Part shown: positions 1 to 64,000 of the stretch, one piece after another
Numbering within the stretch: position 1 is the first letter of the stretch
Layout: every line of letters starts with the position of its first letter
Assembly: GCF_001311985.1 (NCBI RefSeq)
Contig: NZ_BBCJ01000018.1
Coordinates: forward strand, 1-64,000
Length of the DNA stretch: 64,000 nt
From: Geotalea toluenoxydans JCM 15764
GTDB lineage: Bacteria; Desulfobacterota; Desulfuromonadia; Geobacterales; Geobacteraceae
Direction of reading: 5' to 3'
The notes under the pieces: generated by a model
The model's input: the letters and a program-made list of their open reading frames with translations, nothing else
What the model was told of the DNA's origin: nothing
Databases searched by the model: none
Program-made: the position numbers and the translations under genes

Positions 1-264
1 GGAAGGCGCAGGTTCCATCGATCGTTTCAATCTGAGCGATATTTTTGAATATATGTCCGGGGAGAATTATCAGCGCTTGCTTGAGCGACTGCTGGAGAGC
101 GGCAGAGCAGGTGGACGCTCGCCTACTGGAACATGCTGGCACCCCGCAGCCGCCCTGAATGCCTGGCGGACAGGCTGAAGGCCTTGCCTGAAATGTCGGC
201 ACGCCTCTTTAACCAGGACAAAGCCTTTTTCTACAGCGCCTTCGTCGTGGAAGAGATCCTGTGA
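1..264 (+). CDS. C-terminal end of a DUF3419 (BtaA-like) aminocarboxypropyl transferase, partial and frameshifted
   Basis: The gene runs in from before the window. Frame 2 reads SIDRFNLSDIFEYMS, then at about position 117 the text continues in frame 1 as LAYWNMLAPRSRP and ends AFFYSAFVVEEIL. This order (FNLSDIFEY, then GGR-LAYWN-ML-PR, then an aromatic-rich tail) is typical of the end of DUF3419 proteins, related to the S-adenosylmethionine:diacylglycerol 3-amino-3-carboxypropyl transferase that makes betaine lipids. One missing base in the cgg/ctc junction explains the break. The stop overlaps the next start (TGATG), so the two genes are translationally coupled. The family call is by motif recall; the catalytic half is outside the window, so the substrate is unknown. 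Confidence 0.6.
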
Positions 265-1687
265 TGACCTCGCCCTGGCTCGGCATACTCCTGGTAACGG
301 TGGTTTTAGGCGCCGTCATGGCAGGTCTGAAACTGATCAGCGCCCGTTGCAACCTGCATCCGGAAAGCAGCCGCAAGTCAGTCCATATCCTCATGGGGCT
401 GGTGACGCTTTCTTTCCCCTGGCTTTTCAAGGAATCGTGGCCGGTGCTGCTGTTGGCGGGCATCGCCGTTGCCGCCCTGATGGGGACCCGGCTGATCGGC
501 CCCCTGCGGGAGCAGTTCGGCGGGGTACTCCATGGCGTTGCCCGCAGCTCAAGGGGAGAACTCTATTTCCCCCTGGCGGTGGCCGCCCTCTTCCTGCTGT
601 CGGAGAGCAGCCCTCTGCTGTACGTCATTCCCCTGCTGACCCTGACTTTGGCCGATGCGGTGGCCGCCCTGGTGGGTGTCCGTTACGGCCAGCACCGCTA
701 CGCCACTTCCGAGGGAACCAAGAGCGCCGAAGGGTCGCTGGCTTTTTTCGCGGTAGCCTTTCTCAGCGCCCATTTGCCGCTCCTGCTGCTGAGCAACACC
801 GGCCGGGCGGAATCGCTGCTGATCGCCTGATGCTGGGAATCCTGGTCATGCTCTTCGAAGCGGTTTCCGTTGGGGGGCTGGACAACCTCTTTATTCCCCT
901 GGGCTGTTATGGCCTCCTCCGGCGTTACCTGGCACTGGAGGCAGACGAACTGATTTTCCGGCTGGCTGCCATCTGCCTGGTGGCGCTGGTGGTCTTCACC
1001 TGGCGAAGGCGCACCACCCTCAGGGAGAGCGGCCTTTTGGCCGCAGCCCTGGTGGGATACATGAACTGGGCTCTGGGTGGCTGGCAATGGCTGGCAGTTT
1101 CCCTGGTCCTTTTCCTGACCTACGTCCGCCTCTGGCCGAAAAGCGAGGAAAACGCCTCGCCGGTGCATACGGTGCGGGCGGTGGCCTCAGTGGCAGCTCC
1201 GGGGATGGTCTGGCTGCTGGTAATGGTGCAAAGTAACCGTACGGGCAGATTCCTGGAGCCCTTTGCCGTCTCCTACGCTGCCCACTCGGTCATGATCGGC
1301 ATGACGCAGCTTGGCTACACCAAACCTGATCAGTCGCTACGGAAGAACCTGATACAGGCCGTGTCCCTGACCTGGCTGGTGTTTCTGCCGGTGCTGTTCC
1401 TGCCAACCCTGATCGGATGGGGAGTTGCCCGGCAGGTCACCCCGCTGCAAATCTGCCAGGGAGCGTTCATGGCCGGTATTTTTCTTCCCCTGCTGTGTGG
1501 CGTCGCCCTGTTGCATCAGCGGGTAATCCGCTCTTATGGTGATGACGAAGCCTCATATGGCCGCTGGATGATCCGCGGGCTTATTGCCTTCGCTGCATCC
1601 CTGGCGGCCTGGTGGCTCTCCCGGATTTTCTTCGTCACGCCTTTTTTGGCTTCAAACCTGTCATGCCTCATTGGGGGTTCGCCATGA
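264..1687 (+). CDS. Polyprenol/phytol kinase-like (CTP-transferase fold) integral membrane protein, frameshifted
   Basis: Multi-pass membrane protein of about 475 residues. The first half carries RKSVHILMG near residue 36 and a later segment LADAVAALVG...GTKSAEGS, the signature of the CTP-dependent dolichol/phytol kinase and phosphatidate cytidylyltransferase superfamily. Near position 829 the frame ends at a false stop (gcc tga tgc). One extra C restores reading into a second half that begins with E-x4-GGLDNLFIPLG, matching the conserved DN-x3-P of the same fold. At least five more membrane segments follow, making the protein longer than simple phytol kinases. The role would be phosphorylation of a lipid alcohol using a nucleotide at the inner membrane; the substrate is not visible. 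The stop overlaps the next ATG (ATGA). ATG 264 is chosen because it overlaps the preceding stop. Confidence 0.6.
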
Positions 1688-2673
1688 GAACCATTCTGCA
1701 CGTCGCAACTGTAGAGGAATTGCCTTACCAATCCGCCAGCGACGGCATCGATGGGCTCAAGGCAGAAGAATTCGTCGCCCATAAACCTGATCTGCACCTT
1801 GTTCTGGTGGAAAACTCCACACTGCGGGCCAGATGCTCCCTCTGGTGGAGTTCCGTGCCGCTCATTGCCGACGAACGGCCAGCCTGCGTCGGTCATTTTG
1901 CGGCCATGGAAGCTGCTGACGCTGCCCAGTTGCTGAAGGAAGCCTGCGGCACCCTCGCCAGCCACGGGGCCTCAATGGCCATCGGTCCCCTGGACGGAAA
2001 CACCTGGCGCCGCTATCGCCTGGTAACCCAGAGGGGGGAGGAACCGCCGTTCTTTCTGGAGCCGGACAACCCCGATGCCTACCCACACTATTTTGAGGCG
2101 GCGGGGTTTAAGCCTTGGCCCGCTATTACTCATCCTCAATGATGACCTGGCAGAAGCGTCACTCTCCCCACCGGGCAGCGCCATCACCTTGACCGTGAAG
2201 GAATCAGCATCCGGCACCTTGACCCGGGTGCATTTATGGACGAGCTGTCATGCATCCATGGTATTTCTCTCGCCGGGTTCAGGGACAACTATCTCTATTC
2301 CCCCATCAGCCGAGAGGAATTTATCGCCATGTATGCCAGGGTGCGGCCCCATGTGCAACCCGAACTGGTCCTCATGGCAGAACTGGCTGGAAAGCCGGTC
2401 GGTTTCATCTTTGCCCTGCCGGACATGCTCCGGATTCAGAACGGCAATGCCGCTGACACGGTTATCCTCAAATCCATGGCAGTTTTGCCGGAAATGGCCG
2501 GGAGAGGGGTCGGAGCCCTGCTCATGGCCCAGGTTTCAGGCAACGCCCATCTGCTGGGCTTCAAACGCTCCATTCATGCCCTGATGCACGAGAACAACCG
2601 CTCCAGGGGAATGAGTGGCCATTATGGGCGGGAGATTCGCCAGTACACCCTCTACTCAAGGAAGCTCCCATGA
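1684..2673 (+). CDS. GNAT-family N-acetyltransferase-like protein, frameshifted
   Basis: About 330 residues once repaired. The C-terminal half contains KSMAVLPEMAGRGVGALLM, a clear GNAT acetyl-CoA-binding motif A (R/Q-x-x-G-x-G), and ends ALMHENNRSRGM...YTLYSRKL, the usual tail of the YghO-like group. The N-terminal half (MRTILHVATVEEL onward) reads cleanly to GFKP near 2110. Three single-base losses between about 2110 and 2205 then break it; corrected text gives LARYYSSLNDDLAEASLS followed by GISIRHLDPGAFMDELS. ATG 1684 overlaps the upstream stop and the end overlaps the next ATG (ATGA at 2670), so it is co-translated with its neighbours. It may transfer an acyl or aminoacyl group in the same pathway; this is inference from context only. 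Confidence 0.6.
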
Positions 2674-4232
2674 ATATTGCCGCTATCCTGCACAATCAGG
2701 CGGAAGCACGGCCCGATGCCGCGGCAATCATCGATGTCTACCGGGGCAAAGACCGGAGCACCTCCTTTGCCGGGCTGGAAAGGGCATCGGCAAGGGGAGC
2801 CGCCCTCTTGCTGGCAAGCGGATTGCGCACCGGCGACACGGTGCTGGTCTTTCAGCCCATGTCGGCGGAGCTCTACATTGCCCTGATGGCGCTCTTCCGG
2901 GCTAGCATGACCGCCATGTTCCTCGACCCATCAGCCGGCAGGGCGCATCTGGAGCAATGCTGCGCCATAAGGCCACCGGCGGCCTTGATTGCCTCCCCCA
3001 AGGCCCACCTGTTACGGCTGATCTCGCCTGCCCTGCGGCGCATTCCCCAGCATTTTTCCCTGGGTTCATATGTACCAGGCTCCATCTCCTGGAACCGGAG
3101 TTATCGGCTGCAGCCCCATCTGCCCATCACCCCCTGCGATGGGGACACACCGGCCCTGATCACCTTTACCAGCGGCAGCACCGGCCAGCCCAAGGCGGCG
3201 GTACGCAGCCACGGTTTTCTCCTTGAGCAGCACCGGGTTCTGGAGCGGACCATCCACCTGACCGCAGATACCGTTGACCTGACCACCCTGCCGGTCTTCG
3301 TCCTGGCCAATCTGGCTCGGGGGTCACCTCGCTGCTGCCCGATGCGGACCTGCGCCGCCCCGGCAGCAGCGAGGCGGAACCGGTGCTGCGCCAGATCGAG
3401 CGTTTTCGACCCGCTTCCGTGGTGGCATCTCCGGCTTTTTTAGAACGCATTGCCACAGCCTGTTTGAAATCCAACCGGACCGTGGCTGGCTTTCGTTATG
3501 TCTTCACCGGCGGCGCTCCGGTGTTTCCAGATCATCTGGAAAGGTTCACCGCCACCTTTGCCGATGCAAAGGTAGTTGCCGTCTATGGTTCCACCGAGGC
3601 AGAACCCATTGCCCACATTGCCGCGCAGGAACTGACCAACAAGGACAAAGCGGCCATGTCCGCCGGCGCCGGTCTCCTGACCGGGGTGCCGGTAGATGAA
3701 ATCTGCCTACGGGTAATTACCCCCAGTGGGGCACGCCGCTGGGGATACTGGATGGGACGACCTTCGCCGGCATCTGCCTGCCGGCAGGGAAAGCGGGCGA
3801 AATCGTCGTCAGCGGCGGACATGTGCTGAAGGGCTATCTGAACGGCATTGGCGACGGGGAGACCAAGTTCCGGGTTGACGGGGTAATCTGGCATCGCACC
3901 GGCGACAGTGGCTATTTCGATGACAGGGGAAGGCTGTGGTTGTTGGGGAGAACTTCGGCGGTTATCAAAGACCACCATGGCGAACTTTATCCCTTTGCTG
4001 TAGAGTGTGCCGTGCGCCAGCTCCCTGGCGTACTGCGGGCCGCCCTAATCGGCCGGGAATCCAAGCGCATCCTCTATGTACAGGCGGCCAAGGGAGCAGA
4101 CCTGGATCTGGATGCAGTGCGGGCTGCCCTTGGCTGGGCAGACCTTGACCAGGTGCGGCTGCTGGCCCAAATCCCCCTTGACCGGCGTCATAACGCAAGG
4201 TGGATTATGGACGGCTGGCGAAGATCGCCTGA
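2670..4232 (+). CDS. AMP-dependent acyl/aryl ligase (ANL superfamily), frameshifted
   Basis: Adenylate-forming enzyme of about 520 residues. Visible motifs in order: TFTSGSTGQPKAA (P-loop-like A3, near residue 168), VYGSTEAEPIA (A5), HRTGDSGYFDDRGRL (A7/A8 hinge), and after repair RRHNAKVDYGRL, which holds the A10 lysine. Such enzymes activate a carboxylate as acyl-AMP, usually passing it to CoA. Three one-base losses break it, at about 3318 (G run; text resumes as VTSLLPDADL), 3727 (C run; resumes QWGTPLGILDG) and 4199 (A run). The repaired stop is TGA 4230-4232. A GGAAG sequence precedes ATG 2670. Neighbours suggest lipid-type substrates, but binding-pocket residues cannot be read as specific. 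Confidence 0.72.
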
Positions 4233-4315
4233 TGGAAGAAAATCATTCGACAGGAAAGGTGTTACCCATGAAAAAGCGTGGAAATGAATACCCTGGAGCA
4301 CTTCTTCAACATTGA
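4232..4315 (+). CDS. Possible short or truncated fifth gene of the operon
   Basis: The ligase stop is again followed in a TGATG overlap by an ATG that opens a 27-codon frame (MEENHSTGKVLPMKK...). The spacing copies the coupling seen between the other genes of the operon, which is the only reason to mention it. A second in-frame-like start (MNTLEHFFNI) begins at about 4283 in another frame, so a frameshifted, truncated gene is possible. A terminator follows directly. It may be noise. Confidence 0.15.
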   Translation: MEENHSTGKVLPMKKRGNEYPGALLQH

Positions 4316-4328
4316 CAGGGGAAACGGC

Positions 4329-4364
4329 AAGGGGCTACGGCGTAGATCCGTAACCCCTTTTTTT
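4329..4364 (+). terminator. Rho-independent terminator of the plus-strand operon
   Basis: GGGGCTACGG (4331-4340) pairs with CCGTAACCCC (4348-4357) with one mismatch, followed by seven T. It lies about 100 bases after the ligase stop and closes the only plus-strand operon of the window. Confidence 0.75.
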
Positions 4365-4420
4365 GCCGAGCCTCCATGGAAAGTTTTCCGGCTCTCACAC
4401 GTCTCATTTCCTCCACGGTA

Positions 4421-4918
4421 TTATTGAACCGTTATTTTCTTTACCTTCTCCTTCGATGACGCAGTTTTCGGCATCCTTATTTCGAGGATGCCATCCTTGA
4501 AACTGGCCGAAGCCTTGTCTGTTTCCACCTCCGCCGGCAGTGGTATGCTCCTGCTGAAGCTCCCATAGGATCGCTCCAGCCTGTAGTAATCCTTATTCTC
4601 TACCTTCTCTTCCTTCTTTTTTTCACCCGAAACCGTCAACATATTCTCCCTGAAGGTCACGTCAATATCTTCCTTTCTGATTCCGGGTATCTCCGCTTTG
4701 ACGATAATGCTGTCGCTTTCCTCGTAAACGTCCACGCTCGGGCCTGCGACTTCCTCCCATCCCTGAGCGCCGGTAATCCACTGGGATGGGGTAAGCAGCG
4801 AAAACGGCCGCCGGAAAAAGTCTTCGAACATCCTCTCCATCCTTTCCATTTCGTGGAAGGGGCTCAATGGGCGTTGCGGCACACGCCGCGACAACTCTCT
4901 GGTTTCTTTTTCCGCCAT
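4421..4918 (-). CDS. Small heat-shock protein, Hsp20/alpha-crystallin family
   Basis: 165-residue cytosolic ATP-independent chaperone. The N-terminal arm holds FHEMERMERMFEDFFRRP. The alpha-crystallin domain begins at PSVDVYEESDSIIVKAEIPG (around residue 65), contains ENMLTVSGEKK and RSYGSFSRSIPLP, and ends KDGILEIRMPK, where I-x-I/V is the dimer-groove motif. The start is set at 4918 because GGAGGT lies six bases upstream; the open frame reaches back to 5035 but without a ribosome site and without Hsp20-like sequence. It stands alone and opposite to the preceding operon. No CIRCE-like repeat was seen upstream; regulation is not evident. Confidence 0.93.
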   Translation of the reverse strand: MAEKETRELSRRVPQRPLSPFHEMERMERMFEDFFRRPFSLLTPSQWITGAQGWEEVAGPSVDVYEESDSIIVKAEIPGIRKEDIDVTFRENMLTVSGEKKKEEKVENKDYYRLERSYGSFSRSIPLPAEVETDKASASFKDGILEIRMPKTASSKEKVKKITVQ

Positions 4919-5052
4919 TACCGTACCTCCTTTTCCTGGGATTGGTGCGCCTTCTTTTTTAAGCTTATCATTGACAGGGACCAGTTCAAATGCCGGGAAG
5001 CATTGCCGTGGATCTCTTGCGCTTTCGTCCGGCAATGGAGATAGATTTGCGC

Positions 5053-5085
5053 AAAAAAGCCCTCGACAGTTGCCGAGGGCTTTTC
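5053..5085 (-). terminator. Terminator downstream of the cohesin giant
   Basis: GCCCTCG (5059-5065) pairs perfectly with CGAGGGC (5074-5080). On the minus strand it is followed by six T, and on the plus strand by four T, so it may work both ways. It lies just past the end of the gene that stops at 5120. Confidence 0.8.
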
Positions 5086-5119
5086 AAGTTCCTACGTTGG
5101 AGGTTAAATCTTGCGGTAG

Positions 5120-8100
5120 TCAGTCCTTCTGTTCATCCGTCAGCAGGTACCACTTCCGCTGCCATATCTTCATCAGTTCGCCCAGCTTGACGTGTATTTC
5201 CGTCGCTTCCAGGCTGAGTTCCGACACTTCTTCAACCGCTTCGACAATTCTTTCCAGGTTGTCCTCAGCTGCATCCCGATTCGTAACAAATTGGCGGATG
5301 CCGTAGAGTTCCGACAAGGCTTCGTCCACTCGCTTCCGGTCCTTTTTATCGGTGACTGAGAGTGTATACAGATCGTTGATGACAGATTGCAGAAGCCCGG
5401 TAGAGTCCTTTTCCAGGGTAAAGGTCATTTCACTGCCGGCATAGAGGCGTAGGTGCCGTAGTTGGCGTACCTGAATGCGGTTTTGGTAGTATATTCTCCC
5501 TTGGTGTCGGCAGATTGAGGTAGTAGCAAGGGTCAGCCGTTGCGTGGCCCCAAAATACTGGCGCCAGGTGATAATGCTGTCCAACAGCGTTCCAGGCGGG
5601 GTGATGGTATCGGCAGTGGCCGTTGCCGGGATGTTCTCCTCCACCTCAAGGCCGAAAGCATCGGTGGAGTTGACGATTTCGATAGATATGGGAATGCTGC
5701 CGAGGGGGCGCAGGTAATGCTCCCGGGGCTTGAGCAGGTTCAAAGACTTGGCCAGGAGGTCTGCCGCTTTTATGCCATCGGGTGAATCGGCAAGATCGAA
5801 GGTCATCAGCAAAGCTTTCCCTCTGCCATATTCATTATAAATTAGCGCCGGCAGCTGTTGGTTTTTATCCGTCACCGTACCCAAGACCTGGGCGGTAGCA
5901 GAGGTTACTGTTGTTCTCGCTATTTTGCCCGTAGCTTGCAAAGAACCAGCTGTTCCCAACGGACCTTCCGGAATAGTGACTACAAGATCACTGCTCGTAG
6001 ACTTGCCGGTGAATTGGACGCCGAAGATGTCGCTTATATGGTCATCGTCATCGGGCCGGGTCTTGATGAAGAGTATGCCGTCTCCGTAGTAAACTGCTTC
6101 GCGGATTTCCGCACCGGCTTCCTCTTTCCCGTCGTCGGTCAACAGGTAAATGTTGTATCTGCCGGACCGGCTGGCCAGTTCGAAATCTTCCTCGTCAATG
6201 GCTCGATAATAGGACACACCAATGGACTCGAGCAGTGTTGCGAGCGAATCCGACTGTTTCTTTATCCTTTGCGCCTCTTTCTTATCCTTGTCTTCATTCT
6301 TCCCGGAGAAAAGGAGGACGACCGGATCGGTGGACTCCGACTTCTTGAACACGAAGGAGATTAACCTTACCGTGACAGTCTGCTGCAGTTCCTCGTTCTC
6401 CACATTATCCACTGCACTGTAGGCGATGGTGTGTGAGCCCGCTTTGAAACCTGCCAAAGTGAAGGCGCCGTCATAGCGCTGCCACTGGTCTCCGTCGATC
6501 CTGTACCAGATATCCCTCACCCCGGAGAGATTGTCTGTTGCAGTCAATGTGAATGTGGTGGACGGAGAAATGGTATTAGTTACTCCCTGTCTCAGCGTAT
6601 CCGAGCTTTCAATGGCGGTGGTGGGTGTAGTCTTGTCAAGGACCAGGGACAGCTGCTTTGCAACCTCCACAATGCCCAGGTTGTCCGACGAGCGATAGGT
6701 TATGGTATGGCTGCCGTCGGCATATGCGGCGAGGTTGAACGGCTCGCCATAAGTGACAAAGGGTGCGCCGTCGATACTGTATTCGATGGTTTTTACACCG
6801 CTGGAGTTGTCGGTGGCGGCAAGGGTTATGCCGGTTCTGCCACTCACATGGAGAATGCCAGAAGCCGTGTACTGTGGACTGCCGATGGTGACCGCGGAAA
6901 CGGGCGGAGTATCGTCAATGAAGATTTTCAGCACCTTTTCGATTTCCCTGTTTCCCACATTATCGGTACTCCGGAAGCTTATGGCATGAATTCCTTCTGT
7001 GGGAAGTATAAAGGGGGTATATGGTATCCATGTGCCACCGTCGATGCGGTACTCGATTCCTGCAACGCCGGAAAGGCTGTCTGTAGCCGTCAAGGTGAAG
7101 CTGGTGGCTGAGGTCCCATACAGAGTGCCGTCGGCAGCAATGTACTGCGGCGTGCCTGTAGTTATCCCTGTCGCAGGCGGCATGTTATCAATGGTGACTG
7201 CAAGGCTCTTCTCTGTTTCGATGTTGCCGACATTGTCGGTACTCCGGAAACCTATGATGTGTTTACCTTCAAGGACAATGGTAAATGGCGCATAGGTCAT
7301 CCATTCCCCGCCATCGATCCGGTATTGAATTACGGCGACCCCTGACAGGTTGTCTGTCGCAGTCAGAGTAAAGGTGGTGGCGGAAGTCCCATAGAGGGTA
7401 TCGTCTGCCGCTGCATATTTGGGGGTACCGGCTGTTATCACCGTCAACGGCGGCGTGTTATCGACGATAACAGTTACACTCTTCTCCACTTCCCGATTGC
7501 CGAGGTTGTCGGTACTCCTGTAGGCGATTACATGGCTCCCTTCGGTGGAAATGGTAAAGGGCGTATAGCTAAGCCAGGCTCCCCCATCGACCCGATATTC
7601 GGTTCCAGCAACGCCGGCAAGATTATCGGTGGCAGTCAGCATAAACTGAGTTGTCGCCGTGACGTACTGGGCGCCAGCGGATGCTGTATGGTTCGGAGCG
7701 CCGGTTGTAATTGCCGTGATCGGCGGCGTGTTGTCGATGATGACGACGAGGCTTTTCTCTGTTTCACTGTTGCCCACGTTGTCGCTACTACGGTAAGAAA
7801 CGGCATGTGTCCCTTCGGTGGCTATGGTAAAGGGCGCATAGGGAGTCCACTCCCCTCCGTCGACCCGGTATTGTGTTGCTGCCACGCCGGAGAGGTCGTC
7901 GGTGGCGGAAAGGGTGAAAAGGGTCGAGCTCTTGACGAAGAGGGTGGCTCCGGCATATTTCGGCTCACCGACCGTGATGATGGTCTCGGGTGGGGTGTTA
8001 TCCACGACGACCGCGACGCTCCTCACCTCCTCCAGGTTGCCGACCACATCCATGGAACGGTAAGCGACCGTATGAGCACCTGCTGCAGCCACCGCCAAGG

Positions 8101-10380
8101 CCCCTTGGTAAGTGTTCCAGTTTCCACCGTCGACACGGTACTCTGTTTTTTGCACCCCTGCGGCATTGTCAGTTGCGGTCAGGGTAATGGGCGAGGTTCC
8201 GTGAATATACAGGGTGCCATCGTTCGCAGCATGTTGGGGCAAACCGACCGCTACCGCCGTCACCGGCGGGGTATTGTCGATAAGGACAGCCTGGGACTTG
8301 ATTATCTCCAGATTGTCCAGGTTGTCGGCACCCCTGTACTCGATGGTGTGCGATCCTTCGCCGGTAAATGCAAAAGGCGCGTAGGTAAGCCACTGGCCAC
8401 CATCAAGCCGGTACTCAACCCTGGCGACACCGGCAAGGAGGTCTGTTGCCTGCAGGTTGAAGGTAGTGGCAGAGGTCGCCGCATAAGCGCCGCCGGCCAG
8501 AAGATAGCTTGGTCCGCTCATGCTCAGGGAGGTGATCGGCGGAGTATTATCCACGATCAACGTCAAGGCCTGTGAATTCTCCCGATTCGTCGCCCTGTCT
8601 TTGGCGCTGTAGGCGACGGTATGACTTCCGTCGGCTAATCCGGCAAAGGTTAGCGGAACCGAATATGGAACCAGGGTTGGTGACGCGTCCAGCTGGTATT
8701 CTATTCCGGCCACACCTGAAGGCGCCAGGCCGGGGTCCATGGCACTGATGGCCAGAGGGGTCTGGCCGCTGATGTAGACAACCCCTCCGGCGGTATACCG
8801 GGGAACAGACAGATCCGCGGTGCTGGTTGGTGAGGTTTTATCTATAACGAAACTTATGGTCTCGGCAGCAGTGTTGCCCGCCAGATCCTCAGCCGATACA
8901 ACCAGTGTGTACAACCCTTCTGCAGTTATCACGGTTCCGGTAATGAAGGATTGACCGTTCAAGGTCACCCTGTTTTCCTTGAGATTTACATCGGTTACGG
9001 TAATCGATGGGGTCACGTCGCGATTGTAAAAATCGCCATTGGCCGCACCACTGACCGTTATGGCCGGCGGCGTCTTGTCGATGGTGAAATGTACGCTCTG
9101 CGTCGTTTGATTGGCAAAGCGGTCCGTGGCGGAAACGGTCAGCGTGTAGGCGCCGTCGGCACTTATCGGACTCATTGCGTAGGGAGCACCATTCAGCGTG
9201 ACGACCTGGGCCGCCAGATTAGTGTCTGAAGCTGAAACCTGCGGCGTCACGTCACTGCGGTAAAAGGCACCTTCCGATACTCCGGCGATGGCAACGGCCG
9301 GCGCAACGTCGTCAATCGGAGTTGCAACCACGGTCACACCCCGGCTCTCATTGCCGTGGGTGTCATATGCCGTTACCTTTAGTTGAGAAGCCACGCCGGT
9401 AACAAGTCCTCCAATCTCTACGCCGTGCGCTGCAGAATCCTTGACTTCCGCGAGCAGCGTTGCTCCCTGGTAAATCCGGTAACCGGCCGTGTCTGAGGAT
9501 GGGGATGGGGTCCAGGACAGGGTAACCTTGCCCGTATCGTCTGCAGCCTTGTCGGAAGCATTGCCGGCGGTCACTTCTGAAGGTGCGGTATTCAGTGCCA
9601 CATTAATGGGAGCCTCGCATAGAAGCTCGTTTCCAGCTTGGGCTGACTGCTCCAGAACCACGTCAAGGGAGTGATTTCCGCTGAAATTGTCTATTTCGTA
9701 TACGGAGCCCAGCACAAGCTGGGACTGGGCAAGGCGGGCGGTTGCTTCGGCCAGGGAAAGCCCTGCCAGATCGGGCATCCTGGTGAAGCAACCGATCTGC
9801 ACCGTTGCACCGTTATTGTAGTCGAGGGGATAAGCCGGACCGCCGTCCAGGAGCATGACGTCGTTGAGACTTACAGTGATCTCTTTTGCGTTGATCGAGC
9901 TGCCGACCCGGACCATGAAGCGGGCCACCGAACCGCTCCCGGCGGGGGGAGTTGCTCCATTGGTATGGGCAAAGGTATAGAGCGCCGAGCCGCCGGTGAG
10001 TTGCTCATTATCCATGATGAGGATGCCGTTGTTGCCCCGGTTGTTCCAGAAGAAATCGCCGATTCCCGACCGGGTCGGGGTCGCAGGCGAAACGAGCAGC
10101 GGTGTGGCAATTGCCACATCTTCGGCACCGGACTGTCCAAGATCGCTTACACCGGTAACGGTCCCTCCAGGCACAGCCACATTGAGCCGGAACTGCACCC
10201 CTCCCAGGCCTTCTGCCGGTATTCCCTCGGCAACCACGTCAAAGAAGAAGTCCTCGCCCGGCAGCACCCTCTGGTTGAAGGAACCACCCTGATGCCGGCG
10301 GCGGTGGCGCTGCCGCAGAAGATATGCATACCAATGAAGAAAGAGAGGAAAATTATTAGGACTGTCCGCGACACGGCCAT
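5120..10380 (-). CDS. Giant exported protein: cohesin, PASTA, FN3, Ig-like and nine OmpL47-type repeats, GATase-like C-terminal part
   Basis: About 1,750 residues. ATG 10380 has AGGAGG five bases upstream and opens a signal peptide (MAVSRTVLIIFLSFF...GSATAAG). A one-base slip at about 10290 joins it to the long frame. Order: a cohesin-like domain (VLPGEDFFFDVVAEGIPAEGL ... GSGSVARFMVRVG ... VSLNDVMLLDGG), a PASTA domain (MPDLAGLSLAEATARL), an FN3 domain (VTLSWTPSPSSDTAGYRIY), two Ig-like domains with IDKTPP linkers, nine ~90-residue repeats with EYRVDGGxW...YRSTDNxGN...DNTPP, a domain resembling class I glutamine-amidotransferase folds, and a helical tail ending near KWYLLTDEQKD. A compensated double slip lies at 5420-5515. 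The gene follows a dockerin gene by 118 bases. It probably acts outside the cell or on the surface; no sortase motif is visible. Confidence 0.8.
6370..8840 (-). repeat. Nine tandem OmpL47-type coding repeats
   Basis: About nine in-register repeats of roughly 270 bases encode modules with FTLTATDNLSGV, then Y-R-x-D-G-G-x-W, then G-x-H-x-I-x-Y-R-S-x-D-N, and IDNTPPxT linkers. Modules 3 to 6 are the most alike; the outer ones are more diverged, which suggests internal expansion by recombination. Such tracts are prone to misassembly. Confidence 0.85.
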
Positions 10381-10498
10381 CTGTCCCTCCTGGTAAAGCA
10401 ACGGAAAATTCAGAACAACATTCAATGATCAGCTGGTGGCCTGCAGCGACAAACACTCTGTTTAGGCCCATCTTACACTTCAGGCACTACGGTTTATG

Positions 10499-11451
10499 CT
10501 ATTGGACACCGGTCCGGCCGTACTCTTTGGCGAACCTGGCAAAATCCTGGGCATCCACCTTTCCCGCCGGATCGGCCAGGAAGTTGAAATCGGGATTGTA
10601 GGCGACGTCGTCGGGCAAGCTACGGTATTGCTTGCGGAATTCTGCGAAATCCTCTTCATCCACCCTGCCGTCCAGGTTGACGTCGGCGAAAAATCCTTTC
10701 ACCGGTTCCGCCACTGTCACATTACCGTCACTTGCCGGGAACCTTCGGTAGTGCAACAGCGTGGAAAGCGTACCCCCCCGGTAAATCCGCAGCAATGACT
10801 TTTCCCCTCCTGCGATGCGCAGGGTGGTTCTGTCAATGCCGTATAAATTGTTGAGGTCGACGACCCCTTCCGGCGCGGCGGTTCCAGCTCCGACAAAAGC
10901 GCTCACCGGATATGCAGAGAACTGAGTCTCCACAAGGATCAAGTCCCCCAGTCCCGGAATACCCTCCACATCACTGGGTCTCAGGTAGACCTTCATGGAG
11001 ATCATGTCGTTGGCAAAGCCCTGGAGCTACCATCTTCCGCCGTTTGATACGGTACCACCTCGGCAGCGGTATTAACCCCCTGCACGCCCGAATAGCTGAT
11101 GCTGTCCGCAGCGGCGGGATCGGCGGTAACGGTCCGCACATAATAGGTGGTATTCGGAGTTACACCAGTGACCCGGATCTTCATGATCCCTTTGCTGCGA
11201 GCGGCAGCTGCCACTTCCTGCGGCGCATCCGGCATGGGAGACAAGCTTATCGTCTCCGTAAGCCGGTTTGTCATCGCCGCATCGGTGTATACCTCCACTT
11301 GTGGCATAGCTGCCACATCGGTCAGCCAGACAACGGCAAAGGATGAGGTGGTCACGTCGGTTACCCTTACGCTGACCGTTTCCGGAACGGCAAGAGCATT
11401 TTCTGCCGCAAGCAGCCCCAGTACCATGGCGATGAATAAATTCCTGATCAT
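10499..11451 (-). CDS. Exported FN3-dockerin protein, frameshifted
   Basis: About 317 residues after joining two frames at about 11010. The first part has a signal peptide (MIRNLFIAMVLGLLAAENALA) and an FN3-like domain ending around NTTYYVRTVTADP. The second part reads MKVYLRPSDVEGIPGLGDLILVETQF and ends with two calcium-loop repeats, DVNLDGRVDEEDFAEFRK and DPAGKVDAQDFARFAKEYG. These are type I dockerin F-hands, though the second loop is weaker. The start codon overlaps the stop of the rhodanese gene (ATGA). Dockerins bind cohesins with calcium; the next gene encodes a cohesin-like domain, so the two products may dock with each other. Pairing is inferred from adjacency only. Confidence 0.72.
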
Positions 11452-12270
11452 TTCTTACCCCCAGAAGCCCCGCCTGAACAGGTGGGACATACTCCAACCG
11501 TCTTTATTTCCTTGTCCGGCTTTGCTGCCCACGCCGCATACCCACCTTCCAGGAATCGTATATCCGCTGAAAGGGTCTGGAACGAACGCTCCAAAACAGG
11601 ACGTGGATCGGTAACCGTGGGGAAGACCAGCACGGTGGTCGCCGGTTTTTCCAGTTTGGCAGCCAAGCCCTTGTTCCCGCCATTGCCGATTAATTCCTTA
11701 GCCTTCTCCACCCGTTCAGCCAGTGTTTTTCCCTCCACCGGCTGTGCCTGCGCAACCGGTCCCCGCGCCTGCTCATCCTTTTCCCGCAGGTCAAAGATCT
11801 TCAACGTAATGTGATTGGCCTGAGCCACTGGATATCCTCGGGCATGACACTACGGAAAACCCGGCCCCCTTCTTTTCCGACCACTGTATATCCTTCACCT
11901 TGCCAGGCCACCAGACCGCCGGTAAGCACGAACACCCTGGCGCAGCTTTTTTCAGCAGAGCATCGGCACACTCCCGCCCCTTGCGCACCCCCAGGCTGTC
12001 GTCCACCAGAACGATAATTTTTTCCTGGGGAAGATGCTTGGTGGCAAAAAGCGCAGCCGGAATGTGCACAGCCCCTTCAATGTGCCCGGCTGCAAAGGCT
12101 GCTTCACTCCGCACATCCACGAGCCACAGACCGCTCCCTTCTTTCACGAGCGCCGTAACCCGCTGGGGGGTAATCCATTGCCAACCAGCCGCTACTGCCA
12201 ACACCGGCATTGCCAGAAGCATAAAAAACAACGAAAGACAAACGAAGATGCCGCTCTTACCATTCACCAT
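11448..12270 (-). CDS. Exported tandem rhodanese-like protein lacking catalytic cysteines, frameshifted
   Basis: About 275 residues with a signal peptide (GIFVCLSLFFMLLAMPVLAVA). Domain 1 has WLVDVRSEAAFAAGHIEGAVHIP, a standard rhodanese core, and resumes after a slip near 11930 as VFVLTGGLVAWQGEGY. Domain 2, after a slip near 11825, begins LRQANHITLKIFDLRE and ends IRFLEGGYAAWAAKP. In both domains the active-site loop lacks cysteine: DDSLGVRKGRE in the first, FPTVTDPRPVL in the second. Sulfur transfer is therefore unlikely; a binding or scaffold role is more probable. It is translationally coupled to the dockerin gene that follows and lies 23 bases after the TolB-propeller gene. Confidence 0.7.
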
Positions 12271-12293
12271 TCACTATTCCCCATTCACTGCAT

Positions 12294-15200
12294 TTAGGGT
12301 GTCCATCCATCCACCCGGCTTTTCATCGTTATCTGGAGGCCGTCTCCAGGAGCAATCGAGAAATTCAGACCGACAAGTTCATTTCCGGTTGTCGCCGTTC
12401 GCACCGAAACCGTCTGCCAGGCTCCGCTCGTGGTGTCGAAACGCCGGACGCTCCGGACATTGTCAAAGCCGAGCGATCGCACCAAGTCGAAAGCACTGTA
12501 GCCGAACGGCACCATGAGAATACCGATCTGATTGGTACCGGGCAGCAGCGTGTATGTGGCGGTTTCCCCGCTTTCAGCAACCTTGAGCATACCGGACTTC
12601 TGCGCATAGACAACAAGCCCTGCCCCTTTTGTCAGGGTAAAGTCTCCGCCAGAGACCTTGGCCTCGGTATAAGTATTATGGAGTGGGTCGTGGAGGAGCA
12701 GCCGCTCTATTCCCAGCTCCTCACCTTTTGCGGCAATAAGGGCAGAGGCAGAAGGATACTGCCCAGCCAGCCAGTTCCCCACTGTCACCAGGTTAAAGCC
12801 CGGCTTGATCGGCACTTCGACAGGAAGATCCTCGGTGGCAAAGGGGGCATAATAGATCTGATACTTGCCGTCGCGGTTATCCTGCCAGAGCATCAGGTTG
12901 GTACCGATAGCCGCCTCTTCCTGGCGGGCCGGGTTAGCTACCAGCCGTTCACCGACACCACTGGAAAGAAGACGGAAGGATAGATTGGGGTCATTTTCAC
13001 CCGATTCGTAGTCGGTATAGACAAGAAGATCGCCAAGGACCGCAGCCTGGCTATGGTCGCCAGGGCCATAGGTAAGGCGGACGGCTCCGCGCGTCAGATC
13101 ACTGGTATAAATATCGTTCTGGCCATTTCTGCGGTCACTCCACAGGACCGTCGAACCCGAGATAGCCGGAAGGGTTTCATCGGCCGGCCCGAAGGAAACC
13201 TGCGTCTCGGTGCGGGTTGCCAGATCGTACTTGTAAATCTCCCCGAAACCGTGGCGATAATCCTCCCAGGTGATGGTCGTGCCGGAAATGGCCGGATGGA
13301 GCTGGTCACGCTCGTGGGAAGTTACCTGGACAGTTTCCTGGGTTGTGAGGTTGTAGGCGTAGATGTCACCGTTGCCATTCCGGTGATCCTGCCATGCAAC
13401 CCAGTTGCCTGCAATTACCGGCTGCGTCTGATCTCCCGATGCGGTTGAAATGGAAAACTCGGCGCTGTTGGCAAGGTCATAGCCATAAATATCCCAGTTG
13501 CCATTTCGACCATCCTGCCAGACGATGCGGTTGCCGTCGATGGCCGGACGCTGCCGGTCTGGGCTTGCGCTTGGAATCAGCGTAGAAGAGCCGCCGGCCA
13601 GTCTTTCAGATAGATGTCCCACCGGCCGTTACGCATATCCTGCCAGACCGCTTTTGCCCCGGAAATGCGAGGATGGAGCTGATCCGCTGCCGGATTGGGA
13701 TCACCGGCTGTGCCTTGAACCAGTCCTCGATGGTTACCGTTACCACGGCGGTGGTATTGTGTCTGGGGGCATTGGCGTCGAGGAGATTGTCGAGGCCATC
13801 GGCAACTTTCACCTGGGCCGTATAGACGCCGGTGCTGAGGAGCTTGCCGCTGCTATCCTTGCCATCCCAGGTAAGACGCAGTTCCGCGCCGGAAGTTGCC
13901 GTGCCTTTGAGGGTCCTGACTACCTGACCTGCCTGGAAGATTGAGCCGGGAGAGATTGCAATCTCCACCGGAAGAGAAGCAACCCCGCTCGTGGCAGTGA
14001 GACTGAAATCGGCACTGCGAACCGCCGCTACCCCTCGCGGCGCCTGGGGAGCGAAGGAGGCCGGGGCAACGTTGAATGCACTAATGGCCGGCGCGGCATC
14101 CACCACCACAACGGCCGCGCTCCTGGTCTCCTCCACGTTACCGGCCAAGTCCACACTGTAGTATTCAATGGTGTGGCTGCCCGCCGTCGTCAAGTTAAAC
14201 GGGAAAGCAGGGGCAAAGTCGTTATCGATACCAGCTTCTTTTTTAAACATCCCATCTACTCCACTCCCCCCCTCGTTATCGGCGGCCGTGAGCAACAGTC
14301 GGGTCTGGGGCGTAACATAGGCCGGATTGGCGCCGGTAGCCGGGCCGTCGAAGACCAGGCTGGTAACCGGCGGGGTAGTGTCCACGCCGGGCTGAGCGAA
14401 CTTGAGGGTATACGCGCCGGTGGTGTTGGCGTCGGCACGGTAATCGACAAACTGAAGGGTCCAGGTTTTCTTGTAGTTCTGGTCAAGCCCCTGGTCCACC
14501 CAAAAGTTGTGGGGGTCAAGGCGAACACCGTCGGCGCGCACCACATCCATGAGCTGCAATAATCCTTGGGAAGGATCGGGAAGTCTGGTATAGACCCAGC
14601 CGAGTTGTCCGTTCGGGAGTACCATGGAAACGTCCGGAGCTGCCGGGGTTGGACGGGAGGTAAAACCGAGGGGATTTCTACTGTTACCGGAGACTTGGCC
14701 TCGGCCATATTCGAGGAGCCATTTGGTATCTCCGACTCAAAAATAAATTGCGGTAGTTTGTCCGGGTTGTTCGCGAGATCTGTCTCATAGCTGAGAAAAT
14801 CCAATCTCGCGTCCCTCCCCGGCAGGTTAACCTTGACCATGTGGGTCAGGTAATGGGGATTGGTTTCTCTGATGAGGGAGGTGAGATCCCCTCCCAACTC
14901 CGATGCGTGGGTGAAGCTGGTCTTGAACTCGATGAACCGGCCTGAAAGAGTGGAGATCATCCGCCAGGCAGCGGTGCCTGCCTTCTTGCTCGGGAGGTCA
15001 CCGAAATCCACTGTGAGGGACGGGCTGACCGCTCCGTCATTCACCGAAGCACCCAGGAGCTTGAAATCGATGAGCAATCCCTGCTTGTTTTCCACGATCT
15101 TCGGTTGGGCGGAATCAATCCTTAGCTTATTGGCTGTCCCGTAGCCATCGTTCATCACGCGCACTGCCAAGGGGTATGGAATGGGCGGCTCTACCTGAGG

Positions 15201-15733
15201 AGTAAAGGGGTTGTCCCCGAGGACGCTGAAGGGCATGAAGTAGTCCAGGACCAATATCGGCATTGGCTTGACCGTGATCCTGTCCGGGGTAATAGGGACA
15301 ATTTCCTGCTTGCCGGCGATAGTATATGACAGGTTGGCTCCCACCCAGTAGTCGACGCCGGTTGGCAACTCCCCTCCCGCCCCCGGCGAAGGAATGATGA
15401 GCCAATGTGCCTCTCCGCGACTACCCGCGCCGACCGTTCCCGAGCCATCCACCCCGGTAATCCCGCTCAGCTCGGGTTTCTTACGAAAAAGAGCGCATCC
15501 TTTGAGGCCCCTTCCCTATCTTTGACGAAGACATCCACCCGGATATTTTCCAGCACTTGGTCCGGAACCCCATTGGTAATGACCAGTTTGGCATCGAAGG
15601 CGACCCGCTCCAAGGTCAGTTCCTGGAGTATTTCAATGGATACTTTGGCGCATGCAGCCTCTGTCTTGGGCGCAAATGCAGTTGAACAAAGCAGTATCAC
15701 TCCCCAAAAGAGCAGAACCGTGAGCTTTCTCAT
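12294..15733 (-). CDS. Exported Ig-like/TolB-type beta-propeller protein, frameshifted in three places
   Basis: About 1,146 residues. The N-terminus is a signal peptide (MRKLTVLLFWGVILLCSTAFA) followed by SIEILQELTLERVAFDAKLVI. A slip near 15465 leads into a large beta-rich region. A second near 14625 leads into Ig-like modules (HTIEYYSVDLAGNVEETRS) and a FlgD-like module (LTWDGKDSSGKLLSTGVYTA). A third near 13615 leads into six or so propeller blades of the form WQDGRNGNWDIYGYDL, as in TolB/WD40-like proteins. The final ~170 residues form an unrecognised domain ending LQITMKSRVDGWTP. Its start overlaps the stop of dacB (ATGA). It is probably a periplasmic or extracellular structural or binding protein. 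Confidence 0.65.
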
Positions 15734-17100
15734 TGTATGACCTCTGTGTGAAGGTATTTCATGACTTCATCTCCACTTCGATCCATATTAAAAACAGCGG
15801 CGCCGGGTGTATTTACCATAAAGGCAAAGGCAACTTCCCGTCCCCGAGCATCGACTCCGTATCCTGCCAAAGCATATACATCTTCCAGCCTGCCGGACTT
15901 TACCCGAAACCGTTCATCTTTATGCCCCATGTCTCTCACCGTTCCCTCGATTCCAGCCCGCGGGAGAGAGCTACGGAAGCTCTCAAACCAGGGCCTTTTC
16001 GTGACTGCGTATAGGTAACGGGTCAGGAATCCCGCCGTCAGCCGGTTTTCTATCGAAAGCCCCGAGCCGTCCCCGATGGCAGCTTCCCCTTTGCGAAGGC
16101 CAAAAGTTGCGAGAAAATCATTCACTGCCCGCATTCCCTTTTCCCGCGTCCCTGGTACACCGTACTTCTCCGCTCCGAGGAGAAGGAAAAGATTGTCCGC
16201 CTCCACGTTGAGGCTGTTCACGTTCACATCGCGAAGCAGTGCCCGCAGGTCAGGTCCCTTGATTTCCGCAAGGGTCTTCGCGTCTTTTGATGTTTTTCCT
16301 CTACCGATATTCTCCACCTTTACCCCGGCCTGATTCAGAGCTGCTCTCAGCGCTCCCGAGGCATAGAGTGCCGGCTCATGAAGTGCGAAACGCCATTTCA
16401 GCGGCCTGGAGCCCGTCGAGATGTTGCCTGTAACCCGGTACGCCAAGTCATCGATCTGCGTCACCCGGATGTTGCCGGTTTGCGCTGTCGTCGTTCTCGC
16501 CTCAACTGCTAACCGCACCGCAGCGTTGGGAGGGTCCACAGATATCGCCGGCGGCCTGTCTGGCTCGGCAGGCGAAACAATCACTGCTGCCGTGTGTAGA
16601 TCGGCCCCGAGCGCCCCGGCCGGAGCATACCCAGGCCCCGTATGGCTCCGCTCCAGTCCCTTCGGGTCGAGAAGCGAATCGTCAGCAATGATGTTTCCGG
16701 TTATCCGCTTAATCCCCTTTGCAGCAATGGTGTGGGCCACCGCATATATATCAGCCGTTGAAAGGAACGCATTGCCCTGGCCGCGGAAATAAAGACTCCC
16801 GTACAGTATCCCGTCCTCGATCTTCCCGTCGTGGAGGATGATCGTTCGCAAGTCAAGCCCATCGCATTCGAGCACCGCTCCGGCGGTAATGAGCTTCACC
16901 AACGATCCAGGGATCAGCGCCTCCTTCAGCGATGAGCCGGCTGAGGCAACTTCCTTCCCTGTTTTCAGGTCGAGCGCCACCACCGCCCAACGGGCAGTGC
17001 GGGGAAGTATTTCGGCCAAGCGGACTTGCAGCTCTTCCTCGGCAAAAGCAGGGTTTTCAAGGAGCAACATCAGCAAGAACGAAAAGAAAATTCTGAGCAT
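15730..17100 (-). CDS. dacB: D-alanyl-D-alanine carboxypeptidase/endopeptidase (PBP4, peptidase S13)
   Basis: 456-residue periplasmic penicillin-binding protein that trims or cuts peptidoglycan peptides. A signal peptide (MLRIFFSFLLMLLLENPAFA) is followed by the S-x-x-K motif PGSLVKL with Ser66 and Lys69. The middle holds a long insert typical of PBP4. The second motif is NSLNVEADNL (S-x-N), and the third is VKSGRLEDV, where KSG replaces the usual KTG. ATG 17100 is preferred over an upstream TTG. It is unbroken. The gene is embedded among exported-protein genes and is translationally coupled to the following one, which suggests a cell-wall remodelling role linked to export, though this is inference. 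Confidence 0.88.
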   Translation of the reverse strand: MLRIFFSFLLMLLLENPAFAEEELQVRLAEILPRTARWAVVALDLKTGKEVASAGSSLKEALIPGSLVKLITAGAVLECDGLDLRTIILHDGKIEDGILYGSLYFRGQGNAFLSTADIYAVAHTIAAKGIKRITGNIIADDSLLDPKGLERSHTGPGYAPAGALGADLHTAAVIVSPAEPDRPPAISVDPPNAAVRLAVEARTTTAQTGNIRVTQIDDLAYRVTGNISTGSRPLKWRFALHEPALYASGALRAALNQAGVKVENIGRGKTSKDAKTLAEIKGPDLRALLRDVNVNSLNVEADNLFLLLGAEKYGVPGTREKGMRAVNDFLATFGLRKGEAAIGDGSGLSIENRLTAGFLTRYLYAVTKRPWFESFRSSLPRAGIEGTVRDMGHKDERFRVKSGRLEDVYALAGYGVDARGREVAFAFMVNTPGAAVFNMDRSGDEVMKYLHTEVIQ

Positions 17101-17135
17101 CAATCCAGTCTCACTTCAAGGACAACCGTATTGGT

Positions 17136-17669
17136 TCATTCTTCAGGGATTTCCTCATTCTTGAATGAGAAATAGAACCCCAACAAGATCGAAACCGCGA
17201 TGATTAACACTCCCAACCCGTGAACGGCATTGCCGATAGTCTTGTCGTAAGCGAGAATATTAAATTTCAGCAGCAACCAATTCCAGTCGTGTATCCCCTC
17301 TCCCCCGCCGATATTCACCAGCGGTAATTCCATGACCGCCGCATCCTTGATGTAGACCGACATGTTGAACATGTTTTGTCCAAGCCAGAAGAGGATCACA
17401 GTAGCGGAAAAGAATTCACGTTTCCGGATGAAGTAGGAGCCGATTCCTACCGGTACTAGGAGTTGTCCCAGAGTTCCGCCGATGACCATGAGAAACTCAC
17501 CAAAGTATCCAAATAGAAGGTGCCCTGCCTCATGGGCGATAAGGTCCACTCTGTCGAGAAAACTTCCCTCTTCCGCGCTCCGCGCACAAATAAAACCGTA
17601 AATCACCAGTAGGACAGTGAAGGTTGCCCTTAGGTAATTCAGGGACCTTTTTGCTGTAGTTGCGGCCAT
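17136..17669 (-). CDS. Small M50-like membrane metallopeptidase
   Basis: 177 residues with about five membrane segments. Segment one (TFTVLLVIYGFICA) is followed by the zinc motif DLIAHEAGHLLFGYFGE with His46-Glu-Ala-Gly-His50, as in site-2-protease-like M50 proteins. A later polar/aromatic stretch, GIHDWNWLLLKFNILAYD, may provide the third zinc ligand (Asp). The start is set at 17669 because AGGTGA lies just upstream; the frame extends nine codons more. No PDZ domain is present, so it is a minimal member. Substrate unknown. It follows the exported hypothetical gene by 23 bases and precedes dacB by 35, so all are probably one operon. Confidence 0.72.
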   Translation of the reverse strand: MAATTAKRSLNYLRATFTVLLVIYGFICARSAEEGSFLDRVDLIAHEAGHLLFGYFGEFLMVIGGTLGQLLVPVGIGSYFIRKREFFSATVILFWLGQNMFNMSVYIKDAAVMELPLVNIGGGEGIHDWNWLLLKFNILAYDKTIGNAVHGLGVLIIAVSILLGFYFSFKNEEIPEE

Positions 17670-17692
17670 TGTTTCACCTATGCGATGGGAAG

Positions 17693-18543
17693 TCACGGCA
17701 GCGCGATATCCCTCAGCTTGAATGGCACCTCCGCCAACGCCTTTTCGGTCCCAATGAAGATTCGCAGTTGCGCATCCGACGGGAGGGGCTTGCTGAACTT
17801 CAGGACCTTCACCCCTTCCGATGTCATCGACCCTGAGTCTGCATTACGTTACCCTTGCCGTCCAGGACCTCAATGTCGATCAGCTTCTCCGCCGGGTCCG
17901 CCAATTTGAAGATCACGTCATGTTCACCCACTTCGAGAAACATACCCATGAACCCTTCAACCATCTGCATCATTGCGCCCGAAAGTCCCTCTTTAGCCCC
18001 CTCTGCTCGAACCCTCTCCTCTTCCTGGCGCTTGACCGTCGCATTGTAATCCGCTTTAGTCAGCACCGTCACCTCGACCCGTGCCTTGGCTAGAGATACA
18101 GCCCCGAGAGGTTTCCCGGCTTTCGCCAGAAACCCTTTCACCACCACAATCGATGCTGGATCACGTTCCGGCATGAAAAGTTGCAACTCACCGGACAGCT
18201 CGCTCACCACTGCCGCCTTGCGGGCCGGGTTCTTCAGTTTCAGGGTCACCTCGGCCAGTCCGGATGCGGCATCGCGGAAAGGCTCGAAAGACGCGGTCTG
18301 TCCCTCTTTTTTCAGGATGCTTCGTCCGGTGCCGTCGATCGCTGTGGTGAACGTGGTTTTCACTCCCCTGATGGAAGGTACGTCATCTCCGGTCAGCTTG
18401 AGCTTGATTTCCAATTCGTTTAAAAACTGGCTGGTCGAACGGCTGTCCTTCACCTCGCCCACCGATACCTGTACATCTGCGGCATGGAGTGCTACAGGCA
18501 AAAAGAACATGATTGCGAGGACGATTACGCTATTGACCTTCAT
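17693..18543 (-). CDS. Exported protein of unknown function, frameshifted near its end
   Basis: About 283 residues. Signal peptide MKVNSVIVLAIMFFLPVALHA, then a beta-rich body (VQVSVGEVKDSRSTSQF, KTTFTTAIDGTG). A helical Gln/Glu/Arg stretch follows (TVKRQEEERVRAEGAKEG), and then MMQMVEGFMGMFLEVGEHDVIFKL. Near 17838 a one-base slip hides the last ~45 residues, which read SMTSEGVKVLKFSKPLPSDAQLR and end FKLRDIALP. AAGAGGG lies just before the ATG. I do not recognise the family. It sits between the thiol oxidoreductase gene and the M50-like gene. Confidence 0.6.
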
Positions 18544-18588
18544 GGTTCCCTCTTGGTGTTGTGCAAGCAGGCATCAGGCCATGCATTG

Positions 18589-19400
18589 CTATTTCCTCAA
18601 CTCGGCATCGATCATCAGGGAGAACCCTTCCAGGCTCCTGTCCCCAAGTTCCTTGCCGTTGACGAAGATGGTCGGTGTTCCGCTTACTTCGTTGTCTTTT
18701 CCCTCGGCAATATCCCGATCTATTATTCTCTGGATTGCCGGGTCCTTCAGTTTTTCATTGAACTTGTTTAGGTCAAGCTTCAGTTCTTTAGCCAGTTCCT
18801 GAATTTTCTGATCGTTAATATTCCTAGAATCGAACAGTTTATGGTGGAATTCCCAGAATTTTCCCTGCTCCTGGGCCGCCAGGGCAGCGGTCGCCGCCTT
18901 ACGAGCATGGCTATGGAACGACAAAGGGTAATTCTTAAAAACGAGCTTCACTTCTTTTGGATACTTCTCCAGCACCTGCTGGAGTAGCGGCTCAAGTCGG
19001 CCGCAATACGGTCATTGGTAGTCGCTGAAGACGGCTACCACCACTTGGGCGTCAGGTGGCCCCTTGTAGGGAAGCCCTGATAAGTCGAGTGTTTTCTTCA
19101 CCTCGAAAATACTCAGTGACGTGTCCTTACTGCTAGAGAGCAGGAACGATTTCCCTTTACCAGCGACTGTAAAATGATCAAACTTGCGATCAATCGGCAT
19201 GAAGTCAACAACGCGGTTTTCTGCTTGGGAGAAAACAAGGATCTTCCCGGGAACGAGGATATAAACGTTCTTCCGTCTGGGGCAGAGACCATTGCAATTG
19301 GTGAGGCTTCAAGGTTTATCTGATTTTTCAGCGTCCATTCCACGGAAGCATGTGCCAACGTAGGCAGAAACAATAGAACTAAAAATAGATACTTCCTCAT
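18589..19400 (-). CDS. Exported DsbA/thioredoxin-fold protein, candidate selenoprotein (UPYC motif)
   Basis: About 270 residues, with signal peptide MRKYLFLVLLFLPTLAHA. A one-T loss near 19275 joins FISS... to YILVPGKILVFSQAENRV. The N-terminal part is a small beta domain. The thioredoxin-fold part begins GPPDAQVVVAVFSDYQ, then reads TGA-Pro-Tyr-Cys-Gly-Arg-Leu-Glu-Pro-Leu at 19014. Homologous proteins have C-x-x-C here, so TGA stands exactly where the catalytic nucleophile belongs. After it the frame stays open for about 140 codons with conserved DsbA-like text (LVFKNYPLSFHSHARKAA, GTPTIFVNGKEL with cis-Pro). Two hairpins follow the TGA. It likely handles disulfides or peroxides in the periplasm. 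If Sec is not inserted, the product would be truncated and inactive. Confidence 0.8.
18967..19014 (-). promoter_or_regulatory. In-frame UGA codon with candidate bacterial SECIS hairpins
   Basis: The UGA is at 19014-19012. Counting from the base after it, bases 28-45 (18984-18967) read CTCCAGCAGGTGCTGGAG. This forms a perfect 7-bp stem with loop AGGU, the same loop start as the E. coli fdhF SECIS. A second hairpin, GCGGC-8 nt-GCCGC, occupies bases 8-25 (19004-18987). Both lie within the usual 16-37 base range for the apical loop or just short of it. Which one works cannot be decided here. Confidence 0.6.
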
Positions 19401-19435
19401 GCGCAGCCGTAATCCCCAAATGTCATAGTTAAAGA

Positions 19436-20152
19436 TCACCATACTTGTAAGGCAACCTTCCATCCGCTGCTTTCCTTGACCAACTTGATAGTCCCTTTTG
19501 CTTCTTGATAAGTTCCTCCTTGCTGTTTCTTGCCGACTCCGGCGAGCGCAGCAATCTTGCCGTCAGGAGATACTGCACATTTCTGCACATGGAAATCCTT
19601 AACCGCCAAACTCTGCAAGACTTTCCTTCTCTGCTGAAGCACCTTCTTGTCCTTTACCTTCGCCAACGCAGCCAATGTGCCTTGAGCCTGATGGGTCGTC
19701 ATGTACCTTGCCACCGCAGTGAAATCACCGGATCTCGCCGCCTGATTGTATTTCTCAAACATCTGGAAGAGTTCTTTCTGAACCTCGGGAGTGCCAGGAT
19801 TATATCCGTCGGGCGTTTTTCCCGCACCCCACCATGTAATATCCTCGGGCGGTTGTTCAGTTGTATTAGCCTCCTGCAAGGTATACATCTCAGGATTAGC
19901 ATTGGCAGTCCTCTTTATTTCTTGCTTCTTTTTTCCGACGCTTACCTTCGCTTTGGCAGTCTTGGTGAAATCCACTTCTTCTAGGGCAAAATCAAGTGCA
20001 GTTTCGCTGTTAATTTGGGCAATAATACTGTCCCCTTCTTGTCGATACGACTGACACTCTATCTCACTGCCGTCTTTGAGGTAGATGCTTTTAGCCCAGA
20101 GTGACGAAGAAAGGAACAGGGGAATTGATAAGACTAAGGTTATGATTTTCAT
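19436..20152 (-). CDS. Exported protein of unknown function
   Basis: 238 residues. Start MKIITLVLSIPLFLSSSLWA is a signal peptide; the frame extends eight codons upstream (MSNSEYKK), but position 20152 gives a cleaner signal. The first mature part, KSIYLKDGSEIECQSYRQEGD, resembles small SH3-like or 'DGs.i.C' beta modules common in Geobacter exported proteins. A low-complexity linker follows, then a helical segment (VQKELFQMFEKYNQAARSGDF). It ends with a beta-rich part, GTIKLVKESSGWKVALQVW, resembling the end of DUF4878/NTF2-like lipoproteins. It lies 35 bases upstream of the candidate selenoprotein. Base composition starts to become AT-richer here. Confidence 0.6.
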   Translation of the reverse strand: MKIITLVLSIPLFLSSSLWAKSIYLKDGSEIECQSYRQEGDSIIAQINSETALDFALEEVDFTKTAKAKVSVGKKKQEIKRTANANPEMYTLQEANTTEQPPEDITWWGAGKTPDGYNPGTPEVQKELFQMFEKYNQAARSGDFTAVARYMTTHQAQGTLAALAKVKDKKVLQQRRKVLQSLAVKDFHVQKCAVSPDGKIAALAGVGKKQQGGTYQEAKGTIKLVKESSGWKVALQVW

Positions 20153-20173
20153 TTTTTTATACTCACTATTAGA

Positions 20174-20199
20174 CAAGTAACGGCTTATATAGTTACTTG
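20174..20199. other. 8-bp inverted repeat (hairpin) in the intergenic gap
   Basis: CAAGTAAC (20174-20181) and GTTACTTG (20192-20199) are perfect inverted repeats with a 10-base loop. No T tract follows on either strand, so it is not a standard terminator. The rest of the 20153-20341 gap is AT-rich and shows nothing else I recognise. Confidence 0.4.
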
Positions 20200-20341
20200 A
20201 AGACTGACTTATATTTTGTGAATGTATGGCCTTTATCTTGTACTTAAATGGGCTATGTACTTCTCTTGGTTCTATATCTATGCTAATACTTTTCTGGCTT
20301 TACAATCTAAATAATCATCGGATCAAAGATAACTGCAAACA

Positions 20342-20866
20342 TTACAGACTATTCTGTTTTAGATCCAATTCTTTGTCTATTTCTTGCTTGATAAACTTGG
20401 CTTGCTCCATTGACCTTAGGTTCTTGACGATTAATATTTTGCTACCGTCTCTAGCCACTCCATTCACTGATGCAGACTTGTTGGGCATCATCCAACCTGG
20501 GCCAGTATCAACTTCAACTCTTACTAAGTTCCCAAGGAGCATGGATCTATTATGATATGAGTACCAAGGAAAAGGATAATGTTTAATGTTGATTGTTCCA
20601 TCGGTTATAGCGATATCGGTTTTATTTATTGAATGCATCAAGGTGACATATGTCATACCAAGACCTCCAAGAAGTGGTAATAATGAGACAGGCCAGAAGC
20701 TGTTTTCATTAGAGAAAACATGTGTGCAAAAGAACCAAATCATGAAGATATCCCATATTATGCAAGCACCTAAGAACTTTGCTATATATATATGAAACCA
20801 CCTATACGTGATGATTGTGTTTCTGCCATTTTTTGTAACATTTATGCTCTTGGGCAGGGCAGTCAT
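20342..20866 (-). CDS. AT-rich orphan gene for a two-helix membrane protein
   Basis: 174 residues. After a short basic N-terminus come two membrane helices (FLGACIIWDIFMIWFFCTHVF and a second around SLLPLLGGLGMTYVTLM). A cytoplasmic beta-rich region follows (KTDIAITDGTINIKHYPFPWYSY) with the later SKILIVKNLRSMEQAKFIKQEID. The layout resembles bacterial PH-like membrane proteins with a W-F start and R-x-x-L-x-x-I beta strands, but I do not recognise a family. Codon use is clearly AT-richer than in flanking genes, suggesting separate acquisition. It follows another AT-rich gene by 30 bases. Confidence 0.6.
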   Translation of the reverse strand: MTALPKSINVTKNGRNTIITYRWFHIYIAKFLGACIIWDIFMIWFFCTHVFSNENSFWPVSLLPLLGGLGMTYVTLMHSINKTDIAITDGTINIKHYPFPWYSYHNRSMLLGNLVRVEVDTGPGWMMPNKSASVNGVARDGSKILIVKNLRSMEQAKFIKQEIDKELDLKQNSL

Positions 20867-20896
20867 ATCATTGGTCCTTACTTTTAGTGAAAATTT

Positions 20897-21529
20897 TCAG
20901 GTAACATGCCCATAATACATTATTACTGAATCACTTTTTTTCTTTTGTGGCAACGTGCCTCTATAAGACATCATTACATAGTTATATATTGGGTCTGAAC
21001 CTAAAGCGCCTGTTAGGTAAAAGTTGTCATTTACCTTTTTTATCGTGTATGTTTTAACTATGCTTGTTATTTCGTTAAATACATGTTGCATAAAAAATAC
21101 TGTGTATTCACCAAAATCTATTTTAGCCAAAAATATAGAATTTTGAATCTGCTTGTACCGATTTTTGTTTAAAGTATAAATCTCATTATCAGATATTATC
21201 TCGCTTATACTGCTTCTTTCATCAGGTGCCCATAGATTTAACAGTTCCGTTTGGGTTCCAGTCGCGTTGGCCGCTATCAAGTTAAACACAAATCTTTCAT
21301 CTGCATCCAAAGATAAATTGTTTTTCGTAATATCGTCAAACCATAAGTCATTTATGTATTGCTTGCCTGTAAAAGATATTCTTACTGTGTTGGTGCTCGA
21401 TGTTGAATTGACTGGGCGCAAATCAAATGAAATATCATTCACAGCAAAAGCATCTTGTAGTTTAAAAATGACTAGGGCAAAAACTATCACAACAGCTATA
21501 CTCTTAACCTCACCTATGATCTTCATCAT
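20897..21529 (-). CDS. AT-rich orphan gene for an exported protein
   Basis: 210 residues with a signal peptide (SIAVVIVFALVIFKLQDAFA). The mature part begins VNDISFDLRPVNSTSSTNTV and contains a short beta module (VRISFTGKQYINDLWFDD), an Asn-rich middle, and the end RGTLPQKKKSDSVIMYYG. There are no recognised domain, cysteine pair or catalytic motif. AT-rich composition and the position directly after the giant beta-helix/FN3 gene (24 bases) suggest it entered with the variable 3' end of that gene. It could be a partner or immunity-like protein, but nothing in the sequence proves it. Confidence 0.6.
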   Translation of the reverse strand: MMKIIGEVKSIAVVIVFALVIFKLQDAFAVNDISFDLRPVNSTSSTNTVRISFTGKQYINDLWFDDITKNNLSLDADERFVFNLIAANATGTQTELLNLWAPDERSSISEIISDNEIYTLNKNRYKQIQNSIFLAKIDFGEYTVFFMQHVFNEITSIVKTYTIKKVNDNFYLTGALGSDPIYNYVMMSYRGTLPQKKKSDSVIMYYGHVT

Positions 21530-21553
21530 GCATTTCCCCTTTAATTTAATTCT

Positions 21554-24500
21554 TTACAAACACCACCCATCATTCAACGTAACTGATATACCTATGGGCT
21601 GCATACCTAGAGTAAATACTTTTACCGCCGAAGTAACTTTTCCAAAGCACCCTTCGAAACTCCAGTCACCATGACAATCCACCGTTCCTTCAAAGGATCC
21701 GCTGCCTGTCACATCCCCTGCCACCTTTAATATGTCCAAATCTACCATACTTGTGATTAACGCAGCTTCAACAGTGCCTGTTAGTTTCGAGGCAATTTCA
21801 ATGCCAACACTCCAATCACAGGTTTCTGCACAGGCATTTGATCCACCAGATGCACTAGCGCTGCCATCAATTAAAAGTTCCCCTAGAGCTCTCACATAAG
21901 CGATTGGAACAGGCCCCAACATCAAGAATTTTGGAGAAGTGGCACACTGAATACTTGGTGACGACAATGTAAGCGTACCTGTAACATCGCTACCTTGTCT
22001 AAATCCCTTTCCTTCACAACATTTGTTCATTGGTCGGGTTTTGATATCACCTGACACGCTAAGGTCACCCACCATCCTACATCCTCGCATCAATGCCTTT
22101 GCACCAAACGACTTCAATGTTTGTTTGTCAAAGCCTGCAAATGTAATTTCAGGATTCAAATACTCATCCTCAATCTTTTTTCCTTTGCAAGTTCCGCCAC
22201 TACACTTGTCTGGACCAAGTTTTCCTGGCTCTCCCGTAAATGAAGTACACATCTTACTATCATCACATCCATCATTATCATCGTTAACCGTTACAACTGC
22301 ACCCCCCTGACATTTCTCCTTCTTGCAGTCTCCATTTGCTTTTTGAGGTGGTACCTGTGAATCATCAGGAACTGCCGTACAATTGCCGCTTTTGCAGACT
22401 GCCTTCCAGCACATCGTTGTTCCTGTAGCGCACGGCGTATCATCAGGCTTACAATCACAGGGATTAGTTGACGGCAACGGCGTGCTTATCCCTGGCCCTC
22501 TCGTCCCTGAACTTTGCGAACCTCCAGTCCCTGAACCAACTGAAGTTGTATAGGAGTATGGAATTCCCGTCCCTACTCCACTTCCTGTCCCTCCTCCACT
22601 GGGGCAAGCATAGGGTACAAGCCCATAATAGGTCGTGCTTCTATCTACCGTCCTTGCTTGAGGAGTATTCGGACATATGATCGCCGTCCCGTGAACCGTG
22701 AACAGCGGCACAGACTTGTAGCAGGTCGACCCACCAAACCCTCTTACCTCTTCACAGAGAGAAGCAAGATTACTTGATCCCTCCCCTGTGTTTAAAGCAA
22801 CCGACTGCTCCTGGTGATCCGGTATGGCACGGTGATCTTCTGCATCGCATTGAGCCGTTTCGGAATCGTGGAATCCAGTATTTCCACATCGTAGCCGTCA
22901 AAGCTGGATGGGAAGTTGAGGGCGACGTTGTCGAGAGCGATCAACCCGTAGTTGGTTACGGTGAACTCGCCGTTGAATACCTGGCCCGGCTGCAGGTCGG
23001 GAAGGGTCACGTTCGGCGGCTCCATGACCAGTACGGGAGTGGGTACGTTGGTCTCGAATGTCTGGCTGATGGTTATCTGGTACTGGTCCTGGATCACCGT
23101 CGGTGTAACGCTCCACTCGATGGTAACAAGTTTGAGTTCCAGCGCAACAGGGACAGTGGTGGTCACTCCCGGCTCGATGACAAATGAGTCGGAATAGGAA
23201 GCCGCGCCGGATGCGCTAATGTTATATGTGTACCGCCCTTCCGGGATGTCGAAGAGGAATGCATTTCCGTCAGTTCCGGTCTTTACTGTGTAAATGAGAT
23301 CGAGGGCAGACTGGTGCTGGACGGTAATGCTGGCGTTTGCCACGTCGCGCATGATCTCGTCGAGCACGCTGAACTGGACGTTCCCCACCGCGCTGCTGCT
23401 CACCGTCACCTGGATGTTGAAAGTATAGGGGATGTGATTGTCGGCGTAGATGACTATCCTGTCGTTGTAGACCCCCTGGGGCAGTGAGTCGCCGGGACGC
23501 AGGAGGATGCCTATTTCCTTGCTCTGGCCGACGCCGACGTCGCGAGGTTCTTGTCGATGGTAAGAGACATCCATGTGGAAGACGGCCCTTCTATCCGGGC
23601 GTTACTCAGGGCCTCAATGCCGGTGTTGCTCAAGGTAAAGCTCACGATTTTCTGGTTGCCGCGCATCAGCCCCGTATCGATGTAGGAAGGGCTGGTCCTG
23701 ATTACCGGCAAGGCACTGACCAAGGTAATATTTGCGGTCACCTTGTCGGATAGCCCTTCAGCGGTGGCGATGGTGAGATTGGCATAACCGGAATCGGGAG
23801 CGCTCGTTTGCGGCGAAATCCTGAAGGTCACGGTCTGACTTTCGCTGCCGGATAACTTATCGTCACCGCCATTTATGATTGTGGCGGTGATCCCGCTGGC
23901 CGAGTCGGTAACCAGGGACAATCCACTTAATTCCGTGCCCGAAAGGTTCTTGATGGTTACCGGGATGTCCACCGGCTTGTTGCGAGTCGTGGTGACATTT
24001 ACGACTTTCGGGGAAACCTGCATGCCGATGATGGAGAACTGGGCCTGCACGGTGCGGTCGCCCAAGTCGGGATGAATCGCCCAGACACTGTAAGTGCCGG
24101 TTTCTGAAGAGCCTGGGGTAAATATGTATCGGAAATTCCCGGACTGATCGGTGGTTGCCGTGAAGAAGCGGTCGAAGCCGCCGACTGATACGCCGATCTT
24201 CACCGGAACCTGCGGCGTGGGGGTGCCGTCAGCGGTGGAAGTCACATGGCCGGTAATCGTCACCGTCTCGCCCTGGTGGTACACAGCTTTATCCACCTGT
24301 GCCTGCGCCGTGTACGGCACGTCGGTAATGGTCGTTGCCAGCGACTGCTTCAGACCAGGAGCCACGACCTGATCGGGCTGGTTGTAGTGATAGTAGGTGT
24401 TGTCGATCACAGCCTCGAGAACCACCTGCGCAGGTACGGTAGCCGGAACGGCAAGGGTGATCGGGTCGGAGAGGAAACTTCCCCCCGGCTCGATCCGGGC

Positions 24501-27500
24501 TGTGGCGTAAGAGCCGGAACTGACGACAGCACCGGTGCGCTGGTTCAGTTTCGCCTGGGCGAGGACGTTGCGTCCTGGTCCTTGAGATAGAGCTTCACCT
24601 GGCCAGTCGGGCCGTTGTTTTCGGATGTGAGGAACGACAACTGGGCGGAACCGAGGTTATTCACTTTGAGCCGTACCCGCTTCAGTGCCCCGGACCAGCG
24701 GATCGTTGAAGATTTCCAGGGCCGTGCCGGAGCCGAGAACAGAGGCCACTGAGCTCTTGGTAACCCGCACAGTAGTGCCGGGGGACGGATTCATGATGGC
24801 GGAGACCACAACAGCTTCCTGCGGCGGTGCGGCAGCCTCGGTGGCGGCCACCTTCTGGACCTCAAGCAGTGCAGCTGGGGTCACGGTGAACGGACCGGCA
24901 AGAGTGCTTTCCGGGAGGGAACCGATCTTCAGAGAGATGGCATCGATGGTGAGGCTCCCGGCGGCATCGGCAGGCAGGGCAACCACGACCGGCACGGTCT
25001 CCAGCATCCCCCGCCGGAGGGTGGTCCCTTCCTTAAGGCCAATGGCGAATGCAGGGAGTGTCGCTTCTTTCACCGGGCTCTCGGTACCGGTGACGTTTAC
25101 GGCCGTGATGCCATAGGTAACGGAGTCGCCTGCATAGTAGCTGTCGCTGTACGTGGTGGTGGGGGTGGGTATCTGGTTCACCTTGTTGCCGTTTCTGAAG
25201 ATGTAGAACCCTTGCAGATTCGCCTCGCCCCCTTCCCAGGAAAGGGCAGGCTTGCCGCCGTCCACCAGGGTGAGGATGAGGTTGCGTACTGGTGCAACCG
25301 GGAATGTGATCTCCTCGGTGACGGACGGTGTACTTTCGTTGCCAAGGGAATCAAGTGCCGTCACAGCGTAGTATCGCTTGGTGGAGGTCGGAGACGTATC
25401 CACGGCAGGCGAGGCCTTAATGGTGATCAGAGACGTCTGGCCACTGATGGATGTGATGGGGGTGTCGGAGCGGTAAAGACGATAGGCGTTCGGCACCTCG
25501 CTCCCGGCTGTTGGCGCATCCCACGCAGCCTGTATGCCGTTGCCGGTGAGCGCAAGAGCAAGACCTGTCGGTGCCGGAGGCCCGTTCCGATCAGAAAGAC
25601 CGGCGACTTCCGTACTCTTGGCGCTCTCGCTGTCGAGGAGCCCAAGGCAGATATGCTGTAAAGCCACGTCCCGTCAGCGGGCGGAGTATCCGTGTAAGTC
25701 GATTGTGATCCGAAGATGTCGGCAACTGCAACGAAAGAGGTTTCTCCTTCTCCTCTGCGATAGACCCGATAATTCTCGCATCGCCGAACCGGCCCCAATC
25801 AAGAGCAACTGCCCCGGCCTTAAGGCTCTTTGCCGTTAATCCTTCAGGAACTGTCGGGGCTGGTGGATTATCCCTGTAGAGAATGATTGATGCACCAATC
25901 TTTATGGTGCTTCCAACATTATCAAAGCGATCCTTCGATCCGGAAAGGACGAAAGCTGCGCTTCCTTCCGGCAGTGAAGAAGGATCTAGCGTGCCGGACC
26001 AATGGATCCCGCCATCAGCGGAGACAAGGCCTGTGACCGGCACTGAAGTTGTGCCGGAGCGAAGTTCCAGGACCGGGGTGGACACAGAAGGCTCATCGAA
26101 GGTGAGTGCGACCGTGGCCGGCCCTGCGGTAGTCTTGAGGATGGTGAGCGGGGCGTTGATGGTCGCTACCGGCCCTTTCACATCAATGGTCGGTCCGGTA
26201 CCGCTGCCGTTGCCGCGGTTGCCGATCAGGTCCTTGCCGGAAAACTTCCACGTCGTCGGCCCTGATGGTGAGTTGGCGTCAAGGGTAATGCTCGCCTGGT
26301 AATGGGTGTCGTCCACCTTCCACATTGGAATGACGATGGGTGACCCGGCCTGAGGTTCGAGACTCATGAAGGGTAGTTCCTTCAGCGTCTCGGTCACAGC
26401 CAGTTTGACCGTCACCGAGCCCGGCCCGAAGGAGTTGTCCACCGGAGTCCCTCCTGAGGCATTCGACAATGAGACAGAGGCCACCGAGGGTGGGAGCCGG
26501 TCGGATGCGATCTGAATAATGTTGGAAACAGGGCTTTCGTTCCCGGCTCCGTCAAAGCGGTAACGGCGTAGTAGCGGGTGGCGTCGTCGGCCGGAATGTA
26601 TTCTTTTAGGAGATATGGGATAGGAGCACTGTTGGTTTTCCGCACGCCCGCATCGGTCTTGGTGCTGAAGGATTGAGTCCCTTCGTACAGGTTGTAGCCG
26701 GTCGGCACCTCTCCCGTTCCCATCTGCCAATTGAACTGGATAGAGCCACCGGCCAGGGGCTTGGCAGAAAGGCAGCCGGGGCAACCGGGGCGCCGCTGTC
26801 GACGGTGATCCGCAAGTCGGTGCTCCAGGCGCTTTCGCCACCACGGTTGGCCGCCTTGACTGACACGACATTGTCCCCCTCAACCAGTGAAACAGCTGCA
26901 AAGCCGAAGCGTGAGTCGGAGGTAGCGACCGAGGAAACGACAACTCCGTTGACCCGCAACGATACGTTGACCCCAGTCTGTGCAGTACCGTTGATGGTGG
27001 CTGCATTCTGGGTGATGGGACCGCTAAAGGTCGTTGTGATGACCGGCGCAAGCGGCGGAGCGAGGCTCACCACTACCGGTATCACGCTCTCTGTGCTGTT
27101 CCCCGGCGCATCGTAGACAACTACCTTCACCGTGTGATTACCGTCGACTGCCTGAACCACGTCCCAGGCGTAACTGATGGAGGTGCCGTTCTGGCTCTTC
27201 ACCAGGTTTCCGTCGATATACAGGTCAAGCTTTGTCACGACGCTCTCCGCGTCGGTTGCTGAGGCGATGATGGTCATAGGAGCAGTGATAACCTGGTTAG
27301 CCGTCAGATTGAGCCCCGCGATAACCGGGCCGGTGGTATCGCCCCGCGGCGCTGTCCCTATACTCTGGACACTGGTCCGCTCGGCGCCGGATGTGTTGAG
27401 AGTGGTAACAGCATATTGGTAGGTCAGGCCGTTGGTTAAACCGGTATCGGTAAAGCTGGTCCCTGTCTGACTCTTGACCAAGGTCATGGAGGTCGCGTCG

Positions 27501-30024
27501 GTCTGGGGAACGTCAGACTGGAGGCGGTAGATATTGTAGGCCTTGACGTAAGGAGAATTGACCGCATTCCAGGTGATGGTGGCCTTCTGGCTTCCAGGCG
27601 TTGCAGCAAGGCCGGCGGGATTTGCCAGCCTCGTAACCGCCGTTACCACGATTCCTGCACTCTCGTGGCCCTGGGTATCCTTGGTGGTCACTTTGAACTT
27701 GTAGAGTGTGGCGTCGTTGAGCCCTTTCCGGGCATAGGTGATAGCGGTCTTACCCACTGCTGTCCCGGCATCGTAACCCTGTCCTGCATCCATATAGACC
27801 ATCTGGTCAGTTAGGTCTTCGGTGGAATTCTTACTGCCGGTCCAGGTAAGGGAGGCAGTATTGCCGTCGGCAACGGAGTATGTTGCCGATGCAACAAGAC
27901 CGGTAACGTCCTCGGGCGGCAATGTATCTGCCGGGACACCTTGAGCCGTGTTGACCCTAGGATCAGCATTGCCGCTTATGCCTACCGGTACGACTGCAAA
28001 ATAATAGCGGGTACCCTGGGTCAGGCCGGTCACTTTGAATGATTTATTTCCTTTATTGGCCGTGCCGACAGGGGTAAGAGCAGATGTATCTGTAAAATCT
28101 GCCCCACTGAAATATACCCGATAGTAAGCAAGGTCGGCTAACTCCACATACGAAGGCCAGGAAAGAGTGACTTCAGTCCCCTTTCCGCTACCGTCTATAA
28201 CCAGCATCCCGCTTGCCAACGGCTGTGGAGGCACCGTATCGCACAGGATGTCTATGGTCTTGGTCGTGACGTTGCCGATGGCATCTGCCGCAGTAAAGAC
28301 TAAACGATTATTGATCCCGTCGGTCACGGTTATGGGATACGACCAGGTGGCGCTTTGATCAGTGGCATCAAAGATAGTGGTAACACTTGAACCATTTTTC
28401 AGAGTAACTATAGATCCCGGCTCCTTTTTGCCGGAGATGGTCTGGGTGGCCGTCGGAGCAGGATTTTTGTATACGTCCACGGTAAAAAGAGGCGGCGTGG
28501 TATCGAGGGTTATGACCGGCGCGGGGCTAATGGGGTAGAGTCGTTGCCGGCGGCATCACGTGCGAAGATTGCCAGGGGGTTGGCACCTTCCGCGAGTGGA
28601 TAGCTGTAGCTCCAGTTGGTGTCGGCAGTTAGGGGAACGCGCTGGACGTTGTTGATGATGATGGCGCTATTGGCCTCTTTGCTGCCGGTTAGGGTCTGGT
28701 TAGCCACTTTGGTGGGAGTGGTAACCTGCGATGTCAGATCAGGAGTTGTCGGCGGGGTGGTGTCGAGGACAAAGCTTCCCGCTTGCTGGTCGGCCATGGC
28801 GTTTTGCGCAAGATCTTTAGCGCCACTTACTTTAACTACGTATGTCGCATCACCGCTACTGGCGGTGAAGCTGTAGCTACCGCGCCAGGTCGTGGAGTTA
28901 TGCCAGCCGCCGGTTATGGTGTAGCTGGTTTCGAGCAGGAAACCTGGACGGGTGACAGTGACTGTAGGTTGGGTGCCTGTGCTCATTGCTTCACTGAAGG
29001 TGAGGGTTAATGTTATGTCGCCTGCTTTGACCGGAGTCGTTGGGCTCATTGCCGTGACCGTCGGTTTGGTGGTATCGAGGATGATCTGGCTCGACAATTG
29101 ACTGGAATTCCCGGTACTGGTTTGGAACTGCACGTAAACTTTTTTCAGACCATCGTTAGTCGAAAGGCTGAATGGTAACGTAGAAGTAAACTGTTGGAAT
29201 AATACCCCGGCAAATGATGGATCCTCACTGATCCTGAATTCTTTGCAGGTCATGCAGGAAAGATTGATCGTTATACCCGGTGATGCTGTGATCGCCCCCT
29301 CGGAAATGGTGAATGAACCGCCTAGAATAGGGATCAAATTGGACCATGGCGAATACACCACTCCGTCGCTTACCTGGTTTCCAAGCCCGCCGGGGTTGTA
29401 TAACCCTCCCCCCGCTGTATCATCGGAAGCATCAAGCGGCCCGCTCGTATCTCCCCACCAGTTTTGCACAGCTTTGATGGGATGAGCGGGGTTGAGATTT
29501 CTCAGGCCGTATAAGTTCCCGGTGATAAAAGAATTACTGAGAACCGGGTTACCGTCGCCTGACGCTTCGATTCCGACGCCGTTTCCCGAGATAACTCCAT
29601 TGCTTATAGTCGGGGAAGCTCCTTCCCTGAGTTTTATGCCGGCACCAGCGCTATTCTTGATCTGCGCACCGTTTATTGCCGGAGATACGCCACTGATATC
29701 GAGGGCCGCTCCATCCGCTGCACCACCATAACTGATTGTCGTGCCGCTGAACCCGACGACGGTCGCCGAGCCATACACCCGTATCCCCCGCCAGTCTCCC
29801 GGCGAAGGAGCCGTCTTGCCGCTTGTAATCTCAGCCTCTTGGGCGTTGAGCGAATCCCTGACGACCAGTTGCACCTGCTCACCGGCCTGGACCACAACTC
29901 CTTTGGCGATAGTCAGTGTTGCGCCATATCCGAATGTAGAAGAAATGGATATATGAAATAGTGCAAGCCCCATAGCAATACCTCGCCATTGCCGCCTGAA
30001 ACTTACACTAGACAAATTGCGCAT
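21554..30024 (-). CDS. Giant (~2,820 residue) exported beta-helix/FN3/Ig protein with a cysteine-rich C-terminal domain, many frameshifts
   Basis: The open frames from 30024 to 21554 join into one gene with about ten single-base slips (near 28535, 26760, 26560, 25780, 25655, 24670, 24575, 23545, 22810). ATG 30024 follows GGAGG by nine bases. A signal-like segment leads to a right-handed beta-helix part (SGVSPAINGAQIKNSAGAGIKL, NWWGDTSGPLD). Ig-like and many FN3-type modules follow (LTWTGSKNS, YRLYRSDTPI, YAVTALDSLGNESTP), then beta-sandwich and CARDB-like parts (KPVDIPVTIKNLSGTELS). A Ser/Gly/Thr-rich linker ends in a cysteine-rich domain (CDCKPDDTPC, MCWKAVCKSGNC, NKCCEGKGF) that stops at SVTLNDGWCL. 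The last ~1.2 kb is AT-richer. Probable surface adhesin or matrix protein. Confidence 0.65.
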
Positions 30025-30097
30025 ACTCAACTTCCTCCAGAAATTGCAGCGTTCATGAACTGCAGGAGCATAGCCAAACTATGGTGAATACAGGTAT

Positions 30098-30139
30098 CAG
30101 ATGGACCACCCACCGCTAGGTCGTGGGGTGGTCCATCTG
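30098..30139. terminator. Perfect 14-bp inverted repeat between two surface-protein genes
   Basis: CAGATGGACCACCC (30098-30111) pairs perfectly with GGGTGGTCCATCTG (30126-30139) over a 14-base loop. It lies 46 bases after the glycine-rich gene and ahead of the giant. No T tract follows, so it may be a factor-dependent terminator, an mRNA-stabilising hairpin or a mobile palindrome. Confidence 0.5.
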
Positions 30140-30185
30140 AATAGTTAAATTACGTCGTACAAATCCAAGTTGGACGGCATCAGGT

Positions 30186-31726
30186 TTAGGAAGCCTTCCG
30201 CACCACTCCATCTGCAGGATATTCCTTGCCAGAGGCGGTAATATAGGTGACCTTCGATGTGCCATCCATTTCGGCATCCACCCGAACCTTGGCCACATAC
30301 TCGCCATTGAACTGCGGCAGACTCATCGCCACCAGTTCGGTCACCGTATAGCTGGCCGATGCCAGCAGCACGTTGTTGCCGTTGCTTAGAGTCACTGTAG
30401 CGGTTGCAGTAGTACTGGCATCGGAAGAACCGTCAAGTGCGTTACTGAGCGCGGACGAGCGATTGGCGGCAACGGTTGGGACCACATATACGGTTACCGT
30501 TGTTCCCCGGGGAATATTGGTGGCTGCAAGCTGAACTGTGGCAGTGGTGGTACCCTGGGGCAAAGTAATGTCCCCTACACCGGTCGGATTGGCCGGCACC
30601 TGCTGGGTGTTCCCCCCGGCGGTGACGCTGACGATGGCCAAGGTCGGGTTATTGGGAACAAGCACCTTGCCCGGTGGCGTACTCCAGGAATAGGCCGGAT
30701 CCGTATAACCGGACCAGTTGGTATTGTTCGCTTCGAGCCTGATCCTGCCGTATCCGCCCCTGTTCGCGGTGCAGAGACATGATGCGCTGCTGCCTCCGCG
30801 ACGGGCGCCGACCCATCCATCATAAATCCTGGTGAGCGTATCTGCCATGAGCCTGATGGCGCCGCCCGATCCGCCGCCGCCGGTGCCGCCGCACCAATCG
30901 CCTGAACTCTGTCCGCCGGTACCTCCGTCGGCAAAAATCCTTCCGGCACCGCCGACATTCTGCTTGCCTATCGTAATGGTGCCCGATGATGCAATGAGGA
31001 TAGCGCCACCGCCGCCGCCCCCACCAGCGCCGTTGAAATTTCCCCCCGCCGCGCCGCCTGCTCCCCCGGAACCACCGACAATGGGAAGAAGACTAGCCTG
31101 ACCGTAGGTGGCACCGCTGGAGGACGCCCACCAATTAGTCCCTGTTGCGTCAGCATAGGAGCCGCCGCCACCGCAGCCACCCCTCAAATCACTACCGTTG
31201 TAGGTGCTGCAGGCATGATAACCACCTCCAGGGCCTTTGCCCGCCCCACTGCATTGGCCCGACGATCCGCCGAACAGGGTCGTGCGTCCCCCATAGCCGC
31301 CGTCATATCCGCCAGGACCACCAAGTCCGGGTTGCCCGTCGTCACCGAGGACGCCATCACAAGCGGTCCCGGCACAAGCAGCTGTGGAGCCGCTGACATC
31401 GATGGTCCCCTCGATGAGGACATTACTGCTCGTGCGGATAATGACCGGGGTGTTGTTGGTGTTCTTCGCGAATCTGACCGTAACCCCCTGAGGCACCGTA
31501 AAGGTGGTGTAATCCAGAATACCGCTGGGGGGAAGTTGCACGGTGGTGTTCACAGTAGGGCTGAACGCTCCCTGGCAGGTGGTGGAGTTGTGGAAGGCGA
31601 CCCCGCAGGTACTGCCGCTTTCGAATGCCGCAATGGCATCGTTTCCCGTTGTGAGGACGATCAGGCCAGCAGCGCGGCCATCATCAGCGTGACCGGATAA
31701 AACTGGTTCGATTTGGTTTTTTGCAT
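30186..31726 (-). CDS. Exported glycine-rich protein with C-terminal beta domain, frameshifted in the signal region
   Basis: About 513 residues. ATG 31726 has AGGAG upstream (taaggagaatagaa). The signal region (MQKTKSNQFYPVTLMMAALLA) breaks near 31672 by one base and resumes GLIVLTTGNDAIAAFESG. Then come a beta strand region (TVQLPPSGILDYTTFTVPQG), a long glycine-rich stretch with GGGGGG and GGTGG blocks interspersed with cysteine (GKGPGGGYHACSTYNG, GDWCGGTGGGG), and a beta domain ending SGKEYPADGVVRKAS. Glycine-rich tracts like these occur in bacterial proteins with IPT-like neighbours and may form extended polyglycine structures. The function is unknown, but location suggests a structural surface role together with the flanking giants. 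Confidence 0.7.
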
Positions 31727-31780
31727 TTCTATTCTCCTTACTCTGTTAAGTGAAAAACTGTATTTAAATCTCTTTCCCGA

Positions 31781-34700
31781 TCATGCGCCAAGCCGCTTAG
31801 GGGGACCGCGGTAACCTCTGCCGGAGCTTGCCATTACCTGCAGCGGGAACTGTTCTACCCCCTGCTGCACTTCTTTTTCGTCATGGTGCCCGATGGTATT
31901 CAAGCAAAGGAGGGGTTCGTGGAATACCGGCACAGGAAGCTGGCGCCAGGCGGTTATTGCCGGCATTACCCCATCTGCAAAGGCTAGCAGCCTAGGATCG
32001 GCAGGCCAGCCAGCAACCGCCTCAGTCAGCGGCTTTGGCAACGTCTGGCTGGCCGTTTTGACCGATGCCGGTGCTTGGACTACAGGTCGACTGACGTTGA
32101 AGATGTTATTGGCACCCGGCGTGTTGTCTGAAGAGCCGTATGGTCCATCCATAACAACGATCCGCTGTCCTCCTGGCGCCATCCCATCGATGATCACCGT
32201 GACGGTGGCCTGGGTACCGGCCGCATTGATGGCAGGCGGGTTTACGACAGTTATTCCGTCCATGGGCTCAAAGCGGACCGTTGTAGCCCCGTCAAGACTG
32301 GTGCCGTTGATGGTCAGGGTAAAGGTATTCCCTACGGTCTGCAGGATCGGCGAAACAGAAATTACTGACGGCCTCATACCAACGTAAATTTGATTGGTGC
32401 CCCGAACCGGGGCCGATACGGCAGTACTGCCAACCATCGGCACCAAGGCACGCAGACCTCGGGGGGCCGTGATGTCGGCAGTTAGTTGCACAGTCAACGT
32501 TGTCCCGTCAGCGGAGGGGGTCAAGGCGCCAACCGTGATGCCGGCTGCGGGGGCAACCTTGAGGCTGGTGACATTGTCGAGTGCTACGCCGGTGATGGTT
32601 ACCGATGCACTGGTGCCCGGCTCCATGCGTGTGAGGGATACGCTGGAAACCGATGCCCCGACAATGACGCCGACCTGCGGCGAAACCATTGCTCCGATGA
32701 CCAGATTGGAATTGGGAGGTGGTGGTGTAAACGGAATCGAGATCCCCACCTGGGATGAAATGATCGGGTTATATGTAGACGGAGCCGTCGTCGGCGGCGC
32801 GGTGGCGACGGTTACGCCGATTTGGTTCGCGATTACCGGCGTATAGGTCTTCCCCGCTTCCGACGTGACGGTAAAGGTGTTGGCGACCGAGGGGGTGTCG
32901 GTCGTGGTCCCCCCTGGCGTTGTGATTGTAACAATCCGCGCCGTGGTCGGAGCATTGGCGGCTAGAGTAACCCCCACTGTAGCCACCGCGCCGCCCGATG
33001 AAACGGTCGGCGGATTTGCAACAGTGATTCCATCCGGCGGAATGAATGAAACATTAGTGGCACCGGACAGGAGCGTTCCGCTGAGGGTCATGGTGAAACT
33101 GCTGCCGGCCATGCCCCTGATGGGGGATATGCCGTAAAGCAGCGGCTGCGGCAGGGTAACGCGGAAGATGTTTGACCCTGGTGCCGCAGGCGGAACTGTA
33201 TACGCACCGGCCTTGAGGATCACGCTTCTGGCGCTTGTAGGGGCATCGGCGGCAATCGCAATATGGACATCCACGAAGGAACCATCACCCGCCGATGTGA
33301 GGCTTGTCACCGTAATGCCGGTGACCGGGTAGAAGGCGACCGAATCAACCGCAGCAAGGTTTTTGCCGGTAATACGTAACACAAGATCTGTACTGCCGAT
33401 GGCACCCGATCCCGGAATAATTCCGTTCATCACCGGTCCTACAGAAATACCAACTGGCAGGGACGTAAATGGGCTGTACGTTCTATTTTCTTCGGTTACC
33501 GGCGTCGTTGGTACGATTACTCCAACCTGTGGGGCAACGACCGGGGTGAAACCATCGCCCGCAGCCGACAGAATGCCGAAGGCGTTGGCGGGGGCCATTG
33601 TCGCTGACGATGTCCCGCCTGGGGTGGTTATCCTGACAAGTCGCCTCCCTTTTGCCGCTGCCGGATCAACCGTAACCGGCAGCGATGCCAGAGTCCCAGC
33701 GCTCGAAACCGTAATCGTGCTGGAAGCCGCAATGCCATCGGGTGGTTCAAAGGTGACTGCCGAAGCGTTGAACAGGTTTCGACCATTAATTTGTAGGGTG
33801 AAGGTGCCCGGAACAGAGCTGTTCGGGATCAGCGACCCGATTTCAGGCGCAGGATAGGTTAACTGAAATATGGCGGCTCCCGGTGATGCAGGCGAGGCAG
33901 TGGTCGTCCCTGATCTGAGGACCGCCACACGTGGAGTTGTAGCGGCATCTGCAGCAATGTCGACCGTCACCTCGACATAGCTGCCATCGGTAGCCCTTGT
34001 CAGGGTGCCGGCACGTACCGTGATTCCGTCTGCTGGGGCAAATGAGATGTCGGTAGCTCCGGCAAGTCCTGAACCATAGACGCGAATGACGAGATTCTGG
34101 GTACCGACCTGGGCCCGATCAGGGATGACGCCATTTATTACCGCACCCACCGCAACTCCAACTGTATTGCTGAAAAGAGGAGATACGGAAATCGGCGGGA
34201 CAATCGGCACTGGCGGCGTACCCACCTGAACACCAACGGACGGCGACAGGGTTGGGCCGATGTTGTAAGTCTGAACGGGCTTCACGGTAACTGCGCAAAT
34301 GTCTCCAGCGATGAACCCCTTGCCGGCAGCAGGTGTCGCGGTGATGGTGCTGCTGCCGGTGCCGGAATTGACGACCGTTACCTGTGCCTGCGTCGCTCCT
34401 TCCGGAACGGTTACCGTCGCGGGGAATGAGAGGACATTAGCGGGGCTGGCGGAGAGCGCCATGGTAAGACCGCCGGCCGGCGCAGGATCGGTAAGGGAGA
34501 TGGTCAGGAAGAAGGAGAAGCCCTGGCCGGATAAGAGAGTGGTCGGGGTGAGGTTGACCGTCGGCTGGGGACGGACCGTCAAAGTCGTCTTGGCACAAAT
34601 CCAATCGAATTGGCTGACATTGATGTCGACCGTTACGTCGCGGGTGCTGGCGCCATTAACTGCGGAAGCGTTTATGACAGCCGACGTCCCCCCTTCCGGA

Positions 34701-36061
34701 ATGGTTACTGTCGCGGGAACAGTGACCGATTGGGTATTAGTGCTTGTGATTTGCGCCGTTACGCCGCCAAAGGGCGCGGCAAATGGGATGCCAAGTGTAA
34801 GTGGCACCATTTCGCCCTGTCTCAGCGTCACAGAAGTAGGGGTGATGGTGAAAGAAGGCACAATAACGTTCAGAGCAGCGGTATTGGAGATGATAAAGCT
34901 TCCAGCAGCACGAGGATCCGGAAGTTTCACCTGGACCGATTTTGTTCCCGAAGTGGCCACGGAAGGCGAAATCCGCAAGGTAGAGGCGCTGATAAAGCTC
35001 GTTTGAATGTCGTTACCATCGATTGTGACGATGGAATTAGCGGTAAAGTTCTTTCCGGTCAGCTCCATGGTCTCCGAATGACCGGCGTATATGGTTCCGG
35101 GAACAATACCGTCGATATGCGGTGTCGGCGGGATGATCGTGATTCCTGTTGCAAGGGTGGCATCCCCGGCCGCAACGGATAGCCCGACGTTCGCCACTCC
35201 AAAAGGAGCCGATTTGTCGGCCGTGATTTGCACAGGGATCGACGTGTCGGTGGCGCCAGGCTGAATAGCGGCAGTTATTCCAGGATTGCCGAATGTGACC
35301 GCCTTGACACCCGAAAGACGGGTTCCGGCAATGATTGCAGCTACCGAACTTCCCTGCTCAAGGTAGCTCGGCTGCATCGTGGTGATTCGCGGCGCAGCCC
35401 CGATGGACAGATCCCCTTCCATGTAGTAAGGGATGGAAGTTAGATCCCATGCGCCGGAAGTAATTATTTCTCCGGCAGGAACCCGGATCGCATCATGATC
35501 GTTCTTAACTGCGCTGTTTCCTGCGCCGTGTGGGAACGAAGCCAGGTCGAGGGAAAGGGCATAACCGCTGTTACTCTCGAAACGACAGTGATTGAATGTG
35601 GGGGAAGCGGAAGCGAGTGTCGTTGTGGCTCCGTATCTGATGGTTGCATATTCGATGATAGTTGCAGAATCGAGAGTGCCGTCGAGAAAATGAATTCCGC
35701 CCCAGTCTCCAGCCACCGGTGTCCCGCCTGAGGTGTCCCGCCAAGAGGTGAACAAAACAGGGTCTGCCGCAGTACCGGATACAAGCAGTGAGCCGTTTAG
35801 TACCGTTAATTGTGTGCCAGCGTTAAAATATACGGTCACACCTTCTTCAACAGTCAAAGAGGCGGAGCCTATAAGTGTCAGATTGGAAGTAACTACATAT
35901 GGTCCATTTGCCGCAGCCCAAACCGTATTTGTCCCAATGTTGCCACCTACGGTGGTCGCTGCAGCGGCAGAACGAAACTGCAACAGCAGCATTCCGAACA
36001 GGATTACGCTAAAAAATCCCACTCCCACAATAAAGCGTCTCGTCTTTTTCAAGAGGATCAC
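31781..36061 (-). CDS. Exported protein with N-terminal beta-helix and many IPT/TIG domains
   Basis: About 1,426 residues and unbroken. The N-terminus (KKTRRFIVGVGFFSVILFGMLLLQF) is a signal peptide. TTG 36052 has GGTGAT placed better than GTG 36061, so the start may be nine bases later. A short beta-helix part follows (TLTVLNGSLLVSGTAADPVLF, GGIHFLDGTL). Then come repeated IPT/TIG modules with PSYLEQGSSVAAIIAGTRLSG, LTGKNFTANSIVTIDG and VFYP/FEPPDGI patterns, separated by Pro-rich linkers (TPPVPIVPPISVSP). IPT/TIG folds are found in adhesins and extracellular matrix proteins. A cyclic-dinucleotide riboswitch and promoter lie upstream, so production appears tied to second-messenger signalling. 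The C-terminus ends without an anchor signal. Confidence 0.8.
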   Translation of the reverse strand: MILLKKTRRFIVGVGFFSVILFGMLLLQFRSAAAATTVGGNIGTNTVWAAANGPYVVTSNLTLIGSASLTVEEGVTVYFNAGTQLTVLNGSLLVSGTAADPVLFTSWRDTSGGTPVAGDWGGIHFLDGTLDSATIIEYATIRYGATTTLASASPTFNHCRFESNSGYALSLDLASFPHGAGNSAVKNDHDAIRVPAGEIITSGAWDLTSIPYYMEGDLSIGAAPRITTMQPSYLEQGSSVAAIIAGTRLSGVKAVTFGNPGITAAIQPGATDTSIPVQITADKSAPFGVANVGLSVAAGDATLATGITIIPPTPHIDGIVPGTIYAGHSETMELTGKNFTANSIVTIDGNDIQTSFISASTLRISPSVATSGTKSVQVKLPDPRAAGSFIISNTAALNVIVPSFTITPTSVTLRQGEMVPLTLGIPFAAPFGGVTAQITSTNTQSVTVPATVTIPEGGTSAVINASAVNGASTRDVTVDINVSQFDWICAKTTLTVRPQPTVNLTPTTLLSGQGFSFFLTISLTDPAPAGGLTMALSASPANVLSFPATVTVPEGATQAQVTVVNSGTGSSTITATPAAGKGFIAGDICAVTVKPVQTYNIGPTLSPSVGVQVGTPPVPIVPPISVSPLFSNTVGVAVGAVINGVIPDRAQVGTQNLVIRVYGSGLAGATDISFAPADGITVRAGTLTRATDGSYVEVTVDIAADAATTPRVAVLRSGTTTASPASPGAAIFQLTYPAPEIGSLIPNSSVPGTFTLQINGRNLFNASAVTFEPPDGIAASSTITVSSAGTLASLPVTVDPAAAKGRRLVRITTPGGTSSATMAPANAFGILSAAGDGFTPVVAPQVGVIVPTTPVTEENRTYSPFTSLPVGISVGPVMNGIIPGSGAIGSTDLVLRITGKNLAAVDSVAFYPVTGITVTSLTSAGDGSFVDVHIAIAADAPTSARSVILKAGAYTVPPAAPGSNIFRVTLPQPLLYGISPIRGMAGSSFTMTLSGTLLSGATNVSFIPPDGITVANPPTVSSGGAVATVGVTLAANAPTTARIVTITTPGGTTTDTPSVANTFTVTSEAGKTYTPVIANQIGVTVATAPPTTAPSTYNPIISSQVGISIPFTPPPPNSNLVIGAMVSPQVGVIVGASVSSVSLTRMEPGTSASVTITGVALDNVTSLKVAPAAGITVGALTPSADGTTLTVQLTADITAPRGLRALVPMVGSTAVSAPVRGTNQIYVGMRPSVISVSPILQTVGNTFTLTINGTSLDGATTVRFEPMDGITVVNPPAINAAGTQATVTVIIDGMAPGGQRIVVMDGPYGSSDNTPGANNIFNVSRPVVQAPASVKTASQTLPKPLTEAVAGWPADPRLLAFADGVMPAITAWRQLPVPVFHEPLLCLNTIGHHDEKEVQQGVEQFPLQVMASSGRGYRGPPKRLGA

Positions 36062-36240
36062 CCCAATCGCAATTAAATAACCCTACGCCAAAACCACAAA
36101 AACAAGCCACAAGTTGCCCGATGCTAAAGCGCTACCTACTGTCAAGGGCGGCGGCAGGAGCATAACCTGCAAAGCAATGATCCATTGAAACCACCAATTA
36201 ATGTTTCATGTGCCTCTTCTCTTCCCGTTATAGATCTACT

Positions 36241-36280
36241 GAAAAACGAGAAAAGCCTACCGTCGAAATGGGTAGGCTTT
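36241..36280 (-). terminator. Expression-platform terminator of the riboswitch
   Basis: AAGCCTACC and GGTAGGCTT (36271-36279 and 36253-36261 on the plus strand) form a 9-bp hairpin with loop CATTTCGAC. On the minus strand it is followed by TTCTCGTTTTT. It begins a few bases after the aptamer and 180 bases before the coding start, the usual placement for a transcription-controlling riboswitch. Confidence 0.8.
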
Positions 36281-36283
36281 GTG

Positions 36284-36375
36284 TGGCCACTTCGACAACC
36301 CCTCTTTCCATTAGCCTGGATAGGTGGCTTTGCGTCCCCTGGTTACCCGAGGGTTTGCCGTTTCGATTAACCTCT
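36284..36375 (-). ncRNA. GEMM-type (cyclic dinucleotide) riboswitch
   Basis: On the minus strand the core reads GGCAAACC, then a P2 stem CCCU/AGGG capped by a GUAA GNRA tetraloop, then GGGACGCAAAGCC. A P3 segment with the CUAA receptor-like loop follows, and the region ends GGGGUUGUCGAAG. These blocks are the hallmarks of the GEMM-I class, which binds c-di-GMP, or cGAMP in the Geobacter-type subclass. The P1 pairing is not obvious by eye, and I cannot tell which nucleotide is bound. It lies upstream of the IPT/TIG gene and directly precedes a terminator, so ligand binding should switch transcription. Confidence 0.78.
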
Positions 36376-36400
36376 TATCATTGTTCAAAACTTGTTTGCC

Positions 36401-36429
36401 TTCATAAACTAATGCGCTTAACAAATCAA
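36401..36429 (-). promoter_or_regulatory. Candidate sigma-70 promoter for the riboswitch transcript
   Basis: On the minus strand TTGATT and TATGAA are separated by 17 bases (plus-strand 36424-36429 and 36401-36406), each matching four of six consensus bases. The expected start would fall near 36394, some 20 bases before the conserved aptamer. The rest of 36062-36825 has no gene I support: it holds this promoter, the riboswitch and terminator, an AT-rich stretch (36440-36600) and the next terminator. Confidence 0.45.
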
Positions 36430-36664
36430 CATTAATTAAGTGTAAAGATTTTTTACAGTTGTAAATTTTTTTTACAGTGCCTTTGCTAAGCATTATAAAA
36501 TCAGGTAGTTAAGAAATTGATTAGGTAAGCAATTTTGATGAGATGAACAATAAATAATATAAATCAATATTAATCTTAAATAAAAAGGGAGGGTTCTTTG
36601 GTACAGACCGACTCAACAGAAGTTGGATGGCCATTGCACACAAAGCGCAAATCTTCCGACCAAA

Positions 36665-36698
36665 ACAAAAAGCCCTCGGCGCTACCGAGGGCTTTTTA
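36665..36698. terminator. Bidirectional rho-independent terminator
   Basis: AGCCCTCGG (36671-36679) pairs perfectly with CCGAGGGCT (36685-36693). T tracts lie on both sides (TTTT after it on plus, TTTTGTTTTG on minus). It ends the minus-strand operon whose last gene stops at 36826. Confidence 0.8.
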
Positions 36699-36825
36699 AT
36701 TTGTGCTGGATAGATTTGGAAAGCATCACGCAATATTGCAGACTGTGGCTTCTGCTGGGGAAGATTCAGCCCCAATTCCTGGAGATACTTAACCTGGTGT
36801 TCCTCCTAATCGTGAACCACGTTCT

Positions 36826-38292
36826 TCAGGACAGTTTGCACATCATTTCTTCGATCATTGCCGGCACCTTGCCTAAGGTACCTTTGCCGAGTTTTTTGAT
36901 AATGAAAGAACTGTTCATGATAAGTTTCATCGCCTTCATCAAGTAATCGCGCTTGAACGGGTCCTTCATGCTGAAGACCTCAGGTAGCTTCTTCATGTAA
37001 AAACGTCGATAGCAGTCGACAATGGCCACGTCCACCTGGAGAAGGCTCATCCGTTTCGGCTCGATGATGGGATCGATGAGGTTGTATTTGGCGTAGTCAT
37101 GGACCTTGATGTAGTCCTTGACGTCATTGAACATGTCGGCGTAGGGCCAGGGCGTTATGGCAAGAAAATGGGCATTGTCGGGGTTATAGTACTGGGCCAG
37201 CTTCAATGTTTTTTCGATACTCTTTTTTGTTTCATCGGGAAAGCCGAGAACAAAAGAGGTCTCGGTGATGATGCCATGCTCGTGGATCAGATCAAGGGCC
37301 AGCTTGGACTGGTCCACATCAAGTTCTTTTTTGATGAAATCGAGGGTTTCCTGATCGGTGGCTTCTATGCCGATATAAATGTGAACCACCCCGGCCTTTC
37401 GGTACTTCCAGAGTATTTCCCTGTCACGGATGATATCCGGAACCCTTGTCTCCATAAGAAGGTAAATGGGCAGGTCCTTTGCGATGACCATATCAAGCAG
37501 GGCTTCCCACCGCTCCCGGTCTTTTGTCGGGTACTCGTCGGCAATGAGGAAGACATTTACCCCATAGATCTCGAAGAGGTGCTGGATTTCGTCTGCCACC
37601 TTCTGCGGATCCCGACCCCGCCACGACTGCTCCCAGAACTTCTGCTGTGAGCAGAAGATGCAATCGTGATCACAGCCCCTGGAGGTGCTGATGGCGCCTA
37701 AACGGGAATTGGGGATGACGAAGTACTTGTAATCAGACCAGTCAAGGAGGTCCCAGGCTGCTGGCAGATCATCGAGATTCTCCCGAAAGCAGCGCTTGGC
37801 GGTTTTGATGACGCGGCCATCCCTTTTGAAGGCAATCCCCGGAACCTCGGCCACGTCAGTTCCCTTTTCCAGTGCCATCAGCAGGGCTTTAAGGGTTGTC
37901 TCCCCTTCGCCGCAGATGATGTAATCCACCGCATCGGTTGTATTGAAAACTTCCTCATAGCAGAAGGTGGGATGGACTCCGCCGATGATGCTGACGGCAT
38001 TGGGATTGATCTGCTTCGCCAGTTGCAGAGTCTTGAGAGCGTCATTGATGGTGGAAGTAATAGCTGTCGTGGCCACCACATCGAAGGTAGAGGCCCGCAA
38101 ACGCTGTTCGATCTCCGGATACCCATGATCCTTGGTCATGGCATCGTATATCTCCGCATCCAGACCGGCTTCTCGGGCAACACCGGCAAGATAGACGAAG
38201 TTCAGCGGTATCCACCGCCCGGCGACCTCCACCACGCCACAGTGGTACGGAGGGGTGACAAAAAGGATCTTCTTTGCTCTGCTTGCTTCCAT
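36826..38292 (-). CDS. B12-binding-domain radical SAM protein
   Basis: 488 residues. The N-terminus has a cobalamin-binding Rossmann-type domain (KILFVTPPYHCG... through IIGGVHPTF and IICGEGE). The radical SAM core then has the cluster motif SRGCDHDCIFCSQQKFW (C-x3-C-x2-C), followed by FLIADEYPTKDRE and GIEATDQETLDFI. The layout is that of BchE/HpnP/HpnR-like enzymes, which carry out B12-linked methylations or ring closures on lipids, tetrapyrroles or peptides. The start is set at 38292 because GGAG lies seven bases upstream; the open frame extends nine codons more. It is the last gene of the long minus-strand operon. The substrate is unknown. Confidence 0.85.
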   Translation of the reverse strand: MEASRAKKILFVTPPYHCGVVEVAGRWIPLNFVYLAGVAREAGLDAEIYDAMTKDHGYPEIEQRLRASTFDVVATTAITSTINDALKTLQLAKQINPNAVSIIGGVHPTFCYEEVFNTTDAVDYIICGEGETTLKALLMALEKGTDVAEVPGIAFKRDGRVIKTAKRCFRENLDDLPAAWDLLDWSDYKYFVIPNSRLGAISTSRGCDHDCIFCSQQKFWEQSWRGRDPQKVADEIQHLFEIYGVNVFLIADEYPTKDRERWEALLDMVIAKDLPIYLLMETRVPDIIRDREILWKYRKAGVVHIYIGIEATDQETLDFIKKELDVDQSKLALDLIHEHGIITETSFVLGFPDETKKSIEKTLKLAQYYNPDNAHFLAITPWPYADMFNDVKDYIKVHDYAKYNLIDPIIEPKRMSLLQVDVAIVDCYRRFYMKKLPEVFSMKDPFKRDYLMKAMKLIMNSSFIIKKLGKGTLGKVPAMIEEMMCKLS

Positions 38293-38444
38293 GGACTGTC
38301 TCCACCCTCTGTTTTGCAATTTCCACTCCCCTGCATGGTTATTCAGCCTGAATTTTTTACAAGCAGCATTTTAGCATCTTGTGCAACTTCACAGAGAGAA
38401 AATTGCCGGCCATCAGGAATACTGGTTGCTGAAAAAATGTGAAA

Positions 38445-39683
38445 TCACTGACTTTGGCAGAGGTGATCGAGCATATTGTGGAGGATGCCGCGATGTTTTG
38501 CTGCTCGTCCTTCTGCCCGAGAAAAGACCTCTGTTGATCCATTACGTTGAATAAAGATAATCTCCCTGCGTGGAGCAAACATTCTGATAGGAATATAAGC
38601 AACAATTGCTCCCAGGAAGAGAAGGCCGGCGATCCACAGCAGCGGCAGGCCAGGGTCCTTGACAAAATCTACAGCAACAAGTTTTTTTGCATCAGGAAAA
38701 GAAAGTGTGTACTCTCCCCTGCTCACGGTCCCCCCCAGTGGCAGCGTTCCTTCCGAAACCTGATCGTTGCCTTTCAAGACCTTGAAGCGCAGATTGAACT
38801 TGCCTGTGATATACGGCTCTGCCCCGGTCATGGGCTCGATGATGGTAAAGGATATCCTGTAAGGAGACCGGGGAATCTGGACGCCATCCTCTTTTCCCGG
38901 AGGGTAGATCATTAGTTTGATATAGCTGGAAAAAACCTGTCCGGATTCAGGGGGAGTAAATTCGATAAGTGGGGCAAGGCCGAGGTAACGGGGATAGAAA
39001 AAGATACCATTAATCCGGCCAGGGGGGTAAACGCCGAATTTTCTCACGCTCGCTTCATCGCCCTCCCCTAAGGCGATGTTCATGTCGAGGCTATGGGACA
39101 AAATGATGCCATTATGTTGACGAAGAGTGATTTGCTCTACTCGCCCCCTCACCCCGACTGCCTCGGGCAAGGGTTCCCCCTCGATAACGACATCCCGCAG
39201 AGAAACCCTGGTGGTCAGGCTGACCAATATGCCCGCAAAGAGACAAAAGCTGCCCATGAGGAACAGAAATCGAGCGGGAAAAATGCTTATTCCCTTCCAT
39301 GCAGCGCAAGAGTCTCCTTTTATTCGATAATGATAGCCTGATTGTTCAATTTTTTTCTCCAACAGCCCTGTCTGAACTGTGCCGAGAAATACCCTTTCCT
39401 GATAAGTCCCGACGGGTAATCCTTTCGCTGAAAGCCTTACTGCATGCCTTCTGTCGCTGAACTGGGCCGTTTCGCGGCAAAGAACGGCAAGGAGATTTAC
39501 CGGTATGCAGGATAGGAGCAGGATAAGGGGGCTGTTACTCCTGACAAGGGCCATAAGAGCGACCAAGGTCTCGTCAGTGTAAAAGGCGATGATAATGTAG
39601 ATGAGAGCGAAACATCCAAGAATGATGGGAGTTACCGCACGTGAAGCGATGATACTGTGAAAAGCTCGGAGCAGGCGCCTCAT
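38445..39683 (-). CDS. ResB-like integral membrane protein
   Basis: 412 residues. An N-terminal helix pair (VTPIILGCFALIYIIIAFYT and LILLLSCIPVNLLAVLCRE) is followed by a third helix and a long periplasmic beta region (GEPLPEAVGVRGRVEQITLRQ through GGTVSRGEYTLSFP). A final helix follows (GLPLLWIAGLLFLGAIVAYIPIRMF), with a short tail. This layout, with a large soluble loop between terminal membrane helices, matches ResB-type cytochrome c maturation proteins, but sequence identity motifs are weak. The start overlaps the stop of the DUF2318 gene (ATGA), so it belongs to that operon rather than to a classical resBC pair. Confidence 0.6.
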   Translation of the reverse strand: MRRLLRAFHSIIASRAVTPIILGCFALIYIIIAFYTDETLVALMALVRSNSPLILLLSCIPVNLLAVLCRETAQFSDRRHAVRLSAKGLPVGTYQERVFLGTVQTGLLEKKIEQSGYHYRIKGDSCAAWKGISIFPARFLFLMGSFCLFAGILVSLTTRVSLRDVVIEGEPLPEAVGVRGRVEQITLRQHNGIILSHSLDMNIALGEGDEASVRKFGVYPPGRINGIFFYPRYLGLAPLIEFTPPESGQVFSSYIKLMIYPPGKEDGVQIPRSPYRISFTIIEPMTGAEPYITGKFNLRFKVLKGNDQVSEGTLPLGGTVSRGEYTLSFPDAKKLVAVDFVKDPGLPLLWIAGLLFLGAIVAYIPIRMFAPRREIIFIQRNGSTEVFSRAEGRAAKHRGILHNMLDHLCQSQ

Positions 39684-41021
39684 TCTGGCCCCCCTGGGAC
39701 TTTTTTCGCCGATTGAACCTGTTCATTCCAGGTGTTGATAAGACTCACGGCAGAAAGATGCACACCACCAGCGTCGGCGGTGAATGAGACTGGTACCGGA
39801 TTGCAGCCTCCCGGCTTGCCCACCGTCTCCAGCGGGATCAAGGTCTTGCAATAATAACAGATGACTGTACCTTCGCTCTGTCCGTACCCTTCCGGCTGGC
39901 AGATGGAGCAGGCATCGAGGACGACGGTCAGTTCATCTGAACGGTAAAGGACGAAGAAGCGCACCTTCTTTGCACCCTGCAGGAAGATATATTTGTGAAG
40001 TTTCCCATCCTTAAGGTCTGTTTCACCATCCTTGACAGGGATGTGAATCGTGCCTGCACCATCTGCTTTTACGGCAATAGGCTTCGGGTCCCAGTATTCA
40101 ACTGAAGGGTGGCCACTCTCATATACTGCCACTGCCATCAATATAGTTGCAAAAAACGGAAAAAAGAGCAGACAGCGCCGTTCGCGGAGATGGCCCGCGA
40201 TCAACTTGCGGCGTGTGGCGGCCTGTCGCACATGGGCAACGGAAGGAAGGGGCTGGCGGAATACGGCAATTGCTATCAAAGCCGACGGAATAAACCAGAT
40301 GATAAGCCCCCCCCAGAAACCGACACTGTTGCTGAAAAACATTCCTATATAGTCCCAGACATCGGTACGGAAAAAGGGATGGTCCGGAATGAGCATGGAT
40401 TCAAAAAACTGGTGGACGAAGTATGGATAAGCTTCATCACCTTCATGCTGAGGGGCGAAAAAAGGTCGAGCCGGGGGGAAAAGGAAGCGATAAACAGGAA
40501 CAGGGAGACGGCCAGAAGGGGTAGCCCTCCCCTGGGCATTTTGAGGACCGATGGCAGGAGGGGCTCCAGCCGGTAAACCACCAGCCAGAGTTCCACCATT
40601 GCCGGAAGAATGAAGCATACTGCAAGCACTGTGCATTATCGCCGCTGTTGGATAGACGACAGACAGCCAGGATGGCAAAAACCGTAGCGGAGAGAAAGGC
40701 TGCCATTGCGGTGACAGCAGGATGGTCGGACAGAGAAGGAGAGAACTCCGTTATCGCAGGTGCAGGCGCCTTGTGCCAGGCAAAAGCGGCTACGATAAAA
40801 AGGGAAATAAAGGCAACGGCAACCAGAGATTTAATGATGGCAAAGGGTAGTTCGCCGGTGAAAGAATTGAAGAGCAGGAAACCGGCAACAGTGCCGGTAA
40901 TCAGCCCAAGCACGGAACCGGCCGTCAGCGCACTCTTTCTCGCGGCAAAGGTCCGTGTCAGGCCAACTACCAGGACACCCCAGAGAATCAGCAACGTCAA
41001 GCCCTTGGCAAGGATCGGCAT
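39680..41021 (-). CDS. DUF2318 Fe-S-type membrane protein of the P19-like iron-uptake operon, frameshifted
   Basis: About 447 residues after joining three frames at about 40630 and 40445. The first part has multiple membrane helices (GLTLLILWGVLVVGLTRTF, FAIIKSLVAVAFISLFIVAAF). The soluble C-terminal domain carries CSICQPEGYGQ and ICYYCKTLIPLETVGKPGGCNPVPV, the paired C-x-x-C motifs defining DUF2318. In Campylobacter the same kind of protein (Cj1660) accompanies FTR1, P19 and two FtsX-like permeases in iron acquisition. Here ATG 41021 overlaps the ATPase stop (TGATG) and the end overlaps the ResB-like start. It is likely an Fe-S or redox subunit; no FTR1 or P19 gene is in the window. Confidence 0.72.
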
Positions 41022-41716
41022 CAATTACTCCTCCCCTGCCGCACATCCTTTACCACTGTGCCGTCATCCATGAAGATGGTCCGCTGTCCCCAGCCGGCCA
41101 CCTCCTGATTGTGTGTAACCAGCACCAGGGTAAACCGTTCCGTCTCATGGAGTTCTTTCAGCAATTCCATAACCAATTGGGTACTTTTGTGGTCGAGATT
41201 GCCGGTCAGCTCGTCGCCAAGGAGCAGCTTCGGATTGTTAATGATAGCCCTGGCAATGCAGACCCGTTGCTGCTCCCCCCCGGACAGTTCTCCCGGCCGG
41301 TTGGCCAGCCTCTTGCCCAGCCCCACTTTTTCCAGTGCCAGACGGGCTTCTACAGCATCGGGAATGCTGTGAAAATACTGGGCCATCATCACGTTTTCCA
41401 ATGAGGTGAGATAGGGAATCAGGTGGTGCTGTTGAAAGATAATGCCGACGGATTCCCGTCTGAACCTGGCCAACTGGTCTTCACTGAGGGAAAGGAGGTT
41501 CTCCCCGTCAACCAGCAGAGTGCCGGCTGTTGGGCGGTCCAGGCCCCCCAAAAGATTCAGCAGAGTACTTTTACCGGACCCTGAATGCCCCATGATAGTC
41601 AGCCATTCCCCCTCGGTTACCTGCAAATCCAGAGGCGCCAAGGCACAAATTTCGCCGTAGCTTCTGGTCAATCCAACGGTCTTGATGATCGAAGACTCAG
41701 TTTTCACGGATGTCAC
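41021..41716 (-). CDS. ABC transporter ATPase (LolD/MacB-like family)
   Basis: 231 residues. Walker A GHSGSGKST, Q-loop around FQQHHLIPYLTS, signature LSGGEQQRV, and Walker B LLLGDELTGNL, where Asp-Glu follows the hydrophobic run. The H-loop is VLVTHNQ. This is the ATPase class serving FtsX-like permeases. The start is GTG 41716. The long open frame that seems to fuse it to the permease arises from a one-base slip in the permease, whose true stop (TAG 41721-41719) lies just upstream. It is coupled to the DUF2318 gene by a one-base overlap. It would energise the permease pair. Confidence 0.9.
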   Translation of the reverse strand: MTSVKTESSIIKTVGLTRSYGEICALAPLDLQVTEGEWLTIMGHSGSGKSTLLNLLGGLDRPTAGTLLVDGENLLSLSEDQLARFRRESVGIIFQQHHLIPYLTSLENVMMAQYFHSIPDAVEARLALEKVGLGKRLANRPGELSGGEQQRVCIARAIINNPKLLLGDELTGNLDHKSTQLVMELLKELHETERFTLVLVTHNQEVAGWGQRTIFMDDGTVVKDVRQGRSN

Positions 41717-41718
41717 CC

Positions 41719-42880
41719 CTATTCCCCCCTCAGGCTGCAAACCGGATCGAGACGGTAGACGGCGATCATGGTCCCGTGCTGCCAAGGAGGGCCAAGAAAC
41801 AGCTGGCCGCCAGGCAACCGGGAAAAGCACAGGCAAAAAGTCGGCAGCCACGGAAAAGACCGTTTCGGTAACCAGGAAGGCAATGGCATAGCCGGCAACA
41901 TATCCTGCCACTCCTCCGGTAAGACCCAAGAAGGCAGACTCTGCCCCAAAAAGCAGCAGGACCTCTTTCCGGGAGGCGCCGATTGCTTTGAGCAGGCCGA
42001 TCTCCTTGCCGCGTTCCAGCACACTGCTGCCCATGGTGCCGGCAACACTGCCGCCGCAGGCGGTCAACACCACCGCCGTCACCAGCAGCATCAACAGTTG
42101 AACCTTTTTCAGCAACGACTCACTGGTCCTGGCAACCTGGCGGACCTCTTTCACCTTAGCCCCATTCAGACGTTTCTGCAGGTTGTCCGCAAACCGCCGG
42201 AGATCCTCACCCGACGCCGAAGCCAAAACTCTGACTGCCGTTACCTGCCCGGGCACTCCCAGCGCCTTCTGCAGGGCCTGCAGATTAACAAAAACCAGCC
42301 CATCCTCTTCGCCGCCGCTGGAGACAATTCCCGCAACCCTGACAACCAGATTTCCGGCCGAACCCGTCAAAGTCAGCTCATCACCCGGTTTTACGGAATG
42401 ACGCAGGGCAATGTCATTCCCGATAAGGCATTCGTGTGCCTGCGGCCAACCGCCACTCACCCGCCACCAGGGGAAGAGCCTGCGTACCGCTGAAAACTCA
42501 ACGCCATCCGCAGCAACATTTCTGCCTTTAAGATTGAAAGTTCCCCGCAGGCTTGGGGAATAGTCCGCCCGTACGGTACGATCCTGCAATAGGGCTTGTT
42601 CCACCTGTCCCTGAGCTACATAAGCCGGTTCAGCTATCATACCGAAATTCATGCCACCACTTCCCACTTCCATTCCGGCACTGTCTCCCACAACAACCAG
42701 GTTGGCGCCATACCGCCTGATCTCCTCAGCGATCTTTTTCTCCATGGAGAAGGAAACAATCCCCAGAGCGGTAACCAGACTCGATGCCATGGTCAGAACA
42801 AGCAACAGCAGCAGCGTGCCACCCTTGCGATGGGCAAGGGAGCGGGTTACCACATGAAAAAACCAGCGTTTCCTGCTCAT
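41719..42880 (-). CDS. FtsX-like ABC transporter permease, frameshifted near the end
   Basis: About 387 residues. An N-terminal helix (GGTLLLLLVLTMASSLVTALG) is followed by a periplasmic domain (SFSMEKKIAEEIRRYGANLVVV, GNDIALRHSVKPGDELTL). A membrane cluster follows, with GTMGSSVLERGKEIGLLKAIGASRKEVLLLF, the coupling segment contacting the ATPase, and GLTGGVAGYVAGYAIAFL. A one-base slip near 41770 disguises the last helix (GSTMIAVYRLDPVCSLRGE). The start is one base after the stop of the next permease. It corresponds to Cj1662-type proteins in iron-uptake operons. The substrate is not readable. Confidence 0.75.
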
Positions 42881-42881
42881 A

Positions 42882-44110
42882 TCACCCCTTTATTACCTGC
42901 ACCGGCTTAATGAGCAACGCCCTTCGCAGCGGAGCTACGCTCCCGGCCACGGCAACGGCAAACGCAGACAGGATGGCAGTGGGGAAAAGCCATAGGGCGA
43001 TTTGATCCTGGAGTTGAACACAACACGGCTGATCAATTCTGCCAGCTGATCCCCCAGCAGGTAGCCGAGCAGCCCCCCAATCACGGAAATGATCAGAACC
43101 TCGCCGATAAAAATGGCGATTACCTGGAAGCGGTCAGCGCCAAGGGTTTTCATCAGCGCAACCTCCGTTTGCCTTTCGGCCATAGATGCCATGAGGCTGG
43201 TGGAGACGGCAATGGCCGATGCCGTCAGCGCCAGGGAGGTCAGAAGGATGATGATCAGATTGAATTTTTCAAGCAGGGAACCTTCGGCACTGGCTATCTG
43301 CCAGATCGGCTTGGCCCTGCTCCCGGTCATTACCTCCTCCACATTCTTGGCAACCGAGGTGACGTAGGCGGTGCAGTACCATTTTTCGTATTCAAGCTTG
43401 TTCATGGTCGCCGGATCCCTGGAGCCGAACTCATCCATGGGCACCGTCAGGGCACTGACCAGAACTCTTGAGATGCGCCCTTCCTTTGCCAGCAGTCCCT
43501 GCACTGTCGCCAGCGGGGCAAAGAGCTGCTCCTCTTCATAACCGCCAGTGGTCACGACCCCTGAGATTTTGAACCGCCGGCTTCTGCCGTCCTTTCGGGC
43601 AATGATCTCGCTCCCCGGGTTCAAGGCGAATCTTTTCGCCAGGGAGACGCCGACTATTGCTTCGTCTGCAGCTTGAGGCCATTCACCGGCTATTTCCCAC
43701 CATGGAGCAATCTGCCGTACCCCCTGGGTTGACGGCTCTGCCCCTTCCACCTGCAGTTCCTTGGCGAACCAGGTACCGCTGACAACGCCGCGCTCTTTTC
43801 TGCCGCCGGCTTCCAGCTCGACGATACCAAAGAGGTATGGTGCGAAGCCTGTAATGTTGTACTTCCAGAAAACGGTTTTGATCTTTTTCAGGTCGGCCTC
43901 GGCCAGTTCCCCCGCACCATCGGTAACGGCGGGTTCCACGAGAATGTTGGCGCCGTAGCTGCGTAACTCAAGGGCCATCTTATGGGATACTTCTCCGTAA
44001 ATACCAAGGAAGGCTGTTGCCACGGCAGCGCCCATGGTTATGGAGAGCAACAGGAACAATACCGCCTTTGGCCGTTTGAGAAACGAGCTTTTCAGTATGC
44101 GCAGGAGCAA
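42882..44110 (-). CDS. FtsX-like ABC transporter permease (paralog of the next gene), frameshifted near the end
   Basis: About 410 residues. An N-terminal helix (AVLFLLLSITMGAAVATAFLG) leads into a periplasmic domain (GEVSHKMALELRSYGANILVEP). The main membrane part holds STSLMASMAERQTEVALMKTLGADRFQVI, the usual coupling helix, and GEVLIISVIGGLLGYLLGD. Near 42950 a slip hides the final helix (ALWLFPTAILSAFAVAVAGSV) and tail (PLRRALLIKPVQVIKG). The conserved ELRSYGANILV/EIRRYGANLVV pair shows it is a paralog of the next gene, so the two form a heterodimeric permease. Confidence 0.78.
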
Positions 44111-44116
44111 TGGAGC

Positions 44117-44496
44117 CTACCCTTGCGCGGCCTGGACGCTTTGCCTGAGGGTTGCAACCTTCACCTTGAGCCGGCGCCATGCATAGACCCCCCAGATGAC
44201 CAGCACTGCCATCACCACATGCTTGACCATCAATGCAGGCACCTGCAGTTTGTCCGCGGCGTTAGCCACTCGAAACTGGTGTAGAAGACGGTCCGGGGAA
44301 TGCCGCCGATAATGATCCACCAGAGGGCAAAGCGGAAGAATTTGACCATCTGGTCATAGGTCCTGAGGAAAAAGAGGCTTGCCTCCCGACTTGCCATAAC
44401 TGCCTGGGTCCTGACGATGGCGTGAATGACGAAGGCGGAGGCGGCGAGAAGTGCGGTGGCCACATCGTGAAAATAATTGTTCATCATGATGGCCAC
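44117..44496 (-). CDS. Small integral membrane protein at the head of the ABC operon, frameshifted
   Basis: About 126 residues with three to four helices. The first part (MMNNYFHDVATALLAASAFVIHAI) is followed by a helix of the type FFRFALWWIIIGGIPRTVFYTSFEW. After a one-base slip near 44265 the sequence continues ANAADKLQVPALMVKHVVMAVLVIWGVYAWRR. GTG 44496 follows GGAG by six bases; an ATG lies four codons in. I do not recognise the family, but the position directly upstream of the permeases suggests it is an accessory membrane subunit, as in other DUF2318 operons. Confidence 0.6.
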
Positions 44497-44598
44497 ACCC
44501 AGCTCCGGCTGATCTGCATTGGATTTTCTCCTTGCTCACTCATTGTCAAATATAGAAGGTACAAAAAGTTGCTTCTGCAAGACTCCGCTGAACCTTGT

Positions 44599-46217
44599 TC
44601 AAGGGTTCTCGTCTTTTTCTATACGGGCAATATCCCCCATAAGAAAATTACGGGCCAGAAGGAACTCCAGAATTGGCCTGTCATCGGTGTTTATAGGTAT
44701 ACGCCCGTTTTTGACCAGCTCAGCCACCTGCTCCGGAGTCCGGGACAGGACAAAGTCAAGATCTTCACCGGCCATGCGGTGAACTCGTTCCCTGATATCT
44801 CCCTCTCCGCGCTCGAACGGGATATTCCGGCCAAGCATTATCAGATCAAGTGATTCAGGCACCTTCCAGAGCATCACATGCTTGAATGCCGTGGCAAATG
44901 TTTTGATCATCATCGTCACATCATCATTGGCAAGCACGTAATAGGGAAGCCACTGGCAGTACACTCCCCCTCATTCAGCCTGCCGGCCGCGATACGGTAA
45001 TACTCGCTGCTGAAGAGGCTCGCCACCTCTGATTCGGTGGGATAGGACGGTTCGGAGGAGATAACGTCGTATCGGACATCATTCATCGTAAGAAATTGTC
45101 GCGCATCATTGACAATGACATTTACCCCATCGAGCAGCCCTTTTTTTCCGTGATGAGCCACTGCCCTGACCACCGCCGGATTTATTTCCACCAGGTCCGT
45201 TACCGGTACATGCCCCTTGGCAGCGGCTACGGTAATGCCCGCCCCAAGACCTATGATGAGAGCTTTGTGGGGTTCGGTATGGGCCGCAAGGGGAAGATAA
45301 GCTAGGAGGCGGGTATTGGCGATATCGGGCTGGAGTGTTCCTTCGATTTTCCCCCCGACCTGCAGCATCAGGTTCCCGTCCGGCATCCTGAAGGCCCTTA
45401 CCGAACCGGAGGCGTTTTCCTCATAAAAAACTCGGGCAGATTCCAAAAAAGGGCTCTGCACCAATGGCAACTTCGCCCAACTACTACCCCGATTGGCAGT
45501 GTAGAAATTGACCAGGGTGGTTCGTTCCTTCGTCTCGGCACTCCAGGCCGCCACGGCTAAAAATAGCGTAAATATCCCAATCGCCGGGCGCAAGCCTGAC
45601 CGTGCCGTCACCAGGAGAACAATGCCAAGAATCACGTTGATTCCTGCCGGTAGAAAGGTGGCTCCTTTAATCCCGAGCGTGGGAATAAGGAAAAACCCTG
45701 CAGACAGGGAACCGAACACCGCCCCAAGGGTATTGGTGCCGTAGGCGATGCCGATCTTCCGCCCCACCTGGGAAAGCTCACCGGTGATGCTTTTGATCAC
45801 CAGGGGGAAGGTCGCCCCCATGAGAAGCGCCGGCCAGAACATCACCAAAGCACAGAGGGCAATCTGGACCGTGAAAAACAGGGGAGGATTCAGATGAAGT
45901 GACTGGTACATCCTTGCGTAAAGCTCCGGCAGCGCATGGATAATAGGAATGCTGGCGACCCCGCCTATACCGATACCGATCTCGCAGAGGCCGAGCGCCT
46001 TCACGGGGTCCATCCGGTCTCCAAGACGCCCCCCGATGAACCCTCCAACAGCCAGTCCGGCCATAAAGGTGGCAAGCATAGTTGAGAGGGCGTAGACGGT
46101 GCTCCCCAGTACCAGCGACATGGCCCGTGACCAGACCACCTCGTAGATCAGCGCCGCAGCCCCGGAAAAAAACGAGGAGACGAGAACAATGGCACTGATC
46201 TTCCTTTTATCAAGCAT
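44599..46217 (-). CDS. Membrane-bound spermidine-synthase-like protein (fused MFS-like/SpeE), frameshifted
   Basis: About 540 residues. The first 200 form helices with GAAALIYEVVWSRAMSLVLGSTVYALSTML, then GGFIGGRLGDRMDP, a loop common in fused aminopropyltransferases. The soluble half has KALIIGLGAGITVAAAKGH (nucleotide-binding Gly loop), VDLVEINPAVVRAVAHH and VIVNDARQFLTMNDVRYDVISSEPSYPTESE, which is SpeE-like. A slip near 44960 hides the last ~115 residues, which resume YCQWLPYYVLANDDV. ATG 46217 (M11 of the frame) is preferred to the upstream TTG. Substrate is not certain, since fused proteins of this type need not make spermidine. Confidence 0.8.
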
Positions 46218-46253
46218 TTCATCTAACCTCGATCTAATCGCGGCCAAGTTCCG

Positions 46254-47597
46254 CTATCCCGGTGCCTCGGTCTTCTTCAGTGCTTCCCGCTCCCGTGCAA
46301 ACTGGGTAAAGGCCCGCCCCTGGGGATACTGTATCATCCACGAAGTGATGTGGGACATTGGAAACCCGCGCCAGGAGATCTGTGGGATACGTCCCAGGAT
46401 TCGTGGAATGGTGAAAAGCTCGGCCCGCAGCTTGACGATTGCCTCTTCCCGGTAGTCGATGCTCATCAGTGGGTCATCGTGGGTAAAGACGGCATGATTG
46501 CCGTCAAAGCTGTCCCAGTCGAGGCCGGGAACAAGATAAGGCTTATACAGCTCGTACAGCTGTGTCCCCGGAAACGGAGTGGTCATAACGGGATGGGCCG
46601 AGACTTTCAGTTCATCGCACAACTTGAGGATGCCTTCGTAATCCTCGCGCCGGTCCTGCCTGCCGCCGATCATCATGAAGAGCATGACCTCGATGCCATG
46701 ATCCCGGATTTTTTTAATGGCATCCCGCCGCTGTCGCCCCTGCTTGGTGACCGCCTTATACTCCTCCAGGCTGCCGATGTTGTTGGATTCCCAGCCCACC
46801 AGCACCGCCGTTAAGCCGGCCTTGCGGGCATTGGTCAAAAGCTCGCCCGCCCGGGGGTGGTCCACCGAAACCAAGTCGCCTGAGCCGAACCAGGACTTGC
46901 CCCGTAGGCTCTTCCCCATCTCCAGGTAGAGCTCGATGGTATAGTCCATGTTGACACCCCAGACGTTGTCGTCGATCCCCCAGAACAGACGCCGTTTGCT
47001 TTGGGCAATCTCGGCAACCACCTCGTCAATCGGGCGGGTTCTCACCCGGCCGCCGAAGAATTCGTGAACCGAGCAGAAGGTGCAGCGATGGGGACAGCCG
47101 CGGGAAGTCTGAAAATAGCCGTAAACGTAGTTGGTCTTCCACAGGTTGGTGATTGGCCTGGGGAGCCCCTTCAGCTCCGGGAATCCGCCCTGATATACCG
47201 GCTTCAATCGCCTCTTCTCAGCATCGTCCAGCAGTGCTCCCCAAATCTTCTCAGCCTCGCCAAGGACAATAGCATCGGCATGGCGACCCGCCTCATCGGG
47301 CAGTGCCGTCACATGTATGCCGCCAAGGAGCACTTGCCGCCCCATTTGGCGCAGCCGGTCAGCCATGCGATAGACCCAGGGAGCCTGGGGGGTAAGCACC
47401 GTAAACCCGATCAGGTCGGCATCGGTCTGGTCCGGGTTGAACTGCTCCTTGTTGGCATCTACCAGCTCAACCGTCACGTCCGGACGGATCTGCAGGGTCA
47501 GCCCGGCAAGATATTCCAGCACCGGCGGCGCGATGGGAAGTCCTTTCGATTTCTGCCCTTTTTCACCGAATGGGGGTGAGACAAGAATCAGCTTCAT
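46254..47597 (-). CDS. B12-binding radical SAM protein
   Basis: 447 residues. A cobalamin-binding domain (LILVSPPFGEKG, LLGGIHVTALPDEAG, IVLGEAEKIW) is followed by the radical SAM cluster motif SRGCPHRCTFCSVHEFFG and RLFWGIDDNVWGVN. The C-terminal part (FMMIGGRQDRREDYEGIL, PHVMTTPFPGT-like segment) continues the barrel. It is unbroken. It overlaps the ResB stop/start region by a few bases (stop of resB at 47594, start 47597), so the two are co-translated. It is related to, but clearly distinct from, the radical SAM protein at 36.8 kb; the pair brackets the iron/ABC operon. Confidence 0.85.
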   Translation of the reverse strand: MKLILVSPPFGEKGQKSKGLPIAPPVLEYLAGLTLQIRPDVTVELVDANKEQFNPDQTDADLIGFTVLTPQAPWVYRMADRLRQMGRQVLLGGIHVTALPDEAGRHADAIVLGEAEKIWGALLDDAEKRRLKPVYQGGFPELKGLPRPITNLWKTNYVYGYFQTSRGCPHRCTFCSVHEFFGGRVRTRPIDEVVAEIAQSKRRLFWGIDDNVWGVNMDYTIELYLEMGKSLRGKSWFGSGDLVSVDHPRAGELLTNARKAGLTAVLVGWESNNIGSLEEYKAVTKQGRQRRDAIKKIRDHGIEVMLFMMIGGRQDRREDYEGILKLCDELKVSAHPVMTTPFPGTQLYELYKPYLVPGLDWDSFDGNHAVFTHDDPLMSIDYREEAIVKLRAELFTIPRILGRIPQISWRGFPMSHITSWMIQYPQGRAFTQFAREREALKKTEAPG

Positions 47598-48991
47598 GGC
47601 TCGTCTTGTACCTCTATTGTTCCGGGAAGCTGCATTGCCGCCTTCAGTCCGGCGAACTCTTCCCTAAACATGACCGGGAAGTATTCGGACCGGCCGGCAA
47701 GAAATACCGTCTCTTCCTCTGCCAGGGCTCGAATATCACGGCGATAGAAGCCAAAACGGATGACCAGCGCAATGGTCATGAGCACGAAAGCGGCGTAAAT
47801 TATCATGAGCCCCCTTTCCTGCCCAACGTAAAAATTGATCCAGTAGGTGTAGTCCTGCCATACCAGGCGCTGCCCATTGCCAAACAAGACGGACTCATGG
47901 GGGCGGAGGGTTACGGTCTGCAGCCTCTGCCCATCTTTTTCAAGGGAGAGTGTCATGGCTGGATTGACGATTTCCCTGGTCTGTTTGGATGAGCTGTCAT
48001 TCGGCTGCTGTTTCAGCGCCTGGGGCAGGTTTGACGACAGGCCCCTCGTCCGGCTCTGCTCGGCGACGATGTCGGTATGGAACCGGGCGCGGACGGTATA
48101 CCCTTGCAGAGAAAAGCCATCTTCATCACCGTTCAGAAGCTTGAGTTTGACGAACACACCGTCGATCTCTTTGCCGGCAGAATCCTGAACGACAAAAAGA
48201 GGGGCGACATCGACAGTCTTGATGAGAAAGGATAACCGGCCATCATAGTAAGGGCGATTGATGCTGATGCTCTTCCTTCCCTGACGGGTCTCCAGATCAA
48301 CTTCCAGGTCAACCGGCACCGCCTGATTGTAGTAGGTCGGTTTCACAGCGGTTACGGTGAATTTCGAGGACGGCACGGCACCGAATTTGGGGCGTGTAAA
48401 AATTTGTTTATAATTCCCGTCAAACTGCTCTCCGACAGCCAGATCAACCTCGGCGCGGAATTTGGTATAGATTGTTAGCACCCCTCCCGCCAGCAGCAGC
48501 AGAAAACTCAGGTGGAACAGCAAAGTGGCCAGTGGGGCATAGCGATTACGAATGCCGGCCAACGCCGCGCCGTCACGTATCACCCGATAGCCATGACTGT
48601 CCAGGACCGATGCAATATTATCGAGCGATGCACCTTTCAGCTCAGCGGAACAGCGGTAGCTTTGCACGAACCCGGCATTATCAGGTAGCCGCATCTCCCT
48701 GCAGAGTTTCCAGATCCCAGGCAGCCGGTCGATCATGACCAACAGGAGGTTTCCGAAAAACAGCACCCACAGGGCCATCATCAGGGGGGAAGAATGGAAC
48801 TCCGTGAGATTGAAGGTCTCAAGCAAGGCGACCAGAGTGGGATGATCCTGCTGCCATGCCAAGTACGCCTCCCTGCCGAGAATGGACTTCTGGGGCACTA
48901 TGATTCCCAACAGGCAGAGCATCGCCAGTGCAATGATCAGTGCGGCAGTGACCTTCAAAGACTTGAGGGCTGCAAGTAAGTTTTTCAGCAC
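47594..48991 (-). CDS. resB: Cytochrome c maturation protein ResB
   Basis: 465 residues. Start MLKNLLAALKSLKVTAALIIALAMLCLLGIIVPQ is the typical first helix with the ResB 'KS-L-K...GIIVPQ' signature. Next come a second helix pair (SPLMMALWVLFFGNLLLVMID), a large periplasmic domain and a final helix (GLMIIYAAFVLMTIALVIRFGF). ResB binds reduced apocytochrome and, with CcsA, attaches haem through CxxCH in the periplasm (System II). It lies immediately after ccsA (9 bases) and just before a radical SAM gene. The frame is intact. It would serve the multihaem cytochrome downstream in the same direction. Confidence 0.88.
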   Translation of the reverse strand: MLKNLLAALKSLKVTAALIIALAMLCLLGIIVPQKSILGREAYLAWQQDHPTLVALLETFNLTEFHSSPLMMALWVLFFGNLLLVMIDRLPGIWKLCREMRLPDNAGFVQSYRCSAELKGASLDNIASVLDSHGYRVIRDGAALAGIRNRYAPLATLLFHLSFLLLLAGGVLTIYTKFRAEVDLAVGEQFDGNYKQIFTRPKFGAVPSSKFTVTAVKPTYYNQAVPVDLEVDLETRQGRKSISINRPYYDGRLSFLIKTVDVAPLFVVQDSAGKEIDGVFVKLKLLNGDEDGFSLQGYTVRARFHTDIVAEQSRTRGLSSNLPQALKQQPNDSSSKQTREIVNPAMTLSLEKDGQRLQTVTLRPHESVLFGNGQRLVWQDYTYWINFYVGQERGLMIIYAAFVLMTIALVIRFGFYRRDIRALAEEETVFLAGRSEYFPVMFREEFAGLKAAMQLPGTIEVQDEP

Positions 48992-48999
48992 GCCTGCTC

Positions 49000-49833
49000 C
49001 TACTGCCCCTGCATCGCACGGAAGAGGTGCAGGCTTGATGAAACAAAGAAATTAATGCCGAAAAAGGTAATGACCATTCCAGCCAATGCCCAAATAACGA
49101 TCCAGGCCAGTCGGCGGCCTCGCCACCCCATGGTGAGACGCAGGTGAATGGCGAAACCATATATCAGCCATGTCACCAGTGACCAAGTCTCAACCGGGTC
49201 CCATGACCAATAGTTCCCCCACAGATCCTTGGCCCAGATAGCTCCGGACGGGATCATCACGGCATCGGTTATGAAGCCGAAGACCACATATTTGAACATC
49301 AATTCATCGAGCATCGGCAGATCGGGGAATTTTGCGTAAAACTCCTTCCGGGGGTTCTTCTCCTTAAGAAGGTAGATGATTCCCAGGCCGAAGGCGATGG
49401 CAAAGGCGCCAAAAGCCAGCCAGGCAAATAAAACATGGATTCCCAGCCAGAAAGACTTCAAAGAAACCGACATGGGAATAAGTTGGGGAGAACGCATGAC
49501 ACCGAAACCGAACAGGAGCAGGGAGAACGGAATAGTGCCGACGCCGATGGCACTGAGGCTGCGGTGTTTCCACATAAAGATGATGGTAAACAGCACCACG
49601 AACCAGGAACCTGCCGTTGCAGATTCGTAATCCCCTGCCCAGGGCAGATTCCCGACAGCAACATACCTGGCGATGATGGAGGCTGTATGGATCAGAAATA
49701 CCGCAGCAATGGGGTAGATGATCTTCTGGAGGATGTTTTCTTTCCTGAAGACGAAGGCATAAATGTACAGGCCACTGATGATTCCGTAACCACAGAGGGA
49801 TATCCAGACAAGGATTGACTCAAGAGGTGCCAC
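49000..49833 (-). CDS. ccsA: Cytochrome c maturation protein CcsA/ResC
   Basis: 277 residues, with seven to eight membrane helices. The haem-handling motif LWGNYWSWDPVETWSLVTW, a WWD-type domain, is present at about residues 203-221, together with histidines in IHTASIIARY, GIHVLFAWLAFG and IHLRLTMGW. CcsA exports or presents haem to ResB. The frame is intact. Its small size compared with full-length ResC (about 300-400) suggests the short bacterial type. It precedes resB by nine bases, so they form one transcription unit. Confidence 0.88.
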   Translation of the reverse strand: MAPLESILVWISLCGYGIISGLYIYAFVFRKENILQKIIYPIAAVFLIHTASIIARYVAVGNLPWAGDYESATAGSWFVVLFTIIFMWKHRSLSAIGVGTIPFSLLLFGFGVMRSPQLIPMSVSLKSFWLGIHVLFAWLAFGAFAIAFGLGIIYLLKEKNPRKEFYAKFPDLPMLDELMFKYVVFGFITDAVMIPSGAIWAKDLWGNYWSWDPVETWSLVTWLIYGFAIHLRLTMGWRGRRLAWIVIWALAGMVITFFGINFFVSSSLHLFRAMQGQ

Positions 49834-49943
49834 AGTGAGAAACCTCCAAATTTCGGCACCGTTGCCGATTTGATTAAAATATCATGCCACCCGTTAACAA
49901 GTAAACCTGTTAAACCTTCAGCCTTTTAGCATTTCGTCACGAC

Positions 49944-51013
49944 TTACTCAATTTCTGCCGCGAAGGTGACCACTTGGTCGATAATTGGCTGGTACCACTC
50001 GTAGGTGGGAGGAACGACCAGATTCCCTTTTTTGTCGATGTATCCGCACAGGTCCCCTTGGCGCACAGCCGCCAACCCGTTGATAAAAATCGTTGCAGCC
50101 TCGAAACGGGGAGGATGATCTCTCGTCCTTGGCGATCGATGTAACCGACTTTCCCCCCGATCTTGACCGGCGCAAGCCCCTCTGAAAAGAGCGATGGTCC
50201 GTCCATTGTCAGCGGCACGGCATCCTCGCCCCGCCGGTCAATAAACCGCCAGGCGCCTTCTTGCTCTACTGCGGCCACGCCCTCCTTGAACCGGAGGCAG
50301 TTTTTATATTTTGCCTCTACTATCCAGACGCCATTGGTATCGATGAAGCCCCACTGGCCGTACTTGCCATTGATCTTCACGGCAGCCAACCCTTCGCGGA
50401 AGGGGGTGGCATCATCAAACATCGGCTGGATCACCATGGTCCCGGAACGATTGATAAAGCCGAATTTTTTTCCCTTCTTCACTGGCGCCAAACCCTCTGA
50501 AAAGAACCTTGCATCTTCGTAAAGCGGCTGAATGATCATCTTGCCCGTTGTATCCATGAACCCGGCCTTGTAACCATCTTTGGTGACGGCCACGACTACC
50601 GCCAAACCCTCGGTAAAAGCAAAGGTCGAAACAATGCTTGAGGGGATAACCATCTTGCCGACCTTGTTGATATACCCCCACCTGTCACCAACCAGAACTG
50701 CCGCCAGCCCTTCGTTAAAGATAGAAGCCGCCTTGAACCGGGGTTCGATGACAATTTTGCCGGATGTGTCGATATAGCCATCCTTGCCACCAATCCTCAC
50801 TGCCGCCAGCCCTTCGGAGAAAAGTGACGCGTTCTCGAATCGGGCCGGGATCGCCAGTTTTCCACTTTGGTCAATATAGCCGAATTTGCCGTTTTGCCTT
50901 ACCAGAAGGCGCACTGCCTCTCCTTTCTGTAAGGGAGGCTCCGTCTCCTGCCTGCACGCAGCAAGGGCCATAGTGATGAATAGTGAGAAAAAAACAAGGC
51001 ATCTGAATGTCAT
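49944..51013 (-). CDS. WG-repeat lipoprotein, frameshifted near the end
   Basis: About 356 residues. Signal peptide MTFRCLVFFSLFITMALAAC is a lipoprotein type with the lipobox LAAC and Cys19 or 20. Nine tandem WG/KWG modules follow, each about 36 residues, of the form GYIDTSGKIVIEPRFKAASIFNEGLAAV. Near 50108 one base is missing and the last module resumes FEAATIFINGLAAV, ending FAAEIE at 49944. WG repeats are found in secreted or lipid-anchored proteins; ligand unknown. It lies 38 bases after the next minus-strand gene and 110 bases before ccsA. Confidence 0.8.
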
Positions 51014-51051
51014 AGGTTGGGTCCTGTAATGTGGGTAGGTGAATGGGATGG

Positions 51052-52245
51052 TTATATGTCAACGGTTGAGTCGTTGATGGCTTTAAGTACTTTCGCATCC
51101 GTAGTGCGCAAAGAGATACCGTCGGGCGTTTCTGTAATCCAGACCCGTCGAGGCCTCCAGCTCAGACGTATCAACAATCCCAGCAGGGCAGTCCACGCAC
51201 CGGCAAACAGGGCACTCTTGTGGCGGCGACGGGTTACATGGATCTCGCTCCATTGCCCCAGTCCTTCGAGCTTGGCAACATAGCCGGCCGATTCCTTTTT
51301 GTTCTCTCCCCAGAGGAATAGTTCGGTATCCACTATACGAGATCCTTTGTAGTCCACTGCCACTTTCATGGCTTTGTCCTGTGGCCGGAGCCATGCCTCT
51401 CCCTTGACCTTCTCGAAATGATCATCATCGATTTCGCCATGGAATGTATATCCCTCTTTCGGTTTGTCCAAGGGAAGGAGTTTGACGAAATTGGTGAAGA
51501 CGATGTGGTTCGATGTGGTGGTGACGACCAGCCAGGCATCGAACAAAAAGCGGGCCATGTGGATCTCAAAGGCGTCGATGCCAAGGGGAGAGCCTGGACT
51601 GATGGTCGCCCGCTGCAGTTCCTTTCCGTCCGGGTCGCATATGACGATGTCGGTAGCGCCTTGAGGATACTTGCCATCAGGAAGGATCTGACGGGTTATC
51701 TGAAGCTTGACCGGCAGTTCATCGAACGAGGAGAGTGCGCCCTTGGTGAGAATCCCGTAGGAGGAGGCTTCGAAGAGCTTGAGCGGCCCGCCGACCCCAA
51801 GCAGAATGGTGCCGGAGAATTGGCGAACGTTGTCGTAGGTCCCTACCAGAAGGGTGAATGACAGCCCTGCCAGCAGGAGTAGCCTTCCCCAATACCCCCG
51901 GTCTGGCCGCTCTCCGTAACGCCCGGATTCATCGAGGGTATAGCCTGTTCGTACGAGATGCTCGCGTAGCTGTTCCCGGCTAAAAGGTACGGTTGCGGCC
52001 CGTCCTCGAAACAGCGCTTCTGAACCATATCGTTTCCCGGAACGGAATCGTCTCACATCAATGAACAGGCGTGCAAGGAGCCAGGCCAGACAGAGCAGGT
52101 TGTTGATCAGCAGGATTATCGGGGAGATGGAACTTCCCCCGCTGATGCGCTGGAGAACCACCGCCAGCGGAATTATGAGGAATACACCAAAAGCAAGTGG
52201 CGAGATAACGACCAGAGAAACCAGTAAACGGATGCGTGTCATCAT
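51052..52245 (-). CDS. ResB-like or unclassified membrane protein
   Basis: 397 residues. Two N-terminal helices (LLVSLVVISPLAFGVFLIIPLAVVLQ and SPIILLINNLLCLAWLLARLF), a cytoplasmic stretch, a helix (YWGRLLLLAGLSFTLLVGTYDN), and a large periplasmic beta domain (LFEASSYGILTKGALSSFDELPVK). It ends with a helix near the C-terminus (SALFAGAWTALLGLLIRLSW). The layout resembles ResB-type proteins and the gene at 38.4 kb, but motifs are weak. No good ribosome site precedes ATG 52245; TTTATGATG offers two ATG codons. It lies just downstream of the multihaem cytochrome's terminator. Confidence 0.5.
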   Translation of the reverse strand: MMTRIRLLVSLVVISPLAFGVFLIIPLAVVLQRISGGSSISPIILLINNLLCLAWLLARLFIDVRRFRSGKRYGSEALFRGRAATVPFSREQLREHLVRTGYTLDESGRYGERPDRGYWGRLLLLAGLSFTLLVGTYDNVRQFSGTILLGVGGPLKLFEASSYGILTKGALSSFDELPVKLQITRQILPDGKYPQGATDIVICDPDGKELQRATISPGSPLGIDAFEIHMARFLFDAWLVVTTTSNHIVFTNFVKLLPLDKPKEGYTFHGEIDDDHFEKVKGEAWLRPQDKAMKVAVDYKGSRIVDTELFLWGENKKESAGYVAKLEGLGQWSEIHVTRRRHKSALFAGAWTALLGLLIRLSWRPRRVWITETPDGISLRTTDAKVLKAINDSTVDI

Positions 52246-52314
52246 AAATTTAAAAAGTGATTTAGGGTTGTGTGCATCACCCTTTCGTTTACCTGCATCT
52301 CCACTCGTAGTAAA

Positions 52315-52354
52315 CAGGAAAATAAAAGAAAGGAGCCGGTTGCCTGGCCCCTTT
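52315..52354 (-). terminator. Terminator of the multihaem cytochrome gene
   Basis: On the minus strand AAAGGGGCC pairs with GGCTCCTTT (plus 52346-52354 and 52329-52337; one mismatch), and is followed by CTTTTATTTT. It lies just past the cytochrome stop at 52376. Confidence 0.7.
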
Positions 52355-52375
52355 CATGCAACAATGCGCTAGAAG

Positions 52376-55300
52376 TCAATAGGTGATTGCTCGTGGCGTT
52401 CTGGTGACAGATTTTCCGCCGGAAGGATGCTGATTGCACGTGCTCCAGCTTGAGTTGTTCAGCGTATAGCAGGTTGCACCGGTTCCCGATGTCCAGCCCC
52501 CAGGGATGTATTTGGAGTTTCCCATACCAGGCATGAACCGCCTCGTCTGCTGAGAAGTATTGTTACCGTCCGTGTAGCTGGCATTGCCACCGTGAATGCC
52601 CCCCCATCCGGTTTGGCCGCAGTTGTGGCAGCCCGAGCAAGTCATGCCGGTGATGTGTCCATCGCCATTCGTACGGGCAGACAGGCCGGTTGTCCCTGCA
52701 GTGTGTGTATAATCGCTCCCGTTACCGCCGGTAATGTGAGCAGCGGTACCGCCCAGGGTTTTGCCACCTAAATCGTTGTAGATAGATCCGACATGGCATT
52801 TGAAACAGACATAATCGGTCGATGTATGGGTTGTGTCCGTGCCGCTAGCGGTCTGCAGCATATATTCGTTGGTAGAACCGTGAGCGCCGATGCCGCCTGA
52901 TGTCGCCCACTTACCGCTGGTGTGGCAGTCACCGCAGTGGATTGTCGAGGTATCGCGAATGGAAACGCTACCTCCGAGTGGGGTGAAGGTGGATACGAAC
53001 CGGTTTGGACTTGCCGAGAACAGTGGTGTCGACGATGTATACTTCTGGCCGGACACGGCGTGATGGGAGTAGTTGGTGGTAGTGAATTGCGTTTTGACAT
53101 CGATTACCCCAGGGCGTGTGACCTGATCGTAACTGTTTTTCAGGGTGTCGTTGAAGGGGTTGGTCGCCGTTCCACCCGTAATGCTTCGAACAGTAGTATT
53201 GTTGACCCCGTTGTTGTCATGACAGGCAAAACAGAAATTATCCATATTGGTATGCTCGGAACCGGTCCAGACAATAGCGGTGTTGGTGTCCACGTTACGC
53301 AGGTCAATCTGGCCGTTTTCATGCAGTGTTCCCTTGACGCCGCTGGTATCCCCCTCCATGTGCACATGGCACAGTGGCGTACGGTCAAGGTCACACCGGT
53401 GACATGGTGTGAGGTTCTGGAAAATTCTGCTGTGATTATGCGAACACCATTATTATCGATATCGGCGTTGCCCGTGTTATTTTTGAGGCCGGCGTGACAA
53501 CCGAGGCAGTCCCCGCCGGATGCCTCGACTATACCGTTAATGTGTAGAGCACGATTGGCGCCGGCAGTAAATGTGCCATCTGCATTGACATGGGAATGGC
53601 AGCCGTTACATGCAGACAAGGCTTCTGTGCCGCTGTGGGAACTGCCCGTATAACCGGTAGGGGGACAGCCATGACACATGGCACAATCACCCGTATTCGA
53701 CGGAATACCGGTAAGATAGGCAGTATTGGTCCAGGTCGGGCTGGTATCTACTCCGTTGCTTGAGCCGTTGATCATCTTTCCGCCATGGCAGTAGGTGGCG
53801 GTGCAGGTTGAAGATGCATAGGTCGGATTAGCTGTGTTCAGTACCGCATCGCCGGAAAAGACAGGCGCTGAAACACCATTCATATGGCCTACGGCAGTAA
53901 TCGTAGCTGGAACGGTATGGCAATCCCCGCAAGCAACGATGCCGGTATATGCCGCTCGTGCCGTGAGATGAGGAACATGGGCGCCGACCTTGCTATCATT
54001 CTCAGCCGTCACCTTTGTCGGCGCAGCACCGGTAGCCGCAGTGGAGTAGAACGGACTGGTTGCGGCCGAGCCGTGACAGTTCTCACAAGGAACGGTTGCC
54101 GAGTACAAGCCACCGCCCCAAACCGGTGCACCCTGGCCGTGGCATTTGCTTGCCGTGCAGTTGCCGAAGCCATTGCCGACGGCGCCATTTCCCTGGGAAT
54201 AAACGGTACCGGTGGCATAGGTGCCACTGAAGGAGAGTTCTATGGTCTTGTTCACATGGGTAGAGGTTGTAACTGATGTTTCAGTATAGCTGTTATGACA
54301 GGTTGCACAGGTGAAGTTGGCTGTTCCTTGGGCGTGTTTGACGTGATCGCCGGGGGCGGATGTATCGCTATCCATATCCAGATGGCACCCACCGCAGCCA
54401 AGGGAGGCATCGTTCCACCCTGGTGATGTATAGGCAACAGGTGTAGCAGCACCGGTGTTTGACTGGGCATTGGAATGGCAGTAGATGTTGGTGCAGGTAC
54501 CGTAGGTGGCACTAGGGGCTAATTTATTGGTATTACCGCTGATTCCTGCCGGATCGGCTCCGGTAACAGCCGGGGAATAACTGGAGGTAGAGCCGATGAG
54601 ACCGGTGGTGGAGGAGCTTAACCGCCACTGGACGCTGCCGTTGACATGGTTGAAGCTGCTTGCACCCGGATGGCACTTGGTGCAGGAGAATCCATAGTTG
54701 CCGGCACTGCTGCTGGCGTGGGTAGTATGCTTTCCGGTTGCAGGAACATTGGCCGCTGAAGCGGCGTGACAGGCACCGCAGGCCGACTGGCTGCCGTCGG
54801 TAACAATCCACGATGGATTTATTGAGCCATTGGCGCCGGTCCACTGGCCGTGGCAATAGACATTGCAGGAGGTACGGTAGCTGGTGCTGGTATTGACGAC
54901 GGTGCCGGTTTTGCTGGAAACAAAGCTGTAGGCAGGAGTGCCGCCAAGGGGCGAACGTCCGCTAAAGGAGCCGAATGCAACTGGTCCGGCAAAGCCGGGC
55001 CAGTTGCTATTGTTGATATCGAAGCCAATCTGGATGGTTTTGCTCACCGCCGGCATGGTATTGCCGCTGTGGCAAGTGGTGCACTTCATTCCTTCACCTG
55101 TCACGTGTGCTGAATGGGAACCTCCGCTGGTCGGGGGGGCGCCCAGGGCCAGTGTCGCCTCGGGGCTGGTTACCAGTGTTGCCGTACTGACAGGTGGATT
55201 ACCGTGGCAGCCGTCGCAACCGGACCCTTTAAAGCCTGCACTGTGTGGATGACAGGAAGCAGCACAATCCTGGCGGTTATAATGGGGATCGGTGCTCCGG

Positions 55301-57259
55301 TTGGCAATCTTTGTCGAACTGTACTGGTGATACAGGGTCTTGTGGTGACATACTTCGCAGACGTTGCGGGAAGCATTGGCATAGGTGGTCCTGAGATCAT
55401 CACCAAAAATCCCCTGGGTATTGGCAATTGATGCTGTCATGCGCGAGAAAAGCACAGGCCTGCTGCCAAGGGAAGTCTCAATCTGTCCGGCAACTATTTT
55501 GACGTTGCTGGTGCCCTTGTTGTGACATGTTGCACAAGTAAATCCTGTACCCCAGGAACCGTAACCTTTGGCATTTGTAGGGTCAAGATTGGTACTGCTA
55601 TGCATTAAAGGTGAATTGTTGCTATTAACCGTCGTTATAGCAGTGGCATCGGGTGGGGCAATATGAAGGTCTGCACTGGCACTGACTGTTGAGGTATTGA
55701 CAGCCCCATTTGGTGCTGCTGCTCCTGCTGTGACAGTAAAGTAAGCCGTCCCCTGATTTCCGGCTGCAATGGTGAGAGATGTTGATGAAAGTGCCGTGGC
55801 TGAGAAATCTGTGGTGTTGCTGTTGGCAAGACCAAGATTATAGATTACATTGCCACAGCTTGTGCCGATGTCCCTATTGGTCACGGTGACCGTATAGAGC
55901 ATGTTGGCACCAGCTGCGACCAGAGACGATGAAGGATTAACAGCCAGTTCCGGTATATTTGTCGTACATGTGCCACCAGCCTGTGTCGTGGCTGTAGCCG
56001 TGGCACCCGCTGAGGAATGGTTTAGCGCATCGTATGCGCAGACCCTGTAGGCATAGTCTGTACTTGCAGAGAGGCCTGTGCTGTCATTATAGCTGTTTGC
56101 CGTTCCCTGATATATGGCCGTTCCAGAGCAGTCAGCAGGAGGCGTTGTCGTAGCATCTGCTCTCACCACTTTGTATGAGGTGGTGGTATTAAGCCCGGAC
56201 CCGCTATCGCCGGCTGCTGTCCAGTTAAGGCTTATCTGGCTGCTGCTAGCTGCAGTGGCAATAAGAGAGCCATCGATCGGACCAACGTATCCACCGTTTT
56301 GCTGAGGGATGCTGAGATGGTGCTCCAGCTGGCACCATTGGTATTAGAAGCCCGCATCTGGATGTTGAGTGCAGTTCCGTTGGTGGATGACACATTGCTA
56401 GCAGTACAGGTATACGGTCCGGTTCCACTTACCGTTCCATTGGTCCAGGCCGTTCCCCCATTAATTGTATACTGGCAGGAATTTACGGCCTGAGTCGATG
56501 TGAAATTCTCGGTGATGGTGAAGGGTGAGTCCACATAGTTGCCTGACAAGGGAGTAACGGCCAGACTGCCGGCAACCTCAACCGGGACCGCAGGTGTCGA
56601 ATAGGTGATGGTGAGGGAGATGTTGTCAAGCATTCTGGTCACAGCGGCAGTGGTATCGGCAGTAGTATCGAGTACCCCTAAGACACTTAGCTTGATGCTG
56701 CTGTTTGATGGCTGCAAGGCAGCCGGGACAGCAATACCGGTGGCACTCCGTGTTGCCCATGAAGTGGTAGCGCTGAAGGGAGTTCCCGTAACGAGGGTAG
56801 TTGGATTGCCATCTGTAGCGTCAGACAGAATATAATCACCAGATTCTGAGGTGGGGTCACCCAACACATTCTCAGAGCATCTCCAATCATAGGAAGCGTT
56901 GACCGACGTGATGATGGATCCGGCAGGGACACCGAGAGACTCCCAGGTGATGCCGGTGAGGTACCAGCCGGCCGCGGAATTGAGCTTGTTTTTGCCGACA
57001 ATCCTGGATTGAATCGCGCCACCAGGATTACCACCGGTAGTTACATTCGTGTCGGTGGTGCTGATGCCGGCATTCCCGGTCCAGCTTTCGGACGTGGTGG
57101 TAAAAACATAGGTTTTGATAACACTACCGGCATGATGCTTGTCGGGCTATACCACCCTTGATAAATAAAGGTGCTCAGCAGCATGGTAAATCCTGCTATC
57201 AAGGCTATCTTAGCTCTAAGGCTAACTCCCCTGATTTTTCGTACAATAGTTTTTCCCAT
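52376..57259 (-). CDS. Exported multihaem cytochrome c with 23 haem motifs and N-terminal Ig/FN3 domains, three frameshifts
   Basis: About 1,628 residues after repair at about 57135, 56285 and 53373. ATG 57259 follows AGGTCA. The N-terminal helix (IALIAGFTMLLSTFI) is a signal peptide. The first ~400 residues contain beta domains including YTINGGTAWTNGTV and an FN3 module (QISLNWTAAGDSGSG). A module around FTVTAGAAAPNGAVN follows. The haem part carries 18 CxxCH (such as CATCH, CEVCH, CDGCH), two CxxxCH (CAASCH, CNVYCH) and three CxxxxCH (CTNIYCH, CTASKCH, CTATYCH). The slip at 53373 hides a motif (CAMCHMEGD). This is the Geobacter CxxxxCH...CxxCH family. It would act outside the cell in electron transfer. 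Confidence 0.85.
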
Positions 57260-57897
57260 GGTGACCTGACCTCTACTTTAATTTAAATTAGGTTAAAACG
57301 CGCATTAGCAGAAATTATAAAAAGTTGGCATGCATTATATAATCTTGCTTTCCTGCCTGTTTGAAACATTAGGCCATATCATAGGAACTCAACAAACGCA
57401 TAAATAATGCCAATAGCGAGTGACGTTTTTAGTATGGAGTACGAAAGCTGGAGGATAATGAGATTATCGTGGGAGAGATATTCTATTGGCGGGAAAGGCG
57501 CAAGGCAGCAGGAGGGACTACTGGAACATCCTCGAATACTTCGGAAAAGACAACATTGATATCAAAACAAAACACCTTCCTTTTTACCAAGAATTTCGTT
57601 GGTGAAAGTCTGGTGAAAGTCGGGGGGTTTTCAGGAAGCCTGCCAAAAGCAGAAAAACTGGCGGAGAGGTAGTCCTTCTAATACATATCTATCATACTTA
57701 TTTTGTTGTATTTTGCTAAAGGCATTGGCAGCAAATACCCGCAAAAATACCCTCAAGTAATTTTTCACTCACCTTTTCTTCGGAATTAAAAAATTCGTCC
57801 GGACCAAAATAAATGCGGATCAGTGATTTGTTGATACATTTTCGGGTAATGAGCAAGGTAATGCAGCGGAGAGGGTGGACGGCAGTATAAAAGCAGG
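57260..57897. other. Intergenic region before the cytochrome gene
   Basis: The stretch between the SprT-like gene and the cytochrome holds no gene I support. AT-rich sequence near the cytochrome start contains several TATAAT-like boxes and the candidate sigma-54 site listed separately. Short open frames at 57469-57672 (+) and 57716-57910 (-) have no recognisable content. The latter includes a Phe/Glu-rich stretch (SLIRIYFGPDEFF) that might be a gene fragment. Confidence 0.5.
57397..57413 (-). promoter_or_regulatory. Candidate sigma-54 promoter upstream of the cytochrome
   Basis: On the minus strand TTGGCATTATTTATGCG places GG and GC ten bases apart, the invariant -24/-12 spacing of RpoN promoters. 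TGGCA matches the -24 box, while ATGC is a weaker -12 box (TTGC expected). It lies about 140 bases before the start. No enhancer sites were identified. Confidence 0.3.
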
Positions 57898-58614
57898 TTA
57901 CTCTGCCCATTCCTCATGCCCCAGCGGTGAACGATTCAATTCCTCCCGGTGATTCCGCCAGGATGCCATAAATTGATCCATCAGAGTGATGAAACGGCTG
58001 TTGTGAGTGGGTTCCAGCAGGTGAACCATCTCATGCACTAAAACGTATTCCAGGCATGCAGGCGGCTTCTTTGCCAGTTCCGTATTGAGACGGATGTTCC
58101 TTGCCTGGCTGTTACAACTACCCCACTTCGTTTTCATCCTTTGCACAAAAAACTTGTGCACCTTAACGCCTATGAGCGGCTCCCATTTATTGATCAATGG
58201 GGGAACAGCTTCTTTGAGCTTCTCTCGATACCATTCTGCAAGTACGATTTGCTTCTGCTCGGCACTCATATCTGGACGGATCCGAAGCACCATCTTGTTA
58301 TGCTTTAGAGTCACGTAAGGCACTGCACCTTTTTCAACTATTTTCAGCAGATAGCGTTTACCCCAAACATAATGGCTTTCCCTGTCAAGATACTCTCTCG
58401 GGAATTCTCTTTCCTGCTCTTGGAGTTTTTGCTGCTGCTTTTTGATCCAGCCTAGCTTGCTGATGGCAAAGACGCGAATGGTATCGAGGTCCATCCGCTG
58501 TGGGACCGAAATGCAAACTCTGCCAGCCGGTGGATACACACTCAAGTGAATATTCTTGATGTCCTTCTTCACCACATCTATGGCAATCTCGCCAAGTCTG
58601 ATCTGGGTGGTCAT
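57898..58614 (-). CDS. SprT/YgjP-like (DUF45, M48-type) zinc metalloprotease
   Basis: 238 residues. The catalytic motif HEMVHLLEPTHNSRF is present (H-E-x2-H, then H as third ligand) near residue 198, followed by MDQFMASWRNHREELN. The N-terminal region has IRLGEIAIDVVKKDIKNIHLSVYPPAGRV and ISKLGWIKKQQ, the DUF45 start, and WGSCNSQARNIRLNTEL precedes the zinc site. This family often accompanies type I restriction genes. Here its start overlaps the stop of hsdR (TGATG), so they are co-translated. Physiological substrate unknown. Confidence 0.88.
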   Translation of the reverse strand: MTTQIRLGEIAIDVVKKDIKNIHLSVYPPAGRVCISVPQRMDLDTIRVFAISKLGWIKKQQQKLQEQEREFPREYLDRESHYVWGKRYLLKIVEKGAVPYVTLKHNKMVLRIRPDMSAEQKQIVLAEWYREKLKEAVPPLINKWEPLIGVKVHKFFVQRMKTKWGSCNSQARNIRLNTELAKKPPACLEYVLVHEMVHLLEPTHNSRFITLMDQFMASWRNHREELNRSPLGHEEWAE

Positions 58615-61600
58615 CAGTATTCTCTCTGCTTTTCAATGATGAGAAATATTCGCTCTACCTCAGTCACGTCCTGTAAAATCCCATACAGGGCAGCCTTAAT
58701 GACATTCTCCTTGGCCTGGACACCTCGCCAGCCGTCAGGCCGGGTCTGTTTGACCGTTTCATCGATTCTTATGGCAAGGTCGAGCATAGGGTCTTGAGCA
58801 ACACCCGCATAGGCAAGTGAAGGGTCGGCTGCTGCTTTAGGCCTGAGATTGTTATAGAGCGCCCGGAGTCCCGGCGTGTCAAGTTGCTCGGGCGTATTTT
58901 CGGCCTGTCCCGCCTCCACCCTCCTGGCCAGTTCAGCGATCTTCTTCAGATATTCCTCGTAGTTTTCCGCCTGTTCTTTGCGGAACTTTATGATTTCGTC
59001 CAAAATCGCCGACATTTTGTCGTAATAGGCTGGGTCATTCAGGTGTTCCTTTATGATCTTGCTGCGGACGTTGTTCTCGATGGTCTCAGCAACGGCGTTC
59101 TTGTTGCCCTTGAGTCCATCGGGCAGGCTGTTGATGGCGTTAGCAATGCCGGTCTTCACAATCAGGTCCAGCAGCGGCATGTCGTCAAATGGTGAAATCT
59201 TTCGTGGAGCGTCGGCTTCGATATAGGTGTCGATGAGGTGGCGCATGTCAGCTTCGTAAGCTTTCAGGTCCAGGCTTTCACCAGCGGCGTTGCGGATGAT
59301 CTCCCGCAGCTTGAGGTAGCTATCCAGATCCTTATTGATGCGTTTGATGTCGGTCTCGTTGTACCCGGCGTTGCCCAGTTCATCCGCAATATTGGCATAG
59401 GCACGTACCAGCGCAACCGTTGCCTTGTAGAGCGCCGCCCGTTGCGTTTCGTGCGCCTTCAGGTCTTCCGGTATCTCGGTATTGCCGCAGAAATAATGGA
59501 TATGCTCCAACTCCCCCTTGGGCGGCGCCACCGGTTCACAGAGCATGGCGATTGCTTCCAGTGCATTGTCCAGCCGCTCCCGGCCTCTGGTCATACGGTC
59601 TTGCAGTAGAATCTCGGGATCGACACCGCCAGAGCTATGATCCAGTTCAGAGGTATACACCGCGATGGCGTTCTCTACCTTCTTAAAGAGGTCCTTATAG
59701 TCCACGACATAGCCGAAGTCCTTATCTTCACCATCCAGACGGTTAGTTCGGCAGATGGCTTGAAACAGCCCGTGATCCTGCATCTTCTTGTCGATGTAGA
59801 GATAGGTGCAACTGGGCGCATCAAAGCCGGTCAGCAGTTTGTCCACCACCACCAGCAGCTTCATATTAACCGGTTGATCCTTGAACATCTTCTTGGCGTG
59901 GTCCTCGTAGGCCTCAGTGTTGGCCATGCCGGTGTTTTTCAGCAACGTGGTGTAGCTGGTATAGATGGATTCCTTGTCCGTCTCAGTATTCGCGCCGGTA
60001 TCCTCCAGGGTGATGTCTTTCGCCTGCGGATTGTAAGAGGTGATGACCGCACACTTGCCCTTGAACGGCGTCTTCTGGAACAGCTCGAAATACTTGCACG
60101 CCTCATAGATGCTGGAGGCCACCAGAATGGCGTTGCCGCGTTCATTGGAGAGGCGTGGCTTGACGCTGAAATCGAAGATAATATCTTCCACCACCCGATC
60201 CATGCGGGACCGTGAACTGAGCACGTTCTGCATGGTGCCCCACTGTTCACGCAGGGCCGCCTTCTGCCAATCGTTTAAGCCCCTTGTCTTGACGTCGAAC
60301 CAGGTGTCGATCTTGTCTTCCGAACCGAGCCGCTGGTCGATGTCCCGTGCCTCATAAATCAGGTCGAGTACCACTCCATCTTCCACACCTTCGCTGAACT
60401 TATAGGTATGGATATAGCCGCCGAACACCTCCAGGCTGGTCTGCTTGTCCTGTTTGAGTAGCGGTGTACCGGTAAAGCCGATAAACACCGCATTGGGCAT
60501 CAGCGCCTTCATGGTGCGGTGCAGCTTACCGCTCTGGGTGCGGTGGCATTCGTCCACGAACACGAAGATCTCCCCCACCGTCAGGCAGGGTTGCGCCTCC
60601 AGATCCTTGATGAACTGCTCGAAATCATCCACGCCCTTCCTGCCGAACTTGTGCACCAGCGAGCAGAGCAGGCGCGGTGTGGCCTGGCCAAGTTGGGTCA
60701 TCAGATCACGTCCGCTGCTGGCGCGCGTCATGGGATGGCTGGCAGCGGTGAAGACCCCTTCGATCTGTTTGTCCAGTTCGTCGCGGTCGGTGACGATCAC
60801 CACCCGCGCATTGGGCTTGTTCTCCAGAATCCATTTGGCCAGCAGCACCATGACAATGCTCTTGCCGCTTCCCTGTGTATGCCAGATGATACCCCCCTGG
60901 CGGCGATGGACATGCGCCTGCGCCGCTTGATACCGAAATACTGGTGTACACGCGGCAGCTTCTTCAGGCCGCCATCGAACAGCACGAAGTCATGCATCAG
61001 CTCGATCAGCCGCTCCTTGTTGCACATCTTGAGCAGGTATTTATCCAGCTTGAAGCGGCTGTTGTCCGCTTTGTCTTCCTTCCATTTCAGGAAATACTTC
61101 TCTTCCGTCTTGATAGTCCCGTACTGCAGCCCTTCGGAATCATTCCCCGCAAAGATGAATTGCACCGTGCTAAAGAACCACTCGTTAAACTGCGGCTGCT
61201 GGTTGGAAATGTTCTGGCGGATGCCGTCGCCAATGGAGATGCGACTGTTCTTCAGTTCCAGCACACCAATGGCGATGCCGTTAACGTAGAGCACCAGGTC
61301 GGGGCGGCGCTCAAGGTTGCCGCGCAGGGTGACTTCCTCGGCAATGGCGAAATCGTTGCGCTTGGCCGCATTCCAGTTAATGAGATAGACAGTCTCGGTA
61401 ACCTTACCCGCGTCGATCTTCACCGGTACGCCGTATCGCAACAGTTTGTACACTTCCTTGTTGTTATCGTAGAGGGAGCGATTGGGATTGTCCGCCTCGA
61501 TGCGCAGCTTGTAGATGGCGCTGCTGATCTGGGCCGGGGTGTAATCATTTTGGGAAAGGTAGGCTGTGAGAAGTGCTTCTTCGATGTTGCTGTTGTTTGG

Positions 61601-61702
61601 GAGGTCAGTTTTGTCGCCGAGATAGCGATAGCCGAGCTCGTCCCGGAACAGGGCGATGACGCGGTTCTGGGTTAATCTTTCTGGCTGGCCGATGGTTGTC
61701 AT
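58614..61702 (-). CDS. hsdR: Type I restriction enzyme R subunit (HsdR), frameshifted
   Basis: About 1,030 residues. The N-terminal nuclease domain carries PDLVLYVNGIAIGVLELKNS, the P-D...E-L-K variant of the PD-(D/E)xK site. A one-base slip near 60870 falls in the Walker A region; corrected text reads IIWHTQGSGKSIVMVLLAKWI. Downstream motifs include VFVDECHRTQSG (DEAD-type box), FTGTPLLKQDKQ (motif III) and DKLLTGFDAPSCTYLYIDK (motif VI-like). It cuts DNA far from the site recognised by HsdS after ATP-driven translocation. Start MTTIGQPERL 61702 follows AAAGG; upstream lies a palindromic repeat rather than hsdS. hsdM is not in the window. Confidence 0.85.
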
Positions 61703-61716
61703 TTGTCAGTACCTTT

Positions 61717-61850
61717 GTCTGAACCTTGATTTACAGGATTTTCTTGAATGTCTGAACCATGATTTATAGGATTCAAGGATTGCCTTAATTTTTCAGGTTA
61801 ATCCTACAATCAGGAAAATCACGGTTCAGACAGTTTATCACGGTTCAGAC
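61717..61850. repeat. Palindromic repeat element A (GTCTGAACC family)
   Basis: The element has GTCTGAACC at 61717 and 61750 on one side, and GGTTCAGAC at 61823 and 61842 on the other, giving nested inverted ends around a short AT-rich core (AGGATT...AATCCT). Reading on the minus strand it supplies the final codons of the GxxExxY gene (RLNRDKLSEP). It lies between hsdR and that gene. Confidence 0.75.
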
Positions 61851-62214
61851 GGTTATTATGCACCCTCTTGAACTCCAGGCTCCTTGCGCCAAAGTTGATC
61901 AGCAGTCCGATCTCCATCTGATACGCTTCAAGGTAATTCATGGCCTGCGCCAAGTGAACATCCTCAAGCCGGATCAGCGCCTTCAATTCGACCATTACCA
62001 ATTCTTCAACAAAGAAGTCAACCCTGCGGGTGCCGATTTGCTGTTCACGGTAATGAATCAGCATCTCTTTTTCCCGTTCAAAAGCAAGGTTGAATAAAGG
62101 CAGCTCGATTGCCAACGCACGCTGGTAAATGACTTCCTGAAATCCGTTGCCTAGTGTTGAGTGAACCTTCATGGCTGCGGCGATGATTCGTTTTGTTATG
62201 TCGGAGTGGAGCAT
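61819..62214 (-). CDS. GxxExxY protein
   Basis: 131 residues. The family name motif is visible as GNGFQEVIYQ around residue 22, preceded by ITKRIIAAAMKVHSTL. Next come HYREQQIGTRRVDFFVEELVMVELKAL, with the E-x-K-like pattern of PD-(D/E)xK nucleases, and AQAMNYLEAYQMEIGLLINFGA. Start ATG 62214 follows GGAGG by seven bases, and that ribosome site lies in repeat element B. The last residues RLNRDKLSEP come from repeat element A. Such genes often sit within repeats and defence or restriction loci; activity is not established. Here it splits hsdR from hsdS. Confidence 0.85.
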   Translation of the reverse strand: MLHSDITKRIIAAAMKVHSTLGNGFQEVIYQRALAIELPLFNLAFEREKEMLIHYREQQIGTRRVDFFVEELVMVELKALIRLEDVHLAQAMNYLEAYQMEIGLLINFGARSLEFKRVHNNRLNRDKLSEP

Positions 62215-62321
62215 GTCAGAACCTCCGTCTGAACCATGATTTATAGGATTTTGGGATCACCTTGATGGATAACATCAATAAATCAGGATAATCCTTTAAT
62301 CAAGAAAATCATGGTTCAGAC
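62215..62321. repeat. Palindromic repeat element B (GTCTGAACC family)
   Basis: GTCTGAACCATGATTT (62227-62242) is the exact inverse of AAATCATGGTTCAGAC (62306-62321). An extra GTCAGAACC precedes it at 62215. The core again has AGGATT and AATCCT. On the minus strand the element provides the stop and last residues of HsdS (RLNHDFLD) and the GGAGG ribosome site of the GxxExxY gene. Confidence 0.8.
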
Positions 62322-63596
62322 GTATTTTCCCCGTGAGCAGGTTGTGCATCATGCCTTGCTTGAGCTGGCGGGTTTTGGCGAGCCTGGTTTCGAGGGTAGT
62401 GATTTCGGCGTCCATGTCGAAAAGGATGGTGGCGATGGCGGTTTGTTCGGGGAGTGGTGGGCAACTGAAATCAATATTCTCAATTCTTGAGGCACTCAGG
62501 CTCGGCACGCCAGATGCTTCGTTGTAGCTCCGCCAGTTGATAGTGTTGAATTTATAAAAGATGAACTTTGCATCTGCTTCTGAAGCAATCTCTGTGAAGA
62601 ATAGCGTGTCAATCGTCCAAAACGGAGTATCAATAAACTGGGGGACATCGATAGTGCCTTTTCTGCCAATGAGGATCGAAGGCTTGTCGTAGAGATACTC
62701 GTTAGTCCGCCCAATCTCGCCGCCACTCGCAAGGATTGGATATTTCCCGCCAACCACGACGACGTTATGTTGGCTTTTGCCGTGCCTAACTTTCAACACG
62801 TCCCCCAACCGCTTCACCTCCCACCCATCGGGAATTTGGTGGTGTTTGTCGCATTGTAGGGGCACGGTGCGCCGTGCCCCTACCGATGTAAATTCCGGCA
62901 GGCGCTTTTTGCCGGTGAGCAATTCCTGCATGGCGCCTTGTTTGATGTTGCGTTTTTTGGCGATGAGTTGCTCCAGGGATTCGATGAGGGCATCGGTGTC
63001 GCTCAACGCCTCGGCGATGGTTTCTTGTTCGGCTTTGGTGGGTGGAAGAGGGATTTGTAAATAACGAATGTCGTCAACCTTTGCATGACCTACCGTTGAA
63101 CCACCAATTTTTTGAACAGATTGCTCTGCACTCCTGATGACATGAGGGCGTAGAGAAGAAAACTACTTTCAGTTTTCTCTCTATCTGGGCGATAAAGCAT
63201 CATTCGCTGCCCCAAACAGACTCGCACATCCGAAGGTACTAAGCACACCTCTCCTAAAGGCGCTTCTCTTGTAATGAGAACATCACCCAGTTGAGGAATG
63301 GCTCTGGCAGTCCACTCATGGAAGGACGTCTCATTCGTAAAACGAAGCTCCTCTCGAACAAACTTTCCGTTACGCACATTCGGGGTCCTTACTACAGCAA
63401 ACTCACCACCATCAACAACAGGAGCTGTCCGGTTCTTGCAGTCCACAACAAGCTCACAGATCTGGGCAGCAGTTTTAACCTCCCAATCCTCCGGAATCAC
63501 CCCAACCTCGGTCTTCTTGTAACCTGTCTGAATCACGGATTGACACGGATTATTGGAACTCACGGATACCACCTTTTCTAATTCTACGTAAATCAT
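62296..63596 (-). CDS. hsdS: Type I restriction specificity subunit (HsdS), frameshifted
   Basis: About 433 residues. The first target-recognition half begins YKKTEVGVIPEDWEVKTAAQICELV and includes VRTPNVRNGKF and GDVLITREAPLGEVCLVPS. A one-base slip near 63090 leads to the central conserved helix (DTDALIESLEQLIAKKRNIKQGAMQELLTGKKRLPEF). The second half begins IPDGWEVKRLGDVLKVRHGKSQ and ends LPEQTAIATILFDMDAEITTLETRLAKTRQLKQGMMHNLLTGKIRL. The tail NHDFLD comes from repeat element B, and the extreme N-terminus (NNPCQSVIQTG) reads through another repeat. A mobile palindrome sits between the halves. The start at 63596 is uncertain; GTG codons lie at 63572, 63563 and 63536. Confidence 0.82.
62856..62883. 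repeat. REP-like palindrome inside hsdS
   Basis: GTAGGGGCACGG (62856-62867), spacer TGCG, then CCGTGCCCCTAC (62872-62883): a perfect 12-bp palindrome. It encodes VGARRTVPL between the two halves of HsdS without breaking the frame. I recall similar GGGGCACGG palindromes as widespread interspersed repeats in other bacteria. Confidence 0.75.
63526..63560. repeat. Repeat element C, GTCTGAATCACGGATT variant at the start of hsdS
   Basis: GTCTGAATCACGGATT is followed by GACACGGATT and, after a gap, by CACGGATA. It shares the GTCTGAAYCAYG head with elements A and B. The minus-strand reading frame of hsdS passes through it, adding NNPCQSVIQTG before the conserved start of the protein. Confidence 0.55.
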
Positions 63597-63657
63597 GCAT
63601 AGGAAATAGCGCTTTTAGTGATACGTCCTGATGACGTGCACAAGAAAAGGTCTTTTG

Positions 63658-63733
63658 GTGTGCACGTTCTGCTTATGTATAACCGAAATGGCTCTTTCGT
63701 GTTCACGTTCCGCTTCTCATGGGTACATAACCC
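63658..63733. repeat. Imperfect direct repeats in the gap before hsdS
   Basis: TGTGCACGTTCTGCTTATGTATAACC (63659 onward) resembles TGTTCACGTTCCGCTTCTCATGGGTACATAACC (63700 onward). The gap (63597-63743) holds these and no gene. The repeats could bind a regulator or be remnants of a mobile element. Confidence 0.3.
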
Positions 63734-63743
63734 GGTTTATTAC

Positions 63744-64000
63744 TCATGACAATGCATCCGCTTTGGCACTCACATTACGCAGCAGATCATACAAAGCGTC
63801 ATTAAGGTAGTAATTTTCCTTGCCCAGCTTGTGACGCGAGAGCAGCCCGATCTTTACCAGCTCTTCCAGATACTTGGCGGCTGTATTTCGATGTATCTGC
63901 AACTCCTGCGTGACAAATTCAATTTTAGTATAGGGATGACGAAAAAGATTGTTGATCAGATCCTGGCTGTAAATTTTCGGCAGTTCGGCGCGCAGCTTGT
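63744..64000 (-). CDS. C-terminal end of a Fic family protein (winged-helix part), partial
   Basis: The minus-strand frame enters from beyond the window and stops with TGA at 63746-63744. It reads LPKIYSQDLINNLFRHPYTK, then IEFVTQELQIHRNTAAKYLEEL, then VKIGLLSRHKLGKENYYLND, and ends LLRNVSAKADALS. This is the C-terminal winged-helix domain common in Fic/DOC proteins encoded beside type I restriction genes (the fixed block T-A-x-K-Y-L-x-x-L followed by G-K-x-N-Y-Y-x-N). The catalytic HPFx[D/E]GN motif lies outside the window, so enzymatic activity cannot be judged. Confidence 0.75.
   Translation of the reverse strand, partial: KLRAELPKIYSQDLINNLFRHPYTKIEFVTQELQIHRNTAAKYLEELVKIGLLSRHKLGKENYYLNDALYDLLRNVSAKADALS

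Follow-up and report, generated by a model that had tools for sequence, protein, structure and literature searches.

A probable DsbA-like selenoprotein gene of Geotalea toluenoxydans with two conserved hairpins downstream of its UGA codon

A gene on the minus strand of Geotalea toluenoxydans JCM 15764, at positions 18589..19400 of the 64,000-nucleotide stretch of contig NZ_BBCJ01000018.1 that we analysed (the window), probably encodes an exported DsbA/Thioredoxin_4 oxidoreductase with a selenocysteine (Sec) nucleophile, in which UPYC stands for CPYC. Its in-frame UGA would be decoded by SelB and tRNA-Sec by way of a downstream mRNA element made of two hairpins; the distal one (hairpin B) is likely the SelB site and the proximal one (hairpin A) most likely a spacer fold, while a frameshift near the start of the gene is most likely an error. 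We put the probability of this reading at about 93%. Comparison of sequences establishes the equivalence of UGA and Cys at the active site, the Sec machinery of the genome, and the conservation and covariation of both hairpins, and on that basis Sec insertion at the UGA is near certain.

An in-frame TGA in a DsbA-like gene

The extent of the gene was determined from the frame translation, Pfam matches and alignment to L095, an intact homologue. Positions 19200 to 18589, reversed, read ...VFSDYQ-TGA-PYCGRLEPLL..., so that the in-frame TGA (19012..19014, minus strand), the predicted Sec codon, takes the first position of a UPYC active site. The initial annotation of this DNA, made from the letters alone, had noted a TGA in place of the nucleophile of a C-x-x-C motif and about 140 open codons after it. 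By frame translation we counted 140 sense codons between the TGA (19014-19012) and a TAG stop codon (18589..18591, minus strand), and the placement of the TGA was borne out by the homologues described below.

With the TGA read as Cys, the product matches two Pfam families well over their cut-offs: PF13462 (90.4 bits, cut-off 23.2, E 1.9e-25) and PF01323 (84.1 bits, cut-off 25.6, E 1.5e-23). The TP loop, GTPTIFVNG, lies before the last strand, and P115, C117 and P228 are invariant across 24 alignment rows. Inspection by eye revealed an apparent hydrophobic signal peptide, MRKYLFLVLLFLPTLAHA, at the N-terminus, and the product is probably exported; from its sequence we infer a function in thiol-disulfide redox chemistry. 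The best NCBIfam match, NF041057 (Rcas_1661 family thioredoxin-like (seleno)lipoprotein), has the thioredoxin-like domain in common with the window protein and was rejected, since its score of 64 bits falls short of the cut-off (190).

An N-terminal segment precedes the thioredoxin-fold domain in the window gene product. The AlphaFold model of an intact Cys homologue (L015), computed from a 24-row alignment with a mean pLDDT of 88, has a beta-rich region of seven strands in residues 18-82, followed by a thioredoxin/DsbA-like arrangement. The nearest solved structures were 3gyk (a thioredoxin-like oxidoreductase of Silicibacter pomeroyi), BdbD, alpha-DsbA2 and DsbA of Corynebacterium; ScsC ranked just after them. 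The DsbA-type fold is shared with 3gyk, BdbD, ScsC and alpha-DsbA2, whereas the N-terminal segment is not covered by the solved relatives found by sequence, all 30 of whose matched stretches begin at residue 59 of P0002 or later.

Cys or TGA at the same column in homologues

The codon at the Sec column was read from tblastn alignments of the read-through protein with homologous loci. A first set of 152 rows had TGT in 78, TGC in 52 and TGA in 22, and a second set of 51 further rows had TGA in 31, TGC in 14, TGT in 4 and TCA in 2. Removal of 6 duplicates left 197 distinct genes, with TGT in 80, TGC in 65, TGA in 51 and TCA in 1, that is, 145 Cys genes, 51 TGA genes and one Ser gene. Of the Cys genes, 79 (L016-L094) are a biased sample, as they came from a pattern search that had the Cys motif among its patterns; without them, the 118 genes from whole-genome searches comprise 51 TGA, 66 Cys and 1 Ser. 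The initial annotation had proposed looking in such an alignment for residues unrelated to Cys or Sec; the column holds Cys or TGA in 196 of the 197 distinct genes, and Ser in one.

TGA occupies this column in other assemblies as well, including the single-contig genome G018, and in two relatives within the same family (L002 and L003). In TGA genes of other genera, the reading frame is open on both sides of the TGA.

Two hairpins conserved downstream of the UGA

To place these genes relative to one another, we used a tree of 126 of them, made by a quick method from the domain only, with the Sec column masked as X and one gene of 28% identity (L004) excluded; its outgroup was not cleanly separated. 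The tree contains a clade of 87 rows (SH-aLRT 99) with 26 TGA genes, 60 Cys genes and one Ser gene. All 26 TGA genes have hairpin B. This set was first picked by hairpin B, and it equals the full complement of TGA genes of the 87-row clade; L129, which passed the loose hairpin-B filter, had been left out for its single-type SECIS and fell outside the clade in the tree made afterwards. For comparison we used 61 Cys genes picked by identity and coverage: L023, L205 and 59 of the clade's 60 Cys genes.

In the window gene, hairpin B (18967..18984, minus strand) spans nucleotides 28-45 after the UGA and reads CTCCAGC-AGGT-GCTGGAG from 18984 to 18967, which confirms the perfect 7-bp stem with an AGGU loop seen in the initial annotation. 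Among the 26 TGA genes, all seven pairs are formed in 20 and six of seven in the other 6, and the loop, AGGU in 18 and AGUU in 8, always lies at nucleotides 35-38. In 22 of the 26, hairpin A has a 4-nt loop and forms four or five of its five pairs in the register 12-16/21-25. It is off this register in L171, L178, L203 and the window gene, where RNAfold gave a 5-bp hairpin A (18987..19004, minus strand; nucleotides 8-25, GCGGC/GCCGC) in the shifted register 8-12/21-25 with a longer loop of 8 nt. The loop of hairpin A is variable, with 12 sequences among the 26 genes.

Both hairpins were compared with a null of 2000 random draws of synonymous codons, each of which preserved the proteins. In the 26 TGA genes, 87.7% of the cells of hairpin A and 96.7% of those of hairpin B were paired, against means of 48.8% and 62.2% and maxima of 60.0% and 70.9% in the resampled sets; none of the 2000 draws was as high. 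In the 61 Cys genes the values were 43.0% and 48.5%. The covariation score was 0.378, compared with 0.118 in shuffled alignments (0 of 500 as high) and 0.029-0.067 when the register was slid by 1-3 columns. Changes on both sides were found in 7 of the 12 pairs, a weaker measure than the others since 15 of 500 shuffles reached that count; three of the five pairs of hairpin A have compensatory changes. From the alignment alone, RNAalifold predicted all 7 pairs of hairpin B and 3 of the 5 of hairpin A. In register-free folding, the 26 Sec genes had mean z values of -3.17 (A region) and -3.50 (B region), and every gene was below -1; in the 61 Cys genes the means were -0.44 and -0.37, with 15 and 18 genes, respectively, below -1. 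These results demonstrate that hairpins A and B covary, far more strongly than codon resampling gives, and that the Cys homologues mostly lack them. Chance is thus excluded at the level of the family, as TGA stands at exactly the same column in 51 distinct genes and the pairing exceeds the codon-resampling null. Some of the compensatory changes swap residues, as with Gln to Asp together with Leu to Val between L001 (the window gene) and L096, which suggests that the protein is shaped by the RNA.

We then examined where else the element occurs, using a covariance model (R1) of nucleotides 10-54, TGA excluded, trained on the 26 TGA genes. Among the matches listed for 195 genomes of the class, seven scored above 50 bits, all in this DsbA-like family, and the next scored 25.9 bits; this search used stricter filters, and the matches listed do not include the members known from G181 and G182. 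Six of the seven listed have TGA in place and are all training sequences, whereas the seventh, from G192, has TGC and lies outside the training set. None of the 23 weaker matches examined has TGA at the expected place. At the SECIS place, four of the clade's 60 Cys genes scored above 25 bits (L159, 51.9; L217, 38.5; L184, 37.6; L151, 27.8), and part of these scores can come from shared protein coding. The best of them is the G192 gene (L159:1306-1362), in which TGC is followed by a complete two-hairpin element with 5/5 and 7/7 pairs and an AGTT loop. It groups with a TGA gene, L123 (SH-aLRT 98), and, judged from these sequences, looks like a Sec-to-Cys change with the SECIS still in place, a fossil SECIS. 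The Rfam model RF00031 had no match in the genome of the window, but likewise none in any of 14 controls, and so is no guide here; positions 18880-19080 searched against all Rfam families gave two matches, both far below their gathering scores, and no SECIS.

The frameshift and the quality of the assembly

The initial annotation had also reported a frameshift at about 19275. It is present in the assembly: the frame from the ATG at 19400 (MRKYLFLVLLFLPTLAHASVEW...PDG) aligns to residues 29-79 of L095 with 33% identity, and the frame from about 19275 (KNVYILV...) to residues 68-297 with 55% identity. Since the two frames match overlapping and collinear parts of this intact homologue, one base is missing within about 19271..19276 on the minus strand. 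The assembly (G000) is 84% complete in 77 contigs, and other genes in it are split as well: rpoB (C47:3599-7655) was matched in four stretches over three frames, one with an in-frame TAA, selA lies in two frames, and selB in three. These split genes make an error of sequencing or assembly the most likely cause of the frameshift near 19275. The assembly is indel-rich, and single bases in it are not fully reliable.

An in-frame TGA and a frameshift within one gene could also be two lesions of a decaying gene, the TGA being a nonsense mutation. We consider this extremely improbable, because the same TGA, flanked by open frames, occurs in other genera and is followed by hairpins that covary, and because the splitting of rpoB, selA and selB in the same assembly makes the frameshift no sign of decay; the 26 conserved TGA genes of one clade in effect refute it. 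The state of the assembly bears on a second alternative, that the TGA is a base-calling error for TGC or TGT. Cys is found in 145 of the 197 homologues, and the full element kept by the Cys gene L159 means that a hairpin alone is no proof of Sec. Yet the window gene has an intact hairpin B, which its Cys relatives mostly lack, and L002 and L003 of the same family have TGA too. A miscalled Cys codon is therefore very unlikely, and a Sec codon is the preferred reading of the TGA at 19012..19014.

Sec machinery in the genome

As suggested in the initial annotation, the genome was searched for the Sec machinery, and all parts were found. The tRNA-Sec (C6:138142-138235) scored 77.4 bits against a cut-off of 47. 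The two pieces of selA are each over the cut-off, and none of the three pieces of selB, in three frames, reaches it alone (best 194.1 against 242.25 bits). selD scored 392 bits and itself contains one in-frame TGA, reading CAG-U-AAK.

The nearest Cys homologue of the window gene (56%) comes from G248, an uncultured Geobacteraceae bacterium, and lies on the same contig as L015. In this 95%-complete draft, selA had no match and selB none over the cut-off, the best tRNA-Sec score was 41.6 bits against the cut-off of 47, and selD is without TGA. One genome with a TGA gene, G190, had neither selB nor tRNA-Sec over the cut-off; only the first 30 residues of its selB were matched, immediately following selA on C144, where the contig may end.

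Since Cys occupies the column more often than any other residue, the UGA might be read as Cys, or as another residue, by a suppressor tRNA rather than as Sec. A covarying hairpin at a fixed position is needed for decoding by SelB and not for suppression, however, and the set of tRNA-Sec, selA, selB and selD is present in the genome, whereas the draft of the nearest Cys relative shows no selA, and neither selB nor tRNA-Sec above the cut-offs. We give suppression hardly any weight, and expect Sec at the UGA, inserted by the cell's SelB and tRNA-Sec under the direction of the downstream mRNA element.

Geometry of the element among bacterial SECIS elements

The bSECIS limits given in the available text of PMC13188914 are a loop of 3-9 nt with G in its first two positions, a stem of 4-16 bp, a distance of 16-37 nt from the UGA, and an energy of at most -7.5. 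The window gene falls within them, with -11.3 kcal/mol, 34 nt, the loop AGGU and 7 bp. So do 23 of the 26 TGA genes of the 87-row clade, all with 34 nt from UGA to loop, the remaining three (L177, L202 and L204) missing the strict limits of energy or stem; only 5 of the 61 Cys genes fall within the same limits.

The 25 other DsbA-like TGA genes have a different geometry. Twelve are within the limits, all at 19 nt with a stem that starts at nucleotides 12-13, and 13 are outside, six having no hairpin by the rules and seven being short on energy. We also observed a separate clade of 21 DsbA-like genes (L125-L137 and L209-L216), all with TGA; in 12 of these 21 a single hairpin from nucleotides 12-13 is within the limits.

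We further examined 15 SelD genes with TGA from the class, a set from which one spurious match (L169:348-413) was left out. Eleven of them (L169, L170, L233, L236 and L239-L245) have a proximal and a distal hairpin, the distal loop lying 32-33 nt from the UGA, and in four (L234, L235, L237 and L238) the sole hairpin lies at 17 or 21 nt. In the register-free test, the proximal hairpin of the 11 genes had a mean z of -2.27 and was below -1 in all 11, and the whole stretch of nucleotides 1-48 folded only moderately better than the null (z -1.52 on average, 8 of 11 genes below -1). The fixed-register test of hairpin A in the same 11 genes gave no support (0.545 observed, 0.520 in the null). The SelD elements thus resemble those of the DsbA clade in that 11 of 15 genes have two hairpins, the distal one with a G-containing loop, but differ in that the distal stem starts at nucleotides 24-26, has 8-10 bp, and carries a 3-nt loop in 10 of 11. 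The R1 model does not recognise them. Seven FdhA genes, folded and inspected by eye, have G-loop hairpins near nucleotides 12-20.

The E. coli element is described in the accessible part of PMC8659212 as a 17-nt upper stem-loop, 11 nt from the UGA, with U17 in a bulge, and in that of PMC11431864 its upper stem-loop is said to recruit SelB. The initial annotation had likened the window hairpin to the fdhF SECIS. The likeness holds in part: both are mRNA hairpins just 3′ of the UGA with a small loop that has G near its start. The geometry of the E. coli fdhF type as given there (11 nt, bulged U17) does not hold for the window gene, whose perfect and unbulged 7-bp stem begins at nucleotide 28, 27 nt after the UGA, and in the DsbA clade a second conserved hairpin comes before the G-loop hairpin.

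A possible role for hairpin A

In 22 of the 26 genes hairpin A starts at the place of the E. coli stem-loop but has a variable loop, whereas hairpin B, with its conserved G-loop, starts 27 nt away; for this reason we take hairpin B (7 bp, with an AGGU or AGUU loop from nucleotide 35) as the likely SelB-binding hairpin and hairpin A as a candidate spacer clamp. Hairpin A, lying between the UGA and hairpin B, would fold away a spacer of about 14 nt and bring hairpin B to about 13 nt from the UGA, near the distance of 11 nt in E. coli. With hairpin A folded, the unpaired path from UGA to hairpin B would be 11+2 nt in the DsbA clade and about 11 nt in SelD. By analogy with the E. coli element, we propose the spacer clamp tentatively, at somewhat less than even odds.

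Alternatively, Sec is inserted at the UGA as proposed and hairpin A has no part in spacing, being kept by other constraints or as a general pausing structure. The unconserved loop of hairpin A, its shifted register in four genes including the window gene, and the fixed-register test in SelD are all consistent with this. Against it, the observed pairing of hairpin A was never reached by codon resampling of the same proteins (0 of 2000), three of its five pairs have compensatory changes, and its strength is near the null in Cys homologues; in addition, the register-free test backs a hairpin at the same place in 11 of the 15 SelD genes, namely the ones with their distal hairpin at 32-33 nt. We regard this alternative as a serious but rather doubtful one; hairpin A may still act in pausing.

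If hairpin A is a spacer clamp, SECIS elements may fall into two spatial classes, a division that we offer with the same reserve as the clamp. In the single class, the SelB hairpin would follow the UGA at about 11 nt. In the twin class, represented by the DsbA clade and many SelD genes of the class, a first hairpin would fill that slot and take up about 14 nt by folding; a second hairpin, to which SelB binds and whose loop lies at 32-34 nt, would thereby reach the same place on the ribosome. Such an arrangement, if true, would help to explain the span of 16-37 nt in the published bacterial SECIS spacing and would provide a rule for finding long-spaced elements, and the spacer device could be tested in an E. 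coli reporter.

Relation to known selenoproteins

DsbA-like protein form 1 (PF01323, UxxC) is a listed selenoprotein family in the available text of PMC13188914, DsbA-like UxxC selenoproteins are also listed in that of PMC9312934, and a DsbA-like family of 4 sequences stands in the family table of PMC1794560, as far as the table was available. The available part of the organism table of PMC1794560 has no DsbA-like selenoprotein under its three Geobacter genomes. The window gene has in common with this family, as these sources present it, the DSBA/thioredoxin fold, Sec as the first residue of UxxC, a TGA with a downstream SECIS, and occurrence in Deltaproteobacteria. On the strength of the Thioredoxin_4 and DSBA matches over the Pfam cut-offs, the UxxC motif and the Sec machinery, it is a member of the known DsbA-like UxxC selenoprotein kind, as the initial annotation had thought probable. 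The clade differs from the known family in its two-hairpin SECIS and, in one model, in a beta-rich N-terminal segment, the two having been compared through the available tables. No twin-hairpin SECIS was found among the matches listed in a literature search on SECIS structure and two-hairpin elements, though one may be in print, and a search on this DsbA group turned up no account of it.

To the DsbA-like selenoproteins already known, the window gene contributes a Sec/Cys pair that has switched repeatedly, and it illustrates how selenoprotein genes can go missing in annotation. With interspersed Sec and Cys members, one of which has a full two-hairpin element beside TGC, the clade is a good one in which to study the loss of Sec.

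Several single loci among the homologues are of separate note. In G653 (C1:1927785-1929432, L171), the gene is present in tandem copies, the first with TGA and the second with TCA (Ser-Pro-Tyr-Cys), and the Ser copy is followed by a weaker SECIS-like stretch of 31.2 bits with the R1 model. In G445 and in G294 (L205 and L206), two DsbA-like genes adjoin, of which one carries TGA and the other TGC. A Cys homologue in the single-contig genome G176 (L105, C1:986728-987231) has an in-frame TAG 3′ of the active site, away from the Sec column, and is possibly a pseudogene.

Gene neighbourhoods

In 15 gene neighbourhoods and that of the window, no neighbour gene recurred in more than three, so no partner is indicated; in 14 of the 16 the grouping did pick up the DsbA-like gene itself. 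A Pfam search with seven ORFs that lie near the gene in the window had a peptidase S13 as its sole match. On the minus strand of the window, at 17136-17696, we observed a membrane-protein-like ORF that has no Pfam match and carries an HEAGH motif; by eye, we take it to be peptidase M50-like.
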